DNA of 34,858 nucleotides, taken from positions 1 through 34,858 of the forward strand of contig JACPCP010000006.1 in assembly GCA_016179745.1 (NCBI GenBank), in the 5' to 3' direction. Below, piece after piece: positions 1 to 34,858 of this stretch. Every line of letters begins with the position of its first letter. Position 1 is the first letter of the stretch. The notes beneath the pieces are model-generated. The model saw nothing but the letters and a program-made list of their open reading frames with translations, did no database searches and had not been told where the DNA came from. Made by a program: the position numbers and the translations under genes. The stretch comes from Candidatus Omnitrophota bacterium. Its GTDB lineage: Bacteria; Omnitrophota; Omnitrophia; Omnitrophales; JACQLI01.

Positions 1-1
1 G

Positions 2-886
2 AAGGAAAAGGCGCTGGAGCTGAAGAACGGCCAGGTTCAACGTTACGAACAATATAAAGGTCTTCGGGATGTTCGGATCAAATTGCAGGCGGAACTGCTT
101 AAGAACCCCGCAAGCGAATCGGCGAGAAAGGCATTCCATCAGGCGCTTCTGGCAGAGGGAAAAGCCATCAAAGGGCTGACTGAGGGGGTTAAGGCAATTG
201 CCGAATATGACGCAGCCTTGGCGCTAACAGTGGCAGCCGCTGGTAAATTTATTCGTGGGCCAACGGACAAAAAATTGGAGCAGTCCTTCAAGCGTCAGCT
301 TCGACAACTAGACAATCTAATCAAATCTCTTCCTTCGGAAGCCTCAGTGCAGTCCCGGGCCCGATACGAAAAGGCCCGAATTGAAAGCAATATAGAGCAA
401 CTTCTCAGCGTCAATAAACGCCTCAAGGACCCCACGGTTGCTCTTGGCCGGCTCGAAGAAGTTCTGCTTGCTGAACAAAAAGCGTTGCAGGCGCTCCCGG
501 CCGGTGAACAGATCCGGGCGCTCCAGTATTTAGACACAAGAGACGTGATGCTGCCTCTGCTTTACCAAGATCTAGGCCGCCAGTTTGCGGAGAATCCGAA
601 AAACCCTGGCAGCTTGGCTTTGATTTCGGGCGAACCGGAATCCTCCGTGATGCGGCTGAGGGCAATACCGAGGCGCCCCGGGATGCCCACACCTTCCTCG
701 AGCTTCTTGCGGAAGGGAATCTTTCACGGGATTACCTCCGAACCCTTTCGGACGTGGTCGGAAGACAGTTTCTCCAACGGCATATCTTTGATTCGTTCAA
801 TCAGCACTTTGCGGCTCTTTCGCTCCGAAGAGGCGAGGACGGGCGCACGGCCCGGGCCGAAACCTTTAAGCTCCTTAACGATTTGA
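2..886 (+). CDS. 5' fragment of the giant gene, in frame 2 (partial at window edge)
   Basis: This frame is open from the first bases of the window, so the gene starts upstream. The product is highly charged and almost entirely helical, with repeated Lys/Glu/Gln/Leu runs, like the helical arrays of the large ORF that follows. Convincing coding character ends around 600-655: past that point this frame turns Arg/Pro/Ser-rich and runs to a stop at 884-886. Meanwhile frame 1 becomes protein-like from about 602 (for example TFLELLAEGN and SRDYLRTLSD), although it has no ATG, GTG or TTG between its upstream stop (505-507) and 754. I therefore read this as the upstream part of the same giant gene, separated by a -1 change of frame, and not as a separate gene. 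No enzymatic motif is visible. The last 70-90 residues of this ORF are probably not real protein. Confidence 0.6.
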   Translation, partial: KEKALELKNGQVQRYEQYKGLRDVRIKLQAELLKNPASESARKAFHQALLAEGKAIKGLTEGVKAIAEYDAALALTVAAAGKFIRGPTDKKLEQSFKRQLRQLDNLIKSLPSEASVQSRARYEKARIESNIEQLLSVNKRLKDPTVALGRLEEVLLAEQKALQALPAGEQIRALQYLDTRDVMLPLLYQDLGRQFAENPKNPGSLALISGEPESSVMRLRAIPRRPGMPTPSSSFLRKGIFHGITSEPFRTWSEDSFSNGISLIRSISTLRLFRSEEARTGARPGPKPLSSLTI

Positions 887-3800
887 TTCGGGGAGATTCC
901 AAGAAATACGAAGGGAAGGAATTAAGAGAGGTGGTCAGAGAACTGGGTCTTTCCGAAGAGGCCTTGCCCGAGCCGCTTCGTGACTATCGATTTGATAAGG
1001 AGGTAAGGAACGGATTTGCCTTGTCGCTTGCCCTCACCAGTCCGATGCCCTCCATCCAAAGACAGCTTCTTGGCCAGGAAGCCCTCCCTGATCAGGAAGG
1101 GCTCAAGGCCGGAGAGACCCGGGTTCGGACGGTTACGGGAAATCTCGTTCTTGATCCTTCTGCGATTGATGTTCTCCATAAATCAAGCGGACGGATCGCC
1201 AGTTATGAGGCCTTGGTTGTGAATCGGATCCTGGGCGGGGTTGAGAAATTCGACTCAGCGGCAAAAGTCGGCGAATTTACCGGCAGATTGAAGGAGCTTG
1301 CCAAACTCAAAAAGGAGCGTGGTGAAGATTTGGATCCGGCCCGTTTTGAGGGGGTCGATCCGGACTTGCTCTTAACGGGTGTTCGTGAAGAGCTCCCAAT
1401 TGAACTTCTGGGGCAAGAAGGCTTGAGGATTCTTCCCAAAGACGCCCGGCTCAAATTAATTCTGGATGGGCATGAGGCCTTCCAGATCGATAGTCAGGAA
1501 AAGAAATTTAAACTGACTCCTCAAGAAGTCGAATTCCGTGACGCCTATCAGAAGCGAGACGCCAGGATCCGCCAGCTTGAACAGGAATTGAGGGTCCCGG
1601 AGATCCAGCGTCAGGCAAAAATGCTTGGGGACTTGGCAAAGATTGCGGAACTTCATCTGAGTGGGGAAGATCAGCCTGTGAAAATCTTTGCCGGGAAAGA
1701 ATTCCGTGGAGAGCTCGTTGATTTGTATGCCGGAGTGGGCGAGAGCCTCGCAAACCAGATGTTCCACCTTTATGAGGCGTTGTTTGAGGCAGGGGTGGTC
1801 AAGTTTCGGGAGGGCACCAAAGACGGAAAGACAGTGTTTGAGGTTGTTGACGCTAAAACAAACAAACCGGTTGACCTTTTCGGCGACGGAGCGTTTGGCA
1901 AAAAAGAAACACTCGATTCCTTTGCGGATTACCTTGACTTCAGAAAAAGGGCGATTGTCCGAGAAGAAGCGGACCGGTTAATCGAGCACCTCCAACCCAT
2001 TCTCCAAGTTCAGACGGCTGAGCTTAATTCGGTAGAAAAACTTGCTCCCGAGAAGGCAATCGAGACACTCGTCGAAGCGAAACCTGCTGATGCAGCAACC
2101 TTTAAGGCAGATTTCCTCAGAGAGCTTGGAGCATTAAAGGCTGAGGTCGACGAACAAAAACGGATGGCGATTGCGAGAAAATTGGTCAACGTTCTAGGTC
2201 AAGGGAACCTCTCCCTCTTTGGAGGCCACGAAGGGGATATGGCGGTCCGGAAGATCAATCTTGCCCGTTCGCTGATCGAAGATGCTGTTACATCAAAGGG
2301 CCGTATTGATAAGTCACTACTCACCGTCACAGATCAGATTCTCCAGCTCTGCAGTCCGTGTGTGAGGAGTGTTGTTGAGCGCCTCATGCAGGATGGAAAG
2401 GGAAGCCTTCTCAGTTTGATGGTTCTCGGGAGCCTGCTTAAGGAAGCGAAGGTTGAGGCAGACGTCCTTCAAGAATTCCCGGCGCTCCGGGCCGCCCGTG
2501 CGATTTCAGAGGTCGGCTTGGGTTCGAAGGGGGTCGAGAAAGTTCTCGGAGGGAAGGTAGTCGAGGAGGGGTTCGAGCGGCAGATTGCGGAGTATCTCTG
2601 GCAGAAGGTGGTGAATGGAGAGAGCCTTAAATCCGGATCGGATGACGCCGGCAGTCTGATTAAGGACATGGAAGGTCTGGTTGCCTTGGGTGAGCGCCTC
2701 GCCAACGACGCTTACAACGGCGGCTATCAAAACGTCGGGGCAGACGGAAAACCGGTGAGGGTTGCCGAAACTAAATTTATCGCAACCAGATTGGCGAGCG
2801 AAGCTGCTAAATTGATCGAGCAGGGAATTGTCGATCAAGAGATCACCGTTCGTATCAACGGGCTTCGTAAAGAACTAGTTCAACGTGTCAATGATATTTA
2901 TGAGGCATTAAACGCCGCCACGGCTCCAGCAGCAGAAAAAATTAAAGGGGCTGAAAAAGTTGAGAAAGTTGAAAAGGCGATGAGGATTTATGAAGAGGCC
3001 TTCATCCAGGGCGAAAAGGACGGGACCGTTCCGGCAGGGAAACGGGCCGATTTCTTCAGCCTGATCCGTGAATACATCGCCGCAAAAGAACTTTCAGGCG
3101 AATGGCAGACGGATCTTTATCTCCGGCTCTTCGGCTACACCGAAGGGGGCTTTAAGATTTTCGATCCCCGGCAGTATTTGACCAAAGAGCAAATGGCCCA
3201 GAACTGGGATGTGATCCTGTATGCTTACATCCTGTATGAAAGCACTCGAAAGGTGAATGCAAAGGAACCCGGCGGTGACGGGATCTGGATAAAACCGGAT
3301 CAGCGGAAAATGTTTATCGAAATGAAGGTCCTCGGTGATCAAGCGCCCAATGCCAACCTCTCGATGGGAGGAGGCAAGACGCTTGTCTCGGCCGGTCTGG
3401 CCGCCATTCACGGGATTAACGTGATTTTGGTTCCCAATGCCTCGCTCGTGGAGCAATGGATGAAGGGGACAGAGAAAAGGTTCTTCGAGGAACTTTCAGG
3501 GAAGAAGGTGGTGGATGCCGCCACCCTGATCAAGGAATTTAGGGAAGGGCGCAGTGAAGAGGCCCTGGATAAATTGATTCAAGGGTTAAAGAATACAAAT
3601 CCTCATGACAAGAGCGGAGCTCTCTTTATTATCGACCGCAATTCCGTCGGTCACTTGATGGGGCATTTGCGCACGCAGGGCCACCGGCGTTACGCCGAAT
3701 TTATGGACGCCTACGCCCGTTCGAACCGCCTCATTGACGAAGTCCACCAGGTGGTGGATCCCATGCACTTTATTGTCGGCGGTGATGTTCAGCTCGCCCG

Positions 3801-6800
3801 GCTGGCGCTCAAGAATTTCGCCGTCCTTGAAAAGGCGGCCGAGGTGGCGTCTGAAATCCTCGTCTTCGAAAACGACCCTGAGGCTATGAAGAAATATGAG
3901 GATGGAAAACACGTTCTTGTGACCTCAAATGAGGATACCTTTAAGAGATATCGTGATTCCAAAGACAACAGGGCCGCCCTTCTGGTTCGGGACGGCGAAT
4001 TGGAGAAGTGGACAGGAGACAATGTTATCGACGTCTTCAAAAAGAATCCGGCCATCGAAGCACTGAGCAAGCCCTTGAGCGAGAAGGAAATTGAGCCCCT
4101 TTATCCGGTTGAGTTGTGGTCTATCTTGAAAGCCCGGGTGACCGATTTCCGGAATCCTGATCAGATTTTCGAGAAGATCCTGGTGGCCGGCGGGGTCTGG
4201 CTCGTGGACGGGCAATACAAGCCTGTGAGCCGGGAGGGTCAGGTGGAGCGTGAACTGATTATCGAAGATACCCCGTGGCTGATTGGTATCGCCAAAACCG
4301 TGGGCGATGCGGTGAGACACATTGAATCAAGTCCCGAACTGCGGAGCCGGTATAGCGCCATTTTGGAAACCTTGAGAGAGAACGTTCTGCACGATCCGGG
4401 GACCATCGAAATTACCCAAACGACGACGGCCACGCCGATCTTTGATCTCGCAGTCACCCGGGGTGAAGAAGGAGGGTTGGTAATCGGGCAATCCGGAACT
4501 GCCAAGGGAGTGGCGGTGCCGCTTGAGGTTTACACAGGAAGAAAAACAGCGGCGATTGAGACGGCCGGCAAGACGGGCGCTTTCATTTTGGAACACCTGA
4601 GATCGGCGGGCGACCTGAAGAAATACAACTCGTTTGATATCACGGAGGTTTCGTCTCGAGGAAGCGTTGAAGAGGTGGCCCTCCAGCGCCTTGCGATCGT
4701 TAAAAAGTCTGCAAAGGGCGCCTCAGACCTTAAATTTAAAAATGGGGCGCATACGTTCGTGGCGCTCAGAGGGCAGCATGAGATTAATCATCTAAAGAAA
4801 GCTCTCGAGCTCGAGAAAGATCCGGGTCTGATTATCAAGGTCATCGACGGAAATACTGAAAACCCAAGGTCGGTTGTGGAGCAGTTCAATCAAGAGGTTA
4901 AAGCCTTGGCAGAGAGTAAAGATTCGAGAAAGATCGTTCTTTTGACCAACCAGCGGGGATTGACGGGACTTGATTACCAGGTCGAGGCGAATTTCCTCCT
5001 TTTTGATCCGACACTGCCCGAGATGCAGGTGATGCAGAGCTTGGGCCGGGTTGGGCGAACGGTCGCCAAGGGAGAAGAGGCAGGAACTACGTTCAGGAGT
5101 CACGCCACGATCTTTCTCGATTCGGATTATGTGACGAGGCAGCTTCGGGTTTTTGAAGGGAGTGAGAACCGGGCCCGATTCGACAAATGGGTTGAATTCT
5201 TCCAGGAACGGCTTCAAAACGACACGACCCGGGAGGGGCTCGAATTTTGGGTGCGGCAAGAAGATGGCAGACAGCATTTTGACCTGAGGAAGAAGGGGGA
5301 GGTTGCGAAGACGGGTTGGGAAAAGTCGGACATGATCGAGCTTTTGAGAAAGGCGCAAGGGGGCGTTGAGAAACTGACCGTTGAGGAAAAACTGATCCTT
5401 TCGATCGCCGTCAACACCGCAAGGGCGAACAGCGATTCGGTCAAGTCCCTTCTTGAACAGTTGTGGACCTTTCGGCTGATGATGGATCCTGTGAACGCCG
5501 CATTGTCCGAGGCCCTGCGGCTTAACCGGCAGGAGGATGTGAAGCTTCTCGGGGAATTCAGCCAGCATCTCCACCGGCATTGGAAGGGCTCGGTGGGAAT
5601 GGAGCTTGCAGATAATTTCTCAAGCGGTAAGGAGTATGTGAAAAGCGTCACCTTTGAGCGGGTTGAGACGGCGGCCCGGGAGATCGAGGCCTTCACAAGC
5701 GGCAAAGGGTATCTCAAGGGGGACAAGCTTACTCCGGAAGTCAAAAAGATTCTTGAGGAAGCCATTCAGGTCGCCCAGACGGTGAAGGAGCAGGTGAGAA
5801 GCGACTTTGACACGATTCAGTCGAACACGCCGGAATTCGAGAAGGCTTTCCAGGGAAGTCTTCCGATGGAATCGAAGGCCCGGGCCCGGGCGATGATTGC
5901 CATTGCGAAGAAATTTGCCCTGGACATTCTGCCGATTGAAACAACCCGGGGCCCGGAAAAAGGGAGCTTTGAAGGGGTGCGCCGGCACGCCGAAGTCAAA
6001 CTGGCGAGCGGGGAGCAGCGGCGGTTCGTTGAGGCGAATCGGGCGGTGAAAGATCATCTCAAGCCGGGCGAGAGAGGAATTTTCCGAAGTTCAATGGGTG
6101 AGAAGGGGCTTGAGGTGAAGTTCCGGGGTGAGACGGTGAGTCTTGCCGGTTTGAGTGCGCAGGCGCAAAACATTCTTGCCGTCTTTCCGGTGGTGGCCGG
6201 CCAGATGTCCGATTCGGGACAACTGTCTTTGGCTCCGGACTTTGATGCGATCATCAAGGAAGCCGGAGACGACCTTACGCTTCCCACCCTTGCCTTACTG
6301 GCCGGGCAATACCCTGCCTTTGCCCAGGTCTTTGGGGCCGGGGACCCCGCCCAGTTGGGTCTTGCCTTAAAGGTTCAGGATTTGATTCAAGCCATGAATC
6401 TGGATGAGAAGGATTGGAACGTGATTGCCCCCTCCTTGGTTCGGAATGTGGCGAAAACCGTTACGGGACACAAGATCGATTGGAACGAGATCAACGAGGC
6501 ATTTGAAATGGCGCCGAGTGAGGAGCAGCGGGTCAAAGTATTGCTGGAAAAAGTCTCGGGTCTCAGTGCCGAAGGGGCCCAAAAGATTGCCAGACAATCT
6601 CGTGAAACGCCGAACCTTCTGAATCAACTCAAGAACTACGCCAAGCAGCATGACCAGGTTCGAAAGGGAGTGGCGGCGGTTTTGGGCAATCAAGGAATCG
6701 GGGAAGGGTCCCTGGTGAATCTTGATCTTGTGGCCGTCTGGATGGCGGCCAAGAGCTTCTCTTTACGGCCTCAGAGCGAAAAAGAGCCGGGGAAACTGAA

Positions 6801-9800
6801 TGAAGACTACTTGGCAAAACTGATGGCGGCTGCCGTCGTGGCTTCCGACCGGATTGACGTGAGCGTTCGTCAAAAGGCGGCGGTGAAATTCGGTCAAGAT
6901 TTTAACGTAGCCCCCGTCTCCGGACTTGCAGGGGGCTGGGAGGATGTCTCGAAGATTGCCTCTCTCCGGGCCCTTGCGACGGGAAATGTTGCGGGTATCG
7001 CCTCTCAAGTTCAGGAGGTGAGATCTCTGGTTAAGACACATCGGGAGACGCTTGAGGCAAGCCCCATCCCGCTCAGCGATATTGTGAAAGTCCGGATTCA
7101 TTGGGGTCTTGGCGTTGATCGTATCACCGAACAAATTGAGATTTACAAAAAGTTGAGCCGTCTCCTCAAGATCGATTCTCTCGAAGATATGGTCCTCCTT
7201 CCGGAGAAAGTGAAGGCAGCCGAGCTTGCGAAACGGATTGAGAACTCCATTACGTTTTTACAAGGGAGTGGATTCAAGATCGAGACGATGAAGGAATACA
7301 TTGAAATCGTAGAGGCCCTCAAGATTGATCTCACGAAGGATTTCGAGCCATTCAATGTGGTTGAAAGCGTAAAAACCCGATTCTTACATTTTGACGCAAA
7401 GCAGACGGCGTGGACTCTCACAGGAATGGAACAAGACGAAAGGGTTGTTTTGGAGAAGGTTCCAGAAAAAGCGGAGTTGAAGGTTGGATTTGAAAACGGG
7501 ATGTGGCTCGTTCGTCTTGCGAAAGAACACTCCCTGCGCTTTAACCCTGAGGTCGTTGAATATGAAAATCTTCAAGGTGACCGGAGACTCCTCTCCGGCC
7601 GGATCAAACGCCGGGAGGCAATCTTCGATAGCGTCGTGGGCGGAAACGGGGAATTTGCCAAGATCAACTGGATGGGACCCGAAATTCCCTTGCGAATTCA
7701 GACGGGCTCTTCGGTTAGCGGGAAGAAACTTTTCCGTTTCGGGACCGAGCTCTCAGAGATTGAATCAGGCCGGCTTGAAGTGATTGTCGATGAGGCAAGC
7801 GGAGCCAATCATCTCTCTTACGGCTTTAACATCCTCGGCTTGGACAATCTAGACGCTGGAACCGTCCTGCGTGACGGAAACGGGAAGGCCTTGGTTTATA
7901 ACGGGAGAGAAGTTGTCCTGCCTCCAAACTCTCAATTACTACCCTTGATTGGCGCTGAAGCCATTCTGAAATCGGTCAACGCTCGGGGTGAGCTGAAGGA
8001 TGTCGCTCGGATTGCCTTGAACACTGGCGAAATCACTGAAATTGACAGCGGACTGTCGCTCGATCAACTTCTCAATTTTGCCCACTTCGAAGAATACAGG
8101 CAGGGAATGACCGATCGTGAACGGGAAAAGATTATGCTCCACCGTCGGACTGCCTACAAGCAGATGGTTGCTTCACAGATTTACATGGATCTTGAGACTG
8201 ACGATCAACGGAAAAAGGTGACCGAATGGTTCGACCAAAAAGCGCCGCTTCTCAATGAAGTTTCTTTAGTGAACAAAATCGAGGAGTTTATTCAGAAGGA
8301 AAATATTTCTAACGACACACTGATGCAGACAATCAATAGACTCAAAACAAGATTCCGGATCGCTCAAGAAAGATTGGTTGAGTTGCTCAAGAAAGCTGAA
8401 CTTTCAGAATCGGCCAGCACGGTTCCGGCAGTCCTGATGCAGGCGATGGAAGAGATGCAGTTTGATGCTCCGGAGACACAAGAGATCGTTATCGCCCTTG
8501 CCGAAGCTTATTCCAAGGGGAATGAGGAGCTCAGGCGGATTCTCTTGACCGAGGTTCCGCATACCGTGATCAGCCGGCTTGCCAAGGAGCTTGTGAAGAA
8601 AGGACCTGCGAAAGCTGAGTTTGAGGAATGGCGCAGCAAGAGAGTGACAAAAGGGCAGTCGGCAAGCAAATTGAGCGAACTTGTCTGGCTAAAATCAAAA
8701 GCAAGCAAGCTGACTTCAGGAGAAGAGATTCGGCTCAAACATATTCTGACCGTCTTCGAAACTCCGGAGTATAAATTTGGGCATAAGGATCTAAAGATCC
8801 TGAAGACCCTCAATGGGGCGCATGAGTTTGTGGCAAGCGACGAGGGACAGAGTGAGATCTTGAAGCGGATTGAAGAGACAAGATCGTCCGCCCTATCGGA
8901 CTCTGAAAAGATGCAGTTGTTGGGCAATATCCGCCAACTTGCGAGGAAGGCGGGTATTTGGGATCTCTTTGCCTACCAGCGGCTCTTTTACCTTGCCGAT
9001 CCAAAACACAATGCGTTGCTCGCCGCTTATGAACAAAAAGATTACGAAGCAGCCGCCGAGATTTTTGTAATCGAATTGATGCAGACCGATGACACCGTCC
9101 GGGGAATGGCGAAGGACGACCCACGCCGGCCGCAGTTCGTCAAAAAGATGGCCAGCCTTCTTAGAAACCGTGATGAAGGAAAGGCTGATTTTATTGCGCT
9201 TCATTTTGGACGGGGTTCTGAGATGGCCAACCTGAAGGTGGCCCAGGACCGTATTGCAGAACTCGTGAGTCAGGGATGGTCCGAAGAGATGGCCCGGATC
9301 CAGGCCAATCAAGAGTGGCGGCGGGAAAACGGTTACCGCGACGTGCCATTTCCCTCCATCGTGTTTCATGGCGATGCGGCCCGCAAGCTCGGACAATTCT
9401 GGAACTTCGTCGGCAATGATTGGGGACAGATTTCCGGAGCGGAAACCTTTATCGCCGCCAATTTTACCAAGGCCCAGGTAAAAGGGGTGAAGAAGATTTT
9501 GTCCCGGACCGGCCTCTTGGTGATCGACCAGCGGTGGGTGGACCAGTCGGCTTTCCACGAAGAACTTCACCTGATCTATCCTCGCCCCGAGATGCTGAAT
9601 CCCGACAGTGACCCTCGAAGTGAGGAACAAATCAACTTCCTGGCCCAGCTTCTCTCCCGAAGTCTGGACCGTGAGACAGGGCGGGCTTATGACCTTCAGA
9701 TGATCTACAACAAATGGGAAGAGTATGCGAAGCAGAAGCAGATGGATCTCGACATCATGCGGGGAGCTTTTAATGGGGTGGTTTATCTCTTGCAAACCTT

Positions 9801-12800
9801 GAACAACCCGGCGTTGATTCAGAACATTTTGCGGAATACCCCTTCCGTAGAGCATCTCCTCTACTGGCACCTCTATTCGCCGAAGCAGTTGCGCGATCTT
9901 GTCGCACGGAGTTCTGTCTATGGCGCCTATAAGAATGCGAAACCGGAAGATCGCAAGAAGATCGCTGCGAAGAAGGCGGCTGAGATTTCGAAGGATCCCC
10001 CGAATGCCCCCAACGAATTGCGTGAGTTGATCAGAGGGGCACATCAGGCGCTTGATTACGACACATTTTATACGTTCTTTTATGACGTCACGAGCGCTTT
10101 CCTCGAAGGGGTAAAAGATAAGACGGACGAGAAAATCCTCTGGGTCGGGCAATTTCTTGGAGATCTCCAGACATTCTTGAACGATACGCTTAAAAAGAAA
10201 AGTGACGGACTGCCTGAGGATGAGGTGATCAGCGAAGGGGACCTAAAAGAGTTCCATCAGCGCTGGGAGAAATGGTCCGTAGAGAAACAGAAGAGGGTGA
10301 CGGAACTCTACCCTGAATACGAGCGGCTCGAAGAGTTCGCCTCCCGAGCTCTCCACGTCCTGGAGTGGAACTCTGCAAAGAATGTGGTGATCTGGAACTA
10401 TGTTCGGGAAAACTATGTTGCTAAGAAGGGAGAACTCGTGTCCTTTGGGGATCTGATGGAGAAACCTGACGAAATCTTGGACCGCAAAAAAGGTATTTTC
10501 CTAGCACAAGTCGCAAAGACTGGCGAGGAAAAGGTTCGTCTGGCTGACCAAATTAAGCATGCGAGACAAAAGAAGGAATTCAGCTTGTTCGAGACCAAAG
10601 CGGCGTGGATCCAGGGACTTTTTGTCAGCATCGGAGCGAGGAGCAGTGAGTCTTCAATGCTGGGAGAATTCCTGAAATACATGGAACATAACCACCCGCC
10701 ACATTCGGATGGCAGCGTCCAAGTCCTGATCAGCTGGCGGGATACCGGCATTGATGGAGTCCTCAATGCGGATCAGCTGCGAATTCCCCATAAACGCGGT
10801 CTTACCCTTTACCACAAAAAGGATGGGATTGAAGAAAAGGACTTCAAGGATGGGATTGGAGTCCGGGTGAGTTATGACGAAGGAGAAATGACCGAGCTTG
10901 ATCGGGCAGAGTATGACCCGGTCACCGAGGAGGGATTCAGCAAAATCAATAGCTTTATGGAAGAGCAGATGAAGAAGGGGCGGCATGTGAAGATGGATGT
11001 TGTCGTGCCGAGACCGGGAAAAGAAAACGAGAAGGTAAAATTCGAGCTTGAACTCGTGCCTTGGCTCGCGGTTCACAAGGCGGCTCAAGCGAAAAACAGT
11101 GAATTTCTGAAACGGGTACTTCCCAGAGAGGACCTTAATTTCGACACCGGAGATCTTGAGGCCCTCGCCTCTATCGCGGGCGTGGGGGAGCTTGAGGACC
11201 TTAAAGTAAGCGAGCCGGAATCCGCAATACTGGGGCTCAGCTCAGATATGATCAAAGCCCAACAAAGAGTGAAGGAAATTCTCGGCAATCCAGACGAACT
11301 GAAGAGACTCCTCGAGACTCTCTCACAGCTACGGATTCGTTATGATCCCAAAAAGATCGCTGACTCGGCACTTACACCTCTTGAAGCTGCTCAGCGGCTC
11401 AAGGCCGCCTTCAAGTTTACTGAGGACATCACTTTGATACCTACGACGGAGTCTTTCAAAAGGCATATCCTCGCAGTCACGGTCGGGGAGGGAAAACAGG
11501 TTTTCGTACAAGTCAAGATCCCGGGCCGCGAACGGGCCCTCGTGAGTCGGAACGACTACGACATGGCCCTTCAAGGTGTTCGGGCCTACGGCCCCGAATC
11601 TAATTTTGAGAAACCGCTTCTTATGGCAGAGGCCCAGGGAGGCATTACCCTTTATGACGGTGAGGTCCGCCATCAATTTTCGAAGGATGAACCTTTGCGT
11701 GTCCTGGTTTTCGAATACCACGATGCGAAGCGATTCATTTCCACGGGGATGACTACTGTGGGCACGGCTGAAGACAAGGTCCGAATCGATGACGAATTCC
11801 TGAAGACAATCCTCGAGGAACGTAAGCAGCCACCGACTCCCGACAGTTTGAAGACTCTCAAAGAAGAAATCCTGAGAAAGCTAGTTAGATCCGGTTCGAT
11901 GATTTTGGACATAGGTATTAAGCCCTATCACACGGACGAAAAAGGGCAGTACAACACGGACCTTCATGCCGGAAACTTCGCTTTAACAAGAGACGGAAAG
12001 ATTATCATTGAAAACGATTTTGAGAATTCAGAGGTAGTTGGATTGAAAGCGAATGATAACTTGAGTATCAAGCATATTGAGGTCACACATGACAATGAAG
12101 ACTTGAAGCATTCCCGGGCGGACGCGCTCGCCTTCTTTATTGAGAAACTCCAGAAGGCTTATGGTGTTGGTGAGACAGGAAAAGAAAGTGGGAAATTGAC
12201 CGCAAAGCTCCCCAATGAAGAAGGAGAGCTGGTTGACGTTGGGTCTGCCGATTTCTCGACGCTTGAAGCTGAAGTCCCTGAGCAGAAGCGGCCCGAATTG
12301 CGGAAGACCGAGAAGCTTGGCCCCGAACCCCGAGCGGAGTTGCGCGGGGAAGTCAACTTGGTCCCGTTCGATCGGCTGAAGCTTACACCGGAGCAGATCT
12401 TGGCCCGAATCGCGGAGATTCACGCCACGATCCCGGATTGGCAGAGATACAGTGACCCGAATCATGAGCTTTCTCTCCCAAGTATGTTGGAGAGCGGCCG
12501 CATCAGTTGGAAGGATTTCATCTTCGCCGTGAACCCAGAAGGCCAAGTGGCCGGTTACCTCATCCTCGAGGCGAACGGATACCTCACGTTAATGGCGGTC
12601 GATCCGAATCAGCGCCTCAAAGGAATCGGGGCTGAGCTGGTGATGGCAGCCTTGGAGAAAGCAGGGCAGAGGGGAATTCGCGAAGTAAGGTTTGAATATC
12701 GTGACAAGACGGATCAGGCGAAATTCTGGGAGCGAATGCATCAGAAGCTTGCAGGCAATGGCTTCGGGGTTGAGGTGACCAAGTCTCCGAGTGAAAAGTA

Positions 12801-14118
12801 TGACAATGGTGATCAGGCGGTCATTGTCAGTTATGTCCTTCCGGAAGAACTCCTGTTGAAGAACCTCCTCAAAAATCGGGCGCGTGAAGCTTTCCCGGGA
12901 GAACCGCGGGCGGAAGTGCGGTTTGTTTCGAGAGGGGTCAAAACGGAAGAGCGAGAAGAAGAGGCGATTGGGGAGGAGCCCGCAGCGATGGGTGGGGCGG
13001 AGGTCGAGTTTTTAGACCGCCATCGCGGACTCGTTGAAGAGGCGATGAGAGAGCTTGAAGAAGCGAAAACTAAAGAGGAGCGGGGGAAGATTTTGATCGA
13101 AGCGGCGGCCAAGCTGGCCGAGGCGGCGGGAATTGACGGATTGGAAGGCTCCATCCTGGCCGGCCTTGCAAGAGGGGAGGTCCGTCTGGCGGAACCGGAC
13201 GGCCGGATTCTCACGGACGAACGGGGCTATGTCAATGTGAAGACCGGTGAGATTGTGATCAATGCCGCCAGCCTTCCCTTCGCTGGAGAATTTCTGGCTC
13301 CGGTCCGGTCCGCCGAGGGACGGTCTGAAATCCGAACTGCCCGGTCGCTCCGATTGGCTGGGCTCCTGAAGGATATGGGTGTGATTCTGGCCCACGAAAC
13401 AGAGCACCTGACGCAGGAGATTAAAGTCCCCGGCCTCGGCCATGTCGAGTCTGAAATGGGGGCGATTCGGGCTGAGATTCTGGCGATGCGAGTGATCGAC
13501 CCGGTGGGTTACGGGCCGGCCCTCAAACTGCGTGAAGCCTTGCTCAACATCCTGGAGATGGGGCCTCAGCCGGACCAAGGGATTACCCCTGATATCATCC
13601 AGCTGACTCAGCTTATTATCACCGGCGGCGTGGACCCCATCCGGGGCCTTGAAGACCCGTCGTCCCAGCTCAACGCTCGGGTTTACGTGATGGATAAGGA
13701 TTTTGTCAAAGTGCCCGGAGCCCGGGTCTTTGAAACTCTTGAAGTCCTTCGCCGCATAAGAGACGAAGTGGCCAAGCTGCCGAGCCGGCAGCACGTCTTC
13801 TTCCTTGTCCCGCAGAACCGGATTCTGACACCGGCTGTCCGTCAAGTCATGGACCAGATCCAGACCCGTGGCGCCGGCATCATGGTGATTCCGGATGCCG
13901 GGCCGAGCCGTGCGGACGTTCGTGACCTCCACAACCTTGCGCTGATCGCAGCCTATCTGGGGGTTACGGAATTTGAACGGATGATGCGGGAGGAGCTTGG
14001 GATTCGAGGCCGGGATGCCCAAGGTTTCTTCAAAGTCATGGAGTATTACCGCCATCCCACGATTCGCATCCTCCTCGCCGAGATGAAGGCGACCGAAGAG
14101 TTCGCCTCCGCCGCCTAA
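754..14118 (+). CDS. Giant multidomain protein: SF2 helicase, HExxH, kinase-like and GNAT domains
   Basis: The ORF gives 4454 residues from the first available GTG, but coding character continues upstream to about 602, so that start is artificial. Residues 1-840 are helical. A helicase core follows: P-loop SMGGGKT at 870-876, DEVH box at 995-998, TNQRGLTGLD at 1398-1407 and QSLGRVGR at 1428-1435, which are SF2 motifs I, II, V and VI with a SecA/DEAD-like flavour. Residues 1480-2230 are helical and 2230-2436 beta-rich. There is an HEELH zinc motif at 2935-2939. Residues 3530-3810 look kinase-like (APH/ABC1 type): K3588, hinge FEYHD 3653-3657, DLHAGN 3736-3741, NDFE with D3755. A GNAT acetyltransferase spans 3870-4030 with QRLKGIG at 3953-3959. 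A second zinc motif, HETEH, is at 4214-4218 with E4232/E4234 as possible third ligand. EPRAELR, EPRAEVR and RSEIR lie at domain edges. The motifs are seen directly. The overall function and location are unknown because the true N-terminus is missing. Confidence 0.9.
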   Translation: MVGRQFLQRHIFDSFNQHFAALSLRRGEDGRTARAETFKLLNDLIRGDSKKYEGKELREVVRELGLSEEALPEPLRDYRFDKEVRNGFALSLALTSPMPSIQRQLLGQEALPDQEGLKAGETRVRTVTGNLVLDPSAIDVLHKSSGRIASYEALVVNRILGGVEKFDSAAKVGEFTGRLKELAKLKKERGEDLDPARFEGVDPDLLLTGVREELPIELLGQEGLRILPKDARLKLILDGHEAFQIDSQEKKFKLTPQEVEFRDAYQKRDARIRQLEQELRVPEIQRQAKMLGDLAKIAELHLSGEDQPVKIFAGKEFRGELVDLYAGVGESLANQMFHLYEALFEAGVVKFREGTKDGKTVFEVVDAKTNKPVDLFGDGAFGKKETLDSFADYLDFRKRAIVREEADRLIEHLQPILQVQTAELNSVEKLAPEKAIETLVEAKPADAATFKADFLRELGALKAEVDEQKRMAIARKLVNVLGQGNLSLFGGHEGDMAVRKINLARSLIEDAVTSKGRIDKSLLTVTDQILQLCSPCVRSVVERLMQDGKGSLLSLMVLGSLLKEAKVEADVLQEFPALRAARAISEVGLGSKGVEKVLGGKVVEEGFERQIAEYLWQKVVNGESLKSGSDDAGSLIKDMEGLVALGERLANDAYNGGYQNVGADGKPVRVAETKFIATRLASEAAKLIEQGIVDQEITVRINGLRKELVQRVNDIYEALNAATAPAAEKIKGAEKVEKVEKAMRIYEEAFIQGEKDGTVPAGKRADFFSLIREYIAAKELSGEWQTDLYLRLFGYTEGGFKIFDPRQYLTKEQMAQNWDVILYAYILYESTRKVNAKEPGGDGIWIKPDQRKMFIEMKVLGDQAPNANLSMGGGKTLVSAGLAAIHGINVILVPNASLVEQWMKGTEKRFFEELSGKKVVDAATLIKEFREGRSEEALDKLIQGLKNTNPHDKSGALFIIDRNSVGHLMGHLRTQGHRRYAEFMDAYARSNRLIDEVHQVVDPMHFIVGGDVQLARLALKNFAVLEKAAEVASEILVFENDPEAMKKYEDGKHVLVTSNEDTFKRYRDSKDNRAALLVRDGELEKWTGDNVIDVFKKNPAIEALSKPLSEKEIEPLYPVELWSILKARVTDFRNPDQIFEKILVAGGVWLVDGQYKPVSREGQVERELIIEDTPWLIGIAKTVGDAVRHIESSPELRSRYSAILETLRENVLHDPGTIEITQTTTATPIFDLAVTRGEEGGLVIGQSGTAKGVAVPLEVYTGRKTAAIETAGKTGAFILEHLRSAGDLKKYNSFDITEVSSRGSVEEVALQRLAIVKKSAKGASDLKFKNGAHTFVALRGQHEINHLKKALELEKDPGLIIKVIDGNTENPRSVVEQFNQEVKALAESKDSRKIVLLTNQRGLTGLDYQVEANFLLFDPTLPEMQVMQSLGRVGRTVAKGEEAGTTFRSHATIFLDSDYVTRQLRVFEGSENRARFDKWVEFFQERLQNDTTREGLEFWVRQEDGRQHFDLRKKGEVAKTGWEKSDMIELLRKAQGGVEKLTVEEKLILSIAVNTARANSDSVKSLLEQLWTFRLMMDPVNAALSEALRLNRQEDVKLLGEFSQHLHRHWKGSVGMELADNFSSGKEYVKSVTFERVETAAREIEAFTSGKGYLKGDKLTPEVKKILEEAIQVAQTVKEQVRSDFDTIQSNTPEFEKAFQGSLPMESKARARAMIAIAKKFALDILPIETTRGPEKGSFEGVRRHAEVKLASGEQRRFVEANRAVKDHLKPGERGIFRSSMGEKGLEVKFRGETVSLAGLSAQAQNILAVFPVVAGQMSDSGQLSLAPDFDAIIKEAGDDLTLPTLALLAGQYPAFAQVFGAGDPAQLGLALKVQDLIQAMNLDEKDWNVIAPSLVRNVAKTVTGHKIDWNEINEAFEMAPSEEQRVKVLLEKVSGLSAEGAQKIARQSRETPNLLNQLKNYAKQHDQVRKGVAAVLGNQGIGEGSLVNLDLVAVWMAAKSFSLRPQSEKEPGKLNEDYLAKLMAAAVVASDRIDVSVRQKAAVKFGQDFNVAPVSGLAGGWEDVSKIASLRALATGNVAGIASQVQEVRSLVKTHRETLEASPIPLSDIVKVRIHWGLGVDRITEQIEIYKKLSRLLKIDSLEDMVLLPEKVKAAELAKRIENSITFLQGSGFKIETMKEYIEIVEALKIDLTKDFEPFNVVESVKTRFLHFDAKQTAWTLTGMEQDERVVLEKVPEKAELKVGFENGMWLVRLAKEHSLRFNPEVVEYENLQGDRRLLSGRIKRREAIFDSVVGGNGEFAKINWMGPEIPLRIQTGSSVSGKKLFRFGTELSEIESGRLEVIVDEASGANHLSYGFNILGLDNLDAGTVLRDGNGKALVYNGREVVLPPNSQLLPLIGAEAILKSVNARGELKDVARIALNTGEITEIDSGLSLDQLLNFAHFEEYRQGMTDREREKIMLHRRTAYKQMVASQIYMDLETDDQRKKVTEWFDQKAPLLNEVSLVNKIEEFIQKENISNDTLMQTINRLKTRFRIAQERLVELLKKAELSESASTVPAVLMQAMEEMQFDAPETQEIVIALAEAYSKGNEELRRILLTEVPHTVISRLAKELVKKGPAKAEFEEWRSKRVTKGQSASKLSELVWLKSKASKLTSGEEIRLKHILTVFETPEYKFGHKDLKILKTLNGAHEFVASDEGQSEILKRIEETRSSALSDSEKMQLLGNIRQLARKAGIWDLFAYQRLFYLADPKHNALLAAYEQKDYEAAAEIFVIELMQTDDTVRGMAKDDPRRPQFVKKMASLLRNRDEGKADFIALHFGRGSEMANLKVAQDRIAELVSQGWSEEMARIQANQEWRRENGYRDVPFPSIVFHGDAARKLGQFWNFVGNDWGQISGAETFIAANFTKAQVKGVKKILSRTGLLVIDQRWVDQSAFHEELHLIYPRPEMLNPDSDPRSEEQINFLAQLLSRSLDRETGRAYDLQMIYNKWEEYAKQKQMDLDIMRGAFNGVVYLLQTLNNPALIQNILRNTPSVEHLLYWHLYSPKQLRDLVARSSVYGAYKNAKPEDRKKIAAKKAAEISKDPPNAPNELRELIRGAHQALDYDTFYTFFYDVTSAFLEGVKDKTDEKILWVGQFLGDLQTFLNDTLKKKSDGLPEDEVISEGDLKEFHQRWEKWSVEKQKRVTELYPEYERLEEFASRALHVLEWNSAKNVVIWNYVRENYVAKKGELVSFGDLMEKPDEILDRKKGIFLAQVAKTGEEKVRLADQIKHARQKKEFSLFETKAAWIQGLFVSIGARSSESSMLGEFLKYMEHNHPPHSDGSVQVLISWRDTGIDGVLNADQLRIPHKRGLTLYHKKDGIEEKDFKDGIGVRVSYDEGEMTELDRAEYDPVTEEGFSKINSFMEEQMKKGRHVKMDVVVPRPGKENEKVKFELELVPWLAVHKAAQAKNSEFLKRVLPREDLNFDTGDLEALASIAGVGELEDLKVSEPESAILGLSSDMIKAQQRVKEILGNPDELKRLLETLSQLRIRYDPKKIADSALTPLEAAQRLKAAFKFTEDITLIPTTESFKRHILAVTVGEGKQVFVQVKIPGRERALVSRNDYDMALQGVRAYGPESNFEKPLLMAEAQGGITLYDGEVRHQFSKDEPLRVLVFEYHDAKRFISTGMTTVGTAEDKVRIDDEFLKTILEERKQPPTPDSLKTLKEEILRKLVRSGSMILDIGIKPYHTDEKGQYNTDLHAGNFALTRDGKIIIENDFENSEVVGLKANDNLSIKHIEVTHDNEDLKHSRADALAFFIEKLQKAYGVGETGKESGKLTAKLPNEEGELVDVGSADFSTLEAEVPEQKRPELRKTEKLGPEPRAELRGEVNLVPFDRLKLTPEQILARIAEIHATIPDWQRYSDPNHELSLPSMLESGRISWKDFIFAVNPEGQVAGYLILEANGYLTLMAVDPNQRLKGIGAELVMAALEKAGQRGIREVRFEYRDKTDQAKFWERMHQKLAGNGFGVEVTKSPSEKYDNGDQAVIVSYVLPEELLLKNLLKNRAREAFPGEPRAEVRFVSRGVKTEEREEEAIGEEPAAMGGAEVEFLDRHRGLVEEAMRELEEAKTKEERGKILIEAAAKLAEAAGIDGLEGSILAGLARGEVRLAEPDGRILTDERGYVNVKTGEIVINAASLPFAGEFLAPVRSAEGRSEIRTARSLRLAGLLKDMGVILAHETEHLTQEIKVPGLGHVESEMGAIRAEILAMRVIDPVGYGPALKLREALLNILEMGPQPDQGITPDIIQLTQLIITGGVDPIRGLEDPSSQLNARVYVMDKDFVKVPGARVFETLEVLRRIRDEVAKLPSRQHVFFLVPQNRILTPAVRQVMDQIQTRGAGIMVIPDAGPSRADVRDLHNLALIAAYLGVTEFERMMREELGIRGRDAQGFFKVMEYYRHPTIRILLAEMKATEEFASAA

Positions 14119-14135
14119 ATACGGGAGGGTGCCTG

Positions 14136-14148
14136 GCCGATAAAATAA
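14136..14148 (+). promoter_or_regulatory. GCCGATAA element before mntA (copy 1)
   Basis: The 13-mer GCCGATAAAATAA occurs here and again at 19128-19140 before the main pilin gene. GCCGATAA equals the classical sigma28 (FliA) -10 consensus. A TAAA at 14116-14119, overlapping the stop codon of the giant gene, lies 16 bases upstream as a possible partial -35. The mntA ATG begins seven bases after the -10 octamer, so transcription from here would give a leaderless or nearly leaderless mRNA. That fits the absence of a Shine-Dalgarno sequence. No sigma28 gene is in the window, so the function is inferred. Confidence 0.35.
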
Positions 14149-14149
14149 C

Positions 14150-14452
14150 ATGAGTCCTAAAATCTCAATCAACCAAAATAAGATTGCTGACTTTTGCCGC
14201 CGGCACCGCATCCGCCGGCTGTCGCTCTTTGGGTCTGTTCTTACCGAGGATTTCCGTCCCAAAAGCGACGTGGATGTCCTGGTTGAATTTGAACCAGGGA
14301 CGAGCGCAGGGTTCATCCGTCTTGCCGGGATGGAGCTTGAGCTTTCCGATATTCTGGGACGGAAAGCCGACCTCAGGACCCCTGCCGAATTAAGCCGCTA
14401 TTTTAGAGAAGAGGTTCTCCGGTCTGCAGAGGTGCAGTATGCCAAAGGATGA
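14150..14452 (+). CDS. mntA: MntA-type minimal nucleotidyltransferase antitoxin
   Basis: This 100-residue protein is of normal length for the MNT family. The signature GSx10DxD is present as FGSVLTEDFRPKSDVDVLVEF, with GS followed after ten residues by DVD, the metal-binding aspartates of the polymerase-beta nucleotidyltransferase fold. In characterised MntA/HepT systems MntA neutralises the HEPN toxin by adding AMP groups to a tyrosine beside the HEPN active site. The gene overlaps hepT by 14 bases, the usual antitoxin-first order. No Shine-Dalgarno sequence precedes the ATG, and a GCCGATAA element sits immediately upstream. Assignment to the family is firm; activity as an antitoxin is inferred from family and context. 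Confidence 0.88.
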   Translation: MSPKISINQNKIADFCRRHRIRRLSLFGSVLTEDFRPKSDVDVLVEFEPGTSAGFIRLAGMELELSDILGRKADLRTPAELSRYFREEVLRSAEVQYAKG

Positions 14453-14768
14453 CCTTGTCCGCATTCGGCATATGCTTGATGCGGCGAAGGAAGCCGTTTC
14501 ATTTACCCAGGGCAAGACACGGAGCGCATTCGAGAAGGACCGTATGCTTGTCCTTTCCCTGATGCGGCTCATTGAGGTGATTGGCGAGGCTGCGAACCAG
14601 GTGACCGGAGAATTTCAAGCGGCTCATCCGGATATTCCGTGGGCGGAGATCGTGGCGATGAGAAATCGCCTCATTCATGCGTATTTTGACGTTGATGTGA
14701 GCCGAGTCTGGGATACGGTCAGGGACGACCTGCCGGCGCTTGTCGCAAGCCTCGATAAACTTCTCTGA
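14439..14768 (+). CDS. hepT: HepT-like HEPN ribonuclease toxin (DUF86)
   Basis: This 109-residue all-alpha protein has the HEPN active-site motif Rx4HxY as RNRLIHAY near residues 79-86, within the longer string MRNRLIHAYFDVD typical of HepT. The Arg and His form the RNase site of the HEPN dimer, and the Tyr is the residue modified by MntA in studied pairs. The N-terminal helix LVRIRHMLDAAKEA and the segment LIEVIGEAANQVT also match the family. The start overlaps the 3' end of mntA, so translation is probably coupled; AGAGGTG lies a few bases upstream of the ATG. Such pairs often act in stabilisation or phage defence; which applies here is not visible. Confidence 0.9.
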   Translation: MPKDDLVRIRHMLDAAKEAVSFTQGKTRSAFEKDRMLVLSLMRLIEVIGEAANQVTGEFQAAHPDIPWAEIVAMRNRLIHAYFDVDVSRVWDTVRDDLPALVASLDKLL

Positions 14769-14868
14769 CCTTCGCCCCTCCTTGCCGAGAGGGTTGCTTC
14801 CTCCGGCTGCCCAAGCTGCAGCGTAAACTAGCAATCAATACAGATTGTTCAATCGACTGAATAAATTG

Positions 14869-14896
14869 TTGACGCCGTTGTAACCCCTTGTATCCT
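14869..14896 (+). promoter_or_regulatory. Sigma70-like promoter for tRNA-Val/tRNA-Asp
   Basis: TTGACG at 14869-14874 and TATCCT at 14891-14896 are separated by 16 bases, about 28 bases before the mature 5' end of tRNA-Val. A second TTGACA at 14903-14908 has no matching -10, since the right distance falls inside the tRNA. The surrounding 14769-14868 holds no gene. Confidence 0.5.
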
Positions 14897-14924
14897 AGGG
14901 CGTTGACATCTGCTTGGACATAGG

Positions 14925-15001
14925 GGGCGAATAGCTCAGCCGGCTAGAGCACTCGGCTTACATCCGAGAGGTCACAGGTTCGAATCCTGTTTCGCCCACC
15001 A
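14925..15001 (+). tRNA. tRNA-Val (anticodon TAC)
   Basis: A complete cloverleaf is readable: acceptor GGGCGAA with TTCGCCC, D stem GCTC/GAGC, anticodon stem CTCGG/CCGAG around loop CTTACAT, and T stem ACAGG/CCTGT with loop TTCGAAT. The anticodon TAC reads GTA valine codons. The 3' CCA (14999-15001) is encoded, unlike the other tRNAs here, and it also forms the first three bases of a tandem 24-base repeat. Confidence 0.97.
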
Positions 15002-15046
15002 TGGAATTATGGTTTAATACTTCCATGGAATTATGGTTTAATACTT
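14999..15046 (+). repeat. Two tandem 24-base copies starting in the tRNA-Val CCA end
   Basis: The unit begins CCATGGAATTATGG and ends AATACTT. Copies at 14999-15022 and 15023-15046 are identical and abut. The first copy includes the CCA tail of tRNA-Val. Only 10 bases then separate the array from tRNA-Asp. Confidence 0.92.
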
Positions 15047-15056
15047 CTCCTTTTTT

Positions 15057-15130
15057 GGGGCCGTAGCTCAATTGGTTAGAGTATCGGACTGTCGATCCGA
15101 GGGTTGCGGGTTCAAGTCCCGTCGGCCCCG
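15057..15130 (+). tRNA. tRNA-Asp (anticodon GTC)
   Basis: The cloverleaf has acceptor GGGGCCG/CGGCCCC, D stem GCTC/GAGT, anticodon stem TCGGA/TCCGA with loop CTGTCGA, and T stem GCGGG/CCCGT. Anticodon GTC reads aspartate codons, and the discriminator base is G15130. CCA is not encoded. Immediately after it, GATTTTTTC (15130-15138) can pair with GAAAAAATC (15163-15171), so the 3' end runs straight into a hairpin of the following repeat. Confidence 0.97.
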
Positions 15131-15135
15131 ATTTT

Positions 15136-15345
15136 TTCAGCCGAGCGTTGTTTGCGAGGCTAGAAAAAATCGCCCCAGGAGACGTCCCGAAGGGACGACG
15201 ACGTGGGGCTGCCCACGAATTCAGCCGAGCGTTGTTTGCGAGGCTAGAAAAAATCGCCCCAGGAGGAGTCCCGAAGGGACGACGACGTGGGGCTGCCCGT
15301 AAGTTCAGCCGAGCGTTGTTTGCGAGGCTAGAAAAAGATCGCCCC
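15136..15345 (+). repeat. 84-base tandem repeat, two and a half copies, with internal hairpins
   Basis: Units start at 15136, 15220 and 15304, each beginning TTCAGCCGAGCGTTG; the third breaks off near 15345. The spacing is exactly 84 bases. Copies 1 and 2 each hold the palindrome GTCCCGAAGGGAC (15184-15196 and 15268-15280) nested inside GCCCCA...TGGGGC, so each copy can fold into a long hairpin. Copies differ by only a few bases. Because 84 is a multiple of three, spurious repeat proteins appear on both strands. No protein of known function is evident. Confidence 0.92.
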
Positions 15346-15519
15346 GCCAAGTCCAAAGATAGTCTCCACCCCCTAACACCTTCTAGGTCAATCAATTATG
15401 GCTATTCCGTGCCATTTAAAAATTCTTTTTGATAGCTATTGCTATTTATTAGATCATTAAGTATCTTATAGACAGTTTTGACACGATAACAGCTGAAGCC
15501 AACCAAAGGGAGATCACGG
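15346..15519 (+). promoter_or_regulatory. AT-rich leader before the receiver/pilus operon
   Basis: This gene-free stretch is clearly richer in A+T than its surroundings, especially 15398-15483. The best promoter candidate is TTGCTA (15439-15444) with TATCTT (15462-15467), spaced 17 bases, four of six consensus matches in each box. TTGACA at 15478-15483 lacks a -10. A short inverted repeat, ATGGC (15398-15402) with GCCAT (15411-15415), precedes a T-rich run and might be a weak terminator for the tRNA transcript. I see no recognised riboswitch. Confidence 0.3.
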
Positions 15520-15624
15520 ATGAGACAGAGCATGAACCTGGAGCAAAGGCCGGAGGGATCGCTTGTGGATTATCTCTTGAATCTGACCTTTCTGGTATTT
15601 AGTTCCGAAGACGAACTCAGATAA
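15520..15624 (+). CDS. Possible 34-residue leader or small protein
   Basis: An ATG with AAAGGGAG ending 8 bases upstream opens a 34-codon frame closed by TAA at 15622-15624. The product begins MRQSMNLEQRPEGSLV, has a short hydrophobic centre (YLLNLTFLVF) and an acidic end (SSEDELR). The stop lies 19 bases before the GTG of the first receiver gene, whose own ribosome site AAGGAG is in that gap. A leader peptide or a small regulatory protein are both possible. I recognise no family, and the support is only the ribosome site, spacing and position. Confidence 0.4.
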   Translation: MRQSMNLEQRPEGSLVDYLLNLTFLVFSSEDELR

Positions 15625-15643
15625 CAAAAAGGAGTCTAAGAAA

Positions 15644-16051
15644 GTGGGTTTAAAGATCCTGCTTGCGGATGCAGAGCCCAATGTTGCCCTTCTTCTGGAG
15701 AACTGTCTCAAGGCCAATGGTTTCGAGGTTGTGAGCGCTATGGACGGCGTTACGGCGCTTGAAAAGGCAAGGGAGGAGAGGCCCAGCCTTATCGTCCTCG
15801 ATCCGATACTTCCGAAGATGGACGGCTTCCAGGTTTGCGGGCTCTTGAAGGCAGATGCCCAATCCTTCCGAATTCCTATTGTCATGCTTACCGCCCGTTC
15901 TCCCGAGTGCGGGGTCCAGCGGGACGGGAAGGCCGACGCCTATATTGCCAGACCCTTTGAACCCCGGGCCCTCCTGGCCGCCATCGAAGGGCTGATTTCC
16001 CGCTGTTCCCAGGCCCCTTCCCCTGAATCAAACAGGACTTCCGGACGATAA
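15644..16051 (+). CDS. Stand-alone receiver domain, lysine replaced by arginine
   Basis: This 135-residue response regulator consists of a receiver domain only. The phospho-acceptor is D53 in LIVLDPILPKMDG, and the N-terminal acidic pocket is the weaker ADAE. The conserved switch residue T is in VMLTARS, but the nearly invariant Lys of the KPF motif is R103 (YIARPFEP). In well-studied receivers that lysine contacts the phosphoryl group and transmits activation, so signalling may be altered. The GTG start has GGAG nine bases upstream. The gene is followed at once by a second, canonical receiver and then by pilB, so it probably acts in pilus control. The final 15 residues form a disordered tail. 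Confidence 0.85.
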   Translation: MGLKILLADAEPNVALLLENCLKANGFEVVSAMDGVTALEKAREERPSLIVLDPILPKMDGFQVCGLLKADAQSFRIPIVMLTARSPECGVQRDGKADAYIARPFEPRALLAAIEGLISRCSQAPSPESNRTSGR

Positions 16052-16066
16052 TTGATGCAGGAAACC

Positions 16067-16441
16067 ATGAATAAGAAAAGAATCCTGGTCGTGGATGACG
16101 AAAGGGACCTCGTGGACTCCATCAAGACGGAGCTTGAGGAAAATGAGTATGAGGTCCTGACGGCCTATGACGGCCACGAGGGCCTTGAGAAGGCGAGGAA
16201 AGAGAGCCCCGACCTCATGATCCTTGATTTGATGCTCCCCAAAATGGACGGCCACACGGTCTGCGGCCTCCTGAAGCGGGACGCCCGTTATGCCAAAATG
16301 CCCATCCTGATGTTCACCGCCAAGGCCCACGAGGACGATCGCAGGCTCGCCCAGGAGGCCGGCGCCGACGCCTACCTCACCAAGCCCTTCAATCCGCAAA
16401 GTCTCATGGATTGGATCCGAAACCTCCTAAGGTCATGCTGA
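16067..16441 (+). CDS. Stand-alone CheY-like receiver protein
   Basis: This is a canonical single receiver domain: VVDDE at the N-terminus, phospho-acceptor Asp in LMILDLMLPKMDG, Thr in LMFTAKA and Lys in YLTKPFNP. There is no output domain, so it would act by protein contact as PilG/PilH or CheY do. I prefer the ATG at 16067, which has GCAGGAA just upstream; TTG 16052 and ATG 16055 are in the same frame without better ribosome sites. The stop codon (16439-16441) overlaps the start of pilB. It shares the phrase VCGLLK with the preceding receiver, consistent with a local duplication followed by divergence. Confidence 0.9.
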   Translation: MNKKRILVVDDERDLVDSIKTELEENEYEVLTAYDGHEGLEKARKESPDLMILDLMLPKMDGHTVCGLLKRDARYAKMPILMFTAKAHEDDRRLAQEAGADAYLTKPFNPQSLMDWIRNLLRSC

Positions 16442-18054
16442 AGGTAAGGCAGTCACTCGGGGAGAGCCTGGTTGAGGCCGGGATGATCACGGCAGACCAG
16501 TTGGCCAAAGCCCAGGCCGAAGAAAAGCGGACAAGCCATCGCCTCTTGAAGGTCCTCGTCAAAATGAATCTCGTGACGGAGGAGGATCTCGTCGTTTTCT
16601 TGAGCGGAAAATTGGGCATTCCCCGCATCGAACTCGCCAATTACCTGATTGACCCCGCCGTGATTGAACTTGTTCCCGAGTCCTTTGCCCGGAAACACGA
16701 CCTGATCCCGGTCCTTAAGATCGGAAACCGCCTCACCTGCGCCTTGGTGGACCCTTGGAATGTTTTTGTCCTGGATGAGCTCAGGATAAAAACAAAGCTG
16801 ACGATTGAGCCGGCCGTGGCCACCGGGGCGGAAATTAAAAAGGCGATTGAAGAACACTATGGGGCGAAGGAGACAATGGAAGAACTCCTCCGTTCGATCG
16901 GTGACGAAAAGCCGGGGCTCGAGACCGGCGGGGACGAGACTGACCCCAGGAAATTGGAGGGCATTGTTAAGGAGCCGGCCGTGATCAAACTGGTCAATCT
17001 GATCATCCTTCAGGCGGTCAAACAGGGGGCGAGCGACATTCATCTGGAACCGGAGGAGGACCGGCTTAAAATTCGCTTTCGGGTCGACGGGATGATGCAC
17101 GAGGTCCCGTCTCCGCCGAACCATTTGAAATCGGCGGTGGTCTCCCGGATTAAAATCCTGGCGAATCTGAACATTGCCGAACGACGACTCCCCCAAGACG
17201 GCCGGTTCAGTCTCAAAATAGAAAGCAGGGAAATCGATATCCGTGTCTCCGCCATGCCCACGATTTACGGTGAAAACGTGGTGCTCCGCCTCCTCGATCC
17301 GTCAAGCGCCCTTCTTTCTTTGAGCCAGATCGGATTTCCCAGGGAAATCCTGGAGAAATATGGGACGCTCATCCGGCGTCCTTATGGAATCATCCTGGTC
17401 ACGGGCCCTACGGGGAGCGGAAAGACCACCACGCTCTATGCCTCGTTAGACAAAATCAACTCGGTTGAGAAAAATATCATTACGATTGAAGACCCCGTGG
17501 AATACCGGCTTTCGGGGATCCGCCAGACGCAGGTCAATCCCAAAGTCAATCTCACTTTCGCCAACGGACTGCGGTCAATCCTTCGCCAGGATCCCGACAT
17601 CCTCATGGTGGGAGAAATCCGGGACCGGGATACCTGTGAGATCGCGATCCAGGCGGCCTTGACGGGCCATCTTGTTTTTTCCACCCTTCACACCAACGAC
17701 GCCGCAGGCGCCATCACCCGGATGATCGATATGGGGGCCGAGCCCTTTCTGATCGCCTCCTCGGTGATCGGAATCTTGGCCCAGCGGCTTGTGAGGAAAG
17801 TGTGTCAAGATTGCCGGGGCAAGGGTTGCCCGAAATGCCTCAAGACCGGTTACCGGGGGCGAATCGGGATTTACGAACTCCTGATTCCGGATGAAAAGGT
17901 GCGAAGTTTGACGGTCGCCAAGGCGGGCGTGGATGAGATCCGGAAATATGTCCGCTCAACCGGCATGACAACTCTCAAAGAAAACGGCATGCATCAAGCG
18001 AAAGCGGGTGTTACCACCCCCGAAGAAGTCCTTCGGGTGACTCAGGAGGAATAA
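16435..18054 (+). CDS. pilB: Type IV pilus / type II secretion extension ATPase (PilB/GspE)
   Basis: This 539-residue hexameric ATPase powers pilin assembly from the cytoplasmic side of the inner membrane. An MshEN/GspE N-domain occupies roughly residues 1-150. The ATPase core shows Walker A GPTGSGKTT at 324-332, Walker B ILMVGEIRDRDT and the His box LTGHLVFSTLHTNDA. Four cysteines (457, 460, 465, 468) in CQDC-RGKG-CPKC form the zinc site typical of extension ATPases and absent from the retraction ATPase PilT. The ATG at 16435 overlaps the previous stop by seven bases, indicating coupled translation; a TTG at 16411 is in frame but lies deep in the previous gene. pilC follows directly. Confidence 0.95.
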   Translation: MLKVRQSLGESLVEAGMITADQLAKAQAEEKRTSHRLLKVLVKMNLVTEEDLVVFLSGKLGIPRIELANYLIDPAVIELVPESFARKHDLIPVLKIGNRLTCALVDPWNVFVLDELRIKTKLTIEPAVATGAEIKKAIEEHYGAKETMEELLRSIGDEKPGLETGGDETDPRKLEGIVKEPAVIKLVNLIILQAVKQGASDIHLEPEEDRLKIRFRVDGMMHEVPSPPNHLKSAVVSRIKILANLNIAERRLPQDGRFSLKIESREIDIRVSAMPTIYGENVVLRLLDPSSALLSLSQIGFPREILEKYGTLIRRPYGIILVTGPTGSGKTTTLYASLDKINSVEKNIITIEDPVEYRLSGIRQTQVNPKVNLTFANGLRSILRQDPDILMVGEIRDRDTCEIAIQAALTGHLVFSTLHTNDAAGAITRMIDMGAEPFLIASSVIGILAQRLVRKVCQDCRGKGCPKCLKTGYRGRIGIYELLIPDEKVRSLTVAKAGVDEIRKYVRSTGMTTLKENGMHQAKAGVTTPEEVLRVTQEE

Positions 18055-19122
18055 ATGCCCGCCCTCTTGGAACTTTTTCAAAAGGTGGACTTGGAATCAA
18101 GGGTCGTCTTCAGCGTCCAGCTTTCCAACCTCTTAAATGCGGGGATCCCTCTCCGGGCAAGTTTGGGCACGCTTGAGAATCAAACTGAAAACAAGCGCTT
18201 GAAAAAGGCCGTGGCGGAAGTCTCACGGAGCGTGGAGGCGGGTGAGAGTTTTTCGGAGTCCCTGGCCCGGCACCCGTCGATTTTTTCGAATCTTTTTGTC
18301 AGCATGGTCCGGGCCGGCGAGGCGACGGGCCGGCTGGACACGGTGCTCACTCGTTTGGCCGTCCTGACGGAACAAGAGGCGGATCTCCGACAGAAAATTC
18401 AGGGAGCGCTTTTTTACCCCGCCATTTTGCTGACCGCCGGCCTTCTCGTGTCGCTTTACATCGTGACTTTTTTGATCCCCCAGTTTGCGGAGATCTTTCT
18501 TCGGGCCGGGATCGCTCTTCCGCTCCCGACGGAACTTCTTTACCGCTTCGGGGCCGGCGTCAGACAGTTCTGGCATTTCGGTCTTTTGTCGGCCGCCCTC
18601 CTCAGCGTGGCGGCCAGTCTTTACGGAGGAACCGCTCAGGGAAAGATTCACTTTGACAGATTCAAGCTCAGGCTGCCGCTCGTGGGTCCTTTATTTCGGA
18701 AGGCTGCGATCACCCGGTTTTCGAGGACCCTGGGGCTGCTCGTGGAAAGCGGGGTGCCGATCCTCGAGTCCCTGGAAATCGCCAGGGAGATGATTTCGAA
18801 TGAAGTTCTGGGGCGGGTGATCGGGAACGTCCGTCAAGCGGTCGAAAAGGGGGAAAAGATTTCCGCTGCACTCAGGACGAGCGGGGAGTTTCCACCGGAT
18901 GTGATCCAGATGATTGCCGTAGGTGAGGAGACGGGAAGTCTGGACCCCATGCTGGCGAAAATCGCCGATTTCTATGACCGTTCGATCGGCTATACCGTCC
19001 GGAAATTGACCACCGTTTTGGAACCCTTGCTGCTCGGGGTCCTCGGCGGTCTGGTCGGTTTTATGATGGCTTCGATGCTGCTCCCGATTTTCGATATGAT
19101 GAAGATCCTAAGGCGCCCCTGA
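18055..19122 (+). CDS. pilC: Type IV pilus / type II secretion platform protein (PilC/GspF)
   Basis: This 355-residue inner-membrane protein is the platform that couples the PilB motor to the growing pilus. Two GspF repeats of about 120 residues are visible: the first contains FSVQLSNLLNAGIPLRASL and FSNLFVSMVRAGEATGRLD, the second FSRTLGLLVESGVPILESL and VIQMIAVGEETGSLDPML. Membrane segments lie near AILLTAGLLVSLYIVTFLIP, GLLSAALLSVAASLYG and a C-terminal LLLGVLGGLVGFMMASM. Length and motif order are normal. The start codon follows the pilB stop immediately, with AGGAGGA just upstream. Confidence 0.95.
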   Translation: MPALLELFQKVDLESRVVFSVQLSNLLNAGIPLRASLGTLENQTENKRLKKAVAEVSRSVEAGESFSESLARHPSIFSNLFVSMVRAGEATGRLDTVLTRLAVLTEQEADLRQKIQGALFYPAILLTAGLLVSLYIVTFLIPQFAEIFLRAGIALPLPTELLYRFGAGVRQFWHFGLLSAALLSVAASLYGGTAQGKIHFDRFKLRLPLVGPLFRKAAITRFSRTLGLLVESGVPILESLEIAREMISNEVLGRVIGNVRQAVEKGEKISAALRTSGEFPPDVIQMIAVGEETGSLDPMLAKIADFYDRSIGYTVRKLTTVLEPLLLGVLGGLVGFMMASMLLPIFDMMKILRRP

Positions 19123-19127
19123 AAAGA

Positions 19128-19140
19128 GCCGATAAAATAA
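19128..19140 (+). promoter_or_regulatory. GCCGATAA element before the major pilin gene (copy 2)
   Basis: This is the second exact copy of the 13-mer GCCGATAAAATAA. An upstream TAAGGCGC (19109-19116) sits exactly 11 bases before GCCGATAA, the spacing of sigma28 promoters, though only its first three bases match TAAAGTTT. Predicted transcription would start near 19142, about 40 bases before the GTG of the pilin gene. An internal promoter here would let the major pilin be made in excess over the assembly proteins. The element is seen; the promoter role is inferred. Confidence 0.4.
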
Positions 19141-19183
19141 GCAATCATTGGCGGCTTGCCAAAATGGGAAGAAAGGAAAAAAC

Positions 19184-19624
19184 GTGAAAAGATCAAAGGG
19201 ATTTACCCTCATCGAACTCTTGATTGTGATTGCCGTCATTTCCATTTTGATCGGGATCATTTTGCCCCGTTTCAAGTCCATGCAGGATGAAGGCAACATT
19301 GCCAAGGCCAAAGGGGAGCTTCGGACCCTCCAAACGGCGGTGGAGAGTTTTTATATCCATAACAGCAACGCCTACCCCTCTGCGCTCACTTCGTTGACGA
19401 GTGCCACGCCCTTGATTGTAGCCGCCATTCCCGCAGACCCCTTTGACAGCGCCGGCGCCGCTTACGGCTATGTGCGGGGCGGGACCAACAACAAGTTCTA
19501 CGTCATTTTTTCGGACGGCCCCGGCGGGAATGGAAGCGCCACGATCACAAGCGACGCCGTGGTTGAGACCAACGGCTCAAGCTGCATCTATGCCTCCAAT
19601 GCCGGGACGGACACGCAGCCTTAA
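19184..19624 (+). CDS. Major pilin / GspG-like pseudopilin
   Basis: This 146-residue prepilin has a short leader ending in Gly followed by the class III signal: KRSKG, then FTLIELLIVIAVISILIGI, with Glu at +5. Prepilin peptidase would cut after the Gly. The hydrophobic helix, then GELRTLQTAVESFYIHNSNAYPS and a compact C-domain, resemble GspG/PilA-type subunits. I choose GTG 19184 because AAAGGAAAA lies just upstream and it gives a five-residue leader; a TTG at 19148 would give an unusually long one. It is the first of four pilin-type genes and probably the most abundant product. Confidence 0.9.
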   Translation: MKRSKGFTLIELLIVIAVISILIGIILPRFKSMQDEGNIAKAKGELRTLQTAVESFYIHNSNAYPSALTSLTSATPLIVAAIPADPFDSAGAAYGYVRGGTNNKFYVIFSDGPGGNGSATITSDAVVETNGSSCIYASNAGTDTQP

Positions 19625-20000
19625 AGGAAACACCCGCCCGTCTTTTCTCGAAAAGGGTTTCACGTTACTCGAGATCCTGATCACCACCCTCGTGTTGGCG
19701 TTGGGGGTATTTGCCCTGTCTCAGGCCTTCAATGCGGGCGTTCTTTCTTCAACCGACGCTGAAAATGCCGATCTCGCTTTGAATATCGCTCAGGCCAAAA
19801 TGGAGGAGCTTCGAAACACGAATTTTACCAGTCTGGCCTCGAGCGGGCCCACCGCCGATCCCGGCTTCCCGAATTTTAATACGACCGTCACCGTCAGCGG
19901 AAGCGATCCCAAAACGATCACGGTGGCGGTGGCGTGGAATGTGCTGGGTCCCGCCTCCACGACGAACGTTACGCTGACAACCTTGAGAGCGAATTACTAG
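19590..20000 (+). CDS. Minor pilin, PilV/GspI type
   Basis: The mature part begins after EKG with FTLLEILITTLVLALGVFAL, carrying Glu at +5. The helix motif ALNIAQAKMEELRN resembles the AxxLAQ-type segment of GspI/PilV minor pilins, and a small beta-rich C-domain of about 60 residues follows. The start is uncertain: ATG 19590 and ATG 19599 both lie inside the end of the preceding pilin gene and no later in-frame start exists, so the genes overlap by 26-35 bases and the leader is long (over 20 residues). Neither start has a clear ribosome site, which suggests coupling to the upstream gene. Confidence 0.82.
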   Translation: MPPMPGRTRSLKGNTRPSFLEKGFTLLEILITTLVLALGVFALSQAFNAGVLSSTDAENADLALNIAQAKMEELRNTNFTSLASSGPTADPGFPNFNTTVTVSGSDPKTITVAVAWNVLGPASTTNVTLTTLRANY

Positions 20001-20002
20001 CG

Positions 20003-20533
20003 GTGCCGGACCGTCGAGGCTTTACGCTGACCGAACTCATCATCTCGGCCGGCCTCTTCGCACTGCTGGCCGTGATCATCACCGTGGTGCTCAGGACGAT
20101 TCTGATAAGCTGGGACCTTCAGGAAAAAAGATCGGCGATCGACATTAATTTGGACCGGGGGATCGAAGAAATGGTTCGAGATCTGAGAAGGTCGAAGCAG
20201 ATTCAATCGGCCGCCAATTACGATGAGATTCGATTTTGTCAGGGGACGACGACAACGAGCTGTTACATTTTTTATCTTTACAACGTCAGTGATTCCTACG
20301 GACCCCCGCCCGCCTTCAATCAATCGTCTTACCAATTAAAGAGGGCAGCCTTGACGGGGGACCTCAACGGGACTTTTACTTACGGGTCAGGCGATGTCGT
20401 CGTCACGGACGTCCTGCCGCCGCCGACTTCCGATTTGTCCTTGTCGAGCAATCTTCTCACCATCGATCTCAGCGCCAAACGGGGCGATGAGACGATTCAT
20501 TCAAGGACCCAAGTAAGGCCGAGGAATGTATGA
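20003..20533 (+). CDS. Minor pilin, PilW/GspJ type
   Basis: This 176-residue prepilin starts at GTG 20003, three bases after the previous stop. Its leader is MPDRRG followed by FTLTELIISAGLFALLAVIIT with Glu at +5. Next come a long helix with IDINLDRGIEEMVRDLRRSKQI and a Gly/Ser/Tyr-rich beta domain with one Cys pair (FCQGTTTTSCY), which may form a disulfide. The helix pattern matches the GspJ/PilW group, which help form the priming tip complex. Its stop overlaps the next ATG. Confidence 0.85.
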   Translation: MPDRRGFTLTELIISAGLFALLAVIITVVLRTILISWDLQEKRSAIDINLDRGIEEMVRDLRRSKQIQSAANYDEIRFCQGTTTTSCYIFYLYNVSDSYGPPPAFNQSSYQLKRAALTGDLNGTFTYGSGDVVVTDVLPPPTSDLSLSSNLLTIDLSAKRGDETIHSRTQVRPRNV

Positions 20534-21360
20534 ATCAGGAACGGGGTGTCATCCTCATCTCCACCTTCATTGTGATGGCGACCCTGACGGCCATTGCGGC
20601 GAGCTTTCTGGCGATGCAATCAGTCCAGATGAAAAGTGCGGGCTCAGACGTCGTGAGCCATCAGGCGCTTTGGCTGGCGGAGGCCGGGATGCAGAAGGCG
20701 ATTTGGAATTTGAAAACACCGACGGGATCCGGAGGACAAGGGGAGAACTGGACGACGACAGGCACGACCGAAAACCTTGGAGCCGGGAGTTACACAATGG
20801 TTCTTACGAGATATGATTTTGCGCTGAATACAAACGGAGGAACTGCCTCCGCCTCTTCGCAATCAGCACAAGGACAGCGTGCTTCAAAAGCGATTGATGG
20901 GGATGATGAGAGTCGATGGCAATCAGCCAACGTGCCAAGCTCGACCAGCCCCGAGGAAATCATCGTGAGTTTTCCCTATCCGTTGACTCTAAACAAAGTT
21001 CGCTTTTTAGCTCACACTTCCAATCAGAGACCCGTTGATTACACATGGGAGATCTCGACAGATGGTTCAACCTATACGGTGGCGGTCAGCGTCACCGGTA
21101 ACGCAGACATTGACCGGACCGACGCCTTTAGCGCACAGTCTAATGTGAACCATCTAAAACTCAAGGTGACTGCCATCGGGGGCGGGAATAAGGGCGTGGC
21201 GATTTCCATTCTGGAGGCGATTGGGAGTAAAATCACTTCGACCGGGACCGTTGCTTTGTTGAATCGGAAAATCGAACAAACGGTGGCGGCCGATGACGGG
21301 TCGCCCCAAAATCAGGTGGCTTACAATGAAACAGACTGGAATGAAATCGTTCCTGCCTGA
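20530..21360 (+). CDS. PilX/GspK-like minor pilin with a discoidin (F5/8 type C) domain
   Basis: This is a 276-residue protein. The N-terminus ERG-VILISTFIVMATLTAIAASF is a pilin-type helix without Glu at +5, as in GspK-like tip pilins, followed by the helix HQALWLAEAGMQKAIWNL typical of PilX/GspK. Residues about 104-233 then form a discoidin fold: TASASSQSAQGQRASKAIDG, SRWQS, EEIIVSFPYPLTLNKVRF, YTWEISTDGSTY and VAISILEAIG, matching the usual order of that family. Such domains commonly bind sugars or membranes. The pilin tail resumes at about 234-276. The ATG overlaps the previous stop as ATGA. I infer a pilus-tip adhesin; ligand unknown. Confidence 0.88.
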   Translation: MNQERGVILISTFIVMATLTAIAASFLAMQSVQMKSAGSDVVSHQALWLAEAGMQKAIWNLKTPTGSGGQGENWTTTGTTENLGAGSYTMVLTRYDFALNTNGGTASASSQSAQGQRASKAIDGDDESRWQSANVPSSTSPEEIIVSFPYPLTLNKVRFLAHTSNQRPVDYTWEISTDGSTYTVAVSVTGNADIDRTDAFSAQSNVNHLKLKVTAIGGGNKGVAISILEAIGSKITSTGTVALLNRKIEQTVAADDGSPQNQVAYNETDWNEIVPA

Positions 21361-22969
21361 TTTTTTGAATCGTCTCCCATGGCTGGGAAAGAAGACCCTG
21401 ATCGGATTAGACATCGGCTCCTCCTCGATCCGGATCCTGGAGGTGGCCCGCCGGGATCACGGTTTGGCCCTGGTCCGGGCGGAAACGAGGGAAATTGGGG
21501 GACGAGATAATTCGGGCCAACGGGAAGAAAAAATTCTGTCCGCCCTCAAAGAGCTCGTGAAGGGCACGGCGCTTGACCGGTCCAGAGTGGTCGTGAGCTT
21601 TCATCATCCCGAGATGGAAATGAGGATGATGACCCTCCCGCCGATGACGAAGAGAAAATTGATTCAGAGGATTCGTCGGGAGTCGAAACCTTATTTCTCT
21701 TTTCCCATTGAGGATTATTATCTGGACCCCGGGCCGCCGGCCCCGGTTTGGGAGGGAGGAGTCAGAAAGATGAGGGTGGCCGTCGCCGTGGCGCCGAAGA
21801 AGGCCGTGTCTGAAATACTCCAACTCCTCGCAAAAGCCGGTGTTCGGCCCGACGCTTTGGTGCCTCCCCCCTCAGCCTTGCAGAAATTATTTGAAATGTC
21901 GGAGACGAAGGCTGAAAAGGCGATCGGCTACCTGGATATCGGCGCCGAACATTCCGACCTTTTGATTTTTAAAGGCCGGGACCTGGTTTTTTGCCGGAAG
22001 CTTCCCGTGGCCGGCCTCCATTTTACCCGGGAGATGACGGGTGTTTTGATGTCTGATGCGGGCAAGGCCCAGCTGACTCTGGAAGAGGCGGAAAAATTGA
22101 AACGGCAAATCGGAATCCCGGGCGCCGGAGAATCCGTCAAGGTCACAGAAACCCTTTCAACTTCTCAGATCGCTTCTATGTTACGGGGTCCTTTGGAAAC
22201 GCTGGTGAGCGAGATGGACCGCTCCTTCAGGTTTTACGGGGAGCTGACGGGCGGTGAGGCGGCGGAGAGGGTTTATTTGTTTGGCGGGGGCGCTCTTTTA
22301 AAGGGCTTGGCCCCGGCTTTGACACAGTCCCTCTCGGTGGAGGTCCGGCTTGGCGATCAACTGGATGGCTTGAAAATTCAGCCTCAGCTTGTGGCACCCG
22401 AGGAGGGTCTTGCTCCTTTTGCCGTGAGTCTGGGTGCAGCCTTGACGGAGGGGAAGGGCATCAACCTTCTACCCCCGGAAATAAAGGAAGCTGCAAAACA
22501 AAGCCTGCGCCGAGGCGGTCTGGAATCCGCTGTCCTTTCGGCTGTTCTTCTGTTTGTTTTTGCTTATGCAGGGATGAAAATCGAGCTCGGCAACTTCCAA
22601 AAGAGGACAGCCGTGGCAAGGCTGGAAATGTCCGGGCTTGCCACGGAGCTTTCGGAATTGAAAACCCAGATTCAGGCCCACAACCTGATTGCCCGGGAGC
22701 CCTACTGGGACGATGTCCTTCAAGAAATCAGCAGGCTTATTCCAGGCGGGATTTATTTGACGGAGATGGCGTGGTCAGGCGGGAAAATGGTTTTGAAAGG
22801 AATCATCGTTTCAAAGGAGAAGCAGGCTGCGCTTTCCGAATTTATTTCCGGATTGGAACAGGGAGGACTCAACCGGGTGAAGCTCGTTACGACGAAGGAG
22901 AGAGAAGACAAGGTTACCAGCGAATTTGAGCTGGAGGCCTTGCTCGACTCATTTTCCGATGGCGCTTGA
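21329..22969 (+). CDS. pilM: Fused PilM-PilN protein of the pilus alignment complex
   Basis: This 546-residue protein joins two parts that are usually separate. Residues 1-375 are PilM, an actin-like cytoplasmic protein: nucleotide motifs LIGLDIGSSSIRILEV, GYLDIGAEHSDLLIF and YLFGGGALLKG. From 22460 the PilN signature INLLPPEIKE appears, then one membrane segment (AVLSAVLLFVFAYAGMKI), a coiled coil and a periplasmic ferredoxin-like domain. In standard systems PilN's N-terminal INLLP peptide docks into PilM, so the fusion would make that contact permanent. The start is ATG 21329 with AGGTGG upstream, inside the end of the preceding gene; ATG 21344 is an alternative. Confidence 0.92.
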   Translation, partial: KQTGMKSFLPDFLNRLPWLGKKTLIGLDIGSSSIRILEVARRDHGLALVRAETREIGGRDNSGQREEKILSALKELVKGTALDRSRVVVSFHHPEMEMRMMTLPPMTKRKLIQRIRRESKPYFSFPIEDYYLDPGPPAPVWEGGVRKMRVAVAVAPKKAVSEILQLLAKAGVRPDALVPPPSALQKLFEMSETKAEKAIGYLDIGAEHSDLLIFKGRDLVFCRKLPVAGLHFTREMTGVLMSDAGKAQLTLEEAEKLKRQIGIPGAGESVKVTETLSTSQIASMLRGPLETLVSEMDRSFRFYGELTGGEAAERVYLFGGGALLKGLAPALTQSLSVEVRLGDQLDGLKIQPQLVAPEEGLAPFAVSLGAALTEGKGINLLPPEIKEAAKQSLRRGGLESAVLSAVLLFVFAYAGMKIELGNFQKRTAVARLEMSGLATELSELKTQIQAHNLIAREPYWDDVLQEISRLIPGGIYLTEMAWSGGKMVLKGIIVSKEKQAALSEFISGLEQGGLNRVKLVTTKEREDKVTSEFELEALLDSFSDGA

Positions 22970-23465
22970 TAAGAAGACGCTCATCAAGTTTTCGGGCCCC
23001 TCGGCTGTTTTGGGGGTTCTCCTGTTTTTTCTATTTGTCTATGCGCCCCTGAGGGGCGAGCTGAAGCGTCAGTCTGTCGACTGCCTAAAGATCGAACATG
23101 AAACAGCGCAGGCGAGAAGTCAGGCGGCCAGCTTCCGGTCGCAGGAGGTCAAAAACCGATTCATTTCCGAAGCCGAGGTTTCGGTGGCCCTGGACGAATG
23201 GGCACGGCAGGCGAAGCTTTACCGGGTCCAGTTTCTCTCCCTAACACCGGGCCCCCCTCAAAAAGAAGAGGGGGAGAACTACCGGGTCCTGCCGGTGGAG
23301 CTCGTGACCGAGTCCGGCTACGAGGGGCTCGGCCGTTTTCTGGGGGCGTTGGATGAAATTCGGAAGGGGATCGTGACCGTGGGGGATTTTGCCGTAAAGT
23401 CCGGTCAAAAAGATCCAGCCCGCCTCGAGGCCCGGTTGACCCTTCTTCTCCATTTGGCGGAATAA
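22959..23465 (+). CDS. pilO: Pilus alignment protein PilO
   Basis: This 168-residue bitopic protein has a short cytoplasmic start (MALDKKTLIKFSGPS), one membrane helix (VLGVLLFFLFVYAPL), a coiled coil of about 45 residues and a small periplasmic domain (YRVLPVELVTESGYEGLGRFL). These are the features of PilO, which pairs with PilN in the inner-membrane alignment ring. Sequence identity in the family is always low, so the call rests on topology and on position between pilN and pilP. The ATG overlaps the end of pilMN by 11 bases. An upstream in-frame start at 22926 is less likely. Confidence 0.82.
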   Translation: MALDKKTLIKFSGPSAVLGVLLFFLFVYAPLRGELKRQSVDCLKIEHETAQARSQAASFRSQEVKNRFISEAEVSVALDEWARQAKLYRVQFLSLTPGPPQKEEGENYRVLPVELVTESGYEGLGRFLGALDEIRKGIVTVGDFAVKSGQKDPARLEARLTLLLHLAE

Positions 23466-23466
23466 G

Positions 23467-23883
23467 ATGCGAGACAAAAAAATCATCCTGTTGGCTGTTT
23501 TGGCCGTGGCTGCGGTGATTTCGCTTACCTACGGTTTGAAATCTTCATCGCAAGCGAGGGAAAAAACTGACATCCGCCTCTCTCGGGAAAGCCCGGAAGT
23601 CACCCAGGAGTTTCACAGCCTGGCCCCGTTGGTTCGCCCGGCTCGGAAAGACGAATTTGCTTCCTGGGAAAGAAATCCCTTTATGCCTTGGGGGTTGCAG
23701 GGCGGGGCCTCCTCAGCCGTGACTTTGAACGGGATTGCGTGGGACCCCAAGAATCCGAAAGCCGTGATCAATGACCGGATCGTGGGAGTCGGCGACGAAA
23801 TTGCGGGCTACCGGATCGTCGAGATCAAGCCTGCCAGTGTTGTCTTGTCGGGCGAAGAAGGGAACCGGGAATTAAGGGTCTAG
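23467..23883 (+). CDS. pilP: PilP/GspC-like periplasmic protein
   Basis: This 138-residue protein has a single N-terminal membrane helix (IILLAVLAVAAVISLTYGL), a disordered linker and a C-terminal HR-type beta domain: WERNPFMPWG, VTLNGIAWDPKNPKAVIND, VGVGDEIAGYRIVEI and VVLSGEEGNRELRV. That domain is shared by PilP and GspC, which connect the inner-membrane complex to the secretin. Unlike classical PilP it shows no lipobox cysteine, so it resembles GspC in anchoring. It starts two bases after pilO stops and closes the operon; the secretin gene expected next is absent. Confidence 0.82.
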   Translation: MRDKKIILLAVLAVAAVISLTYGLKSSSQAREKTDIRLSRESPEVTQEFHSLAPLVRPARKDEFASWERNPFMPWGLQGGASSAVTLNGIAWDPKNPKAVINDRIVGVGDEIAGYRIVEIKPASVVLSGEEGNRELRV

Positions 23884-23924
23884 CGTCCTTCCTTGATTTC
23901 CGGGCCGCACGGCTCGCAAAGCTT

Positions 23925-23952
23925 TTGACTTTCACGGGGACTCTCCTATAAT
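23925..23952 (+). promoter_or_regulatory. Sigma70-like promoter for tRNA-Phe
   Basis: TTGACT at 23925-23930 and a perfect TATAAT at 23947-23952 are separated by 16 bases. The tRNA-Phe 5' end is about 50 bases downstream. The interval 23884-23924 contains no gene and no clear terminator for the pilus operon. Confidence 0.75.
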
Positions 23953-24002
23953 CTCCGCAAGGTTTCACAAAAAAAATACCTTCCCTGAATGTCAATCCTT
24001 GG

Positions 24003-24074
24003 GGCCGGGTAGCTCAGTGGTAGAGCGAGGGACTGAAAATCCCTGCGTGGGGGGTTCGATTCCCTCCCCGGCCA
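24003..24074 (+). tRNA. tRNA-Phe (anticodon GAA)
   Basis: The cloverleaf is complete: acceptor GGCCGGG/CCCGGCC, D stem GCTC/GAGC, anticodon stem AGGGA/TCCCT around loop CTGAAAA, T stem GGGGG/CCCTC, discriminator A. CCA is not encoded. Confidence 0.97.
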
Positions 24075-24080
24075 CAAAGC

Positions 24081-24129
24081 AATTAAGAATTAAGAATTAA
24101 GAATTAAGAATTAAGAATTAAGAATGAAG
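24081..24129 (+). repeat. Heptamer microsatellite (AATTAAG) six times plus one variant
   Basis: Six exact AATTAAG units run from 24081 to 24122, followed by AATGAAG. The array lies between tRNA-Phe and the ROK kinase start, ending 33 bases before the ATG, so changes in copy number would alter the leader length but not the reading frame. Confidence 0.95.
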
Positions 24130-24162
24130 AATCGGCAGGAATAAAAAACCAATCGAGTCGGG

Positions 24163-25125
24163 ATGAAATATGCGTTAGGCGTTGATATCGGAGGAACGAA
24201 GACTTCTCTTACCCTCGGCAATTCCCACGGTAAAGTTCTCGCCAAAAAAATTCTCCCTACCCTGACGGGCCGTCGCACGCTTGAAGGAATTAAGCAAATG
24301 AGTGAGGGACTGCTCTGTCTTCAATCAGATTGTCCGGCCGGCCGGACAATTCAAGGGGTGGGGGTCGGGGTCCCGGGGCCGATGAATCCGAAAACGGGGC
24401 GGGTGGAGCGCTCGCCGCATTTGGCGGGCTGGGAAGGTTTTCCGTTGAAATCCTTCCTTGAGAGGAAGCTCAAACGGCCCGTTTGGATCACCAATGATGC
24501 CAATGCGGCGGCCGTGGGAGAAAAGGCGTTTGGAGCGGGACGGGGCGTTAAAAATTTTGTTTACCTTACGATCAGCACCGGAATCGGCGGGGGAATGGTT
24601 CTTGGCGGAAAACTTCTGATCGGAAGCTCCTTCGGCGCCGGAGAGGTGGGGCACACGATTGTAGTCCCCGGCGGGGCGAGGTGCGGTTGCGGCCATCTCG
24701 GATGCCTAGAGGCCTATGCTTCGGGGACGGCCATCGCTGGGTTTGTTCGAAGCGAGATTCGGAGAGGAAAGAAATCAAAAGTCAGTCGGTGGGTGGGCTC
24801 CGGCCGTCGGATAACCGCGTAGGGCGTGGCCCAGGCGGCGGCGGGAGGAGACCGATTGTCTTTGCTCGCCTTCCGCCGGGCAGGCTATTTTCTCGGGATC
24901 GGACTGGCAAATCTCATCAATCTTCTGAACGTTGAAAAATTGATTTTGGGCGGCAGTGTCATGAAATCTTCCAGCTTCCTTTGGCCCTCGATGATGACCT
25001 CCGTTCGCGAAAATGCCTGGCCTTCGCTTTATCGGGCTTGCCGGATTGTCAAGACGGGGCTGGGCGATCAAGTGGGGGACTTGGGAGCGCTTGCCCTTGT
25101 TTTCTCGGGGTCTCTTGAAGGGTGA
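24163..25125 (+). pseudogene. ROK-family sugar kinase interrupted by an in-frame TAG
   Basis: The frame reads as one ROK kinase (glucokinase-like) of about 320 codons, a normal length, but TAG at 24820-24822 cuts it. The first part has the ATP loop DIGGTKTS, the catalytic NDANAAAVGE, TISTGIGGG and the zinc motif CGCGHLGCLEAYASG. The second part continues in the same frame with VAQAAAGGDRLSLLAFRRAGYFLGI, NLLNVEKLILGGS and LGDQVGDLGALAL. Around the stop the text is ITA-stop-GVAQAA, where related proteins usually have a charged residue, so one substitution (for instance AAG to TAG) explains it. TAG also ends other genes here, so code reassignment is unlikely. A recent pseudogene, a sequencing error or a shortened protein remain possible. 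Confidence 0.85.
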
Positions 25126-25132
25126 AAAGGTA

Positions 25133-25138
25133 TATAAT
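25133..25138 (+). promoter_or_regulatory. Perfect -10 box upstream of the structured intergenic region
   Basis: TATAAT at 25133-25138, preceded by GGTA, lies just past the ROK stop codon. TTGAAG at 25115-25120 is only 12 bases away, too close for a normal -35. Transcription would start near 25145, at the base of the first hairpin described next. Confidence 0.4.
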
Positions 25139-25142
25139 TACC

Positions 25143-25282
25143 CCGTTCTGCCGATATGCTTTCGTGAGCGCCCAGCATTCGGAGGAACGGCTAAATGCGT
25201 TCTGCGCCCGCCCCGCCTGAGGCGGGGCTGCTAGGTTAGACGGGAGTGCGCAGTTAATGTTCCTCACACGTATTACGTGAGG
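25143..25282 (+). ncRNA. Candidate structured RNA upstream of tRNA-Arg
   Basis: Three stems follow one another. Stem 1: CCGTTC (25143-25148) pairs with GAACGG (25185-25190), CCG (25151-25153) with CGG (25180-25182), and ATGCT with AGCAT inside. Stem 2: CTGCGC (25202-25207) pairs with GCGCAG (25248-25253) and encloses the perfect hairpin GCCCCGCC-TGA-GGCGGGGC (25210-25228). Stem 3 is an imperfect inverted repeat around 25262-25282. It could be a small RNA, a tRNA leader, or decayed repeat elements. No known RNA family is recognised. Confidence 0.3.
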
Positions 25283-25303
25283 TGGTTTAATATCACGAGA
25301 CAT

Positions 25304-25377
25304 GCGCCCGTAGCTCAGTTGGATAGAGTGAGTGGCTTCGAACCACTAGGTCGCAGGTTCGAGTCCTGCCGGGCGCG
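25304..25377 (+). tRNA. tRNA-Arg (anticodon TCG)
   Basis: The cloverleaf has acceptor GCGCCCG/CGGGCGC, D stem GCTC/GAGT, anticodon stem AGTGG/CCACT with loop CTTCGAA, T stem GCAGG/CCTGC and discriminator G. CCA is not encoded. The heptamer GCGCCCG of its 5' end also appears at 25204-25210 and 25434-25440, on both sides of the gene. Confidence 0.96.
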
Positions 25378-25423
25378 TTCTACTTCGCCCCTTCGGGGCT
25401 TCGTAGGAATGGGCGAAGTAGAA
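25378..25423 (+). repeat. 13-bp inverted repeat abutting tRNA-Arg
   Basis: TTCTACTTCGCCC (25378-25390) is perfectly complementary to GGGCGAAGTAGAA (25411-25423). The loop contains a competing small palindrome GCCCC-TTC-GGGGC (25387-25399). The inverted repeat begins at the base after the tRNA discriminator. There is no U-tract after it, so it is not a standard terminator; a processing or REP-like element is likelier. From here to 25500 the sequence is rich in GCGAAGC-like words and has no credible gene. Confidence 0.9.
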
Positions 25424-25511
25424 GCTCTGCGAAGCGCCCGGGGAGCTTTGAGAGAAGAGGCGCGAAGCAGGCATCGAAGATGGTCTGAAGCAGGACTCGA
25501 GGGGAGGTGAC

Positions 25512-26366
25512 TTGCTGAGAATCCTTGGGATGAGAGTCATTGCGTTCTGCCTGGCTTTTTTAATGGGTTGTGCCCGGACGCCGGCAGGGGGTCCCAGAGC
25601 GGTGGCCGTCTCGGATTCTTTTCCTGCTTTTGTCGATCAGCGGGAGCAGGAGATGGGGAGGCAGATCCATCAAGCGATCGTTTCCTCCTTTCGGGTTTAC
25701 ACCGAGCCCCGGGTCGTGGAATATATGTCCGACCTTGGGCATTCGATCGCCGGCGCCGCCCCTCGGAGGGGTTTGAATTATCAGTTCACGATTCTCTATG
25801 ACCCGAGGGTGTACGCCACCGAGGCCCCGGGCGGTTATGTCTATGTCACGACAGGATTTTTAAATTTTTTGCAGAACGAAGCGGAGCTTTCGGCCCTCTT
25901 AGCTCAGGAAATTGCGCTGCTTCAATTTCAGGACCGGCGGTTTTCAAAGTCCAAACAGGTGCTTCGGAGGGTCGCCCAGGGCGGTGCGGTGGTGGCGCCT
26001 TTTTTTGGGCCCTTCGGGTCGCTCGCCGCAACGGGCCTTGTTCTTTTAAATGCTTTTTCGGAATCCCGGGAGCCCAATCCGTCGGAAAAAATAGAGAGGG
26101 CCGACCGGATGGCGCTTCGGTATTTGGCCGAAACCGGCCAGGACCCGCAGGGGCATTTGGATTTATTGAGCCGTCTTCTGAATCCGGATCCGGCATGGGT
26201 TCCTTATCTCCACGATTACCTGATGTCCCATCCGGTGTCTATGGAGCGGCTGCAACGCTCCCTCCGGGAGTTTGAGACGCTTCCGCTCGAGGGCAAGTCT
26301 TTTAATGTGAACCGTGAGCACTTCCTGGAAATGACCCATGGGGTGCGGGAAATTTATCAGGGATAA
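25512..26366 (+). CDS. M48-like lipoprotein lacking the HExxH histidines (pseudo-peptidase)
   Basis: This is a 284-residue protein. The signal peptide MRVIAFCLAFLMGC ends in a lipobox-like LMGC, predicting an exported lipid-anchored protein. The body follows the M48 (BepA/YfgC-like) pattern: DQREQEMGRQIHQAI, VVEYMSDLGHSIA, GGYVYVTTGFLNFLQNEAELSALLAQEIALLQ, then IERADRMALRYLAETGQDPQG and LMSHPVSMERLQRS. The zinc motif HEIAH is replaced by QEIAL at residues 132-136, so both histidine ligands are gone and protease activity is not expected. It may act as a chaperone or scaffold in the envelope. TTG 25512 has GGAGG four bases upstream and is preferred; ATG 25530 is the alternative. Confidence 0.85.
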   Translation: MLRILGMRVIAFCLAFLMGCARTPAGGPRAVAVSDSFPAFVDQREQEMGRQIHQAIVSSFRVYTEPRVVEYMSDLGHSIAGAAPRRGLNYQFTILYDPRVYATEAPGGYVYVTTGFLNFLQNEAELSALLAQEIALLQFQDRRFSKSKQVLRRVAQGGAVVAPFFGPFGSLAATGLVLLNAFSESREPNPSEKIERADRMALRYLAETGQDPQGHLDLLSRLLNPDPAWVPYLHDYLMSHPVSMERLQRSLREFETLPLEGKSFNVNREHFLEMTHGVREIYQG

Positions 26367-26378
26367 GTGACCGTTTGT

Positions 26379-26451
26379 GCCCCCTTAGCTCAGTTGGTAG
26401 AGCAACTGACTCTTAATCAGTGGGTCGAAGGTTCGAGTCCTTCAGGGGGCA
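26379..26451 (+). tRNA. tRNA-Lys (anticodon CTT)
   Basis: The cloverleaf has acceptor GCCCCCT/AGGGGGC, D stem GCTC/GAGC, anticodon stem ACTGA/TCAGT with loop CTCTTAA, T stem GAAGG/CCTTC and discriminator A. CCA is not encoded. It begins 13 bases after the stop of the M48-like gene. Confidence 0.97.
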
Positions 26452-26475
26452 GCGAAGCAGTCCCCGCAGGGGGCA
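26443..26475 (+). repeat. Duplicated tRNA-Lys 3' end flanking a 15-base spacer
   Basis: CAGGGGGCA, the last nine bases of tRNA-Lys (26443-26451), is repeated at 26467-26475. The spacer GCGAAGCAGTCCCCG contains CCCC (26462-26465), which pairs with GGGG (26469-26472) of the second copy, forming a small hairpin. The arrangement fits insertion of a palindrome with duplication of the tRNA end. Confidence 0.85.
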
Positions 26476-26479
26476 ACGC

Positions 26480-26561
26480 GCGGCCGTGGCGGAATTGGCA
26501 GACGCTTTGGACTTAGGATCCAATGTCGAAAGACGTGGGAGTTCAAATCTCTCCGGCCGCA
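26480..26561 (+). tRNA. tRNA-Leu (anticodon TAG)
   Basis: This class II tRNA has acceptor GCGGCCG/CGGCCGC, anticodon stem TTGGA/TCCAA with loop CTTAGGA, a long variable arm (TGTCGAAAGACGTGGG region), T loop TTCAAAT and discriminator A. CCA is not encoded. Confidence 0.96.
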
Positions 26562-26601
26562 GATTTGATGACTCGGGTGACGGAGAGAACGAGGAAGTGA
26601 A

Positions 26602-27558
26602 ATGGCGAAGGACAAATTGACGCCGAAGAAGGTGGATCAGTTTTTGGCCAAGATCAAGCCGCATCCGGTGGTGGCGGTGGTGGACGACGATCAGGCGTCC
26701 GTGGATCTTCTTCACCGGACTTTGCACGATGAAGGCTATGAGATCCGGACGTTCAAACGGGCCGAGGATTTGATCGCCAAACTGGGAGAAATTCAGCCGG
26801 ACGCCGTGATTACGGAAATAGTCCTCTCGGGGATGAGCGGCCTCTCCGCCCTCGAAGATCTTCGTCCGGCGAATCCGGAGGAGATCCTTCCGGTCCTGAT
26901 TCTGACCCATAAAAATGATCCCCGCTCCAAGGTCTTGGCCTTCCGCCGGGGCGCTTTCGATTATGTCACGAAACCCTTCGACGCCGAGGAAGTAGCGGCC
27001 CGAATCCGGTCTTTGGTCCGGGCCAAACTGGTGCAGGACGTCCTCCGGGCCTCTTCACTCTCCGATCCCTTGACGACCCTTTACAACCGGCGCTTTCTCG
27101 TAAGCTGGCTGGATCGGGAGATTGCCCGGGTGAAGCGATACGCCCTGCCGTTTTCCTGCCTTGCCGTGGACATTGACGGCTTTGATGATATCAACGAGAA
27201 ATGCGGCGAGAATTTCGGCGATTTTGTCCTCAAAAAATTTGCCGGCTTGATGACCGAAAATACCCGCCAGTCGGACATCGTCGGGCGCTTCGAGGACGAT
27301 GAGTTTATGATTTTTCTTCCCGGCACCTCCCGGGAGCAGGCCACGGTCGTAGCGCATCGGCTGAGAAAAACGGCCGCTGAAAAAGGGTTCCAGCAGGGCC
27401 GCCAAAAGACAACCCCTTCCTTCTCGATCGGGATTGCGGGATGCAACCCCTCAGAGCCGGTGCCCCCCGCCGCCGCTTTCCTTGAAAGGGCCCAGGAAGC
27501 CTTGGGCAAGGCCAAGGCGATTGGAACTGGGGAGACCGCTGTTCTTGGAATGGATTGA
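26602..27558 (+). CDS. Receiver-GGDEF protein, degenerate in both domains
   Basis: This 318-residue protein has an N-terminal receiver (about 20-140) and a GGDEF domain (about 150-315). In the receiver VVDDD and YVTKPF are intact, but the phospho-acceptor Asp is Glu72 (VITEIVL), which may mimic phosphorylation. In the GGDEF domain the signature is EDDEF at 231-235 in place of GGDEF, so loss of diguanylate cyclase activity is likely. The inhibitory-site motif RxxD (R222-QS-D225) is kept at the exact spacing, so it could still bind c-di-GMP as an effector. ATG 26602 has AGGAAG upstream. The exchanger gene follows after three bases. Confidence 0.9.
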   Translation: MAKDKLTPKKVDQFLAKIKPHPVVAVVDDDQASVDLLHRTLHDEGYEIRTFKRAEDLIAKLGEIQPDAVITEIVLSGMSGLSALEDLRPANPEEILPVLILTHKNDPRSKVLAFRRGAFDYVTKPFDAEEVAARIRSLVRAKLVQDVLRASSLSDPLTTLYNRRFLVSWLDREIARVKRYALPFSCLAVDIDGFDDINEKCGENFGDFVLKKFAGLMTENTRQSDIVGRFEDDEFMIFLPGTSREQATVVAHRLRKTAAEKGFQQGRQKTTPSFSIGIAGCNPSEPVPPAAAFLERAQEALGKAKAIGTGETAVLGMD

Positions 27559-27561
27559 TCG

Positions 27562-28527
27562 GTGGCGCTCCTTACCTTCTGCCTTCTTCTACTGGGGATT
27601 GTCATTGCTGCTGCCCTTTTAAGTTACGGGGCCGAAATCTTCGCCGAGCGATGGGGCGCCAACTTTGTAGGCAGTATCGTCCTTGGGCTGATCACGACCC
27701 TCCCCGAATATTTCTTCGTGATCTGGGCCTGCATCAAGGGGCAGTATCAAATGGCGGTGGGTTCGGCCGTGGGCGCCTGCAGCCTTCTGGTGACCCTCGG
27801 CTATGGGATGGTCATTCTCGTTGCGACGTCGCCGATCAGCCGCAAACCGGTGAAGGAGATCGAGCTTTCAAAGACGACCCAGATCGACGCCCTTTATCTT
27901 TTGGTGACGGCGGTCGTGGCCTTCTTTCTGGCCTGGGAGAAAGGCGGGTTCGACCTGAAAGATGCTTTTATCCTCATCGGTTTGTTCGTGGCTTATATGG
28001 TCCACTTGTCTCACACGGCCTACAAATTTTCCGAGGCGGTCCCGGACGATAAAACTTTTACGGGGAGCCTTCTCAAGGCCGGTCTTTCCCTGGGGGTCGG
28101 GGGGCTGATGGTCTTCTTCCTTTCCGAGCCTTTTGTGGATTCGATGATTGAGATCGCCCATGAGTTTGGGATCAGCCCGGTGACAATTGCCGTGGTGCTG
28201 GGCCCTCTGGCTTCAGAAATGCCCGAAAAATTGACAGCCTTCATTACTGTAATGAGAGATGCCAAACTCGCCGAAATTTCCATCTGCAATTTCATCGGCT
28301 CGAAGGTGAATCACAATAGCCTTCTCCTCGGCACCCTTCCGATCATCGCCGCTTTTCAGGGCCAAGCCGGCGTGGGTGGGATTCTCAGCCCCTCCTTTGT
28401 TCTGATGACCCTCCTGACGGTCATTGCCACGCTGAGCCTGGCCCGCCGGAAATTACAGCGGTGGGAAGGGTTTGTGTTCCTTTTGTTTTACTTTGTTGTG
28501 ATCTGGGAAGCTTTTCAGCGAGTCTAA
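27562..28527 (+). CDS. CaCA-family sodium/calcium-type cation exchanger
   Basis: This 321-residue membrane protein has about ten hydrophobic segments and the two inverted alpha repeats of the CaCA superfamily. Repeat 1 contains GSIVLGLITTLPEYFFV. Repeat 2 contains VVLGPLASEMPEKL and NFIGSKVNHNSLLLG. The acidic residues in TLPE and EMPE lie where the cation site is in known exchangers. The middle loop (SPISRKPVKEIEL) is cytoplasmic and short, as in bacterial members. Ion specificity cannot be told from sequence. It starts with GTG three bases after the preceding stop, so the two genes are probably co-transcribed. Confidence 0.88.
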   Translation: MALLTFCLLLLGIVIAAALLSYGAEIFAERWGANFVGSIVLGLITTLPEYFFVIWACIKGQYQMAVGSAVGACSLLVTLGYGMVILVATSPISRKPVKEIELSKTTQIDALYLLVTAVVAFFLAWEKGGFDLKDAFILIGLFVAYMVHLSHTAYKFSEAVPDDKTFTGSLLKAGLSLGVGGLMVFFLSEPFVDSMIEIAHEFGISPVTIAVVLGPLASEMPEKLTAFITVMRDAKLAEISICNFIGSKVNHNSLLLGTLPIIAAFQGQAGVGGILSPSFVLMTLLTVIATLSLARRKLQRWEGFVFLLFYFVVIWEAFQRV

Positions 28528-28565
28528 TCCCCGCCCGCTTGCCAAGCCGGCATTTTCCCCCTTCA

Positions 28566-28594
28566 TTGACATCCCTTTACGAAGGCTCTAAAAT
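28566..28594 (+). promoter_or_regulatory. Sigma70-like promoter for tRNA-Gly, probably also tig-clpP
   Basis: TTGACA at 28566-28571 and TAAAAT at 28589-28594 have the ideal 17-base spacing. Transcription would begin near 28601, about 70 bases before tRNA-Gly. No terminator is seen between the tRNA and tig, 41 bases apart, so a mixed tRNA-mRNA transcript is likely. The stretch 28528-28565 shows nothing else. Confidence 0.8.
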
Positions 28595-28643
28595 ACGGGG
28601 CTTCTTTGGGTTAGGAATAATATTTTAGAAATATAATTGTTTT

Positions 28644-28680
28644 TGCGAGCGTCCCGCCTTCGGCGGGATTCTGCGAGCGT
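28644..28680 (+). repeat. Palindrome flanked by duplicated tRNA-Gly 5' end
   Basis: TGCGAGCGT occurs at 28644-28652 and 28672-28680; the second copy contains the first seven bases of tRNA-Gly. Between them is the hairpin TCCCGCC-TTC-GGCGGGA (28652-28668) plus TTC. A 9-base direct repeat around a short palindrome looks like an insertion with target duplication. Confidence 0.9.
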
Positions 28681-28744
28681 AGCTCAGCGGTAGAGCACAA
28701 CCTTGCCAAGGTTGGGGTCGAGGGTTCAAATCCCTTCGCTCGCT
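28673..28744 (+). tRNA. tRNA-Gly (anticodon GCC)
   Basis: The cloverleaf has acceptor GCGAGCG/CGCTCGC, D stem GCTC/GAGC, anticodon stem CAACC/GGTTG with loop TTGCCAA, T stem GAGGG/CCCTT and discriminator T. CCA is not encoded. A second copy of its acceptor 5' strand lies 28 bases upstream. Confidence 0.96.
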
Positions 28745-28785
28745 CGGTCGTTTTATCGGGCCTTTAAAAAAAAGTGAGCTCAAGC

Positions 28786-30063
28786 GTGAAAGTCTCAATT
28801 AAAGATTCAGCCCCCTGCGAGAAAACTCTTTCAGTCGCCGTTCAAGGCGACCTGATTGCCAGGGAGTATGATCAATTTTTTCAGGCCATCGGGAAAGAGG
28901 CGAAAGTCCCCGGGTTCCGGCCGGGAAAGGCCCCCCGGGAGGTCTTGGCCCGCCATTACGCCACCGAGGCCCGGGAGAAGGTCCTGGAAAGGCTGATTTC
29001 GAACTCTTTGCATGAGGCCGTGGAAGAAAAGCAGCTTCGCTTCCTCGGGCATCCAACGGTTCGAGGGGTCGAATTTACCGACGAAAAATTGACTTACGAG
29101 GCACTCCTTGAAATGCCTCCGGCGATCAGGCTCGGAAAATACAGAGGGCTTTCGGCCGTGAAGCCGGCCGTGGAAGTGAAACCGGAAGAGGTGGAGAGGG
29201 CGCTCCGTCATCTTCAAGAGTCCCACGCCAAATTTCAGGCGGTCGAAGACCGGCCGAGCCAAATGGGCGACTCGCTGATTGCCGATTACCGTTGCCTGGT
29301 GGAGGGGAAGGAAGTCGAAAAACGTGACGGCGACTGGATGGAACTCCGGGAGGAGGAATTTCTCAAGGGGTTTTCGCCCGAACTCGTGGGCCTGCGTCCC
29401 GGAGAAGAGAAAGAAGTGCGCCTCCCGCTTCCCGAAAAATTCGGCCGCAAGGAATGGGCGGGGAAAATCGGGGTTTTTGAGGTGAAGGTCAAGGAAATCA
29501 AGACGAAGACGCTTCCGCCCCTGGATGATGAATTGGCCAAGGAAACAGGCGAGTTTCAGACTCTCGAGGAACTGAAGACCCGCCTCCGGCAGCGGCTTGA
29601 GGAAGACCAATCCCGGAGGGCCGAAGTGGAATACGTAAAGGGGCTTCTCGACGCCCTGCTCGAGGAAAATGTTTTTGAGGTTCCCAAGGGGGTGGTGGAG
29701 CGAAGGCTCAGGGCGATTCTGGAGGAGGCCGTTCAGTCCCTCTACCGGAGCGGGATTCCCGAAGAGGCCCTCGAAAAACAGGCCGAGTCCCTGAAAGAAA
29801 AGCTCCGTCCCGAGGCCGAAAATCAGGTGCGCCTCGCCTTCCTTCTCGAGGAAATTGCGAAGAAGGAAAAACTCGAGTTTAAAGAAGAAGACTTTCAAAT
29901 AAAATATCAGTCGCTGGCCTCCCGCCACCGGCAGACGGAGGCGGCGGTCAAAAAGTATTACGAGGAACATTCCGAGGCGAAGGAATCCTTGGGCGTTCAA
30001 ATCCTGAATGAAAAGGCGATTCAACTGATTAAGGACAACGCAAAAACAGGGAGGGTTTCATGA
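28786..30063 (+). CDS. tig: Trigger factor (ribosome-associated chaperone and prolyl isomerase)
   Basis: This 425-residue protein has the three trigger-factor domains. The ribosome-binding domain (1-115) carries GFRPGKAP, the loop that contacts protein L23. An FKBP-type isomerase domain lies near 155-240 ([18 protein letters not shown] to [10 protein letters not shown]). The helical C-terminal cradle follows, ending in [16 protein letters not shown] prefer GTG 28786 because it gives [17 protein letters not shown], matching the usual family start; GTG 28774 is in frame but has no ribosome site. The stop overlaps the clpP start as ATGA, the common tig-clpP arrangement. It probably shares the promoter in front of tRNA-Gly. 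Confidence 0.96.
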
Positions 30064-30662
30064 GCTACTTGGTTCCGATGGTCATTGAAACAACCGGCCG
30101 GGGCGAGCGGGCCTATGACATCTACTCAAGACTCCTGAAGGACCGGATCGTGTTTATCGGGACGCCGATTGACGATGTGATCGCAAATCTGATCATTGCG
30201 CAGATCCTCTTCCTCCAGATGGAAGATCCGGAGAAAGACATCAACGTTTACGTCAACACGCCGGGCGGGTCGGTTACGGCGGGCCTCGCCATTTATGACA
30301 CGATGCAGTTTGTGAAATGCGATGTGTCAACCTACTGTGTCGGACAGGCGGCCAGCATGGGTGCTTTGCTTCTGGCGGCCGGCACAAAAGGAAAGCGTTT
30401 TTCCCTGCCGCATTCCCGGGTGATGATTCACCAGCCCTGGGGCGGTGCCCAGGGGACGGCCTCGGACATTTCGATCCATGCCAAGGAAATTCTCAAACTG
30501 AAAGAGGACCTGAACAAGATCCTCGCAAAACACACCGGCCAGCCGCTGGATCGGATCGAAAAAGACAGCGACCGGGATTTCTTTATGTCGGCCCCGGAGG
30601 CCAAGGCCTATGGTTTGGTGGATCAAGTGGTAACCTCCCGGGACGAAACCGGGAAGCGCTGA
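30060..30662 (+). CDS. clpP: ATP-dependent Clp protease proteolytic subunit
   Basis: This 200-residue serine protease has the full triad: S99 in [15 protein letters not shown]124 in [14 protein letters not shown] and D173 in [12 protein letters not shown]. Length and the N-terminal [26 protein letters not shown], with the short propeptide region, are normal. It forms the tetradecameric barrel that degrades substrates fed by a Clp ATPase. The start overlaps the tig stop by four bases, so translation is coupled. The usual third gene, clpX, does not follow: the next genes are for serine synthesis, so the ATPase partner must be encoded elsewhere. Confidence 0.97.
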
Positions 30663-30686
30663 GCCCGAAGGGAAACAAATTTTTTG

Positions 30687-31781
30687 ATGCCGCCACGCAG
30701 GCTTCTTCTGACTCCCGGCCCCACGCCCGTGCCCCCGGAGGTGCTCCGGGCGCAGGCGGAGCCTCTCTTCCACCACCGGACGGCGGAGTATCAAAAACTC
30801 TTTGAAGAGGTCAGCCGGGGGCTCCAGCGGATTTTTAAAACCCGTTCTCCGGTTTACACCTTTACGGCCTCGGGGACCGGGGCCATGGAGGCTTCGCTCG
30901 TCAATTTTCACTCGGCGGGAGACGAAATCCTCGTGGTCGATGCCGGAAAGTTCGGCGAGCGCTTTTGGCGGATCGCAAAGGCCCATGCTCTGAAGGCCCA
31001 GATTTTGAAGGTGCCTTACGGCAAAGCAGTCTCTCCGGCAGAAATTGAAGAGGCCGTCTCGAAAAATCCGAATCTGAAATCCGTCTGTCTCCAGTTGTGT
31101 GAAACTTCAACGGGGGTCGTCTTCGACCTGAAGGAAATCGGCCGGAGGCTCCGTGGAAAAAATTGCCTCTTGATCGTTGATGCCATCAGCGGCCTTGCCG
31201 CCGACCGGTTCGAGATGGATGCGTGGGGGATCGACCTTGCGATCTCCGGCTCCCAGAAGGGGCTGATGCTGCCGCCCGGTCTCGCCTTTTTGGCGGTGGG
31301 GGAACGGGCCCGCCAGCAGATGACCGGGGCCATGCTCCCACGATTTTATTTCGACCTGGCACTTTACGAAAAAGCCCTGAAGGATTGGGACACGCCCTTC
31401 ACGCCGGCAATTTCTCTGGTGGTCGGGCTCAAGGAGGCCCTCCGGCGGATTGAAAAAGAGGGTCTCGAAAAAATTTTAAAACGCTCCGAAACACTTGCGG
31501 AATATACCCGGGGCGAGGTCCGGAAAATGGGGCTTGAGCTTTTTGCCGAGCGGCCTTCAAACGGGGTCACGGCGATGAAGGTGCCGGCCGAAATCGACGG
31601 CGAAAAGATTCTCTACGAAATCCGTGAGAAGGAAGGCATCACCCTGGCGGGCGGGCAGGGTGAAATGAAAGGCGAGATTATCCGGATCGCCCATATGGGC
31701 TTTATCCAAAAAGAGGACATTGATTGCGGCCTTCGGGCCCTCGAAACAGCCTTACAAAAAAAGGGGACTCAACAAAGATGA
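30687..31781 (+). CDS. Class V aminotransferase, probable phosphoserine or serine-type transaminase
   Basis: This 364-residue PLP enzyme is of the alanine-glyoxylate/serine-pyruvate aminotransferase branch. Features: LLLTPGPTPVPPEVL at the N-terminus, TASGTGAMEASLVNF for phosphate binding, the cofactor aspartate in LLIVDAISGLAADRF, and the Schiff-base lysine K191 in SGSQKGLMLPPG. It is not a classical SerC. Because serA overlaps its stop (ATGA), I infer that it performs the transamination step of serine synthesis, or alternatively glycine/glyoxylate exchange. ATG 30687 follows an in-frame TTG; GAAGGGA is the nearest ribosome-like site, rather distant. Confidence 0.88.
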   Translation: MPPRRLLLTPGPTPVPPEVLRAQAEPLFHHRTAEYQKLFEEVSRGLQRIFKTRSPVYTFTASGTGAMEASLVNFHSAGDEILVVDAGKFGERFWRIAKAHALKAQILKVPYGKAVSPAEIEEAVSKNPNLKSVCLQLCETSTGVVFDLKEIGRRLRGKNCLLIVDAISGLAADRFEMDAWGIDLAISGSQKGLMLPPGLAFLAVGERARQQMTGAMLPRFYFDLALYEKALKDWDTPFTPAISLVVGLKEALRRIEKEGLEKILKRSETLAEYTRGEVRKMGLELFAERPSNGVTAMKVPAEIDGEKILYEIREKEGITLAGGQGEMKGEIIRIAHMGFIQKEDIDCGLRALETALQKKGTQQR

Positions 31782-33367
31782 AGGTTTTGGTGGCAGATCG
31801 TCTTGAAAAAGATGGGCTGGCGGTTCTCGAAAAGGAAAAAGGACTCGAGACGGATGTCAAGCTGGGGCTCAAACCGGAAGCCCTCAAGGAGATCGTCGGC
31901 GCTTATGACGCCGTCATTGTGCGCAGCGGGACCCGCCTGACCAAAGACATCATTGAGGCGGCCGGGAATCTGAAGGTGATCGGCCGGGCCGGGGTGGGGG
32001 TCGACAACGTGGACCTGGAGGCCGCCACCAAGCGGGGCATCATTGTGATGAATACCCCCGAAGGGAACACGACAGCCACCGCCGAACTGACGATGACGAT
32101 GATTTTGGCGCTGGCCCGAAAGGTCCCGCAGGCCTATCTGTCGATTACGCAAGGCAAGTGGCAGCGCTCGGAATTTATGGGGACGGAGCTCAACGGAAAA
32201 ACGCTGGGCGTGGTGGGGATGGGACGAATCGGCCGGGAAGTGGCGAGGCGGGCAAGCCAGGGGTTCGGGATGAAGGTCCTGGGCTACGACCCTTTCATTA
32301 CCGAGGACAGCGTGAAACAATTTCCCGTCACCTTTTGTGACCTGAAGAAACTTTTCAGACAGGCGGATTTCATTACGGTCCACACGCCGCTGACGCCCGA
32401 GACGAAACACCTGGTGGATGAGAAGGCCTTTGAGATCATGAAGCCGGGGGTCCGGGTCATCAATTGCGCCCGGGGCGGGATTATTGACGAAAAGGCGCTC
32501 CTCAAGGCCATCAAGTCGGGGAAGGTGGCCGGGTGTGCCCTGGATGTCTTCGAGAAAGAACCGCCTGGGAACCATCCTCTCTTGAAATGTCCCGAGGTGA
32601 TTGCGACACCACACCTCGGAGCGGCAACCCACGAGGCGCAGGAAAATGTCTCGGTGGCCGTGGCCCATCAGGTGATCGATGCTTTAAAAAACCGGGCCAT
32701 CCGCAATGCGGTGAATCTACCGTCGCTTGATCCCGAGACCTACCGGGTGCTTCGTCCCTGGATCGTCCTGGCGGAACGGCTGGGGCTGCTCCATACCCAG
32801 CTTTTTGGCGGCAAGCTCCGGGAGGTGACGGTTCGTTACTGCGGAGAAGTTACGCAATACCCCGTGGCTTCGCTCACGATCGCCGTTTTGAAGGGACTCC
32901 TGGCGCCCATTTGCGGCCCTCAGGTGAATTTTGTCAATGCGCCGGCACTCGCCCAGGAACGGGGGATCGTGGTCAACGAGTCGAAGACGACGGAGGCGAA
33001 GGATTTTGCCAATTTCATTGAGATCGAAACGGGCGCCAATCACGAGAAGAACCGGATGATGGGCATCCTCTTCGGGAATCAAGAGCCCCGGCTCGTAAAG
33101 ATCAACGAATTTCTCCTGGACGCCGAGCCCAAGGGCTATATGCTTTTTATCCACAATGAAGACCGCCCGGGCGTCGTCGGAAACCTCGGGACGATCCTCG
33201 GCCGGAACAGCGTGAATATCGCCGAGATGACCCTGGGCCGGATCAAGAAGCAGAACAAGACAATGGCCCTCACCGTTATCAACACCGATCAGGAAGTGCC
33301 CGCCAAAGTCCTCGCCGAAATTAAAAAACTGGCGCCCATCATCGACGTCAAACTTGTGAAGCTGTGA
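31778..33367 (+). CDS. serA: D-3-phosphoglycerate dehydrogenase (long form with ACT domain)
   Basis: This 529-residue enzyme catalyses the first step of serine synthesis, oxidising 3-phosphoglycerate with NAD. The substrate domain opens with MKVLVADRLEKDGLAVLEKE. The Rossmann motif is GVVGMGRIGREVARRA, followed by the catalytic segments INCARGGIIDEKAL and ATPHLGAATHEAQ (general-base His). An intervening ASB domain spans about 315-450, and a C-terminal ACT domain (YMLFIHNEDRPGVVGNLGTIL) suggests feedback control by serine, as in other long SerA proteins. ATG 31778 overlaps the aminotransferase stop; a further upstream GTG/ATG-type start at 31724 would only add a non-conserved tail. Confidence 0.97.
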   Translation: MKVLVADRLEKDGLAVLEKEKGLETDVKLGLKPEALKEIVGAYDAVIVRSGTRLTKDIIEAAGNLKVIGRAGVGVDNVDLEAATKRGIIVMNTPEGNTTATAELTMTMILALARKVPQAYLSITQGKWQRSEFMGTELNGKTLGVVGMGRIGREVARRASQGFGMKVLGYDPFITEDSVKQFPVTFCDLKKLFRQADFITVHTPLTPETKHLVDEKAFEIMKPGVRVINCARGGIIDEKALLKAIKSGKVAGCALDVFEKEPPGNHPLLKCPEVIATPHLGAATHEAQENVSVAVAHQVIDALKNRAIRNAVNLPSLDPETYRVLRPWIVLAERLGLLHTQLFGGKLREVTVRYCGEVTQYPVASLTIAVLKGLLAPICGPQVNFVNAPALAQERGIVVNESKTTEAKDFANFIEIETGANHEKNRMMGILFGNQEPRLVKINEFLLDAEPKGYMLFIHNEDRPGVVGNLGTILGRNSVNIAEMTLGRIKKQNKTMALTVINTDQEVPAKVLAEIKKLAPIIDVKLVKL

Positions 33368-33392
33368 CGGTGCCGGGGTTGAGGGGTAAAGA

Positions 33393-34667
33393 GTGAATCG
33401 AATTTTGATCGGGGCACAGTGGGGGGACGAGGGCAAGGGAAAGATCATCGACCTCCTTGCCGAAAAGTGCGACATCGTGGTCCGCTTTCAAGGCGGAAAC
33501 AATGCCGGCCACACCGTGCGGATCGGCGACCGTAAGTTTGTCCTCCACCTGATTCCCTCCGGGATCCTTCACGACGAAAGAGTCTGCGTGATCGGCAACG
33601 GGGCCGTCGTGAATCCCCGGGCGTTTTTTGAGGAAATTGAGATGCTCCGGCGAAACGGTATTTCCGTCAAGGACCGCCTCTTCATTTCAAGTCAAGCCCA
33701 CCTGATTTTTCCTTACCATACCCTGATCGATGGACTCAAGGAGGACACCGGGAAACGCTCCACGAAAATCGGCACCACCAAAAAGGGGATTGGCCCCTGT
33801 TATGCGGACAAGGCGGCCCGGCTGGGGATCCGGGTGGCCGATTTGGGGACGCCTGCCTATTTTCGAGAACGGCTTAAAAGCGTGTTCGAGGAAAAAAACC
33901 AGGTTCTTCAAAAAATTTACGGACACCCGGGACTTTCCTTTTCAAAAATTTACGAGGAATACCAGAGTTACGGTCCCCGGCTGAAGCCCTTCGTGAAAGA
34001 CACGACCCTTTATCTTTACGAGGCCGCCCGAAAGAAAAAGAAAATTCTCTTCGAGGGGGCCCAAGGGACCCTGCTGGATGTGGACCACGGGACTTATCCC
34101 TATGTGACTTCCTCAAATGCCTCGGTCGGCGGCGCCATGTCCGGGAGCGGCGTTTCTCCGGCCTTGATTGACCGCATTACCGGGGTTGTGAAGGCCTACA
34201 CCACACGGGTCGGCGAGGGGCCCTTTCCGACCCAGTTCCCGCCCGCCCTGATGACGGCCATTCAAAATAAGGGCGAGGAATTCGGCTCCACCACGGGCCG
34301 GCCCCGGCGCTGCGGCTGGTTTGATGCCGTCATCGGCCGCTACTCGGCCCGCATCAACGGCCTGGATGACCTGGCGGTGATGAAGCTGGATGTCCTGAGC
34401 GGACTTCAGAAAATTAAAATCGGGACCGCCTACCGCCGGCGGGGGAAAATTTACCGGGATTACCCGGCCGAAACCTCTGTCCTCGAAGAGTGTGCGCCGA
34501 TTTATGAGGAGCATCCCGGCTGGGACGAAGACCTCTCGGGGATACGCCGCTGGAAGGACCTTCCCCGGAATGCGAAGCGTTATCTCAAGCGGCTTGAAGA
34601 GCTCCTCGAGACTCCGATCCAAATTGTCTCGGTCGGCTCCGAGCGGCAACAAACCATTTTCCTATGA
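33393..34667 (+). CDS. purA: Adenylosuccinate synthetase
   Basis: This 424-residue enzyme joins IMP and aspartate using GTP, the first committed step from IMP to AMP. The signature glycine-rich loop QWGDEGKGK is at residues 9-17 with the catalytic Asp, and the catalytic His is in NNAGHTV. Other family blocks are [42 protein letters not shown] and [16 protein letters not shown]. Length is normal for bacteria. The GTG start at 33393 follows serA after 25 bases. Its stop overlaps the uppS start as ATGA. Confidence 0.98.
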
Positions 34668-34858
34668 ACCCTCCCTCTTCCAATTTTCCGAGGCACGTTG
34701 CCATCATCATGGACGGCAACGGACGCTGGGCCGAGGAGCGGGGCCTCCCCCGGATTCACGGCCACCAAAAGGGGGCCGAGCGGATCCGGGACGTGATTCG
34801 AACGGCCACCGAGATTGGCATCGGATACCTCACGCTCTATGCTTTTTCCAAGGAAAAC
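34664..34858 (+). CDS. uppS: Isoprenyl (undecaprenyl) diphosphate synthase, 5' part only
   Basis: The first 65 codons are present and the gene runs off the window. The start [24 protein letters not shown] contains the conserved MDGNGRWA block with the catalytic Asp. It is followed by [20 protein letters not shown] and [11 protein letters not shown], both standard in cis-prenyltransferases, which make the lipid carrier for cell-wall precursors. The ATG at 34664 overlaps the purA stop by four bases. Confidence 0.95.

What the first reader, a model, noticed from the sequence alone, without database searches (positions are those of the whole stretch)
754..14118. Giant protein combining a helicase, two HExxH sites, a kinase-like fold and a GNAT domain
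One frame of 4454 residues, continuing beyond the window on the 5' side, carries SF2 motifs I, II, V and VI, HEELH (2935-2939), a kinase-like set (K3588, DLHAGN 3736-3741, NDFE around 3755), a GNAT motif (QRLKGIG 3953-3959) and HETEH (4214-4218), with long helical stretches between. I know no described family with this order. Covalent-modification domains plus protease-like sites suggest a giant effector, or a processed polyprotein. This could be the undescribed system of the window.
Basis: partly seen in the sequence, partly recalled or inferred. Interest (0 to 1): 0.85.

Follow-up and report, generated by a model that had tools for sequence, protein, structure and literature searches.

The report
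Multi-enzyme giant exported Omnitrophota protein
This is the C-terminal part of a giant, probably exported multi-enzyme protein of an uncultured Omnitrophota bacterium, and it shares two unexplained marks (an internal R-[A/S]-E-x-R motif between domains and a chain end of Ala-Ala or Ser-Ala) with a set of other huge proteins of the same genome that even contain glycolytic enzymes, which hints at an undescribed processing or export system.

Summary
The open frame is real and every residue number in the finding is right. It is the 3' part of a larger gene: the contig starts at window base 1, and the frame shifts near nt 600. Relatives in the same order of Omnitrophota keep the order SF2-like helicase, HEELH domain, variable enzyme block, terminal HExxH domain, in frames of 3,000-39,000 aa; complete ones start with a conserved signal peptide.

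GNAT is confirmed by Pfam. The kinase fold is confirmed by AlphaFold plus Foldseek. The helicase is supported as a divergent SF2 core. Both HExxH sites are conserved with a downstream Glu, but their folds were not tested. I add a conserved HNHP (JAMM-like?) domain. Giant ORFs of Omnitrophota are already known, so the protein itself is a new variant of a known kind.

The surprising part is a pair of marks shared by this class: an internal R[AS]E.R motif (40 seen, 4 expected; 16 of 19 giants carry it just before the terminal HExxH) and a C-terminal [AS]A (19/19 giants; 2/218 other ORFs of this genome). Other ORFs with these marks in this genome contain the only TIM, PGK and GAPDH found. Best reading: an exported, modular, possibly cleaved multi-enzyme protein.

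The parts
2..610 (+). frame-2 coding stretch, probably the same giant gene upstream of an apparent frameshift near nt 590-610
   Evidence: frame 1 closed before nt 508; homology to G008/G006/G030 begins at nt ~610 in frame 1; similarity of the frame-2 part itself to relatives is not significant
508..14118 (+). open frame of the giant protein (P0001 numbering starts at GTG 754)
   Evidence: 4536-aa open frame
2986..5874 (+). divergent SF2 helicase/ATPase module, aa 745-1707
   Evidence: motifs I, II, V, VI conserved in 7 giants; Pfam ResIII 0.0025 and Helicase_C 0.04 here, Helicase_C in 4/7 members best 4.8e-4; AF2 pLDDT 67, Foldseek list dominated by SF2 but none below 1e-3
8866..9933 (+). HEELH domain, aa 2705-3060 (HEELH at 9556-9570; H-E-x-x-H plus E2957/E2958)
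   Evidence: about 49% identical to three relatives, H/E/H and EE..N invariant in 7; HMM hits in 13 giants
10117..11199 (+). HNHP (JAMM-like?) domain, aa 3122-3482 (HNHP at 10687-10698)
   Evidence: HNHP and D3334 invariant in 7 giants, SxxD in 5 of 7; no Pfam or PDB sequence match; 8/384 phylum genomes, order only
11200..12303 (+). protein-kinase-like domain, aa ~3483-3850 (K3588, D3736, N3741, D3755)
   Evidence: 20-member alignment; AF2 pLDDT 76.8 pTM 0.78; top 50 Foldseek PDB hits are protein-kinase folds, best E 1.5e-5
12331..12345 (+). R[AS]E.R motif 1 (RAELR 3860-3864), between kinase and GNAT
12499..12735 (+). GNAT acetyltransferase domain, aa 3916-3994
   Evidence: Pfam PF00583 2.8e-7, above gathering score
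12907..12921 (+). R[AS]E.R motif 2 (RAEVR 4052-4056), between GNAT and terminal domain
13171..14115 (+). terminal HExxH domain, aa 4140-4454 (HETEH at 13393-13407)
   Evidence: H, E, H invariant and downstream E near-invariant in 13 giants; 17/384 phylum genomes, all in this order
13321..13335 (+). R[AS]E.R motif 3 (RSEIR 4190-4194)
13909..13923 (+). R[AS][ED].R motif 4 (RADVR 4386-4390)
14104..14115 (+). C-terminal ...ASAA
   Evidence: [AS]A end in 19/19 giants against 7/417 other frames; 6/6 motif-bearing ORFs against 2/218 others in this genome
16411..23465 (+). neighbouring type II secretion / type IV pilus genes (T2SSE, T2SSF, pseudopilins, PilM/N, PilO)
   Evidence: Pfam

Best explanation
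The frame encodes the C-terminal part (at least 4,500 aa) of one giant, Sec-exported Omnitrophota protein. Its architecture is: conserved signal-peptide leader (in this genome probably on contig C16), long upstream part, SF2-type ATPase, HEELH domain, an exchangeable enzyme block (here HNHP, kinase, GNAT), terminal HExxH domain ending in Ala-Ala. Most likely working: the protein is exported (a T2SS/T4P cluster lies just downstream), acts at the contact with another cell, and its ATP- and acetyl-CoA-dependent enzymes act inside that cell or in a maturation compartment. The R[AS]E.R sites are proposed maturation or cleavage sites that free the kinase, GNAT and terminal modules; the common [AS]A end is proposed as a recognition tag. 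Shown: architecture, kinase fold and GNAT, motif statistics, leader and terminal domain in one ORF in two relatives. Inferred: export route, delivery, cleavage, target.
For: Leader and terminal HExxH domain lie in single ORFs of 12,698 aa (G009) and 18,673 aa (G017). Leader in 24/47 order genomes, usually one per genome; in G000 on a frame cut by the start of contig C16. Conserved order helicase-HEELH-terminal domain. Exchangeable middle: HNHP in 7 giants, GNAT here and in G006, M20/M28/M42-like peptidase matches in three others, kinase here. Kinase fold; GNAT. R[AS]E.R 40 observed, 4.2 expected, permuted controls 4-8; 16/19 giants have it 20-240 aa before the terminal HExxH. Frame-locked: 24/24 exact DNA matches in frame, sense. 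[AS]A end 19/19 and 6/6 against 7/417 and 2/218. T2SS/T4P genes beside it.
Against: No protein-level evidence of expression, export or cleavage. No transmembrane or signal sequence in the window itself, which is cut by the contig edge. Kinase, helicase and GNAT need cytosolic cofactors, so export requires delivery into a second cell. Two giants (G009 C65, G015) lack the motif in the part read and a third (G009 C21) lacks it near the terminal HExxH. R[AS]E.R could be a linker, a binding epitope or a footprint of domain shuffling. T2SS genes were not found beside the relatives, though few flanks were read.
Confidence: 0.4

Rival explanations
1. An intact (uncleaved) giant surface machine: an extracellular coat or adhesin-type predation protein as proposed for Velamenicoccus, with the enzyme modules acting tethered; R[AS]E.R is only a linker or chaperone/sorting epitope and [AS]A a sorting end.
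For: Published view of Omnitrophota giants (PMC10066038); hydrophobic segments in the N-terminal parts of relatives; conserved leader.
Against: The part seen here has no recognised adhesin domain and is made of cofactor-dependent enzymes; the motif recurs at module borders in this and other proteins.
Confidence: 0.3
2. A cytosolic or periplasmic housekeeping multi-enzyme (for example protein quality control: ATPase, peptidases, kinase, acetyltransferase in one chain) not directed at other cells.
For: Enzyme content; the ATPase and peptidase-like sites resemble quality-control machines; motif-bearing proteins of the same genome contain ordinary glycolytic enzymes.
Against: Signal-peptide leader in relatives; exchangeable middle block and patchy presence (helicase module in 10 of 97 genomes; terminal domain in 17 genomes of an order with 47 held).
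Confidence: 0.2
3. Decaying or artefactual fusion: the giant frame is an assembly product or a pseudogene collage with dead domains.
For: Apparent frameshift near nt 600; isolated C-terminal tail fragments elsewhere; some embedded enzymes in the related ORFs are divergent (PGK, second TIM).
Against: Long frames without stops in many genomes, conserved catalytic residues, co-linear homologues at 31-36% identity over thousands of residues.
Confidence: 0.05

Closest known systems
Giant ORFs of Omnitrophota (Velamenicoccus archaeovorus 39,678-aa protein; Seymour et al. 2023, PMC10066038)
   Same: Same phylum, ORFs over 20 kb in relatives, leader, hydrophobic stretches, proposed predation role; a relative here has a 39,033-aa frame.
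   Different: Published ones are described as poorly conserved with few annotated domains and surface-type roles; here a conserved core and terminal domain, kinase, GNAT, HNHP, and the R[AS]E.R and [AS]A marks are shown.
West-Roberts et al. 2023 preprint (bioRxiv 10.1101/2023.11.21.568195), recalled, not readable here
   Same: From memory: Omnitrophota giants up to 85,804 aa, many with divergent SecA-type DEAD helicase domains and near type II secretion genes, as here.
   Different: I recall no report of the punctuation motif, the [AS]A end, the kinase or the glycolytic polyprotein-like ORFs; this could not be checked.
SecA
   Same: Walker A, DE-x-[DH], GM[TS]GT and motif VI arrangement look alike by eye.
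   Different: Profile comparison with E. coli SecA aligns only the Walker A region (E 0.032, probability 1.6%).
MARTX and polymorphic toxins (analogy only)
   Same: Long conserved exported carrier with exchangeable enzyme modules and an internal processing idea.
   Different: The chain end is conserved and the middle varies; no cysteine-protease domain recognised, no immunity gene seen next door (an MNT/HepT pair is there).
Viral polyproteins (analogy only)
   Same: Several enzymes in one chain separated by a recurring short motif.
   Different: Bacterial, exported, no cleavage shown.

Membership tests
Omnitrophota giant ORF proteins | ORF longer than 20 kb in an Omnitrophota genome | tested here: inconclusive
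   Window part is 13.6 kb and cut by the contig start; homologous frames in relatives are up to 117 kb; named relatives are Omnitrophota
Omnitrophota giant ORF proteins | multiple transmembrane helices / large extracellular part | tested here: inconclusive
   none in the window part; hydrophobic segments upstream in relatives by a simple hydropathy scan
Protein-kinase-like fold | kinase fold with Lys, catalytic-loop Asp/Asn and DFG-type Asp | tested here: met
Protein-kinase-like fold | phosphotransfer activity | not testable with these tools
   needs assay
GNAT acetyltransferase | Pfam GNAT score above gathering cut-off | tested here: met
   PF00583, PF13673, PF13508
SF2 helicase | motifs I, II, V, VI in order and conserved | tested here: met
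SF2 helicase | Pfam/PDB profile or fold match at significance | tested here: inconclusive
   Pfam below cut-off; Foldseek top list mostly SF2 but E > 1e-3; PDB profile search hits only AAA Walker A regions
SecA | profile match over the motor domains | tested here: not met
   against a single SecA sequence; a SecA profile was not built
Gluzincin-type metalloprotease (HEELH and terminal domains) | HExxH plus downstream Glu, conserved | tested here: met
Gluzincin-type metalloprotease (HEELH and terminal domains) | zincin fold | not tested
   structure quota spent on helicase and kinase; weak SprT-like matches (E 0.014-0.044) in three relatives and a 0.07 PDB match to projannalysin
JAMM/MPN protease | E ... 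HxHP ... SxxD with about 7-residue spacing and MPN fold | tested here: inconclusive
   HNHP invariant, SxxD in 5/7 but 12-residue spacing; no Pfam or PDB match
Processed polyprotein | recurring motif at module borders | tested here: met
   not every domain border has one
Processed polyprotein | cleavage at the motif | not testable with these tools
   needs proteomics
Polymorphic toxin | variable C-terminal tip with adjacent immunity gene | tested here: not met
   terminal domain conserved; next genes are an MNT/HepT pair

The most novel reading that the evidence does not exclude
An order of Omnitrophota makes a whole class of exported giant proteins that carry internal R[AS]E.R sites and a C-terminal [AS]A tag and are cut at the sites by a dedicated protease: a bacterial polyprotein system. 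It carries not only effector-type enzymes (the window protein) but, in this genome, glycolytic enzymes (TIM, PGK, GAPDH, aldolase, GPI, iPGM), with no free-standing copies of TIM, PGK or GAPDH found.
Probability: 0.3. Interest if true: 0.93.

Novelty: new variant of a known kind. Interest (0 to 1): 0.76.

Why it matters
Giant Omnitrophota proteins are among the largest known and have had few annotated domains and no clear function. A conserved core, a confirmed kinase fold, an exchangeable enzyme block, and two short marks shared across the class turn an unclear observation into testable predictions: where the chain is cut, which proteins belong together, and which protease or export component reads the tag. 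If the marks define a processing system, it would be a bacterial polyprotein route with glycolytic enzymes among its products, which would surprise both cell biologists and metabolic modellers.

Tried and rejected
Whole-protein PDB sequence search: nothing. PDB profile searches with the HEELH, terminal, HNHP and kinase alignments: no meaningful hit. SecA membership by hhalign: only Walker A. A combined kinase+GNAT+terminal alignment for one structure job was built, found misaligned and discarded. A free DNA repeat as source of R[AS]E.R (like Rickettsia palindromic elements) was rejected: all exact DNA matches are in frame and sense, none intergenic, and other genomes use other codons. Chance as source of the motif was rejected by shuffles and permuted motifs. 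The extra HExxH at 1342 is not conserved. The idea that the motif is general in the phylum was rejected for the sampled distant families (0 in 35,370 aa). Literature searches for the motif or for a polyprotein in Omnitrophota found nothing.

Full report
Observation. The frame 754-14118 is real, 4454 aa from a GTG, with all residue numbers as stated. The window is an entire contig of a draft genome (1.50 Mb, 25 contigs, 79% complete), so the gene is cut at its 5' side. Frame 1 is closed before nt 508; homology to relatives starts in frame 1 at nt ~610, while their frames run up to about 2,000 aa further upstream. The only open frame upstream is frame 2 (2-886). A single-base indel near nt 590-610, in the assembly or in the gene, is the simplest reading; the frame-2 part itself has no significant match.

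Relatives. Searches of 97 related genomes found the helicase module in 10 and the C-terminal 1,605 aa in 18, in open frames up to 39,033 aa. A scan of one genome per species across 84,980 species found only three close relatives of the HEELH domain, all named Omnitrophota. Alignments show a co-linear core: helicase at 745-1707, HEELH at 2705-3060, then a variable block, then a terminal HExxH domain of about 300 aa. The terminal domain occurs in 17 of 384 genomes of the phylum, all in the window's order.

Domains. GNAT passes Pfam's cut-off. For the kinase I collected relatives from 22 of 384 genomes, in many families and in frames up to 32,526 aa; the alignment keeps K3588 (K of KIPG) in most rows, D3736 nearly always, and N3741 and D3755 always. 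An AlphaFold model (pLDDT 76.8, pTM 0.78) gives a Foldseek list whose 50 best PDB matches all have the protein-kinase fold, best E 1.5e-5, probability 1.00. The helicase keeps motifs I, II, V and VI in seven giants; Pfam ResIII and Helicase_C match at the right places below their cut-offs, and Helicase_C matches 4 of 7 members. Its model is weaker (pLDDT 67, pTM 0.45) and the Foldseek list is mostly SF2 proteins but with no E below 1e-3; I call it a divergent SF2 core. It resembles SecA by eye, but a profile comparison with E. coli SecA aligns only Walker A. The HEELH and terminal domains keep HExxH and a downstream Glu, as gluzincins do (general knowledge); the fold was not tested. A further domain with invariant HNHP at 3312 occurs in seven giants and resembles the JAMM motif, with a longer spacing and no database match.

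Exchangeable block. Between the HEELH and terminal domains the giants carry different enzymes: HNHP+kinase+GNAT here, HNHP+GNAT in G006, M20/M28/M42-like peptidase matches in G009 (two genes) and G030, HNHP in G036, G017, G014, G018 and G032.

Export. The complete 12,698-aa and 18,673-aa relatives begin with a conserved leader (YHSxxKxWxLKxLSLFVIxTFxxTQSDxxLxFAY, then DKIHYMQDL) that reads as a Sec signal peptide, and end with the terminal domain. The leader is in 24 of 47 genomes of the order, mostly once; in this genome it lies on a frame cut by the end of contig C16, so C16 probably holds the 5' end of the window gene (inference). Downstream of the window gene lie an MNT/HepT pair, two tRNAs, two response regulators and a T2SS/T4P-type cluster.

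Two shared marks. (1) R[AS][ED].R: in 27 long ORFs (150,595 aa) it occurs 40 times against 4.2 in shuffles and 4-8 for permuted motifs; in 16 of 19 giants one copy lies 20-240 aa before the terminal HExxH. In the window protein copies sit between kinase and GNAT (3860) and between GNAT and the terminal domain (4052). (2) The chain ends in [AS]A in 19 of 19 giants, against 7 of 417 other frames.

The class in this genome. In about 300 kb of sampled sequence the motif is 15 times over expectation (53 against 3.4) and 52 of the 53 copies are in six very large ORFs; a sample from three more distant genomes of the phylum has none. Read further, these ORFs are 14,650 (still cut), 5,231, 5,897, 3,924, 2,354, 2,254 and 864 aa. 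The motif-bearing ORFs with a stop, the window protein included, end in [AS]A in 6 of 6 cases, against 2 of 218 other ORFs. The motif's DNA is frame-locked: 24 of 24 exact matches are sense and in frame, none intergenic, and other genomes use other codons for the same residues, so it is a protein feature. Large ORFs with the same N-terminal export-type domain in 11 other genomes all carry the motif in the stretch read; that domain occurs in 169 of 384 genomes of the phylum, including every genome of the order that was searched.

Content of the class. The 2,354-aa ORF holds a triosephosphate isomerase at 1181-1441 (E 2.8e-75) between motifs at 1169 and 1446, with its catalytic Lys, His and Glu motifs intact by eye. 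Scanned as 80 inter-motif segments, the class contains TIM (2), GAPDH C-domain (3), PGK, class II aldolase, GPI, iPGM, PGM/PMM, PALP and epimerase. Searches of the whole assembly find TIM, PGK and above-threshold GAPDH only inside these ORFs, whereas 15 relatives have a free-standing TIM. The assembly is 79% complete, so free-standing copies may lie in the missing part; the PGK and the second TIM are divergent. None of the domain matches whose position I checked spans a motif, but in the 14,650-aa ORF several domains share one segment, so the motif does not separate every domain.

Mechanism. Shown: architecture, kinase fold, GNAT, conservation of both HExxH sites, motif and end statistics, leader and terminal domain in one ORF. 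Inferred: the protein is exported, acts on another cell, and is matured at R[AS]E.R. ATP- and acetyl-CoA-dependent modules in an exported chain make sense if they work inside another cell or are released before export. The terminal HExxH domain, set off by the motif, is a candidate protease, but nothing shows that it cuts. Rivals are an intact surface machine and a housekeeping multi-enzyme.

Place among known things. Giant ORFs of Omnitrophota are published, with a 39,678-aa protein; [quoted passage not shown] From memory, a 2023 preprint (bioRxiv 10.1101/2023.11.21.568195) reports divergent SecA-type helicase domains in many giants and nearby type II secretion genes; it could not be read here. 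So the window protein is a new variant of a known kind. I found no report of the two marks or of the glycolytic ORFs, within an open-access library only.

Noticed in passing
L164:3271-10332 (G000 contig C1): 2,354-aa ORF with signal peptide, 11 R[AS]E.R motifs and an intact TIM domain lying exactly between two of them; ends ISA.
   Followed up: yes
G000:C8:20934-64883 (L194-L196): 14,650-aa frame (still cut by the contig end) with 21 motifs, the only PGK, three GAPDH C-domains and a divergent TIM of the assembly; ends VAA.
   Followed up: partly
L170:5353-19998 (P0005): iPGM-like region looks circularly permuted (C-terminal half before the N-terminal half), followed by RAEVR; read by eye only.
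   Followed up: no
G019:C47:74879-191978: 39,033-aa open frame that still runs off the contig; carries the same terminal HExxH domain.
   Followed up: partly
window 14150-14768: MNT/HepT toxin-antitoxin-type pair directly after the giant gene; a second copy of the MNT gene (61% identical) lies on contig C16 (L126:9296-9598).
   Followed up: partly
window 20530-21357: ORF in the T2SS/pilus cluster with an F5/F8 type C (discoidin) domain, a possible adhesive pilus component.
   Followed up: no
G017:C59:32239-32394; G023:C11:965-1150; G042:C126:8393-8497: isolated short ORFs matching only the tail of the terminal domain, perhaps remnants of recombined giant genes.
   Followed up: no
window 590-610: apparent frame shift from frame 2 to frame 1 in the giant gene.
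   Followed up: partly
L130-L153: kinase-like domain recurs in giant frames (up to 32,526 aa) across many families of the phylum that mostly lack R[AS]E.R.
   Followed up: partly
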